A stretch of DNA of 64,000 nt. It comes from Fidelibacterota bacterium. GTDB taxonomy: Bacteria; Fidelibacterota; Marinisomatia; SCGC-AAA003-L08; JACNLC01. The stretch spans positions 1-64,000 of the forward strand of contig JAJRUW010000031.1 in the NCBI GenBank assembly GCA_024277615.1, read 5' to 3'. The notes under the pieces are model-generated. The model saw only the letters and a list, made by a program, of their open reading frames with translations. It had not been told where the DNA came from and did no database searches. Below are positions 1 through 64,000 of the stretch, piece after piece (position 1 is the stretch's first letter; every line of letters begins with the position of its first letter). The position numbers were made by a program, and so were the translations under genes.

Positions 1-542
1 CTGATCCCACTCAGATTTACATTGTTATCTCCAACTGCAGCAGAGGTTGATGTATCCAATGTGACTGACAGTGTATCGCCTGCATCACCACCGACATGAA
101 ACGTCTTTGTGCTGGTTGTGAAAAGCGTACTGCCATTCCATTTGGTCTGGTCGCTGACGTCATCCAACTCATGCAGGAGGGCTGTGACCTGGTTGGTGAT
201 TGAGGTCCTTTGATCAGAATCAAGGGCATCATCCGCTGCCTGAACAACTTTATCCTTGATTGACTGCAAAATGGCCATCTGTGCCTGGTAGCCCCCTTCG
301 GCGATTGCCAGAATACTCTTGGCATTGCCCACATTTGAATTCGCCTGCTTAAGTCCGCTTACTCTGGACTGCAGTTCTTTCGCAATTGAATATCCGGCAG
401 TGTCATCCTGTGCAGAATTGATCCGCTTGCCGGTTGACAATCTGTACTGATGATTTCCTATCGCTTCATTGGTCTTCATGAGCGAACTCAATGAGCGCAT
501 TGCCTGAATATTTGCTCCTATTCTCATTAAATCACTTGCCAT
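1..542 (-). CDS. fliC: Flagellin, N-terminal part (truncated by window left edge)
   Basis: Reverse-strand translation from ATG at 542: MASDLMRIGANIQAMRSLSSLMKTNEAIGNHQYRLSTGKRINSAQDDTAGYSIAKELQSR..., typical flagellin N-terminus and similar to the ORF at 1283-2119; SD GGAGGT just upstream. Confidence 0.93.
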   Translation of the reverse strand, partial: MASDLMRIGANIQAMRSLSSLMKTNEAIGNHQYRLSTGKRINSAQDDTAGYSIAKELQSRVSGLKQANSNVGNAKSILAIAEGGYQAQMAILQSIKDKVVQAADDALDSDQRTSITNQVTALLHELDDVSDQTKWNGSTLFTTSTKTFHVGGDAGDTLSVTLDTSTSAAVGDNNVNLSGI

Positions 543-547
543 ATTTA

Positions 548-581
548 CCTCCATGTTTCATCATGGGCTTCCTTGCCCATG
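548..581 (-). promoter_or_regulatory. Flagellin 1 leader: hairpin with AAGGAA loop (562-581) plus SD-overlapping GGA (548-552); candidate CsrA target
   Basis: Minus strand CATGGGC-AAGGAA-GCCCATG (7-bp stem, GGA in loop), followed by ATGGAGGTAAATATG. Confidence 0.65.
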
Positions 582-656
582 CAGCGGTTAAACCGGTACA
601 GTCAATTCCTGAAACCGCTCCAATCAAAAATCGACTTAATTAACTTCGTACTGTAT

Positions 657-683
657 TTTTCGGTGACAGTCGGGCTAACTTTA
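657..683 (-). promoter_or_regulatory. Sigma28 (FliA) type promoter for flagellin 1
   Basis: Minus strand TAAA-N15-ACCGAAAA, close to TAAA-N15-GCCGATAA. Confidence 0.6.
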
Positions 684-962
684 TTTTGTGAGATTGGAGA
701 AAAATCCTGATAAAAAATTGAACAATAAAAGAATATAAAAACAAAAGATGTGGAATATTTACTAAAAAGCCTTCATGGAACTTATCATTCCCGGTTTTCA
801 CAAACATGAACTGGCGCGAGGATAAATCCCGGCCGGGCAAATAAAATTCTGCATCTGAGTACTCGTCAGGCCGGAAGTAATGAAGCAGAATATCCGGTGA
901 TTTAATTGCGGAGGTCTGCCGGTTTACAAAATGGGGGCTTTCGAGGTTATTGTGGAGGGTAT

Positions 963-1000
963 AAAGAGAGCTGCCCGGCAATTGCCGGGCAGCTCTCTTT
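963..1000 (-). terminator. Perfect 38-bp palindrome, probable intrinsic terminator after the HTH gene
   Basis: AAAGAGAGCTGCCCGGCAATTGCCGGGCAGCTCTCTTT; 19-bp arms, GC-rich core, T tract on both strands; 13 bp past the HTH stop. Confidence 0.75.
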
Positions 1001-1012
1001 TCAGCTCAAGGT

Positions 1013-1213
1013 TCAGGTGGTTATCGTTTTCAGTTTTTCATTTAACAGTTCCTCAAACATTTTATCCAGATGCTGCTTTTTGACTTTCCATTGACCACCA
1101 ATCTTTATAGCTGGTATCTTTCCTTTCTGCACTAACCGGTAAACTGTCTGTTCCTGGATATTTAAGTAGGAAGATACTTCTTTGATGCACATGATTCCTG
1201 AATTCATCATCAT
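1013..1213 (-). CDS. Excisionase/MerR-type helix-turn-helix DNA-binding protein (66 aa)
   Basis: IKEVSSYLNIQEQTVYRLVQKGKIPAIKIGGQWKVKKQHLDKMF matches the HTH_17/excisionase pattern. Confidence 0.8.
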   Translation of the reverse strand: MMMNSGIMCIKEVSSYLNIQEQTVYRLVQKGKIPAIKIGGQWKVKKQHLDKMFEELLNEKLKTITT

Positions 1214-1282
1214 ATCCTCGTTTCTTGTTAGTAGTACACTTCATTTGGAAATTACTCTGCTTCAATTCCAGCTACTTCTCAA

Positions 1283-2119
1283 TTAACGGAATAAGGATAA
1301 AACAGATTGTGGTGCTGCATTCGCCTGGGTGAGGGCGGTTATCGAGGTTTGCTGCAGAATCTGCAATTTCATAACCTCCATTTGCTCTCTGGCAAAATCA
1401 GCATCTTCAATGGAACTGCGTATGGCATCGGTATTCTGGGCATTATTGGCCAGCATTTCTTCTTTTGAGGCCAGCCGGGCCTGTTTATCGCCAACTTCCT
1501 GGATTGATTCTGCTAAACTTTGAATGGCGTTGTCAACAGTCGTGATAGCAAGACGGGCTGAAGTAGCACTGGTCAGATCGATGCTGCTAAGGTCCGTTGC
1601 ATCATTGCCGACACTTGCTGAAGTTGACTTGTCGAAGGTGACGACGAAAGTATCAGCGGCATCAGCTCCCACGTGGAAGGTCATACTACTTGATGAAGAG
1701 AATATTTCAGTACTGTTCCACTTGGTCTGGGTTGCTACATCATCGAGCTCTTTCAGTAATTCCGACACCTGAGAAGCAATTGCCGTCCGCGGGTTACCGT
1801 CGGTAGATGCATCCGCTGCCTGTGTAACTTTTGCTTTGATCGTCTGCAGAATTGACATCTGGGCCTGGTAACCGCTCTCGGCAATATCCAGAATGCTGCT
1901 GGCTGTGGTAACATTACTTTTGGCCTGACTCAGGCTGGCCGCCCGTGCCTGCAAACCTTTGGCAATGGCATAGCCCGCCGTATCATCCTGAGCTGAATTA
2001 ATTCTTTTACCCGTGGAAAGCCTGTACTGATGAACAGCAGCATTGGTATTGATCCTGTTCAAAGATGACAATGCTCTCAGAGCTTCGATGTTTGATGCAA
2101 CTCTTGTTAAGTTATTCAT
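1283..2119 (-). CDS. fliC: Flagellin (278 aa)
   Basis: Flagellin N-terminus (QYRLSTGKRINSAQDDTAGYAIAKGLQAR) and C-terminus (REQMEVMKLQILQQTSITALTQANAAPQSVLSLFR). Confidence 0.97.
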   Translation of the reverse strand: MNNLTRVASNIEALRALSSLNRINTNAAVHQYRLSTGKRINSAQDDTAGYAIAKGLQARAASLSQAKSNVTTASSILDIAESGYQAQMSILQTIKAKVTQAADASTDGNPRTAIASQVSELLKELDDVATQTKWNSTEIFSSSSSMTFHVGADAADTFVVTFDKSTSASVGNDATDLSSIDLTSATSARLAITTVDNAIQSLAESIQEVGDKQARLASKEEMLANNAQNTDAIRSSIEDADFAREQMEVMKLQILQQTSITALTQANAAPQSVLSLFR

Positions 2120-2124
2120 AAAAA

Positions 2125-2158
2125 CCTCCGTGTTTTTTGATTATGACTTCCTTGTCAT
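2125..2158 (-). promoter_or_regulatory. Flagellin 2 leader: hairpin with AAGGAA loop (2143-2158) plus ACGGAGG at the SD; candidate CsrA target
   Basis: Minus strand ATGAC-AAGGAA-GTCAT, then CACGGAGGTTTTTATG. Confidence 0.65.
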
Positions 2159-2221
2159 TTTTATCCAGACCTACGCGGTCTGAAAGCTTTTTCTTTTAAT
2201 GAACTTTTCTGTTCACTGATA

Positions 2222-2248
2222 ATATCGGCGAATAATCTGGAATCTTTA
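2222..2248 (-). promoter_or_regulatory. Sigma28 (FliA) type promoter for flagellin 2
   Basis: Minus strand TAAA-N15-GCCGATAT, near-exact to the sigma28 consensus. Confidence 0.75.
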
Positions 2249-2399
2249 GGAATTTTAATTAATATTTTACAAAATACAGTAAAAATGAAGGTTATCTCAT
2301 AATTACCGTGGGGATAACAAAAAAATACCTGCCTGTTGGGAAATGTTATGAAACTGAAGTATTAAAGTTGAATAATGATTTTCAAGCGCATTTGCAAGA

Positions 2400-2792
2400 T
2401 CAATAGTCGCTATAGGATTTTTCCTCTGTCAGTTCGGAATTAGTCAAACGGTTAATCTCACGCTTAACTTTCGATCGTTCGTCATTTGTGTAATAGACCA
2501 ATCTGGCCATTTTGATAAATTCGCCATCGAAATGTTTTCTTCTTTCCATATCCCTCAGGGTGTCTTCCACCAACCACAGTTTTTCATTTATGGAACGAAG
2601 ACGTGTTTTCAGGTTCTTTAGTCCCGGAGAATTTTCCAGCAGACCCGGAGCCTTGTCCTGCAGCAGTGCCAGTTCCTTTTGAACATTAATAAGTTTTTGA
2701 GGATCTTTTAATTTCTTTGCTTTTATTTCGAGAATTGTAATCTTATCAATTAATTCACCGACGGAAATTGGGATGGCTACGGTCATTTTCAT
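2400..2792 (-). CDS. Conserved protein resembling DUF6165 (130 aa)
   Basis: MTVAIPISVGELIDKITILEIKAKKLKDPQKL; adjacent to and overlapping TPR/glycosyltransferase genes. Confidence 0.6.
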   Translation of the reverse strand: MKMTVAIPISVGELIDKITILEIKAKKLKDPQKLINVQKELALLQDKAPGLLENSPGLKNLKTRLRSINEKLWLVEDTLRDMERRKHFDGEFIKMARLVYYTNDERSKVKREINRLTNSELTEEKSYSDY

Positions 2793-4366
2793 TACCTCCT
2801 GGCAATCAGTTTCATCAATTCTGCTTTAATCTTGACGAATGCACCCTTCCAGTCTCCTATCGCCGGCTGACGGAATAAACGCATAGTGGGGTACCACGGG
2901 CTGTCTTTACGTCCGATGAACCAGCGCCAATCCGCCGAATAAGGCAGTACAACCCAGACTTTACATCCCAGTGCTCCTGCCAGATGGGCAATGGAAGTAT
3001 CACAGGTAATCACCAAATCCAGAAAGGTCATGACCGCCGCAGTATCCATAAAGGCGCCTGCAGAGCGGTCAAAATCACCGTCAAATTGTTTTAGCCATGG
3101 CCTGTGGTGTGACTCATCGGTTTTTTGCATAGAATACCAACGGATACCGGCAATATCCGCCAGATAATCGAATTCTCGAAGTGAGAATGAGCGTGTCCTG
3201 CCGGAGGGAACACTCATATTGCCCTGCCAGTTGATCCCCACCCTCAATCCGGCTTCATGTGCCAGAAACTGCCATTTCTCTTTTAATTTAGCATGGGCCT
3301 GCAAATAGGGAATATCCGCAGGGATGGTCTCCATTTCCGTTTTGAAGATGCGCGGCAGGCTAAGCAGAGGGATATGCACATCGTAGGCAGGCAGATCGGA
3401 TCCTGCCGGAAGGATTACATCGGGGCCTTCTAATTCCCTTAGCAAAGTAACTAGAGGTGCCTGACACTCAAAAACCACTTTGCAGCCGTATGACCGCAGC
3501 AATTTCAGATAGCGCATAAACTGGAGCGTATCTCCCAAACCCTGTTCCCAATGTACCAGGAGTGTCTTGCCGGTGAGGTCTTTTCCCTCCCAACGGGGCG
3601 CGTCATAAGCCCGGCTGCGATTTTCATGCAGATAAAATCTGTATTGATAATCCTCGAACCCGTGCTTTAAATCACCGGATTTCAACTCTGTAAGCGAGCG
3701 GGAAAACTTTGCTTCAGCGAATTTGGGGTCGAGCTGCAGAGCCTTTTGATACAGTTTTAGAGCTCTGTCATACAATCCCATTTTGAAATATACCTGCCCC
3801 AGAGTATTGTAAATTGAGGCTCTTCCGGGGTCAATCCCAATCCCTTCCAGCAGAATGGATTCTGCTTCGGCAAGCCGCTCTGTATCACGATAGATCCTCC
3901 CCAAATAATCATAAACTTCAGCCAGTTGATTATTCGATTCGAGAGCCTGCAGATAACAATGAATCGCCGCCGTCCAGTTCTCGGCCTTCCGGTTAAGCGA
4001 ACCCAGATTGAACCAGGCCTGCCACAGTTTCCCATCCTTATGCAGGGACAGTTCGTACCATTTGCGGGCTTTCTCAGGATGACCTGCTGACTGCAAAGTC
4101 AAAGCAAGATTAAAATAGGCCTTGGCATATTCGGGATTTTCACGCAGGATTTGCTTATAGAGTCCAATTGCCTCGTCGTATCTTCCGGACTCCCGATAAA
4201 TTTGCCCCAATTGGTCCTTAAGTTCAGTGACATCAGGATATTCCGACAGCGAAAATCTGGCGAGTGATTCTGCTTTCAAAAGCGCCCCTGTCTGCCTGAG
4301 GGCTATGGTTTCCTTTAACAATTGGGGGAGGTCTGCACCGTGAGAGATTGACTGCTTCGCAGGCAT
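2792..4366 (-). CDS. TPR-repeat protein with C-terminal glycosyltransferase-like (GT9/GT41-type) domain
   Basis: Multiple TPRs followed by HWEQGLGDTLQFMRYLKLLRSYGCKVVFECQ...TCDTSIAHLAGALGCKVWVVLPYSADWRW. Confidence 0.8.
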   Translation of the reverse strand: MPAKQSISHGADLPQLLKETIALRQTGALLKAESLARFSLSEYPDVTELKDQLGQIYRESGRYDEAIGLYKQILRENPEYAKAYFNLALTLQSAGHPEKARKWYELSLHKDGKLWQAWFNLGSLNRKAENWTAAIHCYLQALESNNQLAEVYDYLGRIYRDTERLAEAESILLEGIGIDPGRASIYNTLGQVYFKMGLYDRALKLYQKALQLDPKFAEAKFSRSLTELKSGDLKHGFEDYQYRFYLHENRSRAYDAPRWEGKDLTGKTLLVHWEQGLGDTLQFMRYLKLLRSYGCKVVFECQAPLVTLLRELEGPDVILPAGSDLPAYDVHIPLLSLPRIFKTEMETIPADIPYLQAHAKLKEKWQFLAHEAGLRVGINWQGNMSVPSGRTRSFSLREFDYLADIAGIRWYSMQKTDESHHRPWLKQFDGDFDRSAGAFMDTAAVMTFLDLVITCDTSIAHLAGALGCKVWVVLPYSADWRWFIGRKDSPWYPTMRLFRQPAIGDWKGAFVKIKAELMKLIARR

Positions 4367-4370
4367 GGGG

Positions 4371-5771
4371 TCAGTTCTGTTGGGCTAAGTGAACCAGGAT
4401 TCTTTCAGCTTTTTCCAGATCTCCCAGTTTGGCATAAAGAGAAGCGGTACGCTTGGCGACATAAGGGTTCTCCGGGAGACGCTGCATTAGTAATTCGTAA
4501 GTTTCCAGAGCTTCTTCGAAACGCTTTTGTTTGATCTGGGTGATACCTAAAGTATCAAAGGATTCGGCAGATTGATTACCCATTGCTATACTTTCAGTCA
4601 GGGTTTCGCTGAGGACCCGGAGATTATTTTCTGTCTGAGCCAAGGCAATGATCTCTTTCAGATGGCGATCATCTCCGGCTTCTTTTCTGGCTTCCAGAAA
4701 TTTTTCCAGAGCCTTGTGATGATCTCCCGAGATATAATATTGTTTACCCAGTGCTCCCAGAAGATCGGCTACCGGAGCAAGCGTATCAGTTGATATTTTT
4801 TTGGGATTCCGCAGCAAATACCGCGTGTTTTTAATCAAAGTTTCCAAATGGACTATCGCTTCAGTCGTCTTACCCTCGTGCTCCGCAGCCAGATACAAAA
4901 TATATTCTGCTCCGAATTGCATTGTAAAAAGCTGCAGGGATTCCCTGGCGTATTTTACCGCTTTCTGCCACTCCCCGACCCGGGTGTAAAGTTGAGCTGT
5001 TATATTTAGGGCAGAGGCACGAAAAGAAGGTGTAAACCGTTCCAACGCCAGACTCCTTTCCATATACTTCAGGGCTTCCTGCGGTTTATTCTGCTGGGAC
5101 AGATTCTGAGCGAGCCAAAAATGAGCATACGCATTCCGGTCATCTGCAGCGACCATTTTTTCAATCAGCGGTTGATTGCGCAGCAGCTTTTTTTTCTGCG
5201 AATCCTCATCCAGATCGTAGCCAACGTGGTCTAAAATAATACCCGATTCCATCTCTTTTGCACCTGCCTTACGGGCTGAGTAGGATATCTGCTCGTGGAT
5301 AATCCCCTCAAACCGAATAGCGGGATGACGCGTGAAGAGTCTGTGCGCATCGGAATCATGATAGTTTTTCCCGCCGTCGGTGATACTGCGTATTGAAACG
5401 GTGTACAAAACCGGTTTGGTGTAATTTTTCAAACAATTGATGAGGGTTTCCCGGCATTCGGGTCTGAGCCTTTCGTCGGCATCCATCCAGAGAACCCACT
5501 TGCACCGGGCATAACCAAGTGAGGCATTCCGGGCGGCAGCAAAGTCGTCGCACCATTTGAAGTGGTGAATTTCGGCCCCAAAGGTTTCGGCAATCTGCAG
5601 AGTCTTGTCTGTGGAGCCCGTGTCCACAATCACCAGCTGATCTGCCAATCCTTTAACACTGTTCAGACAATCACCGAGAAACTCCTCCTCATTCTTAACG
5701 ATCATACATAGCGAGAGTCTGGCTTTTTGAGGGTTTCCGTTCATCTTTACAAACCTTTTCGGATTATGCAC
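4371..5771 (-). CDS. Family 2 glycosyltransferase with C-terminal TPRs
   Basis: LSLCMIVKNEEEFLGDCLNSVKGLADQLVIVDTGSTDKTLQIAETFGAEIHHF...WMDADER; TPRs follow. Confidence 0.88.
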   Translation of the reverse strand: MHNPKRFVKMNGNPQKARLSLCMIVKNEEEFLGDCLNSVKGLADQLVIVDTGSTDKTLQIAETFGAEIHHFKWCDDFAAARNASLGYARCKWVLWMDADERLRPECRETLINCLKNYTKPVLYTVSIRSITDGGKNYHDSDAHRLFTRHPAIRFEGIIHEQISYSARKAGAKEMESGIILDHVGYDLDEDSQKKKLLRNQPLIEKMVAADDRNAYAHFWLAQNLSQQNKPQEALKYMERSLALERFTPSFRASALNITAQLYTRVGEWQKAVKYARESLQLFTMQFGAEYILYLAAEHEGKTTEAIVHLETLIKNTRYLLRNPKKISTDTLAPVADLLGALGKQYYISGDHHKALEKFLEARKEAGDDRHLKEIIALAQTENNLRVLSETLTESIAMGNQSAESFDTLGITQIKQKRFEEALETYELLMQRLPENPYVAKRTASLYAKLGDLEKAERILVHLAQQN

Positions 5772-8700
5772 CGGGAATATCGGCAGTTTCTTTTAGCGGT
5801 TGGAGAAACCGCAGAGCATCAGGATTGTCGGGCATCAGTTCCAGTACCCGGCCGGCAAAAAATTCAGAATCTTCGGTTTTGCCTGCGTTCGCAGCAATTT
5901 CTGCCAGTTTCAGTAATGTCGATATATCATCGGGTGATTTCTCGACAATGGTATTGAGCAGCTGCAATCCTTCATCATAATTGCCGAGGCCGAATTTAAC
6001 ATCAGCTAAATTACGCCGGACTTCGAGATATTGCGGGTCAGCCTGAAGGGCAGTCTGTAATAAACTTTCCGCACCGGGCAGGTCTCCCATCTCTGCGGCG
6101 ATAATTCCACTTTGATTCAAAGCACCGGCGTGGTTCGGATAGAGGTCCAGCAGCTCACCGATCTGTTCAAGGGCCGCCTGCAAATTGCCGCATTGCCGGT
6201 TACATAAAATTAAACCCAGCCGCGCATCCGCGCAGAGCGGGTCAATGGCAACAATATCCGTAAAACGATCCAGCGCCGTGTCGGTTTTACCGTCAATGAG
6301 AGCCTGAGTGGCTGCTTCAATCCACCGGGGAATAACTTCATCCAGAGGATTTTCAAGTTCCAGTAACTCCCTGTAATTAACGGCAGGCCACTTTTCGGCG
6401 AATTTTTTCCCTTTTTCTTTCAGCGAACCGGAGTAGTCCATCTTATTGGCTTTGAAAGTTCTGCTGCCAAAGTGATGGATATATACTCCTTCATGCACCA
6501 TAATCGCATAACCCCTGGCGCTGATTTTCAGACAAAAATCGTCATCTTCGAAATTTCCCAAACCGAAAGCTTCATCAAAACCTCCGATCTCACGGTATAT
6601 TTTTCTGGATGACAACATTGCAAGGCCGGCAATCCTGCGCCGCGGTGTGATCCGATCACGATTTAAATCCATGATTTTTTTTGCGAACGGGTAAAATTCC
6701 CGTTCTTCTTCATAGGGTATATTTGTCAGCATCTGTCGGCCACTGGCCCGGTTTGTGATCGGACCGATCAAACCAATTGCCTCATTTTTTTCATAGGCAG
6801 AGACTAATCCCTCGAGCCAGCCCTCCCCCACCAGAACATCATTATTCAACATCAGGACATATTTCCCTTCAGCGGCCGCTACACCCTGATTATTACCGGC
6901 GGCAAATCCTTTGTTAACTTCATTGCGGATCAGTTTATAATTCTCATTTTCCTCAACGAGTTCCTGTAAATATTTTACCGTACCGTCACCGGAAGCATTA
7001 TCGACAAAAATAATTTCATAGGGGTAACGGGTGTTTTTCCGGATGGAGTTTACGCATTTTCGGGTGTACTCCAGGGCATTAAAGGTAAGGATGATGATGG
7101 AAACCAGGGCTGTATCAGTATCCCGGACCGTATCAGCCTTGAAAGCGGATACGAGATTTTTATGGACTGCCTGGGGGCTCCAGTTTTCCTCAACGAGTTT
7201 TTTCCCGCCCGTCGATAATTTCATCCACAGTTCCTTTTGTTTATAGGCCATCACGGTTTTTTCTGCAAAATCTGTACTGTTATCGGCAACGAGAGCATGC
7301 TCGAAATCGATGATATTCATGCCCTCTGCCCCTACCGAAGTCGTAATAACCGGAAGTCCCCAGGAAAAGGCCTCCCCAATTTTGCCTTTCATCCCCGCAC
7401 CATAACGCAAAGGACTGACCGATAATCGTGCGGCTTTCAGAAAAGGCGACAAATCCTCCTGGTAACCTGTAACGGCTACGTGTTCACCACTAAGATGACT
7501 TACGGCGAGATCGGCGGCGTTCCCCACAATTTGAAGCTTAATATCAGGGATTTCCCGTAATATGATCGGCATGACTTCATTACAGAAATATTCGATAGCA
7601 TCTTTGTTCGGAGGATGGTTAAAATTACCTACAAACAGTAAGTCCGCAGTATCTTCATATTTACGTATATAATTAATTTTCGGGTGTATATTTGGGATTA
7701 TATCAATCGGGACATTATGAATGTATTTTTCGAGAATCTTTTTATCCGCACCGGTCACGACCCACAGGCGATCTGCCTTTTCGTAAATTGCCAATTCCTT
7801 TTTCTTGTTCTTTAAGGCCTTCACAATCAGATTTTTATTGTGCTTTAATTCCGCCTCTCTGGTTTCGCGCACAAAGTGCACATCGACTGTATCAATTATT
7901 ATTTTTGTCTCAGGGGAATATTCCCGAATGATGGGCAGGTAGTAGGCCGCCAAATCCCAAAAATCCAGGATGGCATAATCATAAAATCTTTCTTTGAACA
8001 GATGATCATATCGAATATTGGCTTTTTGACCTTTTATATCAACACCGGCGGCTTGCATCGCCAATATGTCACCGCAAATGGTCATGATACCAAGGCCTTC
8101 TAAAAGCGGTTGATATTTCTCAAAATGAGCACCATTACGGGCAATAAATGTAATATGAAAATTCTGTTTCTTCAGGCTTTTCAGGATCTGCAGTAAACGG
8201 AACGAGCCCGATGCACGGTCAAACAGCGGCAAAAACGGATCAATGATCAGAATGTTTTTTTCAGAACTACGATCGGAAGCAGCTAAAACATTAGCCGGAT
8301 CATTGGCCTTTTGATTTCGTAATACATCGCTCCATTTAGCAACAAATTTCTTACGATTTATTCCCTGGTATTTCTTGTAACCTGAATTGAGATCGGTCCC
8401 GGCGGTCTTGCCCTCATGGTGAATGACCACACTGTGGGGATGATAATAAACCTTATAGCCTTCTTTCCTGGCGGTAAAGCAGAGATCCGTATCTTCGTAG
8501 TAGGCCGGGGCGTAACGACTATCAAAGCCGCCGACTTTTTCCCAAAATGATTTGCGCACTAAAATAGCGGCGCCTGAACAATAATCAACTTCACGGATGA
8601 AATTAAAACGCACGTCCTTAACGTTCTGCCTCCTGCCGTAATTCCAACCATTACCATCAGAAAAAATAATTCCTCCGGCCTCCTGAAGCGTATTGTCCGG

Positions 8701-9726
8701 ATAGACCAGTTTTGATCCGACAATACCGCAATCGGTATGTTCTTCGGCAAATTTGACGAGGGGAGTCAACCAGCCCGGCTGAACTTCAGTATCATTGTTG
8801 AGGCAAAAGAGATAATCACCCCGCGCAATTTCCGCCGCCTGGTTGTTCGCCATAACAAAACCCAGATTCTTTTGATTCGTGAGAATACGGATCCGGGGGT
8901 CCCTTTCCCTGGCCTCTTCAAGAAAGCCTGAGGTCCCGTCTGTGGATGCATTGTCCACTACAATTATTTCGTAATCAATGTATTTGGTGTTTTTTGCCAA
9001 AGCCTGCAAACACTGCTTTGTGTACTTCAGTTTGTTATAAACCGGTATGATTATGGAAACAATTTTACTTTTTCGTGCGCCGTTAAAATGGTTCAGGTTT
9101 GGATTGATGACTTGCCGCCCTATTTTAACCAGATCTTCGGAAGTATTCAGAAATTTGTTCAGTTCTGATAAAAGTAAAGCTTGTTCGTCGGTAAACAGAG
9201 CCTCATATTCAAGCTCCATGGTTTTGTAGTGCTCGGCGTATTTTTTTGCGCGCTCGTTGTAAATTTCAAAAAGTTCTTCCGATTTGGATTCGGAAAATGA
9301 ATTCCGGTTTCTGAGTGATGCAACAACAGCTTCTTTTTTTCTCTTTATGTAAAGAATTTTAGTATTATCGGGGAGTATCTTTTTCCACACCGGCAGGGTC
9401 AGACACATTCTGGGATCTTTAATAACAACTCTTTTCTGACCTTCATAATTTTGAAATACAACTTTGATCTGCGGGTTGATATGGATCTGTTCAATGGTGT
9501 CCTCGCTGGGGGGATTATCCCAGCTTCCCTGGCAAAGTTTTAAAATAATATCATTCGTTTCAACGACACTTATTTGTTCAAAAAAACCGTTCGGATTGTC
9601 ATCTGCCGGCTGCATTATATCTTTCTTTTCACCAACGAAATATCCCGCATTTGCCAGGATATTCGTCAGCATGGAGGTTCCGCTTCGATGCATTCCCAGA
9701 ACCAATACAAATTCAGTCTGACCCAT
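5764..9726 (-). CDS. Giant multidomain protein: sulfotransferase-like, GT2, GT4/GT1-like, second GT2, TPR (1320 aa)
   Basis: GMHRSGTSMLTN (PAPS-binding-like loop); VSIIIPVYNKLKYTKQCLQAL; LLFVGNFNHPPNKDAIEYF...; VSIIILTFNALEYTRKCVNSI; C-terminal TPRs. Confidence 0.85.
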   Translation of the reverse strand: MGQTEFVLVLGMHRSGTSMLTNILANAGYFVGEKKDIMQPADDNPNGFFEQISVVETNDIILKLCQGSWDNPPSEDTIEQIHINPQIKVVFQNYEGQKRVVIKDPRMCLTLPVWKKILPDNTKILYIKRKKEAVVASLRNRNSFSESKSEELFEIYNERAKKYAEHYKTMELEYEALFTDEQALLLSELNKFLNTSEDLVKIGRQVINPNLNHFNGARKSKIVSIIIPVYNKLKYTKQCLQALAKNTKYIDYEIIVVDNASTDGTSGFLEEARERDPRIRILTNQKNLGFVMANNQAAEIARGDYLFCLNNDTEVQPGWLTPLVKFAEEHTDCGIVGSKLVYPDNTLQEAGGIIFSDGNGWNYGRRQNVKDVRFNFIREVDYCSGAAILVRKSFWEKVGGFDSRYAPAYYEDTDLCFTARKEGYKVYYHPHSVVIHHEGKTAGTDLNSGYKKYQGINRKKFVAKWSDVLRNQKANDPANVLAASDRSSEKNILIIDPFLPLFDRASGSFRLLQILKSLKKQNFHITFIARNGAHFEKYQPLLEGLGIMTICGDILAMQAAGVDIKGQKANIRYDHLFKERFYDYAILDFWDLAAYYLPIIREYSPETKIIIDTVDVHFVRETREAELKHNKNLIVKALKNKKKELAIYEKADRLWVVTGADKKILEKYIHNVPIDIIPNIHPKINYIRKYEDTADLLFVGNFNHPPNKDAIEYFCNEVMPIILREIPDIKLQIVGNAADLAVSHLSGEHVAVTGYQEDLSPFLKAARLSVSPLRYGAGMKGKIGEAFSWGLPVITTSVGAEGMNIIDFEHALVADNSTDFAEKTVMAYKQKELWMKLSTGGKKLVEENWSPQAVHKNLVSAFKADTVRDTDTALVSIIILTFNALEYTRKCVNSIRKNTRYPYEIIFVDNASGDGTVKYLQELVEENENYKLIRNEVNKGFAAGNNQGVAAAEGKYVLMLNNDVLVGEGWLEGLVSAYEKNEAIGLIGPITNRASGRQMLTNIPYEEEREFYPFAKKIMDLNRDRITPRRRIAGLAMLSSRKIYREIGGFDEAFGLGNFEDDDFCLKISARGYAIMVHEGVYIHHFGSRTFKANKMDYSGSLKEKGKKFAEKWPAVNYRELLELENPLDEVIPRWIEAATQALIDGKTDTALDRFTDIVAIDPLCADARLGLILCNRQCGNLQAALEQIGELLDLYPNHAGALNQSGIIAAEMGDLPGAESLLQTALQADPQYLEVRRNLADVKFGLGNYDEGLQLLNTIVEKSPDDISTLLKLAEIAANAGKTEDSEFFAGRVLELMPDNPDALRFLQPLKETADIPGA

Positions 9727-9896
9727 ATTTATTATCCTCGTCGTGGTTTATAAAATGAAAAAATGATTATTGCATTAATTTGAAGAACGGACGAACAATC
9801 TTTTGTAAAAAATATCCCCAGCAGTACTTCCAGATCAGACCGCTCAAAGAATTTGCGCAGTAGGTGTGGCCCGCAGGTGTCTGCCAGCGATGCATA

Positions 9897-10130
9897 TCAG
9901 CTTTTTCCTCTGACATATTTTGCAAGCATATTCGACATTTCATCGTGAACCAGCAAGGCGGATTTATTCTCCTGCTGGATTCTGTTATAAACTTCTTCAC
10001 GGTGAATCGGGATATCCAGGGGAGCTTTAACTCCTATCTTGGTCTGCCCCGAGGGGCTCTCCAATACGGTGATAATAATATTGTTCCCGATTCTGATACT
10101 TTCACCTGACTTCCTTGTCAATACTAACAT
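9897..10130 (-). CDS. csrA: Carbon storage regulator CsrA
   Basis: MLVLTRKSGESIRIGNNIIITVLESPSGQTKIGVKAPLDIPIHREEVYNRIQQEN. Confidence 0.97.
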   Translation of the reverse strand: MLVLTRKSGESIRIGNNIIITVLESPSGQTKIGVKAPLDIPIHREEVYNRIQQENKSALLVHDEMSNMLAKYVRGKS

Positions 10131-10142
10131 TTGATAATCCTT

Positions 10143-10559
10143 TTAATTCAGTCCTTTGGCGAGTGAATATTCCAGAGGGAGTGTGGCATCCTCAAGTATG
10201 GCCTGAAAACCCTTTTTGGTTTCCAGGTTGATGACCAGCGGCGCGCGGGTATTAGCAGTCAATTCATGCGATTTATGATTAACCTTGAGAATGAGGAAAA
10301 CCAGTGCGTCTTTTTCATCATGGATATTCACTTTTCGAAGTTCCTTATCGGGAATCACGATTTTATCCTGAATAGCCAGGAATTTGACTTCAATAATGAG
10401 CATGGAGATGGCCGGCTCCTCCTCCGATTGCAGTACACAAAAAGGCTCATAATCATGCAGGGCGGATATTTTGAAATGTGTGAATACCTCAAACCCGGGC
10501 AGTCCGAAAGGAAATTCAATTTTAACTTCCTGGAAATGTTCGTCTCCGCCGAAGAGCAC
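10143..10559 (-). CDS. fliW: Flagellar assembly factor FliW
   Basis: FPFGLPGFEVFTHFKISALHDYEPFCVLQSEEEPAISMLII; GTG start; next to csrA. Confidence 0.95.
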   Translation of the reverse strand: MLFGGDEHFQEVKIEFPFGLPGFEVFTHFKISALHDYEPFCVLQSEEEPAISMLIIEVKFLAIQDKIVIPDKELRKVNIHDEKDALVFLILKVNHKSHELTANTRAPLVINLETKKGFQAILEDATLPLEYSLAKGLN

Positions 10560-10609
10560 TGAATTTGCCAGGTTCTGTTGCCGACTTTAAGGTGTATTTA
10601 TCTGTTCAT

Positions 10610-11488
10610 TCATTTTAAGAAATCCATTAAATTGGTTTGAATAACATCAGACATGGTCTGCAGCGCTGCCTGATACGCTACCTGCTGCGCATTGTATTTT
10701 GTGATGACTTCCGCCATATCAACATCTTCACTTTGTGAGAGATAGGAGGCAAGATTTACATTCGCGGTTTCTATCCGCTGATTGGTCAGGTCCAATTGGC
10801 TGGCGAGCGAGCCGACGCTTGTCACGAGTGACATGACCCTGTCGGAGGCCTCTGTCAGCAAATCAATTGTGTCCGTTACGGCGGCAGGGTCGTCTGCGTT
10901 CAGCGCATCCTTTAAGGCTATTATGGAATCAAACATCTGAGTTTCCATCAATTGCTGCCCGTTAATATTGACCGTGACCGAAGTATTGTCGTCAATTTTT
11001 CGGGTTATGGCTCCGTCATTCCCGGTGTACACAACTGATGTTCCATCGTATTGAAAGGGTTCTGTCTGTGTGCCGGTTCCTCCGAAAATATAACTGTCCA
11101 TTTGTCGGCTGTTGGCAATACTTATCATTTCCTGCAGGAGACCGTCCACTTCCTCAGCCATAGCGGCTCGCGTATCCGAATCAACACCGTCATCACTCCC
11201 CTGGATTGCACGATCTTTAACTTCAGATAATTTATTGTATAAATCGTTCAACCGATCTGAAGTTGCATCGGTCCACATGGTGCCGTTTGTGATATTTCTC
11301 AAATATTGGGCGTTTCTGCCAATGGCCAGCTTAAAGCGTGAAGCCGCTATGAACTGCCCCGGGTCATCCGAAGCCCGGTCCAGCCTTTTCCCGGAAGCAA
11401 TATTATTGTTCAGAGTGTTGAGTGATTCCTTTGCAGAGTTCAAACTGCTCAGGAGATTTCTGGTTAACATGGACTGTGTGACTCTCAT
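10610..11488 (-). CDS. flgL: Flagellar hook-associated protein FlgL
   Basis: MRVTQSMLTRNLLSSLNSAKESLNTLNNNIASGKRLDRASDDPGQF; adjacent to flgK. Confidence 0.95.
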   Translation of the reverse strand: MRVTQSMLTRNLLSSLNSAKESLNTLNNNIASGKRLDRASDDPGQFIAASRFKLAIGRNAQYLRNITNGTMWTDATSDRLNDLYNKLSEVKDRAIQGSDDGVDSDTRAAMAEEVDGLLQEMISIANSRQMDSYIFGGTGTQTEPFQYDGTSVVYTGNDGAITRKIDDNTSVTVNINGQQLMETQMFDSIIALKDALNADDPAAVTDTIDLLTEASDRVMSLVTSVGSLASQLDLTNQRIETANVNLASYLSQSEDVDMAEVITKYNAQQVAYQAALQTMSDVIQTNLMDFLK

Positions 11489-11547
11489 TTCATTCCCCTT
11501 TTTCCATCCTCACAAATGATGTCGTATCCTGCATGCCTAAGGCTGTT

Positions 11548-12912
11548 CTAAATCATGTTGAGTACGGTATTCATCAGGTCGTCAACGGTCGAAATGATCC
11601 GTGCTGCCGCCTGATATCCCTTTTCATATTCCACCATACGGGTCATCTCCTCATCCAGGGATACGCCGGATACCGCATCCCGCTGATTCTGCAGACTCTG
11701 TACGAGCATATCCTGGTTACTTCTCAGGGAGGAGGCCTCCTGAACCTGATGACCGATATGCCCTATGAGGGCCTGATAGAAATCGGTAACCGTCGTTCCT
11801 CCCACAATACTCCCGGACTGGAGATCGGAGATAGACTGGGCCACACTTCCGTCGCCCGGTGTATCGGCTGCCGGCGATGTGGCAATCAAGCCCATATCAT
11901 CCAGTATGTCCTGACTTACCTTAATATTCCCGGCATCCGTGCTGTCAGCGGAGAAAAAATCGATCCCCGTGACTCCATCCGTGTTGAAACCACTGCGGTG
12001 AATCGAATTCACCTGCTCAGAGATAGATGCAGCCAATTCATTTAATCTTGACAGATAATCGGGAATTCTTTCGTTAGCCGTTTCCAGCAGACTCCCTATT
12101 TCTCCGGAGGTGATATTTATTGCATGATCCCCCTCCGAAAGTTTTATAGCAACGGATTTGACACCGTCTGTATTCGTTACATCAGCCTGCAGGTGGTTTT
12201 GGAAATCACCGCTGAGCAGGACGGTGCCATTCGTGGACAGTACCAGCTGCCCGTTCTGGTCCTCGTGGACATCCAGGTTTATGAGGTTTGAAAGATTGCT
12301 GATCAGTGTGTCCCTTTGGTCGAGTAATTCAAAGGAACCTCCTGAAGCGATTCCCTCATTGACGGATTTCAACTCATCCAATATCTGGTTCACTTCACCA
12401 ACTTTCTGCAGGATATCATTAGCAGTCTGATTATTCTTCTCGACCAAATCAGTGTGGATCCTGTTGAAAGTTGAAGCCAGTTGAATACCTTTGTCTTTGA
12501 CATTACCTTTTAAGGACAGATTCTCCGGTTCATTCGCCAGGTCATTCCAGGAATTCCAGAATGCTTCCATCACATTCGACAGCGCCGAATCATCCGGTTC
12601 GCCGAAAATATTTTCAATCTGGGTTAGACTGGTCTCATCGGTATAATATTTACCGCGGGACTGGTACTCCAGATTAATCTGATGTTCGATAAAACGCTCG
12701 CGTATGTGTATCGCTTCTCCCTGTGTGTACATGCCGTTTAGTTTACTGAAACCCAGAAATGCCCTCGAAGATGTGACATCGGACAGATTCACCTGCTGGC
12801 GCCGATATCCCTGTGTATTCACATTTGCAATATTATTTGCAGTAATACCAATCGCCCGCTGCTGTGCGAGCAGGCTTTGTTTCGAAATATTCAGCAATTT
12901 TAGCAGTGACAT
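11548..12912 (-). CDS. flgK: Flagellar hook-associated protein FlgK
   Basis: AIGITANNIANVNTQGYRRQQVNLSD; C-terminal EMTRMVEYEKGYQAAARIISTVDDLMNTVLNMI. Confidence 0.96.
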   Translation of the reverse strand: MSLLKLLNISKQSLLAQQRAIGITANNIANVNTQGYRRQQVNLSDVTSSRAFLGFSKLNGMYTQGEAIHIRERFIEHQINLEYQSRGKYYTDETSLTQIENIFGEPDDSALSNVMEAFWNSWNDLANEPENLSLKGNVKDKGIQLASTFNRIHTDLVEKNNQTANDILQKVGEVNQILDELKSVNEGIASGGSFELLDQRDTLISNLSNLINLDVHEDQNGQLVLSTNGTVLLSGDFQNHLQADVTNTDGVKSVAIKLSEGDHAINITSGEIGSLLETANERIPDYLSRLNELAASISEQVNSIHRSGFNTDGVTGIDFFSADSTDAGNIKVSQDILDDMGLIATSPAADTPGDGSVAQSISDLQSGSIVGGTTVTDFYQALIGHIGHQVQEASSLRSNQDMLVQSLQNQRDAVSGVSLDEEMTRMVEYEKGYQAAARIISTVDDLMNTVLNMI

Positions 12913-12922
12913 TTGAATTTCC

Positions 12923-13447
12923 TTAAATCGTACAATTTAGAATTTTGTTTTCCTTTTCCAGGTTTTTAGCAAAGCCGTCGTTATCATATAATTTGGGGGC
13001 GTCTTTATCGGATTTCAGAAAGATATTGATCAGCCCTTTAATATGTGAGATGGATGAATTGAGTAAAAAACTGTTTTCGCTGTTCAGTTTTGTTATCCTG
13101 TCAATTTCTTTTTTAAGGTGATAGCGTAAATTTGACAGCTGGGTTTTATAGGTCTCATCTGCCACTGAAATGATCTCCGAAAGACGCGGAACCGGACCAG
13201 CGCTCCCGGAGATTTGCAAATAATCCGACATGAGGGCTTTACGCAGTTCAGCTTCTTTAAATCCTGATTTCACCAGTTTTTGTTCTTCCTCTACGCATGA
13301 ATGGAGGGTTTCAAGGTCACCGTCAATTATGGCCTTTTGTTTCTTTTTGAGGGTGGCATTCAGTTGTCGATAGGTTTCGGTTTCTTTTTTGAGACCCTCG
13401 ATCAGCCGCCTGCAGAAAATCTGGTAGTCAGATATCGTCTCCGTCAT
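12923..13447 (-). CDS. flgN: FlgN-like flagellar export chaperone
   Basis: Helical protein of FlgN type located between flgJ and flgK. Confidence 0.65.
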   Translation of the reverse strand: MTETISDYQIFCRRLIEGLKKETETYRQLNATLKKKQKAIIDGDLETLHSCVEEEQKLVKSGFKEAELRKALMSDYLQISGSAGPVPRLSEIISVADETYKTQLSNLRYHLKKEIDRITKLNSENSFLLNSSISHIKGLINIFLKSDKDAPKLYDNDGFAKNLEKENKILNCTI

Positions 13448-13857
13448 TTTGAATCTTCCTTAATTGTTGAGAAATTCATCGTTTCCAGCAGATTAAACCG
13501 ATCTGTCGCTGTATCTGCTTCGATTTCATCTAAGTTTACAGAGGACACTTCATCTGAAAGTGATTCGTATATCATCCTGGAAAGACCGACACCCCCCTGA
13601 TCTGCAATGGCATCACCCAAAACAGTGCTGAACATCATTGAGGATAAAGTATTTTTTGTCCCGCCCAGGCTGCTTTCGGGAATGGTTTTTTCCATGGCTT
13701 TGATCATTTGCGTTATGAAAACGGCTTCCAGTTGACGACTTTGTTTTAGTAATTCAGCCTCTTTGGAAGCAGCGGCACCTTTTCCAGAATTTTTTTGTCC
13801 CGCAGATAATGCACTTTTTCCCGGATTCACGGTAGTTGTTGTACTGGTTATTTTCAT
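13444..13857 (-). CDS. flgJ: FlgJ-type rod-binding protein (no muramidase domain)
   Basis: LKQSRQLEAVFITQMIKAMEKTIPES...MMFSTVLGDAIADQGGVGLSRMIYESL. Confidence 0.88.
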   Translation of the reverse strand: MKITSTTTTVNPGKSALSAGQKNSGKGAAASKEAELLKQSRQLEAVFITQMIKAMEKTIPESSLGGTKNTLSSMMFSTVLGDAIADQGGVGLSRMIYESLSDEVSSVNLDEIEADTATDRFNLLETMNFSTIKEDSK

Positions 13858-13866
13858 TTTGATGTT

Positions 13867-15030
13867 TTACATAATGATCAATTTTGCGTTCAAAGCGCCT
13901 GCAACCTTCAGCGCCTGAAAGATTGCGATTATGTCTCTTGGTTTCACACCCATTTCGTTCAGGGCAGCTGCCAGGTCACTAACAGATGTTGTTTCCGGAA
14001 CCACTGCCGCTGTACTGGCTTCTTCATCAACAGAGGTCTTCGTGATTGGAACAACAACCGTTTCTCCTGCATTGCTGAAAGATGCACCGGGTTGTGAAAT
14101 GATAGGTCTCTGGCTGGTGTGGATAGTCAGATTCCCATGGGAAACCATTACTTCTGATATCCTCACATTCCCGCCGGCGACTATCGTTCCGGTGCGTTCA
14201 TTGATCACGACCCGTGCTTCTATGTCGGGATCGACCCACAAGGTTTCGACATCCGCAATGAAAAAAACCAGTTTTTCCACAGTGTCAATAGAATCAGGAT
14301 GCGTCAATTCAACCACACCGGAGTTGAGCGGATGCGCCAACCAGGCTTTAGTTGATTTGTCGTTCACAGCTCCTGCAGTGTAAGCACCGTATTGCAGATT
14401 GATTTCATCTGCTATGCGGCTTGCCGTGACAAAATCCGGATCCGTAAGTAATAATCGTACGGGTTTTTCCAGACTGAAATCGGTTTGTTGCAGTGTGGTC
14501 TTCAGTGTGGCTCCGTTGGGTACTCTGCCCACGAGGGCATGGTTCTTACGCAGTTTCTCACCTGCCACTGTTTCAATATTATATCCTCCAATGCTCACGG
14601 CCCCCTGAGCCTGGGCATAATAGGTGCCGTCCATGCCCATCAAAGGTGTCATCAGCAGGACTCCTCCTTCTAAACTGGTAGCATCGCCAAGCGATGAAAC
14701 CGTAACATCAAATTGTGTCCCCACCCTGCCGAACACCGGTGTTTTGGAAGATACCATCACGGCGGCCACATTTCGGGTCCTTAAATTCCCCGGGGGAATC
14801 GTAATGCCGAATTTCTCCAGCATATTACTGATGGTCTGCACCGTAAACGCCGAGCCTCTGCTTCCGGACGAGCGGTCACCGGTACCGTTGAGTCCGATGA
14901 CAAGCCCATAGCCTATCAAAGAGATTTGATTGGTATTTTCAATGGTGGTAATATCCTTAAGTCTGACTCTCGATGGCAGCAAAGTGACCAGCAGGAGGAT
15001 GAGAACCAGTTGCCGAACTGCCCGTTTCAT
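13867..15030 (-). CDS. flgI: Flagellar P-ring protein FlgI
   Basis: RLKDITTIENTNQISLIGYGLVIGLNGTGDRS...TVQTISNMLEKFGITIP. Confidence 0.97.
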   Translation of the reverse strand: MKRAVRQLVLILLLVTLLPSRVRLKDITTIENTNQISLIGYGLVIGLNGTGDRSSGSRGSAFTVQTISNMLEKFGITIPPGNLRTRNVAAVMVSSKTPVFGRVGTQFDVTVSSLGDATSLEGGVLLMTPLMGMDGTYYAQAQGAVSIGGYNIETVAGEKLRKNHALVGRVPNGATLKTTLQQTDFSLEKPVRLLLTDPDFVTASRIADEINLQYGAYTAGAVNDKSTKAWLAHPLNSGVVELTHPDSIDTVEKLVFFIADVETLWVDPDIEARVVINERTGTIVAGGNVRISEVMVSHGNLTIHTSQRPIISQPGASFSNAGETVVVPITKTSVDEEASTAAVVPETTSVSDLAAALNEMGVKPRDIIAIFQALKVAGALNAKLIIM

Positions 15031-15032
15031 AG

Positions 15033-15662
15033 TTATTTGAGCCCTCCGGCAAAGGCAAGTCCCAGCAAGCCAAGAGCTAAAACAGTGGTCGTCCAGCGTT
15101 TCATCGTACCCGGTTTCATGATTTTGTTGGCTAAACCTGATTTTTTATATCGAATTTGTGCATCTGCGATTTTATATGAGTAAACCGTATTATCTGATCG
15201 GATATCCCGCGGTCTGACGGTTCCATCGAGCTCCATAAGATTTTTTTCACCGTTAACCTCAACGGTTCTTTTGCCGTGAATCCTGAACAAACCCCCCGGT
15301 GTCACTTCGGTAATGGTTACGGATAATTTGCCCAAAAGCTGATCCTGCTGTGAAGTTTTGGCAATACCGTCATGGCGGCCTCCCAGGTTGCCCGAAGCGC
15401 TAAACAACGGCAGGAATCCGGTCCCGCTGCCGAACTGTCCGGATACCGACCCGTCCACCGAGGAGGTCGTAGTGGTCGAACTGTTAATCTTTGATTCCTG
15501 TGAAGCATTTGCATTCTCGACGATAAGTACGGTTATCACATCTCCGGTTTGTCTGGCTTTGTGATCGGAATAGAGTGATGTCCCGATATTCATTGACTGG
15601 CCGAATAAACCAATCGAAACAAAACCTATCAGATATATCAATAATTGCTTTTTCATGCTCAT
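15033..15662 (-). CDS. flgH: Flagellar L-ring protein FlgH
   Basis: SLYSDHKARQTGDVITVLIVENANASQES...VNGEKNLMELDGTVRPRDI. Confidence 0.95.
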   Translation of the reverse strand: MSMKKQLLIYLIGFVSIGLFGQSMNIGTSLYSDHKARQTGDVITVLIVENANASQESKINSSTTTTSSVDGSVSGQFGSGTGFLPLFSASGNLGGRHDGIAKTSQQDQLLGKLSVTITEVTPGGLFRIHGKRTVEVNGEKNLMELDGTVRPRDIRSDNTVYSYKIADAQIRYKKSGLANKIMKPGTMKRWTTTVLALGLLGLAFAGGLK

Positions 15663-16366
15663 TATCTCATTTTAACAATAACATTGTCAGGTGTGATTAG
15701 AATGCCTGCCAGCTTCTTGCCTGTTTTCAGACAGGTTACTTCAATCTCGTCTCCCACTGCGGCTTCATGCCGGAGCACCCCAGGTGTGGTGATTGTAAGG
15801 CTGCCTGTTACCAGGCTGATGTTGACTTTATCTCCTTTATCGGCATCAGCAGGGTCTTTCAACATTGAACCTGCCAGTATCTTGCCTTTAGGGATCATTT
15901 GTCTAGCAACTTTTCCGATGACCAAATCCGGGCTGCGGAAGATTCTGTCAAACTGATCGTGGAGCGAAACTTCTGATAAAATGAGCTCATCCTCTCTGAT
16001 GAGTTCTCCCCGCCGGATTCTAACTCGTGACTGTACTACAGGAATCCGGATTGTAACGTCCAAAACCAGTGGTACCTTACTGATTAGAAGTTCATTTTGG
16101 GAAACAGAAATCCACACTGTCTGATAGCCGGGTCTAACCGGCGGACGCTGCACTTCCACTGAAATTTCAAAATCATCATCAGGGAGTGTTAATTCCTGAA
16201 TATGGCGGTATTCCAAAGTAATCGACGACTCCGGAACCGACAGGTTCTCTGAAAAAAAGTTGACCAGTTCTTCCCGAATCAGAGACGGTAAGTGCAACCG
16301 TTGCCCTGGCATTGTGTACACTAGACTTAAAAAGGAGAAAACAAGAAGAACTGGTCTTAAACGCAT
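15662..16366 (-). CDS. flgA: Flagellar basal body P-ring formation protein FlgA
   Basis: C-terminal SAF-type domain with VIGKVARQMIPKGKILAGSML...; located between flgG and flgH. Confidence 0.9.
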   Translation of the reverse strand: MRLRPVLLVFSFLSLVYTMPGQRLHLPSLIREELVNFFSENLSVPESSITLEYRHIQELTLPDDDFEISVEVQRPPVRPGYQTVWISVSQNELLISKVPLVLDVTIRIPVVQSRVRIRRGELIREDELILSEVSLHDQFDRIFRSPDLVIGKVARQMIPKGKILAGSMLKDPADADKGDKVNISLVTGSLTITTPGVLRHEAAVGDEIEVTCLKTGKKLAGILITPDNVIVKMR

Positions 16367-16375
16367 AATTAGGAG

Positions 16376-17164
16376 TTATCGTTTAATATTATTGGTAATG
16401 GCAAGTAGTTCGTCTGCGGTTTTTACCGCTTTCGAGTTAATCTCGTAAGCCCGCTGCGAGACAATCAGACTGATCATTTCCTGTACGACATCGACATTCG
16501 ATTTTTCGAGATATCCCTGCAGGGTCGTACCGAATCCGGAGTCACCCGGAATGCCATAAGAAGCCCGTCCCGAACTTTCGGTTTCGGTGTAAAGATTCCC
16601 TCCAACTGCTTTGAGACCTGCCGGGTTCATGAAGGTTGCCAGTTCAATTTGACCTATCTCTTCCGGGTCCACCTGTCCATCTATGATGACTGAGACTGTC
16701 CCGTCCTGCGCTATATTGATACTGGCCGTATCCTCCGGTATTGTCAATTCGGGATAAACCGAAAGACCTGTAGTGGTGACCACATTCCCCTGGGCATTGA
16801 CCCGAAAGGTCCCGTCCCGGGTATATGAGATTGTGCCGTCTGTATTCAAAATCTGGAAAAAACCTCTTCCGTTGATTGCGACATCCAGAGAATTGCCGGT
16901 CTCGCTGACATCTCCCTGAGTAAACGAACGATATGTGGAAACCGGCCGGTTGCCTGATCCGATTTCCAGAGCGCCGGGTTTTTCATGCCCCACACTCCCG
17001 TCTGCCGAACCCGTTTGAATTGTATTGTACAGAAGGTCCTGAAATTCAATATTGGTCTTTTTATAACCAGTTGTGTTCACATTGGCGAGATTGTTTGAGA
17101 TGACATCAACATTGAGTTGCTGACCTGCCATGCCAAGTGCTGCGATTCTCAGTGATCTGAACAT
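16376..17164 (-). CDS. flgG: Flagellar distal rod protein FlgG
   Basis: MFRSLRIAALGMAGQQLNVDVISNNLANVNTTGYKKTNIEFQDLLYNTIQ. Confidence 0.97.
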   Translation of the reverse strand: MFRSLRIAALGMAGQQLNVDVISNNLANVNTTGYKKTNIEFQDLLYNTIQTGSADGSVGHEKPGALEIGSGNRPVSTYRSFTQGDVSETGNSLDVAINGRGFFQILNTDGTISYTRDGTFRVNAQGNVVTTTGLSVYPELTIPEDTASINIAQDGTVSVIIDGQVDPEEIGQIELATFMNPAGLKAVGGNLYTETESSGRASYGIPGDSGFGTTLQGYLEKSNVDVVQEMISLIVSQRAYEINSKAVKTADELLAITNNIKR

Positions 17165-17222
17165 AATATGCTTTCCTTTTTAAAATTGGTCCGTTAAATA
17201 TCAGCTTTGTGCCAAATCCGGT

Positions 17223-17927
17223 TTAATAGCGCGATATTTCGTTGGCGGCTTTGCCTTCGGCACGATCGATTGTAGTGATGGCCCGCTGCGAACTTTCAAA
17301 ATTCCGCTGAAGTTCAATCAATTTCACCATTTCCTGCAGGGGATTTACATTCGAACCCTCCAGCTTTCCCTGCTGAAGGTCGGGCTCATCCAGGACTTCC
17401 GGAACCATACGGGGATCTGCCGCAAACAAATTTTGACCTTTTTTCTGAAGTCCTTTATAGTCGTCAAAATCCACAATTTTGAGATTACCGGCATAGTCAT
17501 CGTCAATGTAAATCTCGCCATGATCTGAAATTAAAATCTCACCCACCGTTAAATCTCCCCGCGACAGATTGATCTCACCACCGTCTCCCAAAACAGGCAG
17601 TCCGTCTGATGTCTGCAGAATGCCGTAACTGCTGATGTTAAAATGGCCGTTGCGGGTATAAAATTCCTGACCATCTTTGAGAATTGTAAAAAAACCCCTG
17701 CCCCGTATGGCAATATCCAGTGGATTATCGGTTGTTTCTAGCTGACCCTGGCTGAAGTTTGTTTTAACCTCTACTTGCAGCTTAACGGAATCCTTTACAA
17801 GTTGAGCGAATGCGATATCTTTCTTATAACCGGTAGTATTTATGTTGGCCAGATTATTGGCAGTAATATCGTTTTTGTAAACCTGAGCCGTCATAGTATT
17901 TTTCAGTCGTTCTAAATCAATTCTCAT
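17223..17927 (-). CDS. flgF: Flagellar proximal rod protein FlgF (FlgG-family)
   Basis: ANNLANINTTGYKKDIAFAQLV...NPLDIAIRGRGFFTIL...EMVKLIELQRNFESSQRAI. Confidence 0.9.
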   Translation of the reverse strand: MRIDLERLKNTMTAQVYKNDITANNLANINTTGYKKDIAFAQLVKDSVKLQVEVKTNFSQGQLETTDNPLDIAIRGRGFFTILKDGQEFYTRNGHFNISSYGILQTSDGLPVLGDGGEINLSRGDLTVGEILISDHGEIYIDDDYAGNLKIVDFDDYKGLQKKGQNLFAADPRMVPEVLDEPDLQQGKLEGSNVNPLQEMVKLIELQRNFESSQRAITTIDRAEGKAANEISRY

Positions 17928-17957
17928 CGTATTACCTCTTTACCCGGGGACACACTT

Positions 17958-17973
17958 CGCAAGAACAATGCCA
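17958..17973 (-). promoter_or_regulatory. Sigma54-type promoter for flgF operon
   Basis: Minus strand TGGCATTGTTCTTGCG: GG-N10-GC; about 20-nt leader with GAGGTAATACG before ATG at 17927. Confidence 0.72.
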
Positions 17974-18128
17974 GCCTTCCAGGGCTTACTCTTATGTTCC
18001 CTGCAACAGCGGCGCATACATCAAACCTTTATGTATATGATGTTAATATTTTATACTTTATGAAATATTTTTCTTTTATCCGGATAATGCTGTTAGCACA
18101 TGCGATGACTGCTGTTTAAAATCTGTAA

Positions 18129-18165
18129 GGGAAAGAATTGAATTTCCCGGGGAAGGAATTTCCCG
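18129..18165. promoter_or_regulatory. Tandem inverted repeats, candidate enhancer (UAS) upstream of the flgF promoter
   Basis: GGGAAA-N8-TTTCCC (18129-18148) and GGGAA-N5-TTCCC (18150-18164). Confidence 0.5.
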
Positions 18166-18288
18166 CCGTTTTTGGGGGAAAGTCAGCTGAACGGGGAGCA
18201 GAATCTTCAGCGATAAGATAATTCAGTAAATGCGGACCCTGCTCATTAAACCAAAACCATCCGGATGAGTTGCCAAGGGAAGAATATT

Positions 18289-19101
18289 CTATGACGGCAA
18301 CCGCGTCATTTTAATGGAACCGTGATAGGCTTCTGTCTGTGATTTATTGATATGTCGTAATCTCTCGGTGACACGCTGAATTTTTTTTGCGGCCTGATGG
18401 ATAGATTTCAGAGCGCTTTGGATTTTTTCTTTATTACCGGTATTATAAGTAAACTGCAGGATTTCCGACAGGCTGATAATTGAAGTCAAAGGATTGTTTA
18501 TCTCGTGATTTACCGTGACAACAATTTCACCGATGGCAGCCAGCCGCTCTTGTTCAACCAGTCGGTTCTGGGCATCTTTCAGCTCCGTCAGAGCCTTCTC
18601 AAGTTTGGCATTCTTTTCCTGGAGCGTTGATTGGAGGATGATTTTATCCATCACCATGGAAATTTGCCTGGCAATAAACTCAAAAGCCGGCAATTCCTTT
18701 CGCAGATACATTTCGCTATCCTGATGTCCCAGGTTTAAGACGCCAATCAGTTTATCGCCGGCCCTCAGTGGCATGGAGACAAAGGAACAGAAGCGATGCT
18801 CAAGCCCTGCTTTGGCTCTGGCGAGAGATTCCAGGATCACCGGTTTGTGAAGCTGAGAAACCCAGCTGGAAATTCCCCGGCCCCGGGCAAATGTGAAATC
18901 GCCCGCCAGTTCAACGATATCTTCACCCTTTTGATGTATTACCTCCAATTTGTCCTGTGTTTCATCATACAGGAACAGCGTTGCAGAGTCGAATGAAAGC
19001 GTCTTTTCCAGCAAGTCGAAGACGGCGCTGAAAGTTTCATCAGAACCAAGTCCTTTCTGAATGATGGTGGAGATCTCTTCTAAAAATTCTAAATTAATCA
19101 A
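18289..19101 (-). CDS. GAF + HisKA protein lacking a recognisable HATPase domain
   Basis: GAF-like N-terminus; LAAIGEIVVTVNHEINNPLTSIISLSEIL H-box; ORF stops about 70 aa later. Confidence 0.8.
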   Translation of the reverse strand: MINLEFLEEISTIIQKGLGSDETFSAVFDLLEKTLSFDSATLFLYDETQDKLEVIHQKGEDIVELAGDFTFARGRGISSWVSQLHKPVILESLARAKAGLEHRFCSFVSMPLRAGDKLIGVLNLGHQDSEMYLRKELPAFEFIARQISMVMDKIILQSTLQEKNAKLEKALTELKDAQNRLVEQERLAAIGEIVVTVNHEINNPLTSIISLSEILQFTYNTGNKEKIQSALKSIHQAAKKIQRVTERLRHINKSQTEAYHGSIKMTRLPS

Positions 19102-19115
19102 AATAGCATACCGTT

Positions 19116-20369
19116 TTAATTTTTAAGCATTTCAATAAGATTGAAAAGCTGCTTGCTCTCCTCTTTTTCCGATACGGGAATCCTGACCTTAAAGATGCTG
19201 CCGCATCCTGGTTTGACGGATACGGCGAGATCTCCCCCAAATGATTGAATGACTCGTTTTGAAATGGTCAATCCTACCCCCGAATGAACTTCCGGCCTTT
19301 TAGTAGTGAAAAAGGGATTGAAAATTTTCCCCACGATTTCCGGAGCCATTCCTCCGGCATTATCTTCTACTTCGATCTCAATCCATTTTTGAGTTACATC
19401 TCTGGTAACAATCGTGATTTCCGGAGGCTCAAACTCGGCGCCCGGGTTGGCCTTGCTCCTGTGATCGAAGGCGTCCCGGGCATTTGTCAGCAGATTCACC
19501 AGAACCTGCTCAATTAAAATCGGATTCCCGTAGATCACGGGTAATTCCCGCCCGGCAAGGAAATTTACATTGATGTTGCGTTTACTGATTTCATATTTAA
19601 CCAGATTATAAGCATTTTCAACACACCTATTAATATCCAAAATACTGGCCGAAGTTGTCTCAGTCTGATTTGCAAAAGCTCGTGTATTATGGATAGTCTG
19701 GCTCATCCTGTCAACCAGCTCCGACATCTCCTGGAAGCTTTTTTCAAGATCGCCGTTATCACCTGCCCTTTTCCGAATGACCGACTTTAGATAGCCAACT
19801 CTGAGTTTCATCGCAGCCAGCGGTTGTGACAGCTCATGTACCAGTCCCACCGATAATTCTCCCAGAGCCCGCAGCCTTTCAGCGGAGACAGAAAGAGCTT
19901 GCTGCTCTTTTAATTCTTTCTCAATAAATTGGCGACTCGATATATCTTTGGCAGTTACAATAAAATATCCAATCTCGTCTTTACCATGAGGGACAATATT
20001 AAAATTCAAAATCACTGGGATTTGAAGTTCACCGTTCACCATGAGAGCTTCAATATCATTACAGATGCCGCCGATGAACGGGACGATTGACTTTTCATGA
20101 CTGCCTGAATTTTTCTTCAGACCCAGTGAAGAGAAGGTGTCCTCGCAGATGAAAATATCATTTATTGACTTCGTTGAAGTGAGATAACTGTCTGCACCCA
20201 GTAAATCGAGCGCGCTTTTATTAGCATACTCGATCTGTCCGTCCGGTTCTACAATAAATATGGCATCGTTTAGACTCTCGAGGATGGTAATCGTCGTCAC
20301 ATAATCCCGAACCGTTGCGAAATTTGACTCAACAGTGAGGGGCTGATTGTTTTTAAAATGCGCTTTCAT
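19116..20369 (-). CDS. PAS sensor histidine kinase (NtrB/AtoS-like)
   Basis: PAS domain; LGELSVGLVHELSQPLAAMKLRV; VLVNLLTNARDAFD; DNAGGMAPEIVGKIFNPFFTTK. Confidence 0.93.
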   Translation of the reverse strand: MKAHFKNNQPLTVESNFATVRDYVTTITILESLNDAIFIVEPDGQIEYANKSALDLLGADSYLTSTKSINDIFICEDTFSSLGLKKNSGSHEKSIVPFIGGICNDIEALMVNGELQIPVILNFNIVPHGKDEIGYFIVTAKDISSRQFIEKELKEQQALSVSAERLRALGELSVGLVHELSQPLAAMKLRVGYLKSVIRKRAGDNGDLEKSFQEMSELVDRMSQTIHNTRAFANQTETTSASILDINRCVENAYNLVKYEISKRNINVNFLAGRELPVIYGNPILIEQVLVNLLTNARDAFDHRSKANPGAEFEPPEITIVTRDVTQKWIEIEVEDNAGGMAPEIVGKIFNPFFTTKRPEVHSGVGLTISKRVIQSFGGDLAVSVKPGCGSIFKVRIPVSEKEESKQLFNLIEMLKN

Positions 20370-20394
20370 GAATTACTCTGTATTTATTTTCCAT

Positions 20395-20709
20395 TCAAAT
20401 CAGTAAGTCGGTACCGCCTGCAATCCCCGAAGGCTGAAGAGAAGAATCTCTTCGTTCCAAAGCAAGAATCAGGTGTGGTTCGATTTGTTTAACCTTAAAG
20501 ATCACTTTCTGGTGCACTCTAAGTTTTTTCTCTGATTTTGTGAGTATATTTTTACCTCGTACCCGGATCAGATATTGGTCATGTTTCAATTGTACCTGCA
20601 CAATACCTTTTACGTACATCCCGGATTTCAGGGTTTCCAGCACGCCGTCGAGGCTTCCCGTGACCACGAGCTGATCCCTGTCATTTTTTCGGTAACTATA
20701 TTTTGACAT
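20395..20709 (-). CDS. Hypothetical protein, possible small beta-barrel domain resembling those in FliK-related proteins
   Basis: VKGIVQVQLKHDQYLIRVRGKNILTKSEKKLRVHQKVIFKV; intact ORF within the operon. Confidence 0.55.
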   Translation of the reverse strand: MSKYSYRKNDRDQLVVTGSLDGVLETLKSGMYVKGIVQVQLKHDQYLIRVRGKNILTKSEKKLRVHQKVIFKVKQIEPHLILALERRDSSLQPSGIAGGTDLLI

Positions 20710-21568
20710 CGAGCTTATGGCTTGTCAGCGCCAGTCTGATCATGGCTTCATCGTAAGACAAACCATGAATTCTCATTAATTTATCGATCATTGTATTTTT
20801 TGACGGTGCAGCCTGAGTATCCGCCGCCTTGTGGGCTCTCTTCAGCTCTGGCCGGGAATTCCAGCTAACTTTATTGACAAATTTAGGCAGGTATTTTTGG
20901 ATTGCCACCATCACCAGCGCCGCCAGAGCCAGGGTCAGAGCAACATACAGGGTGTAAACTAAAGATATCTTCAATCTTTGCCAGAACTTTTCGCGGGTTC
21001 CGAGCGGGCCTGCCGCCACTAACTTGCCGGGAGGCGGGAATCCGGTCACAATTTTGAATCGGCCGTCTTCCGTATATCCGGTCAGGGAGCCGGTAGAGAT
21101 TGAAGTTTCGTTAAAATAGGACTCATGGGGAGCTTCCGTGTAAATGTCAAAAATATAACGTTCCTCGCCCAGCTGATAGTAGCCCACCAGTTTATCGAAT
21201 TTTAAGGATTTCCCGCTTATGCGAAGCGTCTGTGAATCAGGGAAGGAAACTGAAAGTTGAATCGGCATTTTCCCGTATTCCCGGGTTAATCTTTTTCCCA
21301 CATAAGCAGCACTGTCAACGGGACTGAAGTCAAGTGTAAACTCACCTTCCTCCGGTTCTTCTTCAATAGCCGGTGAAACAAAATAGCCCGTGTCCCGATT
21401 CGGAGAAGTGAGAATTATCCTGCGGTAATTACCAAACTCCATGGTGGAAAGGCTAATCTTTTGGCCCTGTCCCGCTGCTGCCGAGGCAAAAGTACAGGTG
21501 CCGCAGAACGCCAGGATTGCCCACAATAAAAAAGATATCAAATTTTTCTTCTGATTTTTAGGATTCAT
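20696..21568 (-). CDS. Hypothetical exported/membrane protein (290 aa) in flagellar operon
   Basis: N-terminal signal-like segment, a central TM (LVYTLYVALTLALAALVMVAI), short cytoplasmic tail; no family recognised. Confidence 0.65.
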   Translation of the reverse strand: MNPKNQKKNLISFLLWAILAFCGTCTFASAAAGQGQKISLSTMEFGNYRRIILTSPNRDTGYFVSPAIEEEPEEGEFTLDFSPVDSAAYVGKRLTREYGKMPIQLSVSFPDSQTLRISGKSLKFDKLVGYYQLGEERYIFDIYTEAPHESYFNETSISTGSLTGYTEDGRFKIVTGFPPPGKLVAAGPLGTREKFWQRLKISLVYTLYVALTLALAALVMVAIQKYLPKFVNKVSWNSRPELKRAHKAADTQAAPSKNTMIDKLMRIHGLSYDEAMIRLALTSHKLDVKI

Positions 21569-21614
21569 CTGTTTCTCCTATTTGATAAACCATATTTAAT
21601 GACACATTTACTGT

Positions 21615-21872
21615 CTAATGTATAACGATGTCAATGTGAGGCTTGACGTCCTCCGGGGGATTATCATTTCCCGCTGGGGGTTCTTCGGGAAGCTCAGCTA
21701 TTACTCTCTCTTCGCTGCCGTCACCTGTTAGTTCAAGTGTATCTTTCCTGCGTTTATCGGACGCATGCCCCTCGCGTTTTCTCCTTCTGTGCTCGTCTTT
21801 TACCTCCCGGGTATGCTGGATCTGGCTAAGAGGATTGATGTTAATGGAAGTTATGTGATCATCCAACGGCAT
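21615..21872 (-). CDS. Small charged hypothetical protein (85 aa), overlaps end of fliA
   Basis: ORF overlapping the fliA 3' end by 14 bp, same strand and operon. Confidence 0.5.
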   Translation of the reverse strand: MPLDDHITSININPLSQIQHTREVKDEHRRRKREGHASDKRRKDTLELTGDGSEERVIAELPEEPPAGNDNPPEDVKPHIDIVIH

Positions 21873-22656
21873 TCAGGCTAAGCTCCCTTTTCGTCAAACT
21901 CTTGCGGATACTGACCAGCGTCTGATTCATGATCTGTGAAACACGCGATTCGGAGATATCCAATACCTGACCGATATCAAAGAGGGTCAACTCCTCATAG
22001 AAATAGAGGGCCAGGATCAGCCGCGGCCTTTCGGGCAGTCGTTGTATTAACCGTTTTAATTCTGCTTTGAGTTGTTTTTTCTCAAACAAAGTTTCCGGGG
22101 AAGCCTGTTGTTCGTCGGCTACCATCTCGTTGACCAGACTGCTGTCTCCGTTTTGATCCTTTTTTACTTCATCAATTGAAATTTCAAAATTCAGCTGAGA
22201 CATTTGGAGAATATGGTAATAATCGTCTTCCGATATGCCGGCTGCAGAACAGATCTCCTGAGGTGAGGGCTCGCGTCCGAGTTCATTTTCCAGTTTTTTC
22301 CCGGCTGTTTTCAATTGCTGCATCATCCGCATCTGTTCTCTGGACAAAATGCTGTTTTTTCGAACTGCATCCAAAACTGCTCCGCTAATCCGTTTATAGG
22401 CGAAGGTCTTAAAACTTGCCTCGTTGGACGGCTCATACCGGTCCAGCGCAGATATCAGTCCCAGCATCCCGAATTGATAAAGGTCCTGGCGGTTTAAGAT
22501 GCCGTTATTTGGCAGATTCATTCGTCCAATGATGTACTTTACCAACGGTAAATAGGCAGTCATTACTTTTTCTTTCTGTTTTAGACTGCGGGTTTTTAAA
22601 TACTCCAATACCAGTGGTTCTCCGTCAATCTGACGGTAGGACGATTGCCGCATCAT
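21859..22656 (-). CDS. fliA: RNA polymerase sigma factor for flagellar genes (sigma28)
   Basis: YLPLVKYIIGRMNLPNNGILNRQDLYQFGMLGLISALDRYEPSNEASFKTFAYKRISGAVLD; region 4 SESRVSQIMNQTLVSIRKSL. Confidence 0.96.
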   Translation of the reverse strand: MMRQSSYRQIDGEPLVLEYLKTRSLKQKEKVMTAYLPLVKYIIGRMNLPNNGILNRQDLYQFGMLGLISALDRYEPSNEASFKTFAYKRISGAVLDAVRKNSILSREQMRMMQQLKTAGKKLENELGREPSPQEICSAAGISEDDYYHILQMSQLNFEISIDEVKKDQNGDSSLVNEMVADEQQASPETLFEKKQLKAELKRLIQRLPERPRLILALYFYEELTLFDIGQVLDISESRVSQIMNQTLVSIRKSLTKRELSLNAVG

Positions 22657-22874
22657 ACTTCTTTTTCAACCTCTTCTTCAACCTGTTGTTTTGTTTCAGT
22701 TAAATACAGACCTACTTTTAAAATATGGCCTGCAATGTAGAACGTAAACAGCGTTCCCATAAATACCATGCTTGCCCTTAAAAGACTGAACCAGATCGAA
22801 CTGCCATTCAGCATTCTGAAAGCGAATACGACCAATGCCGCCATCATCGCAAATTTATAAATGATCTTGATCAT
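22653..22874 (-). CDS. Small membrane protein (73 aa)
   Basis: Two predicted TM stretches; overlaps flhG and fliA by 4 bp. Confidence 0.6.
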   Translation of the reverse strand: MIKIIYKFAMMAALVVFAFRMLNGSSIWFSLLRASMVFMGTLFTFYIAGHILKVGLYLTETKQQVEEEVEKEV

Positions 22875-23746
22875 TCCATTCCCCCGACTGCAAGGTTTCT
22901 GCCGTATTGCATGCGTTCAAAAAGGTTCAACTTACCCTCGGCATCCGAAACCGGCAGTTTTAACAAATTGCGGGTAATGATCCTGAGTGAATTGGCAGAA
23001 TTAGAGCGTGGCTGATCCAGGGCAATTATTTTCTGATGGCGTGTACTCCCTTTGATCTGTTCGTCTGATTCCAGAGTTCCTCCAAAAAACAAATTACAAT
23101 CCAGAAAGCGGCGAACCATCAATTTCATTTTATTGTACAGGGATTCACCTTCCTCGTGCGAGGCCACCATGTTGGCCACCATCATGATCGGTGTATCGCC
23201 GTCGGCTTGACGAATGACTTTCATCATACCGTAGGCATCTGCGATTGAAGCCGGGTCAGGTGTGACCACTACGACGATTTTATCTCCTCCCAGAACAAAA
23301 GCAAGAACATTTTGTGCGATCCCCGCTGCAGTATCCACCATTACCATATCGTAGTTCGACTCGAACTGTGAAAATGCATCCGTAAGTTTTCGCTGGATGG
23401 TGTTTTCATTCTCAAGCAAGTCCATATCCGCTGAGGAGGCAGGGAGTATGTCGATGCCTTCCGGTCCACGGGTTATGACGTCCTGCAGGGGTACCTGATT
23501 TCGAATTGTATCCGAGATTGTATATCGGGGTCTGAACCCCACAAGAAAATTCAAATTGCCTAAATGAAGATCGGCATCAATGAGCAAAATCTTCTTTTTC
23601 ATTTGCACAAGCAGAATAGACAGATTCAAAGCTATCATTGATTTGCCAACACCACCTTTTCCACTGGTGATCACAACGATCTCCGGGTGGGCTGCATTAT
23701 TATTCAAATTGGTCATGGAAAATATGCTGTTATGCCTGAAATTCAC
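22871..23746 (-). CDS. flhG: MinD/ParA-like ATPase FlhG
   Basis: VVITSGKGGVGKSMIALNLSILLVQMKKKILLIDADLHLGNLNFLVG; next to flhF. Confidence 0.95.
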   Translation of the reverse strand: MNFRHNSIFSMTNLNNNAAHPEIVVITSGKGGVGKSMIALNLSILLVQMKKKILLIDADLHLGNLNFLVGFRPRYTISDTIRNQVPLQDVITRGPEGIDILPASSADMDLLENENTIQRKLTDAFSQFESNYDMVMVDTAAGIAQNVLAFVLGGDKIVVVVTPDPASIADAYGMMKVIRQADGDTPIMMVANMVASHEEGESLYNKMKLMVRRFLDCNLFFGGTLESDEQIKGSTRHQKIIALDQPRSNSANSLRIITRNLLKLPVSDAEGKLNLFERMQYGRNLAVGGME

Positions 23747-23757
23747 TTTTTACCTGC

Positions 23758-24924
23758 TCATATCGTCATTAGTAATTTTGTCCAAATCAATTCTCTGCTC
23801 ATTCTGTCAATATCTTCCGGAATTAACTGACCGCCCGACACAAACTTTACAGGCAACTGTAAATCCCGCTGCATAGAAACAAGTTTCCCGGGCTTGCTGG
23901 TCTCATCCAGTTTAGTTATAATTATTCCCGTTGCTTTTAGTGCTGAATATGGGTTGGTCAGATTCGCCAGATCATCCAGATCCGTAACCGCACTTAGAGT
24001 AAGGTAAACCTCGTCGGGCTGTATGGTTTGACGGTAGTTCAACAACATATCCGTGTATTCTTCTCCGGCTGAACTGCGCCCCGGAGTGTCAATGAGGATG
24101 ACATCCAGCCTGCTCAGCTCTCGGATCACTTCAATTGCATCTGCTGCCTGCCGGACTTCAAACACCTGAATATCGGACACTTTTGAAAAGGCTTTAAGCT
24201 GAGCTGCAGCTGCCATCCGGTAACAGTCAGTTGTGATAATGGCCACTTTCCGGCCACCATATATTTCAGGGTTAAGCGCCATTTTCATGATGGCAGTGGT
24301 TTTACCCATGCCCGAAGGACCAGCCAGCATAATGGTTCGCGGTTTACCCTCGCTGCCTTCAGACGCCTCAGCTGCTTTTGTAAAAGATCCGGCTATCTCA
24401 TTTTTAATCAGCCCAAGCAGCTTTGCCGGTGAGACGGATTCGTCAGAGGTCTTTTGCAGACTGCTTTCCACGATCTCTTTTGCGTGAGCAGACTTGATAC
24501 CGCTGGCCAGTAATTGCTCATACACCTGAGAATAAGGGTAGAAAAACTCCGGTTTACCGAATTGCGACAGTTTTTCTTCAAGTTTGATGATCTCCGCCCG
24601 CAAAGCTGCCAGTTCGGAACCCACACTTCCGGAAGGTGATTCATTTACAACCGGTTTCTCAAGAATGGATTCCAGATGCCCGTTGAAGTATCTGGGGGTC
24701 TGGTCAACTGTTTCAGGAATTATTTTATGCACTTTACTTTCCGGAGACATTTCGGCGCCTACAGTGATTTGAATCACTGCATTCTCATCCCGATCTTTAA
24801 GGGTTTGTTTGATCTCTTTGGTCTCAAACAGGATGACGCCGTCACCGAGTTCGGCTTTGGCCCGGTTCATGGCATCTTTAACATTTTTCCCAAAAAAAGT
24901 CTTAATTTTCATTTGGATATCCAA
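23758..24924 (-). CDS. flhF: SRP-type GTPase FlhF
   Basis: MKIKTFFGKNVKDAMNRAKAELGDGVILFETKE; AGPSGMGKTTAIMKMA; LIDTPGRS. Confidence 0.95.
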   Translation of the reverse strand: MDIQMKIKTFFGKNVKDAMNRAKAELGDGVILFETKEIKQTLKDRDENAVIQITVGAEMSPESKVHKIIPETVDQTPRYFNGHLESILEKPVVNESPSGSVGSELAALRAEIIKLEEKLSQFGKPEFFYPYSQVYEQLLASGIKSAHAKEIVESSLQKTSDESVSPAKLLGLIKNEIAGSFTKAAEASEGSEGKPRTIMLAGPSGMGKTTAIMKMALNPEIYGGRKVAIITTDCYRMAAAAQLKAFSKVSDIQVFEVRQAADAIEVIRELSRLDVILIDTPGRSSAGEEYTDMLLNYRQTIQPDEVYLTLSAVTDLDDLANLTNPYSALKATGIIITKLDETSKPGKLVSMQRDLQLPVKFVSGGQLIPEDIDRMSRELIWTKLLMTI

Positions 24925-26980
24925 CTACGCCAACCGTTTGTAGATTTGTATCAGAAGCCAATTCCGAGTAAGAGATCACTGACAGGTTCGGCAGTATGGG
25001 TTCAATAAAATTCCGGAAATGACGTCTTACCTGAGGGGATACGAGAATTGCAGGAGGTGTCCCCTTGAGTGTCATTTGTTCAACTTTTTCATTTATGTTG
25101 TCGAAGAGTTTGTTCACCTGCATGGGAGATAAGCCCAGATTCTGTGCAGTACCGTTACCTTTCTTTATGGTCTGCATTATTTCATCCTCCAGCAGCGGAT
25201 CAAGTGTAGTAACTGTAATTCTATTGTCATCCTGCTTGAAATAATCGGTAATGGTCTCCGATAGCGCGATGCGGACATATTCTGTCAGCACTTCCGGATC
25301 TTTTGAAAAAGGTGCATAATCTGCCAGAGTCTCCAGTATGGCTACCAGATTGCGGATTGGAATCTTCTCTTTTAACAGATGTTTCAAGACCTGCGCAACC
25401 ACTCCCAAAGGCAGAAGATCGGGGACGAGGCCGTCAACCACGGCCGAATGCGTTTCTTTCAGATGATCCAGCATTCGGCGGGTTTCCTGACGATCCAGCA
25501 ATTTATAAGCATTGGCTTTCAGGACTTCCATCAAATGGGTGGCAATCACTGCCGGCGGTTCGACAACCGTATAACCTGCAACCTCTGCTTTTTCCTTGTC
25601 TTTTGCGGGTATCCAGCGGGCCGGAAGACCAAAAGTCGGTTCAATCGTGTCCACACCGTTCAGTTCAATGCGGTCATCAGGATTCAATGTCAAATAATAG
25701 TCCATCATTATTTCGCCGCGGTTAGCTTCGATACCATAAATTTTGAAGACGTATTCGTTCGATTGCAGCTGAATGTTATCCCGAATCCTGATAGGCGGGA
25801 TGATAACCCCCAGCTCAAGGGCAATATTTTTACGGATAGTGGATATTCTTTTTAACAGGTTGCCCCCCTGATTTGCATCTACCAACGGGATGAGACCATA
25901 TCCTATCTCAACCTCAAAGGGATCCGGATGCAGAAATTCTTCAATTTTCTCTTCTTCGATGGTTTGCACTTCCTGCTCGGGTTCTTCTTCAGCCTCTGCC
26001 TTTCGGATCAATGATTTTTTAGCCGAATATCCGGTAATGCCCACTAAAACGGACATGATCATAAATGGGAAAAAGGGTAAACCCGGAACCAGTCCCATCA
26101 GGGCCAGGATACCGGAAGTCACGAGAATAGCCTGGGGTTGATTGGAAAATTGATTGGCAATATCCACACCCATACTTGCTCCGGAAGCAGCCCTGGTAAT
26201 AATGATACCCGAAGCCGTAGAAATGATCAGTGCCGGGATCTGGGCCACAAGTCCGTCACCGATAGTCAGGAGCATATAATTGGAGGCGGCATCTCCAATT
26301 GTCATCCCCCTCTGAAGAACACCGATTGTGAGTCCGCCAATTATGTTAATCAGGGTGATAAGCAGGCCTGCAATAGCATCACCCCGTACGAATTTTGCCG
26401 CACCGTCCATGGCTCCGTAGAAGTCAGCCTGCCGGGAGATTGCTTTCCTTCGCTGCCTGGCCTGTTGATCATCAATCAAACCGGCATTCAGATCAGCGTC
26501 GATGGCCATCTGTTTCCCCGGCATCGCATCCAGTGTGAATCTGGCGGAGACTTCTGCGACCCGTGTTGCGCCTTTTGTGATGACCACAAAATTAATAATA
26601 ACCAAAACCAGAAAAATCACAGCGCCGACGACAAAATTCCCCTGTACTACAAAAGAACCGAAAGCTTTGATGATCTCGCCGGCGTATCCCTGCCCGAGGA
26701 TGAAGCGTGTTGTGGCAACGTTCAGAGATAACCTAAAAAGGGTTACGATGAGGAGTAACCCCGGGAATACCGAAAATTCAAGTGGCTTTAGCACATATAG
26801 TGCAATGAACAGGATCACAAGAGCGCCGGTGATATTCATCACCAGCAGGATATCCGTCAAGAAAGTCGGCAAGGGCAATATCATCACCGCCAGGATCATC
26901 ATGATCATACCTGAAAGATAGATATTGCTGTTATTCTTCAGTTTTCCCATTGCAGATGTACTTGTCACCGATTCAGGCAT
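24902..26980 (-). CDS. flhA: Flagellar export protein FlhA
   Basis: FHIPEP-type: ARFTLDAMPGKQMAIDADLNAGLIDDQQARQRR. Confidence 0.98.
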   Translation of the reverse strand: MPESVTSTSAMGKLKNNSNIYLSGMIMMILAVMILPLPTFLTDILLVMNITGALVILFIALYVLKPLEFSVFPGLLLIVTLFRLSLNVATTRFILGQGYAGEIIKAFGSFVVQGNFVVGAVIFLVLVIINFVVITKGATRVAEVSARFTLDAMPGKQMAIDADLNAGLIDDQQARQRRKAISRQADFYGAMDGAAKFVRGDAIAGLLITLINIIGGLTIGVLQRGMTIGDAASNYMLLTIGDGLVAQIPALIISTASGIIITRAASGASMGVDIANQFSNQPQAILVTSGILALMGLVPGLPFFPFMIMSVLVGITGYSAKKSLIRKAEAEEEPEQEVQTIEEEKIEEFLHPDPFEVEIGYGLIPLVDANQGGNLLKRISTIRKNIALELGVIIPPIRIRDNIQLQSNEYVFKIYGIEANRGEIMMDYYLTLNPDDRIELNGVDTIEPTFGLPARWIPAKDKEKAEVAGYTVVEPPAVIATHLMEVLKANAYKLLDRQETRRMLDHLKETHSAVVDGLVPDLLPLGVVAQVLKHLLKEKIPIRNLVAILETLADYAPFSKDPEVLTEYVRIALSETITDYFKQDDNRITVTTLDPLLEDEIMQTIKKGNGTAQNLGLSPMQVNKLFDNINEKVEQMTLKGTPPAILVSPQVRRHFRNFIEPILPNLSVISYSELASDTNLQTVGVVGYPNEN

Positions 26981-28070
26981 GACTTAAACCCATGCTGATT
27001 TTTTTATTTTCAGTTTGCATACGATAGACCTGGGCGAGCAATTCCGCCACTGCCTGATACAGTATAACCGGGACCTGCATACCGATATCCGTAATTTCGA
27101 ACAGGGTGCGTGCCAGGGGTTTGTTTTCGATGACCGGTACATCATTTTCTCTGGCTATGTCTTTAATACGCTGGGCTATTTTCCGTTTTCCTTTGGCAAC
27201 TATGATAGGAGCATCACTACCGGATGAGGGATCATATTTGATTGCGACGGCCAGGTAGGTCGGGTTGGTTACAACAACCGTTGCATCCGGTACTGCGGCC
27301 ATCATTCTCTTCCGGGCAAGCTGCTTCTGCATCGCCCGGATATGCCCTTTCATTTCCTGATTCCCTTCATATTGCTTTGCTTCGTCCCGAACTTCCTGTT
27401 TGGTCATTTTCAGACTTTTCTGATGTTCGTATTTCTGGTAGGCAAAATCGGCAGCGGCCAGAAACGCCAGAACGACGCCGATCTTTATACCGAGATCTTT
27501 CAAAACAATCCCGATCAGGCTGAAGATCTGCGCTGCCGAAGCACTGTAAAGCGCCCAAAATTCTGCGATGTATTTTTTCAGCACCAAAAAGGCAATGAGT
27601 GCAACAATTATAATTTTTAATATGCCTTTCAGAGCTTCAACGAGAGATCGAACCGACAGGATGCGTTTAAAACCCTTGGCCGGATTAATCTTTTCGAATT
27701 TCGGCTCCAGAGCTTTCTTGGCAATAAAAAAGCCGGTTTGAGCAACGTTGGCACTGATCCCCGCAATCAGTAAAATAATGAACACCGGTGACAGAACACC
27801 CATAAATTTCATTAACATCCCCCTGAATTGCACGGGGAATGACTCAACCGTCATATTGAAACTGCCCGAGTTTAAATAAGTCGAGATCGTGAAATCCGAA
27901 AAAAGTTTCATCAGCGGACCGGAAATAAATTGGATACTGATGATACCCGCCAACATGACGGCTACGGAATTCAGCTCCATACTTTTGGCAACATCTCCCT
28001 TCTCAAGAGCTTCCTCTTTGCGTCGCGGAGTTGGGGCTTCGGTTTTATCCTGTGCTGATTGATCTGCCAT
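26973..28070 (-). CDS. flhB: Flagellar export protein FlhB
   Basis: DKTEAPTPRRKEEALEKGDVAKS; autocleavage motif VVTNPTYLAVAIKYD (NPTY). Confidence 0.97.
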   Translation of the reverse strand: MADQSAQDKTEAPTPRRKEEALEKGDVAKSMELNSVAVMLAGIISIQFISGPLMKLFSDFTISTYLNSGSFNMTVESFPVQFRGMLMKFMGVLSPVFIILLIAGISANVAQTGFFIAKKALEPKFEKINPAKGFKRILSVRSLVEALKGILKIIIVALIAFLVLKKYIAEFWALYSASAAQIFSLIGIVLKDLGIKIGVVLAFLAAADFAYQKYEHQKSLKMTKQEVRDEAKQYEGNQEMKGHIRAMQKQLARKRMMAAVPDATVVVTNPTYLAVAIKYDPSSGSDAPIIVAKGKRKIAQRIKDIARENDVPVIENKPLARTLFEITDIGMQVPVILYQAVAELLAQVYRMQTENKKISMGLSHA

Positions 28071-28072
28071 GA

Positions 28073-28858
28073 CTATGTGCTTTGCATACTTGTAATAATG
28101 TTCTGGAAGTAATACCCGATATGGCGGTAAACCGTATCATATAACAGCTGAAAAATATCCACGGAAATGATCAGGATGAAAATACCTGTGGCAATTTTCA
28201 AGGGCAGTGTGATGATAAATATATTCATTTGAGGCATCACCCGGGCTACCAGTGCTATGGCCGTATCCACCAGCAGCAGGAAAACCATTGCAGGGGCTGC
28301 AAGACTCAATGAGATCTGAAAAGCAGTGCTGCCGCTTCTCACAACAACCTCTCCTGCTTCAGGACTGAAAATGGCCGAGCCCAACGGGATCAACTGGAAA
28401 TTCTTGAAAATAGTATCAATTAACAGATAGTGACCGTTGACGGACAGAAAAAATACGATCATGAGTAAAAACCAGAATTGGCTGATAACAGGCAACTGCT
28501 GCCGACTGGTAGGGTCCATAACATTGGCAATAGCCAACCCCATTTGACGTCCCACAAAGCTGCCGGCCATATTCAGCGCTTCGAATATCACACGCGCTCC
28601 CATCCCGATCAACATGCCTGTCAACAATTCACCTCCAACCTGAAAAATCATTTGTGCGATTGATTCCATGGCCACAGTTGGTGCCTGAACTAAGGGGTAG
28701 ATCAAAACTGCCGTTGACAGGATCACCATCACTTTTATCCTGCCGGAGATCAGTCTGTAACTGAAAATTGGCATTGTCACAATAAGACCCGATAACCTGG
28801 CAAGTACCAGTAAAAACCCGGGCAGCCACTGGCTTATATGGTCGATCAACTCGAACAT
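28073..28858 (-). CDS. fliR: Flagellar export protein FliR
   Basis: FliR-type membrane protein between flhB and fliQ. Confidence 0.95.
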   Translation of the reverse strand: MFELIDHISQWLPGFLLVLARLSGLIVTMPIFSYRLISGRIKVMVILSTAVLIYPLVQAPTVAMESIAQMIFQVGGELLTGMLIGMGARVIFEALNMAGSFVGRQMGLAIANVMDPTSRQQLPVISQFWFLLMIVFFLSVNGHYLLIDTIFKNFQLIPLGSAIFSPEAGEVVVRSGSTAFQISLSLAAPAMVFLLLVDTAIALVARVMPQMNIFIITLPLKIATGIFILIISVDIFQLLYDTVYRHIGYYFQNIITSMQST

Positions 28859-28859
28859 C

Positions 28860-29129
28860 TCATTGAACCATGAGTGGAATTTGATTGAAAATCTCTTGTG
28901 TGAAAGAGACCATTACATCTATAAACCAGGGCATCAGCAATAAAATTACAAACCCGACAACGGCCATTTTAGGAATAAAAGTGAGTGTCATTTCATTAAT
29001 TTGGGTTACGGCCTGAAATATACCCACTGCCAGACCCACGATCAATCCGCCACCCAGTATTGGCAACAGAATTTGCATAGAGGTCATCAGTGTTTCCTTG
29101 CTTAGATAAAGTACATAATCCGGTGTCAT
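28860..29129 (-). CDS. fliQ: Flagellar export protein FliQ
   Basis: 89-aa two-TM protein, AVTQINEMTLTFIPKM. Confidence 0.95.
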   Translation of the reverse strand: MTPDYVLYLSKETLMTSMQILLPILGGGLIVGLAVGIFQAVTQINEMTLTFIPKMAVVGFVILLLMPWFIDVMVSFTQEIFNQIPLMVQ

Positions 29130-29887
29130 ATCGTAGAAAATCCTTTCACGAGTGATTCAACTATCAGGTACCAGCCATCCACCAGCACAAACAATAATAT
29201 TTTAAAAGGCATTGAAATCATCATCGGGGGAAGCATCATCATCCCCATGGACAACAGCACACTTGAAACCACAATATCGATGAGCAGCATGGGCAGATAC
29301 AATAAAAAGCCAATCTGAAATGCCGTTTTTAATTCGCTGATAATAAATGAGGGTATTACGGTGGATAGGGGCAACTGGGCGGCAGAGGTTGGTTTTCCTT
29401 CACCCCTCAGGCTCACAAATAACTCCATATCTTTCACTCTGGTTTGACGGACCATGAAGGCCTTGATGGGCTTTTCAGCTTCCTGCAAAGCTTCTGTCTG
29501 TGTGATCTCTTCTTTTAAATACGGCTGTATGGAGTTGTCATTTATTTCTTTAAAAACAGGCTTCATAATAAAAAAAGTGATGAATAAAGCCAATCCGATG
29601 AGAATTTGGTTGGAAGGTACGGATTGTGTTGCCAAAGCCGTACGCAAGAAATGGAAAACGATTATGATCCGCGTAAAAGATGTCATCAGAATCAGAATGG
29701 AAGGCGCCAGTGCCAGCACGGTCATCAGGGCCAGAATACGCAATGAGAGTACGAAATCTTCGGGGGAAGTGGCATCCTCCAACCCAATTGTCACTTTCGG
29801 GAGTACGGATTGCTGTGCTGAAACCAGACCCAGTAAAAAAACCAGGAGAACAGCCAGGTAAAAATATTTTCTCCGGGCTGCGCTCAA
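29126..29887 (-). CDS. fliP: Flagellar export protein FliP
   Basis: PSILILMTSFTRIIIVFHFLRTALATQSVPSNQILIGLALFITFF. Confidence 0.97.
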   Translation of the reverse strand: MSAARRKYFYLAVLLVFLLGLVSAQQSVLPKVTIGLEDATSPEDFVLSLRILALMTVLALAPSILILMTSFTRIIIVFHFLRTALATQSVPSNQILIGLALFITFFIMKPVFKEINDNSIQPYLKEEITQTEALQEAEKPIKAFMVRQTRVKDMELFVSLRGEGKPTSAAQLPLSTVIPSFIISELKTAFQIGFLLYLPMLLIDIVVSSVLLSMGMMMLPPMMISMPFKILLFVLVDGWYLIVESLVKGFSTI

Positions 29888-30435
29888 CGTTGACCTCCGG
29901 TCTGCCTGGCTTTTCCCTTTAAATTAGTCAGGATTGATTGAAAGGATCCTGTTTTTGTGCCCGAACTTTCAGGTTCATGTTGCTGCTCATTTCCCGGCTC
30001 GAATTCACAGATCAGATTTACGGCCGAATCCGTTACCCCCAGCAGCAGCTTTCGATTTTCTACCAGAATCATAACCAGTGAACTGCCGGGCGACAAATAT
30101 TCTCTGCCGAGTATGGTAAAATGCGTATCACTCGCGGTTGAAGGCAGCATTTTTTTTCGGTAAAATTTTGCAAGCAACCAGAATAAACCTATGATACCGG
30201 CGGTGATAAAGACGACTTTCCAGACATATTTTGTCAGACTGAAGGAAGATCGGTCAGTCAGTTTTATGGTCAACGAGTCCGCTTGAGCAATACCGGGTGA
30301 GGCCGGCGTGGGGGGAGCAGTCGTTGCGTCCGGCAGCCAGATCATGATCATACCCAAAAATGTAATGGCAAAAAATACTATCGCCAATAGTTTTGAGCCG
30401 CCCGAAATCTGTTTTCTCTGTCCGGGTCTCATCAC
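29884..30435 (-). CDS. fliO: FliO-like protein
   Basis: Single TM then FYRKKMLPSTASDTHFTILGREYLSPGSSLVMILVENRKLLLGV; between fliP and fliN. Confidence 0.85.
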   Translation of the reverse strand: MMRPGQRKQISGGSKLLAIVFFAITFLGMIMIWLPDATTAPPTPASPGIAQADSLTIKLTDRSSFSLTKYVWKVVFITAGIIGLFWLLAKFYRKKMLPSTASDTHFTILGREYLSPGSSLVMILVENRKLLLGVTDSAVNLICEFEPGNEQQHEPESSGTKTGSFQSILTNLKGKARQTGGQR

Positions 30436-31388
30436 TTACCCAATGACTCCAATCTCTTTTTGGCGCCTGCCAGCTGCGTGATTCTTATGCCGAAATGGTC
30501 ATCTACAACTACAACTTCACCTTCGGCAAATTTTCTACCGCTGACGAACAAATCCAGTGGTTCACCGGCCGCCTTATCCAACTCCACAACTGTGCCTTTC
30601 CCCAGCTTCAGAACATCCTTGACCTGCATAACCTTTTTCCCCAGCTCAACATTGATATCCAGTTCCACTTCCATCAGCATGTTGATGTTACGCGGTTGAC
30701 CGTTAGGACCTGACTGTGCTGTGAGAGAACTGAAATCTGCCGGATGAACTTTGACGGCTTCATCCCCGGCTGGTTCATCTGGAGCATCTTCGAGTGAGTC
30801 GGCGGCAAACAGTGCATCTACATCCAATTCGGGTTCTTGTTCAATGTCAGCAGCCGGTGCTGCTTCAGAAGTCTGCCAGATATAATGATCCACAATAAAA
30901 GTGTCTTCAGCGGTTGCCATAGTATAAGCAACCCTCAGGCCCTCATCGGCAGGTGCTGTCCAGGCAGCACCTGCATCATCTGTAGATAAGGAAACCGACA
31001 TATCCTTGACTTCAATTTTCAATCCCATTCCGTCCAGGGCAGTTCTCAATTGTCCTAATATCTGGTTTGCAGCTTCCTGAATTCCTTCCGTATGTTCCGG
31101 TAATAATTTTCCCTCCGGCTCTTCCTGGAGCATCCAGGCAAGCAATTTCAGACTTTGAGATTCACTCAGCTGCAAGCGGTGGTGGAAACCCGCCTGGGCC
31201 AGCACATCGAATTCCAGCACAATCCCCGGGAATACTACTTCCGGCGGTTGATCCTCAATTGCTGAATTTTCACCGATTTTAATGTCGAATGATTGATTGA
31301 AAACCAGCTGACAGGCTTCAACAACAATTGAGATGATCTCATCCGCTAAAATCTCTAATTGATTTTTCAATTTTTTATAGCTCATCAT
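30432..31388 (-). CDS. fliN: Flagellar switch protein FliN/FliY type
   Basis: C-terminal SpoA domain: NMLMEVELDINVELGKKVMQVKDVLKLGKGTVVELDKAAGEPLDLFVSGRKFAEGEVVVVDDHFGIRI; N-terminal CheC-like extension. Confidence 0.93.
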   Translation of the reverse strand: MMSYKKLKNQLEILADEIISIVVEACQLVFNQSFDIKIGENSAIEDQPPEVVFPGIVLEFDVLAQAGFHHRLQLSESQSLKLLAWMLQEEPEGKLLPEHTEGIQEAANQILGQLRTALDGMGLKIEVKDMSVSLSTDDAGAAWTAPADEGLRVAYTMATAEDTFIVDHYIWQTSEAAPAADIEQEPELDVDALFAADSLEDAPDEPAGDEAVKVHPADFSSLTAQSGPNGQPRNINMLMEVELDINVELGKKVMQVKDVLKLGKGTVVELDKAAGEPLDLFVSGRKFAEGEVVVVDDHFGIRITQLAGAKKRLESLGK

Positions 31389-32364
31389 TATCCTCTCTCG
31401 TGATTACTGAACTGATTTGTATTGCATAATTTTTATTGGATTCACCTATTACCGAGTCATACATGTGCACCTGCGAAGTATATACGGGAATCGTATCCCT
31501 TACCGTAGTGTCCAATTGCAGAACATCACCTTTTTTCAGGTTCAGGAATTCCTGTATACTTATCCTGCATCTACCTAAAACCGCCTTGAGACTCACGTTT
31601 GTTTTATCAAGGTTTGACTCAATTACGGCGCGTTCATGCTCTGTAGTGGACTTGGTGCCGAACATGATTTTGTTTTGTACCTCAGGTCGTGAAATAATAT
31701 TGGAGATCCACATATAGGGATAACAGATATTCATCAGTGAGGTCGCACCATGAAGTTTTATTTCCAATGATACAACCACTACAGGCTCTGAAGCAGGGAT
31801 GATCTGAACAAATTCCGGATTACTCTCAAAACGATCAAAAACACAATTAAATTCTTTTACGGGAGCCCAGCTTTTTTCAATTTCTACGGCGATGCGGTCG
31901 ATTATTCTTTTAACAATGCGCTGCTCAATAACGGAGATAGGGCGGATATTATTAATGAAATTTCCTTTTCCGCCGAACATCCTCTCAACTATGAATATTG
32001 TCAACTGGGGATTCATTTCCAGAACGATATTTGAATAGGGGCTGTCGATAGTTCCCACATAGATTGCCCCGGGCGGAGCGATAGACATCACAAATTCGGA
32101 ATACATGATCTGGTCGATTGCCAGAAGTCCGATATCGACTATCATGCGTAGTTGTGCTGATAGGTACACACCAAAATTACGCACCACACTCTCGTGTACA
32201 TTTTCAAGAAAACGCATCTGTTCCTTGGAGATCAGATTCGGATGTTTGAAGTCGTAAAGTGAGATCTTTTTATTCAGTTCCGGAGACTCGATACTGACCT
32301 CTTCTCCGGTGGAGACGCTGGTTAATAAAGCATCAATTTCTTCCTGGGATAGTATTTTTGCCAT
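31375..32364 (-). CDS. fliM: Flagellar switch protein FliM
   Basis: MAKILSQEEIDALLTSV...NLISKEQMRFLENVHESVVRNFGVYLSAQLR. Confidence 0.97.
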   Translation of the reverse strand: MAKILSQEEIDALLTSVSTGEEVSIESPELNKKISLYDFKHPNLISKEQMRFLENVHESVVRNFGVYLSAQLRMIVDIGLLAIDQIMYSEFVMSIAPPGAIYVGTIDSPYSNIVLEMNPQLTIFIVERMFGGKGNFINNIRPISVIEQRIVKRIIDRIAVEIEKSWAPVKEFNCVFDRFESNPEFVQIIPASEPVVVVSLEIKLHGATSLMNICYPYMWISNIISRPEVQNKIMFGTKSTTEHERAVIESNLDKTNVSLKAVLGRCRISIQEFLNLKKGDVLQLDTTVRDTIPVYTSQVHMYDSVIGESNKNYAIQISSVITREDNDEL

Positions 32365-32383
32365 TGTACCGGTCTGTTTTTGG

Positions 32384-32908
32384 TTATTGTAAAATCAATT
32401 GTTTATAGTAAAGACTATCAATCCTGCCACTGTTCAGGAAAGAATTCACTATCTTGGTCAATTCGGATTTAGACACCGATTGAAAGCTGTTGGAGAGTAC
32501 ATTTTCAGCGGATTGTCTTCTTAAGTAACTGATGAACCTGTCCCGCAGTTGAGGGTCCCTGGCTTTCAATTCATCGAGGACTGCATCATTATGGGTCTCT
32601 ATTGCGAACTCTGCAACCATTATCCGTCTGCCTGCAGACCCCAGCAGGTTCACCGTGATATCATCCAGCACATAGATCTTTCCCATATTAAATTTATCTT
32701 TTAATTTGGCTGCATGAGCGGGTTTCCGGAGGGGACGGATCTTATCGAAATTAGGCATCAGCACAAATCTCACTACTAAAAATGCTCCCGCCGCAATGAC
32801 TATCAGAATACTGATGAAAATTCCGATCTTCATTCCACTAAGCTTTTCCTTCTTGTTAGAATCACCTTGTGCTTGGGGCTGACGTATTTGTACACTATTT
32901 TCAGGCAT
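32384..32908 (-). CDS. fliL: FliL-family flagellar protein
   Basis: N-terminal TM; VLDDITVNLLGSAGRRIMVAEFAIE...LRDRFISYLRRQSAENV; upstream of fliM. Confidence 0.88.
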   Translation of the reverse strand: MPENSVQIRQPQAQGDSNKKEKLSGMKIGIFISILIVIAAGAFLVVRFVLMPNFDKIRPLRKPAHAAKLKDKFNMGKIYVLDDITVNLLGSAGRRIMVAEFAIETHNDAVLDELKARDPQLRDRFISYLRRQSAENVLSNSFQSVSKSELTKIVNSFLNSGRIDSLYYKQLILQ

Positions 32909-32984
32909 TATAAAATATTCAATTTAAAAGTAAACAGCACTCCCGGGAACCATTCCCTGGTTTTCTGCTTGCGGGAAGAATATT

Positions 32985-33000
32985 TTCAAATTTAGTGCCA
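32985..33000 (-). promoter_or_regulatory. Putative sigma54-type promoter upstream of fliL operon
   Basis: Minus strand TGGCAC-TAAAT-TTGAA: perfect -24 box; -12 has GA instead of GC. Confidence 0.45.
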
Positions 33001-33318
33001 AGGCAGCTGCAGCCTCAACTGGTGAGTAATTATCCGGCAGCAGGATCGTTGAGACTTCAATGACCGGCTTTATTGCTTGAATTATACAGCCGGGCTATCT
33101 AGCAGACTAGTCATTTATTTTTTGCGTAATCAGATATTTATTGAATTATATGATTTATAATTACAGTGTTTTAGGAATAGTAATACTAAAACAGGAATTT
33201 GTTTGGCCAAAATATCAAACCGATGGCAGCTGATTTGTGGTCAAATAATATTGACCGGGTCGGTAATGGAATAAGAAATAAGCGAAAAGTAAACAGATCG
33301 GAGTTATGAACGATTTGA

Positions 33319-33354
33319 GGAAAAATTTTCCCCTAATCTCGGGTAATTTTCCCG
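33319..33354. promoter_or_regulatory. Tandem inverted repeats, candidate enhancer (UAS) upstream of fliL
   Basis: GGAAAAATTTTCC (33319-33331) and CGGGTAATTTTCCCG (33340-33354). Confidence 0.5.
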
Positions 33355-33382
33355 ATTTCAACTTAGCGGAGTGCCATGGTTG

Positions 33383-34081
33383 TTACTTCCAGGTGACCAG
33401 AAATTCCACCCGGCGGTTTTTCTGTCTGGATTGGGGCGTATCATTGGAGGCAATTGGTCTGTATTCGGAATATCCCGTTGCAGCCAAAATATTGGGCGGG
33501 ACATTTGCTTCTTTGATCAAATACTTGACCACGCTCAAAGCCCTTGCAGATGAAAGTTCCCAATTGGACGGGAATTCTGTTGTGTGGATGGGTACGTTAT
33601 CGGTATGGCCGCTCACCAGAACCTCTTTGGCCCTGGTCTTAATGGCATCACCCACTACTTTTAAGACGGGATGCGATTTTTCTTTTAAGTTTGCTTCTCC
33701 CGGATCGAAGAGGACTTTATCACCCAGCTGTATTAAAAGTCCTGTATCGGTCATTTCAACATTTATATCCTTTTCCAGCCCGAGTTCTTTTGCAATGTTA
33801 TTGATGCGATTAATGGTTTCTTTAACATAATCGGATTCGCTCTCACCGAGGTTGCGTGGTTTGAAGTAGTCAAGAATGGATACTTTTTTCGGAAGAATAT
33901 TAAGTTCATTATTGAGGGAACTGGCAGCCTCTTTGAATTTCACATCATCCAGACTTGAAAATGAGAGCAAAAGCACAAAAAAGGTCAGCAGCAAGGTCAC
34001 CATATCGCCATAAGTAACCATCCAAAATGGCGCTGAAGGTCCGTCGGATTCTTTCTCTCGCTTGCGTTTTTTTAGGCTCAT
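33383..34081 (-). CDS. motB: Flagellar stator protein MotB
   Basis: PFWMVTYGDMVTLLLTFFVLLLSFSS; OmpA domain VSGHTDNVPIHTTEFPSNWELSSARALSVVKYL. Confidence 0.96.
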   Translation of the reverse strand: MSLKKRKREKESDGPSAPFWMVTYGDMVTLLLTFFVLLLSFSSLDDVKFKEAASSLNNELNILPKKVSILDYFKPRNLGESESDYVKETINRINNIAKELGLEKDINVEMTDTGLLIQLGDKVLFDPGEANLKEKSHPVLKVVGDAIKTRAKEVLVSGHTDNVPIHTTEFPSNWELSSARALSVVKYLIKEANVPPNILAATGYSEYRPIASNDTPQSRQKNRRVEFLVTWK

Positions 34082-34092
34082 TCTTCAGAAAG

Positions 34093-34860
34093 TTATTTTT
34101 TCGCCTTTAAATTCCGCATATTGGGAGGAACAAAGTTCAGCAATTTTCTGCGAATATTATTCGGATGTTCTCCATACTGAATCGCCAGTACACCTTCGAG
34201 TATCATCTCTTTCATGATGATTTCCTGATCCGAACGGTTTTTAAGTTTCCCGGCAATGGGCAGAAAAACCAGGTTAGCTACGAGAGATCCGTAAAAAGTC
34301 GTGATCAGCGCTACAGCCATGCCCTCACCTATGTTTGAAGGATTGTCCAACGATTTGAGCATGCTGATGAGACCGATCAGGGTTCCGATCATGCCGAATG
34401 CAGGGGCATAGGTTCCCAGTGATGTAAAGATCTTTTGGCCGTTTTTATGTCTTTCAGAGAGATAGGTCAGTTCAGTCTCCATGACGCTGCGAATTGTCTC
34501 GGGTTCGGTACCGTCCACTGCCATCTCCAGTCCCGTCCGCATGAAACGGTCTTTTACCGCCGGCAGAACCTGGTCTATGGCAAGGATACCCTCTCTCCGG
34601 GCTTTCTTCGCAAGATCCACAAGCATTTCAATGAGTTTGATTTCGTGGAAGTCCTCGCCTTTAAAGGCTTTTCTCACCACACCGATTACACCGATAATTT
34701 CGCTGAGCTGGAAATTCACCAGAGTGGCTGCCATAGCTCCGCCAAAAACGATCATCATGGAGGGAACATGTATAAAAATATCCAGATTGCCGCCGCTGAT
34801 GATGGTGTAACCAATCAGGGTGATTCCCGAGATGATCCCAGCAATTGTTGCCAGATCCAT
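34093..34860 (-). CDS. motA: Flagellar stator protein MotA
   Basis: IAGIISGITLIGYTIISGGNLDIFIHVPSMMIVFGGAMAATLVNF; PAFGMIGTLIGLISML. Confidence 0.96.
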   Translation of the reverse strand: MDLATIAGIISGITLIGYTIISGGNLDIFIHVPSMMIVFGGAMAATLVNFQLSEIIGVIGVVRKAFKGEDFHEIKLIEMLVDLAKKARREGILAIDQVLPAVKDRFMRTGLEMAVDGTEPETIRSVMETELTYLSERHKNGQKIFTSLGTYAPAFGMIGTLIGLISMLKSLDNPSNIGEGMAVALITTFYGSLVANLVFLPIAGKLKNRSDQEIIMKEMILEGVLAIQYGEHPNNIRRKLLNFVPPNMRNLKAKK

Positions 34861-35000
34861 CCGATTAAAAGCCTGTTGATCTGCTAATGAGACAGCAGAA
34901 AGGGTTGTGTTCTTTTTTAGTTGACATCCTGTCGTTTCTCCAAACCAAATTCATCAATATGGAACTGGTATGAAGAAGAATAATCCTTGTGTTAAACCAG

Positions 35001-35037
35001 CGGATTACCCGGGGAATATAACTCCCCGGACAATCCG
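35001..35037 (-). terminator. Hairpin downstream of flgE (possible terminator)
   Basis: CGGATT-ac-CCGGGGA-N7-TCCCCGG-ac-AATCCG; poor T tract on minus strand. Confidence 0.45.
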
Positions 35038-35084
35038 TTCTTCATTATCATCTTAACGCGTAAACCCTCTTCCCTGATATCATC

Positions 35085-36755
35085 TTATCTGCCGAATCTG
35101 GTCGTTTCTTCAAGTATCTGATTGAGCGTCGAAACGATTCTTGAGGCAGCCTGATATCCTTTTTGGGCATCGATCATCTGAATAAACTGATCTGCCAAAT
35201 CCACATTTGAGGTTTCCAGATTACCGGATTTTAACTCAGTGCCGAATTCGTCTGCTCTGCCGATCCTCGCATCACCGCTATACTGGGTAGCCAGAAAATT
35301 ACTGGCACTGGATTTCTCAAGGCTGGTTGGATCATCAAATTCCGCCAGGGCGATCAGGGCCAGCTTCTTTGTAACCCCGTTGGAAAAAGTACCTACAATA
35401 AATCCAAACTCATCCACATTGATTCCCTGGAGTGTTCCACTGGAGTAGCCATCCTGCTCATGCACGCGGATATTGGAAGAACTATTCTCTCCGATTGAAG
35501 TCTGCGAAATTCCTTTCCAGCCATTACCGTTTACATTCAGTTTAACATTCAGTTGCGCCGCACCATTATTCACATCTAAAGTAAGTTCACCGCTGCCGTC
35601 GTCGAATGTAAACGATTGAATCCCACCGTTTTCATCAAAAATGATATTGCCCGAACCACCGGATTGAATGGTTTCATTACCATCTACCGAGGTGATCTGC
35701 CAATCCCATTCGCGGTTGTTGACACCCTCCAGAAATTCTATTTCCAGATGGTGGGAAACACCGAGGCTGTCGTACAGGATGAGGGAAGAAGTTGCCTTAG
35801 GTGTATCACCCGGTGTCGTTTCCGTGAAAGCCGGGAATGTTGTAAAAATCCCGTCCAGGGCTGCATCATTTGTAAGCGCTAAACTGATCCCCGACTCGCC
35901 GGGTGTGAACGCTGTGAGTTGTATTCTCCCGTCCACAAGCGTGGCTGTGGCAATGGGATTCCCCCCGGCACCTCCGCTGAAAGCGGTGTTAATAGCATTA
36001 AGCAGATCACCCACGGTAGTACCGTCCGTACCGTAAGTGAAATCAACTGTCGGAATCGGATTACCATCGGCATCGGTCCCGTTAATGTGTATAACCCCGC
36101 CGGGCAGAATGGGATTTGTCGGATCTACGTTCAACGCAAGTTCATTCAGGTCGGTTGTCTCGGTGGCATTGTTCCCGTTTGCGGTCAGCGCTTCTGTCAA
36201 TTCCCATACTTCGGTAGTACGTTCGGCATTGGCATCCAAATTCCCTGATAACCATACATTTTGTGTCGCTTTAGCATTTTCGATCATATCCGGGTCGATT
36301 TGGACATCTCCGATGGCAGCCATACCGCCAACTGTGGAAGTTGCAATACCATTCTCGAGAGCGTCATCAATCTGCCAGCCCTGCACGGCCTGTTGATTGG
36401 CATTTACCAGAACTCCCTCAGAGTTAAAATAAAATGCTCCGGCCCGGGTGTAGGCCTGCTGCCCAGCCTCATCTTTTACTACAAAAAAGGATTGACCGTT
36501 TATGGCAATATCCGTTGGACTACCGGTAGCAGTCAGTGTACCCTGTTCAAAGGGTGTATAGATCTTCCCTACCGTTTGTCCGAGCATTTCCAAAAAGGTC
36601 ATCCTGCTTGATTTGAAACCAATGGTGTTAATATTCGAAATATTACCACTAATGACTTCCAGCCGTTTTCTTTGATTTTTTAAACTCGAAAGTACTGATG
36701 TAAAGGCATCACCCGTGCCTAATGATTGTCCGAATGTGTTCATAGAACCCTCCAT
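35085..36755 (-). CDS. flgE: Flagellar hook protein FlgE
   Basis: SGNISNINTIGFKSSRMTFLEMLGQTV; C-terminal SNVDLADQFIQMIDAQKGYQAASRIVSTLNQILEE. Confidence 0.95.
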   Translation of the reverse strand: MEGSMNTFGQSLGTGDAFTSVLSSLKNQRKRLEVISGNISNINTIGFKSSRMTFLEMLGQTVGKIYTPFEQGTLTATGSPTDIAINGQSFFVVKDEAGQQAYTRAGAFYFNSEGVLVNANQQAVQGWQIDDALENGIATSTVGGMAAIGDVQIDPDMIENAKATQNVWLSGNLDANAERTTEVWELTEALTANGNNATETTDLNELALNVDPTNPILPGGVIHINGTDADGNPIPTVDFTYGTDGTTVGDLLNAINTAFSGGAGGNPIATATLVDGRIQLTAFTPGESGISLALTNDAALDGIFTTFPAFTETTPGDTPKATSSLILYDSLGVSHHLEIEFLEGVNNREWDWQITSVDGNETIQSGGSGNIIFDENGGIQSFTFDDGSGELTLDVNNGAAQLNVKLNVNGNGWKGISQTSIGENSSSNIRVHEQDGYSSGTLQGINVDEFGFIVGTFSNGVTKKLALIALAEFDDPTSLEKSSASNFLATQYSGDARIGRADEFGTELKSGNLETSNVDLADQFIQMIDAQKGYQAASRIVSTLNQILEETTRFGR

Positions 36756-36829
36756 TATTGTTTATTAGCCCGCGTCAGTCAGTCGGCGGGTGGAGGACCT
36801 CCCTTTCGGGACCGGTCCTTGTCTGTTCG

Positions 36830-37249
36830 TTACACGATGGCAACACTGTCAATGTTTGTAAAAACATTTCCCAGAGTTGCTGATTTATCCAGCGCCGTGA
36901 CAACAATTTTGTTTTTGACGCTGACGATGTAAGCCATGTCATCCACCAGAATGAGTGAGCTGTTTGCTCCTTTACCGTCCACTTTTTTTACTCCTTCCAG
37001 CAAACGGGTTAAATCGGTTTTTGACACGCTGATTTGTCGATCCTGCAGTCGTTTGATTGCATGCGCAGAGAATTTTAAATCCTGATTCTCTGATATTTTC
37101 CGGTTCAGAATATCAGAAAAGGATTTCTCCACAGCTTTGTCGCCCGTTTTCTGCTGCCGGGCAGGTTGCGATTTACCAAACGAAAGCCGATCCGGTTTTA
37201 TATTCAATTGGTTATGTCGAATTTGGAGATCTGCTACTTTCATAAGCAC
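36830..37249 (-). CDS. Flagellar operon protein (TIGR02530-like)
   Basis: FSAHAIKRLQDRQISVSKTDLTRLLEGVKKVDGKGANSSLILVDDMAYIVSVKNKIVVTALD; between flgD and flgE. Confidence 0.88.
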   Translation of the reverse strand: MLMKVADLQIRHNQLNIKPDRLSFGKSQPARQQKTGDKAVEKSFSDILNRKISENQDLKFSAHAIKRLQDRQISVSKTDLTRLLEGVKKVDGKGANSSLILVDDMAYIVSVKNKIVVTALDKSATLGNVFTNIDSVAIV

Positions 37250-37253
37250 TCCC

Positions 37254-37934
37254 TCAGCTGACTTCCAAAACCTGTGAGAAGGGTACCTCCTGGCCGTTTA
37301 CAATCAGCATGGCCATACCATTCTCAAACTTCACGCTCTCGATCATACCGGTTAGATAGGTGGTGGCAGATACTGAAGCACCCTGATCATCCCGGGCTCT
37401 GACTGTGAAGGTATAATCCCCTGCGTCGCAGGCAAATCCATCATCATTCAGACCATCCCAGGTTAGCGAATGATCACCGCTGTTCTGATCAGATTGTTCA
37501 ATTGTTCTCACAAGTGTACCTGCAGAATCCCTGATTTCAATTGTCACAGAATCAGAGAATTCACCTAACTTGAACCCTATCTCGCTTGGAACCAGATCGT
37601 CTCCATCCTGTGTGAGCTGAATCGTATTCCCCAGGGCTGTAACTTCCTTACCGACCAGGGTCGAAGCCATCGTATTATTGATGGCCTGGGTCAGTATCAG
37701 ATTTATTTCAACGCCCTGCTCCAGATTGGAATTAACGGACTGCAGTTGTTCCAAAGAACTGAACTGCGCCAGCTGGGAGGCATATTCCTGGTTTTCCATC
37801 GGGGAAAGCGGATCCTGATTTTTCATCTGTGCTATGAGCAGCTTCAGAAAATCCTCTTTACCCATGCTCGTTTTATCGAGTGCATTCGACAAACTAACTG
37901 CATTCATGTTTGGGTTAATGCTGCCAGTTTCCAT
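37254..37934 (-). CDS. flgD: Flagellar hook capping protein FlgD
   Basis: MGKEDFLKLLIAQMKNQDPLSPMENQEYASQLAQFSSLEQLQ. Confidence 0.96.
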   Translation of the reverse strand: METGSINPNMNAVSLSNALDKTSMGKEDFLKLLIAQMKNQDPLSPMENQEYASQLAQFSSLEQLQSVNSNLEQGVEINLILTQAINNTMASTLVGKEVTALGNTIQLTQDGDDLVPSEIGFKLGEFSDSVTIEIRDSAGTLVRTIEQSDQNSGDHSLTWDGLNDDGFACDAGDYTFTVRARDDQGASVSATTYLTGMIESVKFENGMAMLIVNGQEVPFSQVLEVS

Positions 37935-37952
37935 TTTTCACTCCTTTCTGTT

Positions 37953-40145
37953 TCATGCGATTACTTCCATTGTGTTGTAACCGTAATTCTTAATAGCAAG
38001 AACTGAACCGGCCTCGGCCTCGGGCAGATCAGGAATTACTTTTTCGGAATCCCGTCTCTCCTGACGAAAATGCCTGCTGTCAGTTGCTCCTTTTTTGTCG
38101 AAGTCTTTCATGCGTACATCAAATTGTGAAATGAGATAGCCTTTGGAAGATAAATTTTCCAGGACTGCCGGCAGGACCCCAATAATAGAAGCCCGGGCCT
38201 CTTCCGAAGCTGCATACAGTGTAACGGCATGCTCATTAAGACTTTGTTCACATTCAATTTGTATTTGTCCCAAATTTCCCGTATCCAGTGTAAGCGAAAA
38301 ACTCCCGGATGGATTCGACCCGGGTGTCTGCATGCCCTCAGTCAGCCGCTGAGCCAACAATAGCGGGAAAATATCCCGGGTATTCCCCCATAGCGAGCCC
38401 GTTACCGACTTCATCCCGGGCGGTGTCATCAGCAGTGGCTTTACCACAGCCGGTAGTGGCGGGTTTGTAAGCGCTGATTTTCCACCGGCAGGATTGTCCC
38501 CATCAGGAAGAATCTTCCTGCCAATATCTAATACTGTCTCTCCTGCCGGCACTTTCCACTCTGCAGAAATCGTCTTTATCGGTGCTTTTGCCGAAGACCC
38601 GTCCTTTGTGTCTTCACCGGAGTAATTTCGGGTTGATTGATCGGAATAAACAAGATCTCCGGTTAATATGCTGTTCCTGATGGTTGCGGAGTTCTTTACG
38701 GCTGTCTTTCCGGTTACCGGTCGTCCCGATTTTGGTTCTTGCGCACTATCCGGGCGGGCTCTCAAATTTTGCTTAGTATTGCGGTTATTTTCCCTGAACT
38801 CCCGGCCTTTTATCGCTGTACGGGCAGCGACCAACTTTTCATCATTCCCGTAGGCTTGCTCTGGCAGTGATATCCTGTTCTCTTGATGATCATTTGCCGT
38901 TAAATGACTTGCTTTAAACCTGATTGCTGATTCCCTTGCCTGCAGGGTAGAAATATTCAGCCCGTTGCCCGGATGCTCCGCTTTTGTTAAACCCGCCGTA
39001 CGTTCACCACTCACAGGCCTGACTGATGGTGTCTGCTTTTGAAGGATTACACTGTTTCGGGAGTAAATTCGCCGCTGGTGTGGTTTATCAATATCAATTC
39101 CTGCCGTGTTCGTCCGGAGCGGATACCCGGAAATATCCGCCGTCCGTGGTGCAGCGGATTGCCTGGAAAATGAAAATCTTTCAGCGCTGTTTGAAATTTT
39201 TGATGGCAGTGGCGGCACATCGATTTTCCCGGCCCCTTTTATACTTAGATTATCCGGGAGCGTCTTTGCTTTTGTAATCCCGGATGGTAACCCGACCGCC
39301 TGCTTTTTGATGGTAGCAGCTGCCCGGGAGGATTTTAGTGATTTGAGTCCATCCAAACTGTGTCCTTCCCGTGAGACAGGCTTCTCCTGAAAAGCGGATT
39401 TCCACGGTATATGACTGCGTCTCCGGCCGGTTAGTGTTGTTGATGGCAGTGGTGGCACATCAATTTTAGCGGTCCCTTTAATTGGTATTTTTTGCAGGTG
39501 AGCTGTCGGTTCAGCTTCAGTCTCCGATAGCCCGGGTTTTGTTTTGTTCATGACGGTGCTGCCCGGCAAGGCAGAGATTTTATGCGATACTTTAACCGAA
39601 GTATTCTTTGAAATTCTATTTGTCAGGGGCCTTGCTGCAGGCTTCGTTTTATGCAGTATGTCCCTGGAGACACGAACCCCTGCTTTGTGGATAACACGCT
39701 TCTTCGAACCTGTAAGCCCTGTGGTTTCTGCACTTTTGTTGTAAGCATACTCAATCGTCTGCTCCCCGGATTGAGCACTTCTCCCTTCTGCAACCGGAAT
39801 ACTCTGCTGACCCTGCAACGGGTTCAGCATGCTGCCCTGATCTCCGCCGGTTAAAAGCTTGTCGGTTTTCCGGACTTTATAAGCATGCTCACGTGAAGTA
39901 ATTGTTGAGTGTGAAGTTTTTTCATCAACAGGACAGGATCCCGTAAAGGGCATATTTTGAAAATATTTCCGGAATTTGATCAGGCTTTCATTTGCATCAT
40001 TGTTTGAAAATGTTTTCAGCTTAGTTAGCAATTTGCCAAAGAGGTTCCCCGGGGATTCGTCTCCCAGTGCAGCAGGCACGTATCCCGCTTGCCCCAGGGG
40101 CGGTTTGGGGGCCGATATTATTTTATCAATTCTTCTCATCGGCAT
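37953..40145 (-). CDS. fliK: FliK-type flagellar hook-length control protein (730 aa)
   Basis: C-terminal GSFSLTLDTGNLGQIQIECEQSLNEHAVTLYAASEEARASIIGVLPAVLENLSSKGY; position upstream of flgD. Confidence 0.85.
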   Translation of the reverse strand: MPMRRIDKIISAPKPPLGQAGYVPAALGDESPGNLFGKLLTKLKTFSNNDANESLIKFRKYFQNMPFTGSCPVDEKTSHSTITSREHAYKVRKTDKLLTGGDQGSMLNPLQGQQSIPVAEGRSAQSGEQTIEYAYNKSAETTGLTGSKKRVIHKAGVRVSRDILHKTKPAARPLTNRISKNTSVKVSHKISALPGSTVMNKTKPGLSETEAEPTAHLQKIPIKGTAKIDVPPLPSTTLTGRRRSHIPWKSAFQEKPVSREGHSLDGLKSLKSSRAAATIKKQAVGLPSGITKAKTLPDNLSIKGAGKIDVPPLPSKISNSAERFSFSRQSAAPRTADISGYPLRTNTAGIDIDKPHQRRIYSRNSVILQKQTPSVRPVSGERTAGLTKAEHPGNGLNISTLQARESAIRFKASHLTANDHQENRISLPEQAYGNDEKLVAARTAIKGREFRENNRNTKQNLRARPDSAQEPKSGRPVTGKTAVKNSATIRNSILTGDLVYSDQSTRNYSGEDTKDGSSAKAPIKTISAEWKVPAGETVLDIGRKILPDGDNPAGGKSALTNPPLPAVVKPLLMTPPGMKSVTGSLWGNTRDIFPLLLAQRLTEGMQTPGSNPSGSFSLTLDTGNLGQIQIECEQSLNEHAVTLYAASEEARASIIGVLPAVLENLSSKGYLISQFDVRMKDFDKKGATDSRHFRQERRDSEKVIPDLPEAEAGSVLAIKNYGYNTMEVIA

Positions 40146-40683
40146 AATTTCCGGCTAACTGTTGAGTGATCAACGCAGCCCGCTCACTGGACAATGAATT
40201 CAAAATTATTTTTCTGGATCGACTGCTCATATTCTCATACAACGCGATAACCGTGACATCATCTACATTTTTCAGGATTGGTCGGATTTCATCCACCTTC
40301 ATGGATTCATACGTTTTGGCCAGTTCTTTAATTTTTTGTGCCTGCTTTTGTTTTTTTAATAATTTATCATTCAGATCATCCACAGTTGTTTTGTATTCTG
40401 ATAGAAGACCTGAAATAAATTGGTTGTTGTTGAGCAGGCTGTCACTAACTAATTTTGTATTAAAGAGTTCTCCCTTGATGCGTGCAATCTCTGCATTCAG
40501 TGTGTCAATCTCCGCCTGTTTTTGTGCTAGTATTTCGGGGTTGAGAGTGCCGTTTTCCGCCAGCAACTCTGGAGCAGCAGGTTCATTTTTAGATTGCATA
40601 TAGGTGAGCACTCCAAAAATGGCTCCAACCAAAATGATAAACACTACCACACCGAGGCCTAACCAGATCAGCAGCTTTTTCAT
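40126..40683 (-). CDS. MotE/MgtE-N-like flagellar chaperone-type membrane protein
   Basis: TM, coiled coil, then KVDEIRPILKNVDDVTVIALYENMSSRSRKIILNSLSSERAALITQQLAG; between fliJ and fliK. Confidence 0.75.
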   Translation of the reverse strand: MKKLLIWLGLGVVVFIILVGAIFGVLTYMQSKNEPAAPELLAENGTLNPEILAQKQAEIDTLNAEIARIKGELFNTKLVSDSLLNNNQFISGLLSEYKTTVDDLNDKLLKKQKQAQKIKELAKTYESMKVDEIRPILKNVDDVTVIALYENMSSRSRKIILNSLSSERAALITQQLAGNYADEKN

Positions 40684-41147
40684 CCGCTAATCTCCGTTTT
40701 CCGCTTTGCTGCAATCCTCAGGCCGATCTCACTTTCTTCCTTCTCCTGTGCCCTGTTAAGGCCCTTTATGTACCGCTGTAAATGTTGATCCTTCAGAATT
40801 TCAACAATTTTTTTCTCACGGGATGCTTTAAGAACTTCACTGCGATCTTTTTCCACCAATTGTACCGTTTTATCCACAGCGCTTTTCTTACCGCTTATCG
40901 ATTCGTTTAATTGTGACACATAATTACTGGTAACCTGCAGGGAATTGATCGTTAATCTGTCTCCCCGTTTTGTTCTCAAACGGGTTTCAGACAGCATTTC
41001 TTTTTTCCGCTCCTTTAGGACTTTGAGCTGATTTTTCTCCGTTTCAAGTCTCGACTGTGATCTTTTTAATTCGAGGGATCTCGTTTCTTCGATAATCTCC
41101 CGAACATTAAGGACTCTTTGCAGCGGAAACTGGAAATTCCTGGACAT
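40680..41147 (-). CDS. fliJ: Flagellar export chaperone FliJ
   Basis: FQFPLQRVLNVREIIEETRSLELKRSQ; coiled coil next to fliI. Confidence 0.9.
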   Translation of the reverse strand: MSRNFQFPLQRVLNVREIIEETRSLELKRSQSRLETEKNQLKVLKERKKEMLSETRLRTKRGDRLTINSLQVTSNYVSQLNESISGKKSAVDKTVQLVEKDRSEVLKASREKKIVEILKDQHLQRYIKGLNRAQEKEESEIGLRIAAKRKTEISG

Positions 41148-42478
41148 CAGTTCTTAATCTCCTCCGGAATGACTGCATATAAATTGTTGAGTGTCTGTTC
41201 CATATCAGATCTTTCATCGATTTCCTGGCGAAGGAAATTATTAATATCGTCAATATATTTTAGGGCCTGGTCAACTTTACGATTGCTGCCTGCCACATAA
41301 GCTCCGATATTGATCAAATCTTCCGATTTCTGGTATTCCGCCAGTAAGGATAAAATCTTTCTGGATTCTCTCTTTTGTTCCGTGGTTGAGATTTCGTTCT
41401 TAAGCCGGCTGACGCTGCTCAGCACGTCGATTGCAGGATAATGCCCCATATTTCCTAATTTTCTGGACAGTACGATATGACCGTCCAAAATGGCTCTGGC
41501 GGCATCGCTGATCGGTTCGTCCATATCACCACCTTCCACAAGAACCGTGTACAGGCCGGTAATGCTCCCCGTATCGTTACAGCCTGCACGTTCCAGCAGA
41601 CGTGGAAGCATTGCAAATACAGACGGTGTAAAACCCTTTGTTGTGGGTGGTTCTCCCACAGCCAGTCCAATTTCGCGCTGGGCTGTTGCCACTCTCGTAA
41701 GAGAATCCATCAGTAACATGACATCCAGGGCCTGATCTCTAAAATATTCTGCAATGGCGGTGGCAATTAACGCTCCTTTAACCCTCACCATGGCAGCCTG
41801 ATCTGAAGTGGCCACTACTACAACCGAGCGTTTAAGTCCTTCCGGCCCCAGATCCCGCTCGATAAATTCTTTGACTTCACGACCACGTTCACCAATTAGG
41901 GCAATCACATTGACTGCGGCATTCGTATATCTGGACATCATTCCCAGTAATACCGACTTACCTACACCGCTGCCGGCAAAGATCCCAACCCGCTGACCCT
42001 TCCCGATTGTTACCAGTCCGTCAATTGCTCTAACGCCTGTACTCAGCGGTTCGGTTATCCGCTTACGATTTAGAGGATCGGGCGGATTATTATAAACCGG
42101 CTGTTTGTATTTCGCTTCTATTGGTCCTTTACCATCAATGGGATTCCCCAATCCGTCAATTACGCGCCCAAGTAGTCCTGCTCCGACAGGTACTGTCAAG
42201 GGTTGTGGGCTGGTCCGGACAAGTGCACCCGGAGAAATCCCAACTGTTTCGCTGAACGGAAGCAGCAGCGCCCGGTTACCGTGGAACCCCACGATTTCCG
42301 CTTTTATCAACTTGCCTTCCCGGGTTTTTACTTCGCATAATTCTCCCAATGTGCCGCCGGGCAGAGTAGCCTCTATAACCAGCCCGACGACCTGAGATAC
42401 TTTACCGTCCAGTTGAACGGTCTGCATCGTTTCGAGCAAACGATTGTAATCTTTAAACTGATGAAGGATTTTATTCAA
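41147..42478 (-). CDS. fliI: Flagellum-specific ATP synthase FliI
   Basis: GQRVGIFAGSGVGKSVLLGMM; LIGERGREVKEFIERDL. Confidence 0.98.
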   Translation of the reverse strand: MNKILHQFKDYNRLLETMQTVQLDGKVSQVVGLVIEATLPGGTLGELCEVKTREGKLIKAEIVGFHGNRALLLPFSETVGISPGALVRTSPQPLTVPVGAGLLGRVIDGLGNPIDGKGPIEAKYKQPVYNNPPDPLNRKRITEPLSTGVRAIDGLVTIGKGQRVGIFAGSGVGKSVLLGMMSRYTNAAVNVIALIGERGREVKEFIERDLGPEGLKRSVVVVATSDQAAMVRVKGALIATAIAEYFRDQALDVMLLMDSLTRVATAQREIGLAVGEPPTTKGFTPSVFAMLPRLLERAGCNDTGSITGLYTVLVEGGDMDEPISDAARAILDGHIVLSRKLGNMGHYPAIDVLSSVSRLKNEISTTEQKRESRKILSLLAEYQKSEDLINIGAYVAGSNRKVDQALKYIDDINNFLRQEIDERSDMEQTLNNLYAVIPEEIKN

Positions 42479-43187
42479 TTATTTCCTGACTTAGCATTTT
42501 GTTTTCTATGTTTTGCAATTGTCGCGTAATCAGTCCTTCCAGAATATAGTCTTCGGTTTCAACAACGCACTCACCTGGTTTAAGGTCATCTTTCCCCACA
42601 AGACTGACAGCACCGGGTAATCGTTTCTGTACCTGGTTCTCAACCTTGGCTATATTCGATACCTGTTTGGGGTTGAGGTAAATTGTGATTTTATTCTGGT
42701 CGGTCACCTCACTCAGCAATTTCCCGATCTGCCTTTTGACAACCGCATCATAAACATCGGCATGTTTCAGTTCCTGACCTATAATTTTCTCAGCTATTTT
42801 GATTGAAAGCCGTACGAGAGGTTTACCCAGCTTTTGCAGGGTCTGGCGGTACTGGTTATCCAGAGAGCCGGTGGCGGATAAAAATTCTTTTGAAAGATTG
42901 TCGATTTGAACTCTTATCTCTTTAATCCCGATTTCCTTGCCCTCTTCAAACCCGGCCTGAAAGGATTCCTCCCGGGCTCTTTGTAGTGAAGATTCCAAAT
43001 TTTTAACCCGGTTTTCATATTCGACAATTCTTTCGCCGGTTCCACCATTCCCTCTTTTCTTGCCGTTAAGCGTCCAGTCGTGATCATCTAGTATTGAAAT
43101 AGGTTCGTCCATGGATTTTTCAATCCTCACCGAGGCTTCTGCCAGGCCGATGACTCTTCTGTTGATTTTAATATGTTTAACGGTCAT
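42471..43187 (-). CDS. fliH: Flagellar assembly protein FliH
   Basis: QAGFEEGKEIGIKE...LVRLSIKIAEKIIGQEL; between fliG and fliI. Confidence 0.92.
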   Translation of the reverse strand: MTVKHIKINRRVIGLAEASVRIEKSMDEPISILDDHDWTLNGKKRGNGGTGERIVEYENRVKNLESSLQRAREESFQAGFEEGKEIGIKEIRVQIDNLSKEFLSATGSLDNQYRQTLQKLGKPLVRLSIKIAEKIIGQELKHADVYDAVVKRQIGKLLSEVTDQNKITIYLNPKQVSNIAKVENQVQKRLPGAVSLVGKDDLKPGECVVETEDYILEGLITRQLQNIENKMLSQEIIE

Positions 43188-44236
43188 TCGATGATTTCCT
43201 CTTCCTCCACACCGCGGCCTATGACGATCTCTCCTGTTTCCTCCAACTGGTGAATGATGTCAAGAACCTGCTTTTGGGCTGCTTCAACATCTCTTACCCT
43301 GACAGGCCCGAGGTATTGCAGCTCATCCCGCAGCATCTCAGCCGCTCTTTCAGACATACAGCTGAAAATCTTTTCTTTGAGCTCGTTGCTGGTAGATTTG
43401 AGGGCCAGTGCAATAGTTTTTGAATCGACCTCTTTGATAATGCGCTGAATTGAAGTATCCGGGAGTTTGTGGATATCTTCAAACAGGAACATCAGGCTGG
43501 TTATCTCTTCGGAAAGTTCCGGATCCACTTCTTTTAAATTGCTGAGGATATTTTTCTCAGCAGCCCGGGTAGTGGAATTCAGGATCTCTGCAACTGCTTC
43601 TGCACCGCCCTGACGCCGCAGTCCACCGCCAAAAACGGTTCCAATCTGATCCCGGATTACCTCTTCAATATCGGCGATCAACTCCGGAGAAGTTTTCTCC
43701 ATCGTAGCCAGACGATAGGCAATCTCGCTCTGAGTTTCTTCGGGCATCTCCGAAAGCAGCGCTGCAGCCTGGGTCGGTTTTAAATTGGCCAGGATGAGGG
43801 CCGTGGTTTGCGGATGTTCATTTTGTAAAAAACTGAGCAGCTGTTTATCATCAACTGTCTGCAGCAGATAAAACGCACTAACTTCTGTCGTAGCTTCAAC
43901 TCTTTTAATAATCTCATCAGCTCGTTTATGACCCCAGGCGCTTTCGAGAACCTTTTTAGCATAATCCAGACCACCCTGTACAATATATTGATTGGCCAGC
44001 ATAAGCTGATAGAATTCTTCTATTACTTCGCTTAATACTTCAGCCGGAATATCCTTAAGTTTTGCGATCTCGATGGTGACCTTTTCGATTTCCTGTTCCG
44101 TAAAATTTTTCATTACCTGGGCTGCATTTTGCACTCCCATGGCAACAATTACCAACGCCGCCTTTTGAAGAGGGGCTAACTGGGTTCGGATTTCCTGGCT
44201 CATCTCTACTGCCGCATTTGCATCTGTGTCAACCAT
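43184..44236 (-). CDS. fliG: Flagellar motor switch protein FliG
   Basis: LQNEHPQTTALILANLKPTQAAALLSEMPEETQSEIAYRLATME. Confidence 0.98.
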   Translation of the reverse strand: MVDTDANAAVEMSQEIRTQLAPLQKAALVIVAMGVQNAAQVMKNFTEQEIEKVTIEIAKLKDIPAEVLSEVIEEFYQLMLANQYIVQGGLDYAKKVLESAWGHKRADEIIKRVEATTEVSAFYLLQTVDDKQLLSFLQNEHPQTTALILANLKPTQAAALLSEMPEETQSEIAYRLATMEKTSPELIADIEEVIRDQIGTVFGGGLRRQGGAEAVAEILNSTTRAAEKNILSNLKEVDPELSEEITSLMFLFEDIHKLPDTSIQRIIKEVDSKTIALALKSTSNELKEKIFSCMSERAAEMLRDELQYLGPVRVRDVEAAQKQVLDIIHQLEETGEIVIGRGVEEEEIIE

Positions 44237-45807
44237 GATCGTATTAACCTCGCTGCGTCCTCCGGACTTTCCTTTGCGTAAGTGACAACATCTTCCGTCA
44301 TTCTGTCTTTGGCCTTGAGCTTTGCCCTGGCCTCAGGACTCAATTTTGTTATATATGCGTCTTCCGATACTTCCCTTTCGTCTATACCAGCAGTCAGGCC
44401 TGTCAGGTTTTCAACTCCGGGCAGTGCTGCAGTTGTCGTGGCAGCTGTCAGTTCCGGGAAGATCGTCGCAGTGTTTTTTAACAGTTTTCGCATGATGAAC
44501 AGGGCAAATAAAACAGAAATACCTACAAGAACTTTGTTGATGACATCCGCCCACATTTCACCGGTCATTGATGCCCGGGCATAACCGTCTTCTGAATCTG
44601 CACCTGAGCGGTCAAACTGCATATTTTTGACTTCCACAACGTCCCCTCTCTCGGCAGAATACCCTACGGCACTGGCAACGAGAGCTGAGATTTGATCCAA
44701 TTCGGATTGATTTCTGGCAATGTATTCCCTGGTCTCTTCACCATCCGGCCCTGATGAGATTTTATAATATCCGTCCACAGCCACAGCCACGGAAAGTTTT
44801 TGAATGGCACCAATATTATTCTGGTAGTGTTCAACCGTCTTATTGATTTCGTAATTTGTCAGTAAATCTTCGTTGGAGTGATGCTGACTGGTATTGCTGA
44901 GTGTATCGGAACTGGAAGTTGTCTCCGTATGTCTTTCCTCACTGATGACGGCCACATTTTCAGGATCGTAAATTTCCGCCGTACGTTCAATCTGTTCAAA
45001 ATTTAATTCAACCGAAACTTCAACCACAGAGTGGTTTAAGCCAACAATACTTTCTACAATTTTATTGACTTTTTGCTTATATTTTTCCTCCAGAGAATTC
45101 TTCATTTCCCATTGATTTGCAACACTGCCCAGGTCTGCATCTTCGGATGAATTCTTGTTGAGTAATTTCCCATCCTCATCCAGAAGAACAACATTATCTT
45201 TTGTAATGCCCTCAACACAGTTTGCTACCAGAGATGTAATACCCTTGATCTGCTGACTGCTCAGAGTGTTGCCGGGTTTCAAATTCAGGGCCACGGAAGC
45301 AGAACCACTATTTTCCTTTTCAAATAATTTACCTTCCGGAAGGTTCAGGTGAACGCGACAACTTCTGATGACATCGAATTGTGAGATCGTTTTTGCCAGT
45401 TCGCCTTCCAAAGCCCTCCGCATATTAATCTTCTGCATAAATGTCGTTTGACCGATTTTCTGATTGTCAAACACCTTCCAGCCTTCGGTCAAAGAGCCCG
45501 TCATCCCCTTACCGGCAAGCGTCAGACGGAGCTCGTCCACATTGCCGGCCGGTACCAGAATGGTTTTCCCGTTATTCTCAAGCTTAAAGGGAATGCTCTC
45601 ACTACGTATCTCACTGATCATATTATCTGCTACGGATGGCTCCAGATTGGTGTACAAAACCGTGAATTCAGGTTTGTTTGCCCAGGTGACGAGTGAGACG
45701 ATTACCGCCACAATACCGACAACGACTGTAACGATGACCATCCGCTGTGCCAGCGAGTACTTCCCCATTATTCTACTTAATATTGAAAATAGCTGATCCA
45801 TTTGCAC
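44206..45807 (-). CDS. fliF: Flagellar MS-ring protein FliF
   Basis: EFTVLYTNLEPSVADNMISEIRSESIPFKLENNGKTILVPAGNVDELRLTLAGKGM. Confidence 0.97.
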   Translation of the reverse strand: MQMDQLFSILSRIMGKYSLAQRMVIVTVVVGIVAVIVSLVTWANKPEFTVLYTNLEPSVADNMISEIRSESIPFKLENNGKTILVPAGNVDELRLTLAGKGMTGSLTEGWKVFDNQKIGQTTFMQKINMRRALEGELAKTISQFDVIRSCRVHLNLPEGKLFEKENSGSASVALNLKPGNTLSSQQIKGITSLVANCVEGITKDNVVLLDEDGKLLNKNSSEDADLGSVANQWEMKNSLEEKYKQKVNKIVESIVGLNHSVVEVSVELNFEQIERTAEIYDPENVAVISEERHTETTSSSDTLSNTSQHHSNEDLLTNYEINKTVEHYQNNIGAIQKLSVAVAVDGYYKISSGPDGEETREYIARNQSELDQISALVASAVGYSAERGDVVEVKNMQFDRSGADSEDGYARASMTGEMWADVINKVLVGISVLFALFIMRKLLKNTATIFPELTAATTTAALPGVENLTGLTAGIDEREVSEDAYITKLSPEARAKLKAKDRMTEDVVTYAKESPEDAARLIRSWLTQMQMRQ

Positions 45808-45825
45808 CCTTCTGCTGATTATTTA

Positions 45826-46143
45826 TTAAACCTGCATGCGTTGAATTTCTTTATATGAATCCAATAATCGGCTGCGAATTTCCAGCAGCAGTTGAAAGTT
45901 CAGTTTTGACTCCTCAAGACGCGTCATGGCTTCCGCCAGGTTCTCGGATTTCCCTTCAACAACATCAGCCACTTTTTTCCCGGCTGTTTTCTGGCTCTGA
46001 TTTACTGCAGACAGGAAATCCTTGATCGTCTCCGAAAAACTGACTTTTTCTCCGGGTCGCTGTTCCGCTGCAGCGAGATTCTTTGAACCCGCTTGTTTAA
46101 TGATGTTTTGAGTTAATCCGGAAATATTATTTATGTTCGACAT
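45826..46143 (-). CDS. fliE: Flagellar hook-basal body protein FliE
   Basis: FSETIKDFLSAVNQSQKTAGKKVADVVEGKSENLAEAMTRLEESKLNFQLLLEIRSRLLDSYKEIQRMQV. Confidence 0.95.
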   Translation of the reverse strand: MSNINNISGLTQNIIKQAGSKNLAAAEQRPGEKVSFSETIKDFLSAVNQSQKTAGKKVADVVEGKSENLAEAMTRLEESKLNFQLLLEIRSRLLDSYKEIQRMQV

Positions 46144-46146
46144 ATC

Positions 46147-46434
46147 TCACCCCTTTAAATCGATTAGATGACCTCTGTTAATCAGACTTACTTTATTTTT
46201 ATTGTAGAAATTGAGATCTTCGGGCTTTTCACTCCCAAAGAGCATGTACAGAGTTGTTTTTTCCTGACTGGAAAGTACGACCGAAGGAGATTTTTCACGC
46301 TGAATTTTTACGCTCTCTTCCGGCTTTTCCACCTCAGGAAATTTTTCCCGGATGTTGATTCCGGTCTGATGATCAATATTTCTTGAATATCGATCCGCTA
46401 TATAATCATTTCGAACATGAATTGGAATCTTCAT
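46147..46434 (-). CDS. Hypothetical protein (95 aa) between flgC and fliE
   Basis: Intact, 3-bp spacing to fliE; VVLSSQEKTTLYMLFGSEKPEDLNFYNKNKVSLINRGHLIDLKG. Confidence 0.6.
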   Translation of the reverse strand: MKIPIHVRNDYIADRYSRNIDHQTGINIREKFPEVEKPEESVKIQREKSPSVVLSSQEKTTLYMLFGSEKPEDLNFYNKNKVSLINRGHLIDLKG

Positions 46435-46441
46435 AGCTAAC

Positions 46442-46939
46442 TTAAATTTCCAGAGTTTTCTTTGCTACCTGTTTTACCGCATTGATTACACTCACATTTG
46501 CTTCATAGGCTCTGCTGGCAGAAACCATATCCACCATTTCCTCGATAATGTTTATATCCGGCATGTGTATATATCCGTTCTCATCCGCCTCAGGATGATC
46601 CGGATCATAAACCAGTTTCTCACCACCGACTTCTTTAACTTCGTAAGGTTGGCCCTTACCGGTAAGGCTGTCACCCGTTGTATTCCTCACAGAGCTCCCG
46701 GGCAAATGGTGCTCCTTCAACCGCCGCATTTGAAGCACAAACTGGGTCCTGAAATTACCCTCTGATGCCATTCCTGCAGGCTTGTCCACAACTTCTTTTC
46801 GTCGATAAACCTTCCCTGATCCATCGGGTAATTTTTTTGCATTTGCAACATTTTCAGAGATAACCTCAAGACGCTTCATTTGTGAGGACAAACCCCTGTA
46901 TGTCGTTTTTAAAGACGAAAATATTCCACCTGTTTTCAT
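46442..46939 (-). CDS. flgC: Flagellar basal body rod protein FlgC
   Basis: YIHMPDINIIEEMVDMVSASRAYEANVSVINAVKQVAKKTLEI. Confidence 0.95.
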   Translation of the reverse strand: MKTGGIFSSLKTTYRGLSSQMKRLEVISENVANAKKLPDGSGKVYRRKEVVDKPAGMASEGNFRTQFVLQMRRLKEHHLPGSSVRNTTGDSLTGKGQPYEVKEVGGEKLVYDPDHPEADENGYIHMPDINIIEEMVDMVSASRAYEANVSVINAVKQVAKKTLEI

Positions 46940-46950
46940 GCTGATACTCC

Positions 46951-47331
46951 TTAACGATTCCGGCCTAAGATGGCAGAGGACAGACCGGCATAGTATCGTC
47001 TGAGAACCTTGCTGACAAATTCATGTTTGATCTGGTTGGCTGCCAGATCACTCATCTCACGTGTCAGGTCAACTTCCCCTTCACCATTTGCTTCGGATTG
47101 AGCCAATTTTTTGAACCTGGAATTTGCCAGATGTCTGGGATCCGTGACTTTTAGACGGTTGTCATCCATTTCCTCCTTCAATACTGCAGAGAAATCTGTA
47201 TCGATCCTTCTGAAACTGGGATTATTAACATTGGCAATATTTTCCGCAATAGCCGCTCGCTCCTGACCATAGGTTTCCAGAGCTTTTTTCAGTAATTGAG
47301 AATTATTTGTGTTAAAAAGTTTTAGTTCCAT
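46951..47331 (-). CDS. flgB: Flagellar basal body rod protein FlgB
   Basis: MELKLFNTNNSQLLKKALETYGQERAAIAENIANVNNPSFRRIDTDF; start placed at the internal ATG (ORF track extends to 47352). Confidence 0.95.
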   Translation of the reverse strand: MELKLFNTNNSQLLKKALETYGQERAAIAENIANVNNPSFRRIDTDFSAVLKEEMDDNRLKVTDPRHLANSRFKKLAQSEANGEGEVDLTREMSDLAANQIKHEFVSKVLRRYYAGLSSAILGRNR

Positions 47332-47346
47332 AGTTAACGACACGTG

Positions 47347-47363
47347 TTTCAATTGTCGTGCCG
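47347..47363 (-). promoter_or_regulatory. Weak sigma54-type promoter candidate upstream of flgB operon
   Basis: Minus strand CGGCACGACAATTGAA: GG-N10-GA; would give a very short leader. Confidence 0.3.
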
Positions 47364-47505
47364 ATACATGGCGGTTTTGGACTGCCGACCGTATTTATAA
47401 ATCCGGCATCAACTAATCAATTTATTATTCGTGATTTACTAAATCGGGAAGGAAATAATCAGACGTAAATAATTCACTTGCAAAATATCAGTGAGTGGAA
47501 ACGGC

Positions 47506-47543
47506 GGAAAAATTTTCCAAACGGGAGGTGAAATAATTCCCGT
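47506..47543. promoter_or_regulatory. Tandem inverted repeats, candidate enhancer (UAS) upstream of flgB
   Basis: GGAAAAATTTTCC (47506-47518, identical to 33319-33331) and ACGGGA-N11-TCCCGT (47521-47543). Confidence 0.5.
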
Positions 47544-47570
47544 AAGATATTGAAGAATCAGTGATTATTC

Positions 47571-47590
47571 CGCCTATAGCCCAATAGGCG
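47571..47590 (-). terminator. Small hairpin, possible terminator after sigma54 activator gene
   Basis: CGCCTAT-N6-ATAGGCG; no strong T tract. Confidence 0.3.
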
Positions 47591-47659
47591 TACATGTGTA
47601 TCTTTATAGCTCTTTAGGGTAGCCGGTAGTATATATATGTTACCTGTCCTCGCAGAATA

Positions 47660-49009
47660 CTATTCTTCCATCTGATACTGGTGCAGTTTATTCCGCAATG
47701 TCCGTACGCTTATCCCAAGAATTTTGGCGGCCTTTGTACGATTGTCATCGGTCATGTCCAGGGTACTCTGGATCATCTTTTTCTCCATTTCCGCCAGGGA
47801 CATGGCCTTGTTGTTGAACAAACCGCCCGCTGAATCCTGGTGGTCTGATTCGAATGAAAAATGCTCCATTCGCAGAGACTCTTCTTCTCCTGAATACAGT
47901 ATAGCACGTTCAAGCAGATTTTCCAGCTGCCTGACGTTACCCTCAAATCTTTGTTTCATTAAGTATGACACTATTTCGGCAGAGATATCTTTTTTTTCAT
48001 ATCTGTATTTTACTTTAAACTTTTCGATGAAGTGATTCAATAATATTGGAATATCGTCCGGCCGGGAACGCAGCGGAGGTACTTTGATGGGAAATACATT
48101 CAGGCGATAATAGAGGTCCTGTCTGAACCTGTCACTGTCAATCAGGGATTGAATGGATTTGTTCGATGTGGCGATCACCCGAACATTGACATTGATCTCT
48201 TTGGTGGAGCCCACTCTGGTGAGGGTACCTTCCTGCAGAACCCGTAATAGTTTGGCCTGCATCGGCATAGGCATTTCGGTAATTTCATCCAGCAACAGCG
48301 TCCCGGTATCAGCCTCCTCGAATAGTCCTTTGTGCATCTTTAGGGCATTTGTAAAAGATCCTTTTTCATGTCCAAAAAGCGTACTTTCAAATAATGACTC
48401 CGGAATCGCAGAACAATTGACCTTGAGAAATGGTTTATCCACGCGGTCACCCAGTTCGTGTATGGCCCGGGCGATCAGTTCTTTCCCGGTTCCACTTTCA
48501 CCCTGAATAAATACGGCCGCGTCGCTCTTGGCAACGATTTCGATCTGTTGGAAAACTTTCTGCATTTTACGGCTTTTCCCAACCAGCTTTTTAAATTTCG
48601 TCTCTTGAAGCAGTTTTCCCTTCAATTCTTTATTTTCTTCAATTATTCCCTCATATTCAAAATAGCGTTTTACGCGGGAAATTATATTCGAAAGGGAAAA
48701 AGGTTTGGTGACGAAATCAAAAGCGCCTTTTTGCAGGGCCTCCACGGCGAGTTCTATGGAGCCGTAAGCTGTGATCACCAGAAAACCTACGTCTGCATAA
48801 TCCCTTTTTACAATCTCCATCAATTCAATACCTGTGATTCCGGGCATCATAAGATCCGAGACAACCAGGTTCACCGGTTCGGTTTTGAGAATTTCCAAAG
48901 CTGTTGCACCATCTTTTGCAGAGATTACTTCATATCCCTCAGATTTAAAGGACTCGATCAGGACGGCCCGCAAACTGTGGTCATCGTCAACAATCAGGAT
49001 TTTCTTCAT
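47660..49009 (-). CDS. Sigma54-dependent NtrC-family response regulator (FlgR/FleR-like role)
   Basis: REC domain; AAA+ GESGTGKELIARAIHELG, ESTLFGHEKGSFTNA (GAFTGA-type loop is GSFTNA); C-terminal Fis HTH. Confidence 0.95.
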   Translation of the reverse strand: MKKILIVDDDHSLRAVLIESFKSEGYEVISAKDGATALEILKTEPVNLVVSDLMMPGITGIELMEIVKRDYADVGFLVITAYGSIELAVEALQKGAFDFVTKPFSLSNIISRVKRYFEYEGIIEENKELKGKLLQETKFKKLVGKSRKMQKVFQQIEIVAKSDAAVFIQGESGTGKELIARAIHELGDRVDKPFLKVNCSAIPESLFESTLFGHEKGSFTNALKMHKGLFEEADTGTLLLDEITEMPMPMQAKLLRVLQEGTLTRVGSTKEINVNVRVIATSNKSIQSLIDSDRFRQDLYYRLNVFPIKVPPLRSRPDDIPILLNHFIEKFKVKYRYEKKDISAEIVSYLMKQRFEGNVRQLENLLERAILYSGEEESLRMEHFSFESDHQDSAGGLFNNKAMSLAEMEKKMIQSTLDMTDDNRTKAAKILGISVRTLRNKLHQYQMEE

Positions 49010-49142
49010 TTTGGGATTACCTCAAATATAACTTTATCTGTATCATCAAGAACTTAACGCGATTTGTACCTAAACAAGGACGAAAATCGATGCGTAAATT
49101 AATTTTATTTACTACCAAGTTTGAAATGATATCTTTGCCCGC

Positions 49143-49739
49143 TTAGCCCCGGGTTGTGTCCTTTGCTATTTGCTTGCTGTAAACTTTCTGTACAAGAGAA
49201 CTGGGATATTCTTTCCCGGGCTTCATCACTAACTGTCTGCCATCGGGCATGACTTTATGCAGGGTTTCCTTCAATTGAGCATTTTCCTGCTGCAGCTTTT
49301 TAATTAGCTGCATGTTGTTAATGTGTTTCCCCAGCAATTGAAACTCCCTTTCAGCCCTATCCAGAACGGACAGAACCTGACCAATCCGGAATGGTTTGAT
49401 GAGATAATCGTAAACATTATTCCGCAATGCTTCAATTGCACTTTCGAGCCCCGGATACCCCGTCATCAGGATATTGATCACGGCCGGATACATGGATTTC
49501 AATTCTTTGCTTAACGAGATTCCATCATGGTCCGGCAATCGGATATCAAGCAGGGCAAAATGAATTTCATTTTTCTCGGCTAGCTGAAGCGCTGTTTCGC
49601 CATTCTTCGCCAGAAAAACATTAAAGCCCTTGTCCCGAAGACCAATTTCCATGATCTTCAAAGTTGATTGCTGGTCATCGACTACGAGTATATTACGGCT
49701 CGATTTATCGATCTTTCCGGTTTTAGTAGATTGTTTCAC
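49143..49739 (-). CDS. Response regulator with REC domain and C-terminal coiled coil
   Basis: NILVVDDQQSTLKIMEIGLRDKGFNVFLAKNGETALQLAEKNEIHFALLDIRLPDHDG. Confidence 0.9.
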   Translation of the reverse strand: MKQSTKTGKIDKSSRNILVVDDQQSTLKIMEIGLRDKGFNVFLAKNGETALQLAEKNEIHFALLDIRLPDHDGISLSKELKSMYPAVINILMTGYPGLESAIEALRNNVYDYLIKPFRIGQVLSVLDRAEREFQLLGKHINNMQLIKKLQQENAQLKETLHKVMPDGRQLVMKPGKEYPSSLVQKVYSKQIAKDTTRG

Positions 49740-51117
49740 CTGACTCCCGCCTTATTATTTGAATTGATTCGTAAAAGAGCGCTTCACCCAGTTTCAGAAT
49801 GAGCTCCTCAGCCGTACCGGCATCATCCGGATATGAGACGATATTGTATCTGACGGTGACTGACGGTTTCCCGTTATCTCCTGCGGTGTAATCTTCAATA
49901 ATGCGTCTTATGTTTACGCAGGCCAGCTCCAGGGATACCGCCGTCCCGGGATTTGAACCCACTATGAAGCATTCCGGTCCCAGCCGGTAAATGGATGTTG
50001 CCGGACTAAATTCCACAGCGGTCAGATCACGGAACCTCTTACAGATAGCTCCATAATCCGGCAAGTCTGCATCCCCGGGCAGCGGCGCCAGTTTCAACAG
50101 GGCATATAACTCCGAGCGGTGGTTGGCCTTTGCATCTTTTAACCGTCCGCTGATCCGGTCGAGAAAGGGCAGCTCATCGAATTTAGTCATCCCGGCCGGT
50201 TTTTCATTCAGGTTTCGCTGACCAAATACCGGTGCGATCTGAGTCGATAGAATTTTTAATAATTGACTCTTTTCCTCATTCTTGGTTTCAGAATTTTCCT
50301 GTAGTATTCCGATGAAGCCGTACAGTTCTTCCTGATACAGTAACGGATATAACCCAATGGTCGATGCTTTATGGCCCGACGGCAGGTTGTGATCCCCTTG
50401 CTCATCCGGGTAATCGGTGCGTAGAAAAGTGGGCGTCTCGGCGGATATTCGCTTACCCAGAACAAGATCACCTGAGTCAAATGCCAGCCTACTGACCAGG
50501 GCCTCAGGAATACCTTTCGAACGGTATATTTCGTATCTTGATGCTTTTGAATTGTAGAGAAATAAACCGACCTTTTCAATGGCAAATCCTTCAGTTATGG
50601 TATCCAGCACCATTTCGACGATCAGGTCAAAATCCGTCACCTGGTAAAGAATCGTACTGATGTTGTGTAACATCGTCATATTCGACAACATTTTTTCAAT
50701 GCGGGTTTGCAGTCTGATATTATCTCTCATAATCCGGAGTTTTTCAACCGCCCGTGAGAGTACAATTCTGATCTCAGACGGCGTAAAAGGTTTTCGAATA
50801 TAATCATATACACCATAACGCACAGCTTTTATTGCAGATTCGGCAGTTGCGAATCCTGTGGCAATAACAATTTGAGTGTCGTGATCCGTTTCCGAAACGG
50901 CTTTTACGATTTCCATTCCCGAAACAACCGGCATTACCAGATCAGTCAATACAATATCGTATTGATTATCCCGAATTGCCTCCAGAGCTTTTTGTGAGTC
51001 TGTATATGCCGTGACTTCAAAGTTAAATTGAGGCAGATAAGTGAGCAGCAGTTCAGTGATCATCCGATCATCATCGACAACCAGAACTTTTGTTTTATCA
51101 AGTGAATTTATTTCCAT
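49723..51117 (-). CDS. Response regulator: REC + GAF-like + degenerate GGDEF-like C-terminus
   Basis: VLVVDDDRMITELLLTYLPQFNFEVTAYTDSQKALEAIRDNQYDIVLTDLVMP; C-terminal SIYRLGPECFIVGSNPGTAVSLELACVNIRRIIEDY...VRYNIVSYPDDAGTAEELILKLGEALFYE. Confidence 0.8.
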   Translation of the reverse strand: MEINSLDKTKVLVVDDDRMITELLLTYLPQFNFEVTAYTDSQKALEAIRDNQYDIVLTDLVMPVVSGMEIVKAVSETDHDTQIVIATGFATAESAIKAVRYGVYDYIRKPFTPSEIRIVLSRAVEKLRIMRDNIRLQTRIEKMLSNMTMLHNISTILYQVTDFDLIVEMVLDTITEGFAIEKVGLFLYNSKASRYEIYRSKGIPEALVSRLAFDSGDLVLGKRISAETPTFLRTDYPDEQGDHNLPSGHKASTIGLYPLLYQEELYGFIGILQENSETKNEEKSQLLKILSTQIAPVFGQRNLNEKPAGMTKFDELPFLDRISGRLKDAKANHRSELYALLKLAPLPGDADLPDYGAICKRFRDLTAVEFSPATSIYRLGPECFIVGSNPGTAVSLELACVNIRRIIEDYTAGDNGKPSVTVRYNIVSYPDDAGTAEELILKLGEALFYESIQIIRRESGETIY

Positions 51118-51126
51118 TCTCTGTTC

Positions 51127-52500
51127 CTAGCTATTTGATATAATTTTATCATCCTTTAGCAGCAGTTTTACATTCGTCATCGGTTTCTCCACAAAATAAT
51201 TTAATTTACCTATGGAAATGTTCACACCGCTGTGCAAAACTCCCTTTACTACAACAGCTTCAATCGGATTCCCTGTAGGGAACTGTTTCACTAATTTCGT
51301 TTCATCCCTTTTGACATCTGCGATATTTTTTTTCAATGCTGCGCACTCATCTTTTAACTCTTCAAGTTCCCTGGACTTCTCGGGTGAGAGATGGCCCGAT
51401 TCTTTCTCCAGGATTTGGTTGAAGGCCATGAGCTTGGACTTTAAAGAATAGCGGATTTGCAGCCGATCCAGTTTCTTTCGTAATGAGGTCAGTTCCGGTG
51501 GAGGTTCGGATACCGCTTTCAAGCCCACAAACAACTCCGTCTTTATGTTCTGATCCGAGCCAATCTCAGTTGCACATATCTTTTCTTCGGCCTTTATTTT
51601 TCCTCCTCTGATCAGTCCTTCATTTTCCTCCAGCAGGACTGAAGACCCTGCGATTATTTTTGAATTGATGGCATAGTGATTGATGATTACATCTCCGTTT
51701 ACACCGACGGTTGTATCCTGTAAAAAGCCGCAAATTAAGCTTCCTCCGGCCACAACTTTTGCCCGCCCCTTTCCGAGAACCCCGTGCTTGACCGCAATGT
51801 CCCCTTTGTAGGAATAAACTTCCGCCGCTTCGACATTTCCGCTGATGAAGATATTTTCCGTTGCCTCAACTCTGAAGCCTGACCTGACATCACCGTCAAT
51901 GATAATGGTGCCGTCAAAATTAACATTCCCGGTTGCATAATTGACACCGCCCTTAATGTGATAGACCCGGTCAACATTTATCCGGTTGCCGGTATAAAAA
52001 ACATAGCCGTCAAGTTCGGACAAGAGACTCATTCCATCGTCAGATATGTGCGTATTTGTACCCAGCATCTTTGACAGCTGGAAATAGGAAGGTGATAAAT
52101 CCGCTCCAAGAACACTCATGCCTGGTTTGCCCTCTCCCGGAGATACGATTCTTGCCAGTGGTTGATTCAGGTTCACCGGTTCGAATGTTTTTATCTTCTT
52201 GAAATTGGCAATTCCATCGTGACTGATGGTTGGTTTCTGTACAGTATCACGATCTATCAGCCACTCAATTTTGGGCTCCTCTGTAATAACAGGCGGAGTG
52301 CCTGCGGCGATAGTTACATTTTCCACAGTTTTTTTCCGTTTGCAAATCTGAGCCAGTTTATCCTCATCAATACCATAACAAATTCCCCTAACTTTTAATT
52401 GCTGCTGAACTTCCTCGGCTGTGGGGTAATTTTCCCCATTTGCAGATAAAGACAGCTTTGCGGAGAGCAAATCATCTGATATGTTGATTTTAATGCTCAT
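51127..52500 (-). CDS. FapA-family (DUF342) protein
   Basis: GGVNYATGNVNFDGTIIIDGDVRSGFRVEATENIFISGNVEAAEVYSYKGDIAVKHGVLGKGRAKV. Confidence 0.9.
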   Translation of the reverse strand: MSIKINISDDLLSAKLSLSANGENYPTAEEVQQQLKVRGICYGIDEDKLAQICKRKKTVENVTIAAGTPPVITEEPKIEWLIDRDTVQKPTISHDGIANFKKIKTFEPVNLNQPLARIVSPGEGKPGMSVLGADLSPSYFQLSKMLGTNTHISDDGMSLLSELDGYVFYTGNRINVDRVYHIKGGVNYATGNVNFDGTIIIDGDVRSGFRVEATENIFISGNVEAAEVYSYKGDIAVKHGVLGKGRAKVVAGGSLICGFLQDTTVGVNGDVIINHYAINSKIIAGSSVLLEENEGLIRGGKIKAEEKICATEIGSDQNIKTELFVGLKAVSEPPPELTSLRKKLDRLQIRYSLKSKLMAFNQILEKESGHLSPEKSRELEELKDECAALKKNIADVKRDETKLVKQFPTGNPIEAVVVKGVLHSGVNISIGKLNYFVEKPMTNVKLLLKDDKIISNS

Positions 52501-52537
52501 TATTGGGTCAGGAGTCCCTTACGAAACTCCATCCGAA

Positions 52538-52816
52538 CTATGGTTTAGCCACATCTGCTTCCAGCTCAAAATATATTTCTGATTTTTCACCGCATTTGCA
52601 ACGGTGTAGAATCCCGACAATTTCGCCATTTTCCGTTATGGGAGTAACCACACTGTTCCGGGCGCCGTCCGGGTTTTCAGCCGGGACATCAATTTTTACT
52701 GGTTTATCAAGCTCGACGGAACTTTTCTTTATGATTTTTTTCCCTTTGACACGGGCACGACTGCGAGAATCCGTCAGACCCGGGTTAAGTGATTTAAATT
52801 TCTGTGCAGATGTCAT
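52538..52816 (-). CDS. Hypothetical protein with C-x-C motif (start trimmed to MTSAQKF)
   Basis: GGAGGTAATGCAATG upstream; ITENGEIVGILHRCKCGEKSEIYFELEADV. Confidence 0.6.
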   Translation of the reverse strand: MTSAQKFKSLNPGLTDSRSRARVKGKKIIKKSSVELDKPVKIDVPAENPDGARNSVVTPITENGEIVGILHRCKCGEKSEIYFELEADVAKP

Positions 52817-52844
52817 TGCATTACCTCCGTTGTTTAGCATCCGA

Positions 52845-53471
52845 TCAATCAAACAGGGAATCTATGTCATCCTGTGATATAGAACTGGCTCGTATCCTGT
52901 CCACGGTCTTTTTATCAAATTCAGCAGAACCCTGCTGTCTTTTTTCCATTTCTTCCTTGGGATCCATCACCGATATGATCTTACTGCCAAAATCCGAATT
53001 AGATTTGACGGCTTCCAGAGAATCAAACAAAGCAGAAAACTTATCATGGATAGCCGTAAGGATTCGATTTGCATGTTCAAGCTTCTGAGAAGTAATATCC
53101 TGAAACTGAAGCGCATAAATGATTCCGTTAATATCATCGTTAATGCCGTTAATGGCAGATTTATGTTCAGCTGAATCCGAAGCAGCAATTTTATTCAGTT
53201 TCTCGGTAATATTATCCAGCTTATCCATAATCTCATTTGTTGCCAGTTCAGTTGAATTTGAAACATCGACGATCCTGTCTGTTGCCGTAGGTAGTTTATG
53301 CGTGCTGTCTTTGATTGAATTGCTCACTTCCAGCATCAACGGCATGACACCTTGAAGAAAGGTAAATAAATTTGCTAAAAACGGTATGACTTCCCCGCCA
53401 AAACGGAAGAACTCGCGCATCTCGTCCACTCGTGTCAGCAGATCATCCAACTCATATTGCTCTTTCTTCAT
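52845..53471 (-). CDS. cheZ: CheZ-like chemotaxis phosphatase
   Basis: IIYALQFQDITSQKLEHANRIL; C-terminal ISQDDIDSLFD typical of CheZ CheY-binding tail. Confidence 0.85.
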   Translation of the reverse strand: MKKEQYELDDLLTRVDEMREFFRFGGEVIPFLANLFTFLQGVMPLMLEVSNSIKDSTHKLPTATDRIVDVSNSTELATNEIMDKLDNITEKLNKIAASDSAEHKSAINGINDDINGIIYALQFQDITSQKLEHANRILTAIHDKFSALFDSLEAVKSNSDFGSKIISVMDPKEEMEKRQQGSAEFDKKTVDRIRASSISQDDIDSLFD

Positions 53472-53477
53472 TTTTAC

Positions 53478-53861
53478 TTATCCTGCATATAGATCAAAAA
53501 ACTTGGCTAATTTCTTCTTCAGTATTTCGGGTGTAAACGGTTTTACAACATATCCGTTGACGCCCAGCTTGATGGCGTTCAGAACATCATCCTTCATCCC
53601 CCTCGTTGTAATCATCACGATGGGGGTGTCTTTATATTTTTCAGACTTACGCAAATATCTGACGAGTTCTTCTCCGTTCATTTCCGGCATATTCCAGTCA
53701 GTTAGAATCAGATCTACCGTTTCACCTTTAATCTTTTTCAGAGCATCTTCACCGTGTTCGGCCTGGATGACATCCGAAAAACCTATCTTGGTCAGGGAAT
53801 TCATAATGATCCTCCGCATCGTCGGTGAATCCTCAACGAACAGTACTTTTATATTTTCCAC
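53478..53861 (-). CDS. cheY: CheY-type response regulator
   Basis: VLFVEDSPTMRRIIMNSLTKIGFSDVIQAEHGEDALKKIKGETVDLILTDWNMPEMNG. Confidence 0.95.
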   Translation of the reverse strand: MENIKVLFVEDSPTMRRIIMNSLTKIGFSDVIQAEHGEDALKKIKGETVDLILTDWNMPEMNGEELVRYLRKSEKYKDTPIVMITTRGMKDDVLNAIKLGVNGYVVKPFTPEILKKKLAKFFDLYAG

Positions 53862-53873
53862 TTTACCTCCATA

Positions 53874-54938
53874 TTAACTGGTAATTGTCAAGAGTGATGA
53901 AATAATGCCTTCAACGGAGAGTATCGCATCCGGCAGGTTCTGCTGAATTGCCACTTTCGGCATCCCGAAGACGACACAGCTTTGTTCATCCTGGGCAATG
54001 ATTTTACCCCCGTTCTTTTTTAATATTTTCAAACCTTCAAGGCCATCCTTACCCATACCTGTCAAAATCAGTCCCAGGGCAGAGGACCCATAGACTTCTG
54101 CCACTGAATTCATTAAAATATCTGCTGAAGGATGATAATGCGCATCATCAGGAGATCTGGTAATCAGACCCGTAACGCGATAACCCTTTCTGGATACGAG
54201 TAAATGCTTTCCCCCTTTGGCAATATAAGCATTCCCCTTGGAAATGATATCACCTGTTTCCGCTTCTTTAACGGTAATTTCAGAATTACTGTTGATCCGG
54301 TCGGCAAAATTTCCGGTGAATTGCTCCGGCATGTGCTGGGCAACCAGAACCGGAGGAAAATCAGCCGGAAGCGAATTCAAAATTTTATGAATTATCGGCG
54401 GTCCCCCGGTCGAAACACCGATGGCAACGCATTTTATCGGATATCCGGCCAGATTAAAAACTTCAGGGATTTCTTCCTTGACGGCATTATCATTTACTTT
54501 AGAGATTGTTTTTGTAAACCGTTTTTCGACGGCTATATGTCTTCGGGTCTTTACGACAGCCTTTATTTTTTGGAGTAACTCATCCTGAATATTGACGATA
54601 TCTATGGCTACATAGGATTTGGTTTTGGGGATATAATCCATTGACCCCTTCTCGAGAGCGGTCAGTGTCGTTTCAGCACCCTTCGTTGACAGGGAGCTGA
54701 TCACAAGCACCGGAGTAGGTGCTTCGTTCATGATCATATCAAGGCACTCTAAACCGTTCGTTCGCGGCATCTCAATATCCAGTGTCACCACATCCGGCCT
54801 GTGTTGCCTTACGAGTTCAAAACCTTCTTTGCCATCCCTGGCAGTGGCCAGAACTTTTATGTTTGGGTCACTCTCCAGCATGATCGTGATCGCTTTTCTC
54901 ATGAAGGCCGAATCATCTATGACAATCGCATTGATCAT
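53874..54938 (-). CDS. cheB: Chemotaxis protein-glutamate methylesterase CheB
   Basis: REC domain plus CVAIGVSTGGPPIIHKIL...LVAQHMPEQFTGNFADRIN. Confidence 0.97.
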   Translation of the reverse strand: MINAIVIDDSAFMRKAITIMLESDPNIKVLATARDGKEGFELVRQHRPDVVTLDIEMPRTNGLECLDMIMNEAPTPVLVISSLSTKGAETTLTALEKGSMDYIPKTKSYVAIDIVNIQDELLQKIKAVVKTRRHIAVEKRFTKTISKVNDNAVKEEIPEVFNLAGYPIKCVAIGVSTGGPPIIHKILNSLPADFPPVLVAQHMPEQFTGNFADRINSNSEITVKEAETGDIISKGNAYIAKGGKHLLVSRKGYRVTGLITRSPDDAHYHPSADILMNSVAEVYGSSALGLILTGMGKDGLEGLKILKKNGGKIIAQDEQSCVVFGMPKVAIQQNLPDAILSVEGIISSLLTITS

Positions 54939-57076
54939 CAGGCAACTTCTTTCAGACCAGCCCCTTCAACCAATTCAGATGTATCCACAATCAGACTGAT
55001 TCGACCATCGCCCCTGATGGTAGCACCGGCAATTCCCGGGACTTTTCCCAGAACTTCACCCATTGGTTTTACAACTGTCTCCTCCTGACCGATCAATTCC
55101 GATACGACCAGTCCCAGTTTAGATTCTTCATTTGCTACTATAATGATGAATTGGTCGGAATCCTCATCACTATGCGGAATGTTGTACAATTCGTCCATCC
55201 TGACAATGGGCAGCACGAAATCACGATACTTCATAATCTCACAGCCGCGTATTTTTTCAATTTGATTTTCCTGAAGTTTGACTGTTTCGAGGATATTCTG
55301 GAGTGGTACGATATAGATCTCATTCCAGACCCGTACAACCATACCTGTCTGTATTGTTAGTGTCAAAGGTATCTTTATGATGAAAGTCGTGCCCCGGCCG
55401 ATTTCACTTTTTATCTCCACACTGCCGTTTAACTTGGCAATATTAGAATGAACAACATCCATCCCCACACCCCGACCGGATACATCTGTAATGACCTTTG
55501 CAGTGCTGAAGCCGGGTTTGAAAATCAGATTGATGATATCCTTTCGGGACATTGTTCTTTGAGCTTCCTCAGTGATTATGCCCTTTTCCACGGCTTTCCG
55601 GGCGATGATCTCCGGGTCTATACCGGAGCCGTCGTCAGCCAGTTCGATGATGATGTAATTACCTTTTTGACAGGCGGACAGATGGATTACCCCTTTTCGC
55701 TGTTTTCCTAATTTCAGGCGTGTTTCTGTATCTTCCAGACCGTGGTCCACTGCATTGCGCAGTAAATGCACCAGCGGATCCCCGATACATTCTATGACCG
55801 AACGGTCAAGCTCGGTATCCTCGCCTTTGATCACGAGTTCAACTTCTTTTTTATTCTCTTTACCAAGATCTCTTACCATTCTTGGGAATTTTCGAAACAC
55901 TTTGGAAATTGGCAGCATTCTCATTTGCATGACGCTTTCCTGGATCAGCGTAGTCACATTACCTAATGAATTATTCAGGCTGTCAAGATCACTGATCTCT
56001 TTTTCACCGGAAAACTTCTGTTTCATCAGCTGACTGATCTGTATCAACCTGTTCTTTTCAAGAACGAGTTCTCCGGCCTGATTCATCAATTTCTCCAGAC
56101 GCTCCACATCCACCCTGATGGTTGATTCAATCTTTTTTACACTTGCCGAACCGGATACCGGAGACTTTTTGATTTCTTTATCTTCGGCTGAAGGATGTGT
56201 TTTGCCATTTCCGTTACCGTTTCCATTGCCAGGGCTTTTCCCGACAAACTGCAGGAGCTTATTAACTAAATCTGAAGGGTCATGGTCGTTAAACTCATCA
56301 CTGTCAACCTCACTGACAATTACACGCATAAAATCTACCGAAGAAAGCAGCACATCGACAATATCAGACGAGGGCGTGATCTTTTTTTCCCGAAGCAGCC
56401 CGAGCAGATCCTCGGATTTATGTGCCACATCGGACATAGACTCCAGCCCCATCAAACTGCTGTTACCTTTTAGTGTATGAAAGGCCCTGAATAATGAGTT
56501 TACATATTCTTCATCATCCGCCTCGAGCTCAAGAACCAAGAGGTCATTATCCAGCGTTTCTAAAATTTCGTTGGACTCTGAAATGAATTCCTGCACGAGT
56601 TCTCGGGGGACTTCAACCGTGGATTGTTTCAATTTTGAGCGTTCAGACCTCTGATCAACTTTCTTTGCAGAATCCGGTTGCTTTGAATTTAATTCAATTG
56701 CATCTAACAGTTCAGAGATATCGTAAGTTTTTTCAACCCGCTCTGCGATATCCCCCACAAACCCCTTGAACCAGTCAACGGTCTCCAACAGGACATCCAT
56801 CATCTTTGAATTTGGTTCCAGCTCTTTCGTTCTGATCAAGTTCAGAATGTTTTCAGCAGAATGTGCTAATTGGTTGCAAGCTTCAAAATTTAAAAACCCG
56901 CTGGTTCCCTTTATGGTATGGAAACTCCTGAAAATACGATTAACCATATCTTCACTCACTTCACCGCTTTCGAGTGTGAGCAGATCTTCGTCCAATTGCT
57001 CGATAAGTTCAGTTGTCTCAACGACAAAATCATTCAGGATATCTTCCATTCCAGCCATCTGATCAAAAAGTCCCAT
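54938..57076 (-). CDS. cheA: Chemotaxis histidine kinase CheA with two Hpt domains
   Basis: Hpt1 RSFHTIKGTSGFL, Hpt2 RAFHTLKGNSSLMG; HATPase LLRNAVDHGLE; C-terminal CheW-like domain. Confidence 0.96.
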   Translation of the reverse strand: MGLFDQMAGMEDILNDFVVETTELIEQLDEDLLTLESGEVSEDMVNRIFRSFHTIKGTSGFLNFEACNQLAHSAENILNLIRTKELEPNSKMMDVLLETVDWFKGFVGDIAERVEKTYDISELLDAIELNSKQPDSAKKVDQRSERSKLKQSTVEVPRELVQEFISESNEILETLDNDLLVLELEADDEEYVNSLFRAFHTLKGNSSLMGLESMSDVAHKSEDLLGLLREKKITPSSDIVDVLLSSVDFMRVIVSEVDSDEFNDHDPSDLVNKLLQFVGKSPGNGNGNGNGKTHPSAEDKEIKKSPVSGSASVKKIESTIRVDVERLEKLMNQAGELVLEKNRLIQISQLMKQKFSGEKEISDLDSLNNSLGNVTTLIQESVMQMRMLPISKVFRKFPRMVRDLGKENKKEVELVIKGEDTELDRSVIECIGDPLVHLLRNAVDHGLEDTETRLKLGKQRKGVIHLSACQKGNYIIIELADDGSGIDPEIIARKAVEKGIITEEAQRTMSRKDIINLIFKPGFSTAKVITDVSGRGVGMDVVHSNIAKLNGSVEIKSEIGRGTTFIIKIPLTLTIQTGMVVRVWNEIYIVPLQNILETVKLQENQIEKIRGCEIMKYRDFVLPIVRMDELYNIPHSDEDSDQFIIIVANEESKLGLVVSELIGQEETVVKPMGEVLGKVPGIAGATIRGDGRISLIVDTSELVEGAGLKEVA

Positions 57077-57090
57077 CTTATATCCTCCGC

Positions 57091-57486
57091 TTAATCATCC
57101 AGAAATTTTGCTACTGTGTACTGCAGCCGCTTAACATCAAAGGGTTTATTCATATAGGCATCTGCACCTGCCTCTTTTCCTCTGGCAATTGCTGTTTCAC
57201 TGCCTTCGGAAGACAGAATCACAACCGGCAGGTGTTCATAATCCTCAGAGCCACGCAGTGTTTCGATCAACTCATACCCGTCCATGTTGGGCATGTTTAA
57301 ATCAACAATGGCCAGGTCAACCTTTGTTTGGGACATCTTCTCAAGTGCATCCATACCATCCTCTGCCGTAATAACATCAAATTCCTTCAAACGAAGGCTG
57401 AACTTTACAAATTTCCTTACTGTCGATGAGTCATCTGCAACCAGGATGACTTTTTTCATTTTTTCTCCTTTTGTTACTCTGTTCAT
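57091..57486 (-). CDS. cheY: CheY-type response regulator
   Basis: ILVADDSSTVRKFVKFSLRLKEFDVITAEDGMDALEKMSQTKVDLAIVDLNMPNMDG; start likely internal (MKKVILVADDSS). Confidence 0.93.
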   Translation of the reverse strand: MNRVTKGEKMKKVILVADDSSTVRKFVKFSLRLKEFDVITAEDGMDALEKMSQTKVDLAIVDLNMPNMDGYELIETLRGSEDYEHLPVVILSSEGSETAIARGKEAGADAYMNKPFDVKRLQYTVAKFLDD

Positions 57487-58352
57487 TCTTTCCAGTAAAC
57501 AAATACACCAGGGAAATGCACAACCTTGAAAGCTGAACTGATACCATGCAATGATTCGGCCTCGCCCAGGAAAAGATACCCGCCATGGTTCAGGACATCA
57601 TAAAAGGAACGCACTACTTTTTTCTTAATGGGAAGATCAAAATAAATCAGCACATTTCTGCAAAAAAGAAAATCAACTCCCCGCATACGCCTCACTGCAG
57701 ATACATCGTTCAAATTTAAAAATTCAAATCTTGCCATTCGTTTGATCTCATCTTTAATATGATATTTCGTACCATTCTGGTCAAAATATTTGGTTTTATA
57801 ATAAGCATTCATGTTGGAGCGGAAAGAATTATTCGTATAGATCCCTTTTCTCGCATTTTCGAGTATGCGCGCACTGATATCCGTGCCAATCAGATCAAAT
57901 TTCATTTCATCGAGTTTCCGGCCCAGTTTTTCTTTTAATATCATGGCAATCGTGTAAAGTTCTTCGCCGGATGAACTTGCTGAACTCCAAATTGTAAATT
58001 GCTTCTTACCTTCTGCAGTCCGGCGCTCGATGACCTCCTGAATTAATTTATTCCCAAAAATCTCAAGTTGTTTCTCATAGCGGCAAAAATAAGTTTCATT
58101 GATGGTGATCTGGTTATAAATATTACTTAGTTCCTCCGTCTGGGAGGGAAGCCGTTTCAGATAGCTGATATATTCTTCGAAGCTGCCGATATCCAATTCC
58201 CTTACCCGGCGATTCAATCGATTTTCAAGCAGATATAGTTTGTTCTCAGGAAAAAAGATTCCGCTTTTTTCGTAGATGAAATCTCGTAACCTGAGAAAGG
58301 ATTCAATAGATAGTTTGATTGTTTTTGTCTGATTGATCACAAATTCTTTCAT
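57483..58352 (-). CDS. cheR: Chemotaxis methyltransferase CheR
   Basis: FTIWSSASSSGEELYTIAMIL...DFLFCRNVLIYFDLPIKKKVVRSFYDVLNHGGYLFLGEAESL. Confidence 0.95.
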   Translation of the reverse strand: MKEFVINQTKTIKLSIESFLRLRDFIYEKSGIFFPENKLYLLENRLNRRVRELDIGSFEEYISYLKRLPSQTEELSNIYNQITINETYFCRYEKQLEIFGNKLIQEVIERRTAEGKKQFTIWSSASSSGEELYTIAMILKEKLGRKLDEMKFDLIGTDISARILENARKGIYTNNSFRSNMNAYYKTKYFDQNGTKYHIKDEIKRMARFEFLNLNDVSAVRRMRGVDFLFCRNVLIYFDLPIKKKVVRSFYDVLNHGGYLFLGEAESLHGISSAFKVVHFPGVFVYWKE

Positions 58353-58360
58353 GTGGACCC

Positions 58361-59287
58361 CTAAGCTTCGATCATTTGAGCCAGTTCCCGAACCAGGGCA
58401 ATGTCTTCTTCAATGTTCATAACGAAGTATTCAAAGTCAAGAGATTCAAGCCCGGAATAAGTTTTGCTGATAATCCCCCATCCCTCTTCCTCCGGCGGTA
58501 TTGTTTTGAAAAATTCCGTTCCGAACTGATACAATCTGAGGTTGGTAACAATGTCGGCCAGCTGGATTAACGAAGTGGAGACCTGAAACTGTTGATCTTC
58601 GACCTGTGAGGGATGATGGTGGAACCCCACGGCATTTATGATTGCTTCCGGGAGCTGCCATTTTTGAGCCAGCCACATCCCCACCTGAGCATGGTTTACA
58701 CCCAGTACTTCTTCCTCGGCCAGAGAAACATCACATTGTTCAATATGCGCTAATTCAAGAGCCTCAAAGTAATTCCCCGGATCAATTTTATAAAGGGTTA
58801 ATTTGCCGATATCATGGAGAAGTCCTAACGAATACGGACTGGAACTGATCGATATCCGCAGTTTCTTGTTCAATAGCTCGGCAATATGCGCACAAGCACT
58901 GGAATGCTCCCAGAATTGACGCCAGCGGTCTGTATGTTCTTTGTAGTTTTTCCACTGTTTGTGATGATCGCCACCGCCGTCTTTAAAAGCCTTAATAACA
59001 GAAAATCCGATCACGAGATGACTCAGCTCCTGCATACCGATGATAACTATTGCGTGACGGAGTGATTCCACTTTCTCCTTCAGTCCATAATATGCGGAGT
59101 TTGCTATTTTCAGGACTTTCATCGCCAGGGGCGGGTCTTTTTCAATCAGGGGGTACATTTGATTTACTGACAATCTATCCTGGCGCACAATCTGCAATAC
59201 TTCCGTTGCAATAGCCGGCAAAGTCGGCAGGTTCGTCAGAGTTGAGACCTGTTCAAAATAGAATTCCGGGGGGTATTTTTTACTCAT
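58361..59287 (-). CDS. HDOD-domain protein
   Basis: LPTLPAIATEVLQIVRQDRLSVNQMYPLIEKDPPLAMKVLKIANSAYYG; LLHDIGKL. Confidence 0.92.
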   Translation of the reverse strand: MSKKYPPEFYFEQVSTLTNLPTLPAIATEVLQIVRQDRLSVNQMYPLIEKDPPLAMKVLKIANSAYYGLKEKVESLRHAIVIIGMQELSHLVIGFSVIKAFKDGGGDHHKQWKNYKEHTDRWRQFWEHSSACAHIAELLNKKLRISISSSPYSLGLLHDIGKLTLYKIDPGNYFEALELAHIEQCDVSLAEEEVLGVNHAQVGMWLAQKWQLPEAIINAVGFHHHPSQVEDQQFQVSTSLIQLADIVTNLRLYQFGTEFFKTIPPEEEGWGIISKTYSGLESLDFEYFVMNIEEDIALVRELAQMIEA

Positions 59288-59307
59288 ATTGGCTCACAGA
59301 ATTTTGC

Positions 59308-60591
59308 TCATCTTTTCTTGTTCGATATTAAGTCACTCAACTCTTTAACTGCTCTGGTAGAGGCGCTTTTAATATCGGGGTTCTGACTTTCGGTTAATTT
59401 TTTCAAAATGTCCAATGATTCGAATATCCTCAGTGCGATTGCAGTCTTTACGGCAGCCAGAACTCTCATTCCTTCACCTTTTTCCAACACCTTTAAAATT
59501 GTCATTTTTGTTAAAGATGAATTGAATCCTGCAAGATTTTCAACTGCTGTAAAGGCTACCCAGTCATCAGAATGATTGGCCAATTTACAAATTTCCTTTT
59601 CAAGGAGCGGTTCTGATTTGGATATTTCTATCAATTTTACCAGGAGGTTCGACGGCATTTCCCACCATCGTTCATAAAACAGCTGAATAACTTCAACCGG
59701 GGGCTTAAGGGATAACTGAATTCCGACCAACTCTGCAAAGTCGGACCCGCTTTCCGCAAGGCGGTTCAGTGTGAACTCAATCAGCTGCGGATAGGCTTTC
59801 CCAAAAACCTCTAACTCCATGCGACCGGCTATTTGCAGGATTGAGGTCAGTATTTCGTTTTTCAACAACTCCTGACTGCCATGCAACATCTGGTACAATA
59901 AATCCAGACTTGCCTGATCACCGATTTTCCCCAGAGCTTCAACAACAGCGTAAGCCAGCAAAGGGTCTTTGGTCGCCAGGCAGTCTTCGAGGTAGGATTT
60001 AGAATCCGGGAGACCGATCCGACCGATTGCTTCGGCGGCTTCAGCTCTGGGCCCACCCCTTGAGTTTAACAATTCGTACAAAGTCAGCAGCGCTTTTGAA
60101 GAAGCAATCTTGCCTAATGCTTCCACAGCAGAAGACCTGACATTTTCTACCGCATCACTAAGGGCGGTTTTACACAGCGCATCCACGGCTTTTTCGCTTT
60201 CGGCCAGCCCCAGTATGTCAGCGGCAAATTTCCTTACGTCCTCATTTTCTGCCGTGAGCGCCGGTAAGAGATCATTAACGGCTTCGTCTCCAAAAGTAAC
60301 CAGTATCATGGCCACGGTATTTCTTACTTCTATACGGCTGCTACCCAGCAGAGGTGTAAGTGATTTTGTACAAACGGAAGCGGGTATGCCCTGCAGAACT
60401 TCCGATGCTGCTTCTCTCACGGCACGGTTATCATCCTGAACAGCCTCGATAAGGTGATGTATTGTATCAGAAGGTTCAAATTCCTCCAGATCATACACAG
60501 CCCAGCGTCTTTCATCAGAATCTTCATCCTTTAATTTTGCAACAATTCCTTTGAATTTTTCAACATCCTGGCTTGCAGCAATTGTCTCCAT
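59308..60591 (-). CDS. HEAT-repeat protein (start trimmed to METIAAS)
   Basis: Repeated helical HEAT units (AVEALGKIASSKALLTLYELL, AEAIGRIGLPDSKSYLEDCL); AGGAG SD before ATG at 60591. Confidence 0.85.
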   Translation of the reverse strand: METIAASQDVEKFKGIVAKLKDEDSDERRWAVYDLEEFEPSDTIHHLIEAVQDDNRAVREAASEVLQGIPASVCTKSLTPLLGSSRIEVRNTVAMILVTFGDEAVNDLLPALTAENEDVRKFAADILGLAESEKAVDALCKTALSDAVENVRSSAVEALGKIASSKALLTLYELLNSRGGPRAEAAEAIGRIGLPDSKSYLEDCLATKDPLLAYAVVEALGKIGDQASLDLLYQMLHGSQELLKNEILTSILQIAGRMELEVFGKAYPQLIEFTLNRLAESGSDFAELVGIQLSLKPPVEVIQLFYERWWEMPSNLLVKLIEISKSEPLLEKEICKLANHSDDWVAFTAVENLAGFNSSLTKMTILKVLEKGEGMRVLAAVKTAIALRIFESLDILKKLTESQNPDIKSASTRAVKELSDLISNKKR

Positions 60592-60604
60592 TAATTGACT
60601 CCTG

Positions 60605-61324
60605 TTAATTGAAAATCCTTTTCCTGAAAAAGTGAGCTCCCGGATGGATTCTGTAAAAGCCGATATTACCCATGAACTTCGTTCCAACTGATTCCACATA
60701 CAGGTAGCCATTCGGCCTGATCATCGCTGACAGCTTTCTCAGTATCTCGGTCCGGTATTCCTTTTGAAAATAAAACAGCAGATTCGCACAGACGGCAATA
60801 TGATAAGTTTCTTCACTTTTTAGCCTGAGTATATCCGCCACTCTAAAACTTACTTTTTTCCGTATGCTGTCCTTAACCAGAACTTTATCCTGCGTTAAAA
60901 ATAATAATCCGCTTTGATAATCCCGGACTTTTTGCTTTTCGTATTTTCTTAACCTGTAAATGCCGCATTTGGCTCTATCAATTATAGCCCGGTTTACATC
61001 ACAGGCCAACACTTCAGGCTTAATTCCGTGGGAATCCTTTAAGTATTGCTGAATTGCCATCACCAGCGAATAGGGTTCCCGTCCATCAGAACAACCTGCA
61101 GAAAGGATCTTCAATCTCGAGCTAACGGTATTGGTCTTAAGAAAATCCTGCAATATAATTTCTTCCAGATCTTTAAACAGGCTGTCCAACCGGAAAAAGC
61201 CGGTTGCCGTCACCGTTGAGGTTGAGCTAAAGAAAGTTTCAATGTCACTTTCAAAACCCGATTTTGCACCGTTGGGACATTGCGTTTTTCTAATTTGGGT
61301 TTTCATGAGATCCCATTGGTTCAA
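60605..61324 (-). CDS. CheR-like SAM methyltransferase
   Basis: LKILSAGCSDGREPYSLVMAIQQYLK...AVCANLLFYFQKEYRTEILRKLSAMIRPNGYLYVESVG. Confidence 0.85.
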   Translation of the reverse strand: MNQWDLMKTQIRKTQCPNGAKSGFESDIETFFSSTSTVTATGFFRLDSLFKDLEEIILQDFLKTNTVSSRLKILSAGCSDGREPYSLVMAIQQYLKDSHGIKPEVLACDVNRAIIDRAKCGIYRLRKYEKQKVRDYQSGLLFLTQDKVLVKDSIRKKVSFRVADILRLKSEETYHIAVCANLLFYFQKEYRTEILRKLSAMIRPNGYLYVESVGTKFMGNIGFYRIHPGAHFFRKRIFN

Positions 61325-61368
61325 GCCACAGCATATCCACTGAAATACGGTTCCGGCATTCCGCTTCT

Positions 61369-61563
61369 CTAAACCTGCTTTGGGTTCTGCGGAATTTCAC
61401 CTCGCAGATATTTTTCAATGTTCCCTACCATGATCCGCCAGCCCCGGCCTACTTTCACGGCAGGAAGTTGCCCTGTTTGGATCAGATTATATAGCGTTTT
61501 GCGGCTGATTTTTAATAGACGCTTGGCCTCGTCCACTGTTAAAACATCATTTTCATTCAACAT
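61369..61563 (-). CDS. Excisionase-type HTH DNA-binding protein (64 aa)
   Basis: LTVDEAKRLLKISRKTLYNLIQTGQLPAVKVGRGWRIMVGNIEKYLRGE. Confidence 0.88.
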   Translation of the reverse strand: MLNENDVLTVDEAKRLLKISRKTLYNLIQTGQLPAVKVGRGWRIMVGNIEKYLRGEIPQNPKQV

Positions 61564-61664
61564 TTTTATTCCTTCTCTTTGTAATTAATATTCAATTTAG
61601 TAAGCTCCAATTTCCCATCTGATTTACTAATCGGATTCGATTCAACTGTTGATTGTACAAGCTT

Positions 61665-62279
61665 TCAATTTCGACTCACACATGCTTTCTTGAGCATTAT
61701 TTTTTCCGGGTCCAGTACGACCACCATGCCTGTTTCATTGGCGGCTGTGGTGGTCTGCTTGGCAATACCGATGATGTATTTATCATCGATACCGGATATT
61801 GCATCGGGAGTATCCTCAATATCCTTTTCAGGCAATCCGATGATTTCGGCAACTGAATCTACCGTAAGACCCACCATCTGGTCCTTTACTTTAACAATAA
61901 TTATCCTGGTCTTTTCAGAAAAAGAAATACTTGGCAGTTCGAGACATGTTCTCAGATCGATTACCGGTGTAATAGTCCCTCGCAGGTTCATAATTCCCAG
62001 TACCGAAGCATCCAGATGGGGAACCCGTGTAATATCATGGGGCTTTACAACCTCCTGAATTTGAAGGATGTTAACACCAAAATAATATTTATCAATCTTG
62101 AAAGAAATGAGATGAATATATTTTTCCGAACCGGTATCGTTTTGATTAATGATTCTTATCCTGCCCGGACCCTGCTTTGCAGATGGTTCCCCGGTATTCC
62201 CCGACATACTCGTCCCCGCTGATGAGTTAATCGCAGATTTCTTTTCGTCCAGAAGCTCTTTGATAGATTTTTTTTTCAT
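61665..62279 (-). CDS. cheW: Chemotaxis coupling protein CheW
   Basis: HLISFKIDKYYFGVNILQIQEVVKPHDITRVPHLDASVLGIMNLRGTITPVIDLRTCL. Confidence 0.95.
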   Translation of the reverse strand: MKKKSIKELLDEKKSAINSSAGTSMSGNTGEPSAKQGPGRIRIINQNDTGSEKYIHLISFKIDKYYFGVNILQIQEVVKPHDITRVPHLDASVLGIMNLRGTITPVIDLRTCLELPSISFSEKTRIIIVKVKDQMVGLTVDSVAEIIGLPEKDIEDTPDAISGIDDKYIIGIAKQTTTAANETGMVVVLDPEKIMLKKACVSRN

Positions 62280-62626
62280 ACTCTATATTTCCGACACTCA
62301 TAGTTTCTGTACACCTTTCGTTCATGTTTCCGGCAATAGACGAAAGTGTTGTTCTCAATATCCCGGGAGTAGTTGCAATTGTAGCAACCTTTCATTTTAT
62401 CTTTAGATTTCTTATATCCGAAATACCGCATTTCATTGGGATCTTTGATCATCGGTGGCAATTCGTAGTCGGCATCGGTGGCATAAGCCAGCGATAAGAA
62501 TCCCCATCCCAGGATCATGAGAACCAGTAAAAAATAGTTTGATATATTATCTTCAAGAATAAAACCGATTAGTGTACTGAAAGTAATCAGAATTTGAATA
62601 GTGATGAAGCCGGTTTTATAGTTCAT
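62276..62626 (-). CDS. Small membrane protein with Cys-rich cytoplasmic tail (116 aa)
   Basis: Two TM segments, then KGCYNCNYSRDIENNTFVYCRKHERKVYRNYECRKYRV. Confidence 0.65.
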   Translation of the reverse strand: MNYKTGFITIQILITFSTLIGFILEDNISNYFLLVLMILGWGFLSLAYATDADYELPPMIKDPNEMRYFGYKKSKDKMKGCYNCNYSRDIENNTFVYCRKHERKVYRNYECRKYRV

Positions 62627-62679
62627 AATGTTTACCCATGTTCATAGTGTGCATTATATTCAGCATGTACCGATAAGCA

Positions 62680-64000
62680 TTAAATTTTGAATTGTGAAAT
62701 GAGAGTGTTCAGAGTCTGAACTTCTTTATTCAACGCTTCGGAAGTAAATGCCAGCCCCTGTGCGCCTCCTGCCGCTTCCTTGGCAACTGATGATATATTT
62801 TCAATATTTTTTGAGATCTCTTCAGCTCCGGTACTCTGCTGATCTGCTGCATTTGCAATTTGCTCAACTGCATTATTGACTTCGTCAATGGATACGGATA
62901 TTTTATCCAAAGCGGAACCGGACTGTGAGGCCAGTTGTCTTCCCTTGTCAGAACGATCGGTAATTTTTGCCGTACCATTTACCGAATCCATTACACCCTG
63001 CTGTATTTCCCTGATCTTTTCACCGATTTCGGTCGTTGCATTCACGGTCCTTTCGGCAAGTTTGCGAACTTCATCGGCAACAACGGCAAAACCGCGACCG
63101 GCATCGCCTGCCCGGGCGGCCTCAATATTGGCGTTAAGAGCCAGTAAATTGGTTTGATCCGCAATATCTTCGATCACCTGAATGACTTCCCCGATCTCTT
63201 TCGATTTAGATTCAAGGCTGCTGATCTGGTTTGAAGTTGAGGCGACAATTGCGGCTATATCCTCCATCCCCTTGATGGTATTTTTAACGGAACTTTTGCC
63301 TTCTGACACAACCGAACTGGCTTCTCCGGTAGTTTCATGGGTAGCGTTTGCGTTTTTACTTGCTTCCAAAATCATGGCGCTCATTTCTTCCATGGAAGTT
63401 GCAATTTCACTTAGCTGAGCCTGCTGTTCTTCCGCACCGGCCGCAAGCTGCTCAGAAGTCGCTGATAATTCATTTGAGGAATCTTCCAGATTCTGTGAAC
63501 TGACACGAATTTTTTTGATTACCTCCTGGACTTTCTGTACAAAAACATTGAACCACTGTGCAAGTTCGCCCAATTCATCCTTTTGTCCGATGACAAGACG
63601 CTTTGTTAAATCTCCGGCACCCTGGGCAATATCCTTTAAGTTTTCTGAGACAGCTCTGATGCGTTTTATAACGAGAAAATAGACTACTACATAACTGCAA
63701 ATTCCAACTATCAGAGACATGCCAATTATTGTCAATATTAACATCATTGTATTGCGACGACTGTTGGCCAAAACATCTGCAGATGATATTTGCATCACCA
63801 GAGCCCCGATAGTCTCACCGGGGTTTGCCACATGGCAATCAGCACATTGCTCTCTGAAGATTTTCGGTTTGGCATAAACGATGGAACCGGACTGTAAATT
63901 CGATTTGTCAATTATGGACGCACCCCGTAGTAAAGAATCCTTTACGGTTTGTGTTACGATACTCATGACATCCAGAGTAGAATCACTGGAACAGAAAACA
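62680..64000 (-). CDS. Methyl-accepting chemotaxis protein with CXXCH motif (truncated by window right edge)
   Basis: HAMP and MCP signalling hairpin ([51 protein letters not shown]); N-terminal [24 protein letters not shown]; frame stays open upstream of the 63966 ATG to the window edge. Confidence 0.93.

Follow-up and report, generated by a model that had tools for sequence, protein, structure and literature searches.

The closest described counterparts of the elements reported here are the sites of NtrC-family flagellar activators. FlbD of Caulobacter crescentus and other Alphaproteobacteria both activates and represses via ftr sites (PMC3930126). The published FlbD site is CCCGGCAxxxxxTGCCGGG, and that of DVU1063, a flagellar σ54 response regulator of Desulfovibrio vulgaris Hildenborough, is GGCAxxxxTGCC, derived from DAP-chip (PMC3333781). 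The receiver of DVU1063 is atypical, and some sites of this regulator lie downstream of promoters (PMC4641369). FlrC, FleR and FlgR of Vibrio, Pseudomonas and Campylobacter, built of a receiver, an AAA+ domain and a helix-turn-helix (HTH), switch on σ54 rod/hook genes (PMC7064773). Here we analyze a 64-kb stretch of Fidelibacterota DNA (the window), the minus strand of which encodes a cluster of flagellar and chemotaxis genes. The dyad pairs found upstream of its σ54 promoters, together with one pair just beyond its edge, very probably represent four enhancer sets of a flagellar σ54 regulon of the FlbD/ftr (Desulfovibrio DVU1063) kind, with the response regulator encoded at 47660–49009 as their predicted binder.

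A Conserved Dyad Pair Precedes the flgF Operon

The 361-bp gap before flgF holds GGGAAAGAATTGAATTTCCC at 18129–18148 and GGGAAGGAATTTCCC at 18150–18164. Both dyads described in the initial annotation were thus present, as was the promoter that it placed downstream, TGGCAT-N5-TTG(C), about 155–190 bp from the dyads. Taken literally, GGGAA-N3..10-TTCCC has 3 matches in 64 kb compared to 0.91 expected and is therefore only mildly unusual. The spacing of about 18 bp proposed for the pair holds for the literal dyads, the centers of which are 18.5 bp apart; in the 13-bp frame defined below, the two cores (18151–18163 and 18130–18142) are 21 bp apart. The features of this locus are:

18151–18163, minus strand: candidate flgF enhancer core 1, GGAAATTCCTTCC (PWM score 9.3 bits; kept in the sister genome)
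18130–18142, minus strand: candidate flgF enhancer core 2, TTCAATTCTTTCC, a weak half-site (+21 bp from core 1; kept in the sister genome)
17960–17973, minus strand: flgF operon σ54 promoter, TGGCAT-N5-TTG (14/14 identical in the sister genome)
17223–17927, minus strand: flgF, first gene of the putatively regulated rod operon (Pfam; NCBIfam flgF, 176.5 bits, below the cut-off of 178.5)

Of the sets in the window, this pair is the weakest (P = 0.12 for the single 9.3-bit site, P = 0.026 for the tandem). It is a weak match to the motif grammar, yet it forms a conserved island, with 33/36 positions identical in the sister genome compared to 47% across the remaining gap, and its strength lies in this conservation despite the low score. 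The 20-bp GGGAAAGAATTGAATTTCCC dyad was rejected as the unit, as the sister genome alters its inner half and keeps the outer half and the core at +21. Upstream of flgF lie a GAF and HisKA protein in which no ATPase domain was found (18289–19101), kept before flgF across the order, and, adjoining it, a PAS histidine kinase with an ATPase domain (19116–20369).

The Repeating Unit Is a 13-bp Core That Recurs in Pairs Upstream of fliL and flgB

To define the motif, gaps from other genera of the order were used, with the genus of the window left out. An earlier search that included A+T-rich relatives had given a diluted motif, and three such genomes were therefore dropped from training. The palindromic motif obtained de novo from the order relatives alone was gGGnAAaatTTnCCc (15.2 bits), and the repeating unit is a 13-bp palindromic core with the consensus GGNAAWWWTTNCC, in place of which order relatives often carry GGTAAAAATTGCC. 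When this motif was run on the window, the sites in the fliL and flgB gaps ranked first and second (P ≤ 0.0003 in both gaps):

33319–33331, minus strand: candidate fliL enhancer, strong core GGAAAATTTTTCC (rank 1 in 64 kb; P = 0.0003 in the gap)
33341–33353, minus strand: candidate fliL enhancer, second core GGGAAAATTACCC, 22 bp off (mostly kept in the sister genome)
32987–33000, minus strand: fliL operon σ54 promoter, TGGCAC-N5-TTG (kept in the sister genome)
47506–47518, minus strand: candidate flgB enhancer, strong core GGAAAATTTTTCC (rank 2 in 64 kb)
47529–47541, minus strand: candidate flgB enhancer, second core GGGAATTATTTCA, 23 bp off (PWM pairing; sister genome)
47350–47363, minus strand: flgB operon σ54 promoter, CGGCAC-N5-TTG (14/14 identical in the sister genome)
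46951–47331, minus strand: flgB, first gene of the putatively regulated rod/hook/export operon (NCBIfam FlgB, above cut-off)

These sites revise the claim that the flgF pattern recurs in two other gaps. The flgB gap lacks the literal GGGAA/TTCCC form, and the form's only occurrence before fliL, GGGAACCATTCCC (32945–32957), is on the downstream side of the fliL promoter and was rejected as a fliL element because it is lost in the sister genome. What the three gaps share is the 13-bp core with a second copy, 22–23 bp off at fliL and flgB. The fliL and flgB gaps are likewise not the only other long ones, the window having further gaps of ≥200 nt; none of these holds a core above 7.5 bits.

The pairing is a regular feature of the motif. 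A second, often weaker copy usually lies 20–23 bp from the first: in the training set, the mean motif score peaks again +20 to +22 bp from the primary site, the offset peaks at −20/−21 in the hold-out genomes described below, and the second core is 21–23 bp from the first in the window sets. Such a distance corresponds to about two turns of DNA, placing the paired dyads on the same face. Both the paired dyads upstream of a −24/−12 promoter and the two sites on one DNA face are as expected of a σ54 enhancer. Between congeners, the site blocks are 86–97% identical compared to 47–72% for the remaining gaps, promoters set aside (these are also kept); specifically, the fliL pair is identical at 30/35 positions compared to 55% for the rest of its gap, and the flgB pair at 35/36 compared to 72%. 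In about a dozen order relatives, the gene preceding flgB is nearly always that of the regulator and the one preceding flgF an HK1-like gene; their gaps contain similar dyads along with a strong TTTGGCAC-N5-TTG promoter.

Exact cores within fliE (46337) and flgB (47233) were set aside, each being altered in the sister genome. In the flgB promoter region (47332–47363), only about 20 bp separate the −12 element from the start of flgB, and hence the flgB leader would be very short or absent.

The Regulator Encoded at 47660–49009 Carries an FlbD-Type HTH

The proposed binder is encoded at the end of the chemotaxis run, before flgB:

47660–49009, minus strand: NtrC-family response regulator (Pfam: receiver, σ54 AAA+ and Fis-type HTH domains)

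Orthologs retain the recognition region of this protein, NRTKAAKILGISVRTLRNKL. The HTH is of the FlbD type and closest to alphaproteobacterial FlbD, in which the near-identical recognition region reads NRTxAAxILGISxRTLRNKL. A search with the HTH only gave best matches of 56–58% identity, with Azospirillum proteins first. The two Azospirillum matches inspected sit in fliF-fliH-fliN-motA-FlbD-flhA clusters and the one Erythrobacter match inspected sits in a similar cluster (fliF...flbD-flhA), and it is because of this gene order that we call these proteins FlbD. In Azospirillum thermophilum and A. lipoferum, the region before fliF carries GGCATATTTTGCC and GGCAAAAACTGCC at a spacing of exactly 21 bp, and the published FlbD and DVU1063 sites share the GGCA...TGCC frame of these elements. 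The FlbD system and the one described here both have dyads with GG...CC ends and an A/T-rich center, and both are associated with σ54 rod/hook genes. The window core, GGNAAWWWTTNCC, is in the same frame, with the third position relaxed (GGNAA rather than GGCAA). A plasmid search by the whole regulator was discarded, as it returned mostly metabolic activators.

Outside the HTH the regulator differs from FlbD. Its receiver has the phosphorylation residues, some of which FlbD lacks (PMC3096577), and the flbD-flhA gene order is not found here. It scored below the cut-off of each full-length NCBIfam model compared: 345.7 bits for FlbD (NF050807; cut-off 750), 320.4 for FlgR (NF049963; 750), 403.1 for NtrC (558.6) and 419.5 for AtoC (714). 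Since no full-length model was passed and the receiver is intact, the protein was not filed as an FlbD; from its sequence it is described as a putative two-component regulator of the FlrC/FleR/FlgR style that is FlbD-like at the DNA. The FleR HTH, RRKEAAERLGISPRTLRYKL, is unlike that of 47660–49009, and fleS adjoins fleR, whereas the candidate kinases here sit upstream of flgF. All four sets here are upstream of their promoters, in contrast to some DVU1063 sites.

At the GAFTGA position of the AAA+ domain, the regulator has GSFTNA in this genus compared to G[AS]FTGA in the orthologs read from the rest of the order, so its coupling to σ54 is not to be assumed; loop variants such as GAFTHA and GAYTDA have been reported in Desulfovibrio (PMC4641369). 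The gene rpoN is present (L144, G000:C48). The copy in this assembly is interrupted by an in-frame TAA just past the RpoN box, 15 codons short of the end, while the sister copy is intact; the TAA reflects misassembly, a truncation that is tolerated or incipient decay. A hairpin, CGCCTAT-N6-ATAGGCG (47570–47590, minus strand; z −2.3), follows the regulator stop. Its counterpart in the sister genome, CGTCTAT..ATAGACG, has a compensatory change, and the regulator transcript therefore probably ends in this RNA structure.

The dyads might instead be bound by another protein at the same promoters, be it a different σ54 activator, a repressor or a nucleoid protein. At least nine σ54 activators were detected in the genome (the HTH was unread in two), further ones could be missing because the draft is 77% complete, and FlbD itself acts in both directions at ftr sites. 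However, none of the other activators with a readable HTH has one of the NRTKAAKILGISVRTLRNKL type, their HTHs being of other types, while the conserved FlbD-type HTH of 47660–49009 matches the class known for such sites. We thus regard a different binder as improbable and 47660–49009 as the predicted one.

Exact Cores Are Rare at Promoters and Reveal a Fourth Set Upstream of cheW

The window contains 5 exact copies of GGNAAWWWTTNCC compared to 0.39 expected, a count reached in 0/100 shuffles. The whole 2.41-Mb genome has 33, and this 82-kb contig accounts for 6 of these (P = 0.0008). Intergenic cores number only 5, of which 3 are followed by a σ54-like promoter (fliL, flgB and cheW), all on the flagellar contig. 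The exact core is thus rare at promoters genome-wide, contrary to what mere background would give. Coincidental GGGAA/TTCCC matches in A+T-rich gaps would fit the roughly threefold excess of the literal pattern and the P value of the flgF site taken alone. Against chance stand the shuffles and the same geometry kept across genera, families and classes; it is refuted for flgB and fliL and is a very improbable source of the enhancer sets.

The fourth set lies just past the window (core at C11:65062, pair at C11:65041–65074), upstream of cheW. A half-site lies 21 bp beyond its core, the promoter reads CGGCAT-N5-TTGC, and the pair is identical at 34/35 positions in the sister genome. The gene cheW starts the run cheW-mcp-cheW-cheR...cheA...fapA-receiver proteins-regulator, with the regulator gene at the far end. 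In three relatives, the same core precedes the fapA...regulator run, with a strong σ54 promoter 109–116 bp away. As the run reaches its gene, the regulator would probably raise its own level, assuming that the cheW run is co-transcribed.

Two further observations concern cores within genes. A core at 62959 was excluded, being inside an mcp gene. Four order relatives carry an exact GGTAATTTTTGCC core inside flhB (L134:1823, L137:7382, L140:9785, L141:11440), which may reflect coding constraint or an internal site.

The Element Tracks flgB Across the Phylum

A phylum-wide search provided a hold-out set of 24 new regulator orthologs (54–64% identity) from other families and classes, none of them used in training. 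Where flgB follows the regulator, the core was found in 15/15 gaps (15.1–18.5 bits; shuffle P ≤ 0.004), with a σ54 promoter 99–162 bp beyond it. Where flgB does not follow, it was found in 0/9 (best score 9.7 bits; Fisher P = 8e-7). In five of these nine genomes flgC/flgB were located elsewhere, and all five had the core upstream of flgB, with a promoter 152–162 bp on. A GGNAAWWWTTNCC-type core is thus present at all 20 flgB loci examined in the hold-out genomes, and its distance to the promoter is nearly fixed (146–162 bp in most). These data indicate that the element goes with the flgB promoter rather than with the end of the regulator gene. Within the order, the site is kept (14.5 bits) in G012, where 1.5 kb separates it from the regulator, and in G003, from the window's family, the flgB site is degenerate (7.2 bits) though the regulator is present.

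That the palindromes are terminators or RNA hairpins at upstream gene ends, or attenuators, can for practical purposes be set aside: three of the four sets do follow the stop codon of a same-strand gene and a covarying hairpin does follow the regulator gene, but the motif tracks flgB rather than the upstream gene, the 20–23-bp pairing is fixed, the promoter distance is near-constant and a T tract is absent.

The dyad sites are hence kept in the sister genome, the order, and other families and classes. The proposal in the initial annotation that they are sites for an NtrC-family activator is supported by this conservation, by the rarity of the core at promoters genome-wide and by the link to the FlbD-type HTH.

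Discussion

Our analyses suggest a model for the four enhancer sets. Dimers of the 47660–49009 protein would bind the two dyads through the FlbD-type HTH, and phosphorylation of the receiver would lead to assembly of the AAA+ hexamer. The intervening 100–320 bp of DNA would loop, and σ54 RNA polymerase would be remodeled at the TGGCAC/T-N5-TTG promoters of flgB, flgF, fliL and cheW. We infer the binding, the control by phosphorylation, the co-transcription of the operons and the direction of the effect from the sites and from the type of HTH. The functions so regulated would be the rod, MS-ring and export (flgB), the rod (flgF), the motor and switch (fliL) and chemotaxis (cheW).

The switch itself is known from Caulobacter and Desulfovibrio; what is new is its probable occurrence in this phylum. 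By the ftr code we mean paired 13-bp GGNAA-N3-TTNCC dyads, spaced by 21 bp, that are recognized by an NRTxAAxILGIS[VI]xTLRNKL HTH. This code could be an ancient flagellar enhancer that crosses phyla (Alphaproteobacteria, Desulfovibrio and an FCB-group phylum), in which the phosphorylatable receiver is the older form and the FliX-controlled FlbD is derived, a scenario that we hold tentatively and to which we give slightly less than an even chance.

The findings provide a cis-code, a likely activator and a predicted four-operon flagellar regulon for a lineage without a laboratory model. Through the link to Caulobacter ftr, the flagellar σ54 regulons of uncultured phyla could be read from genomes, and it becomes possible to test how old the FlbD/ftr pairing is.
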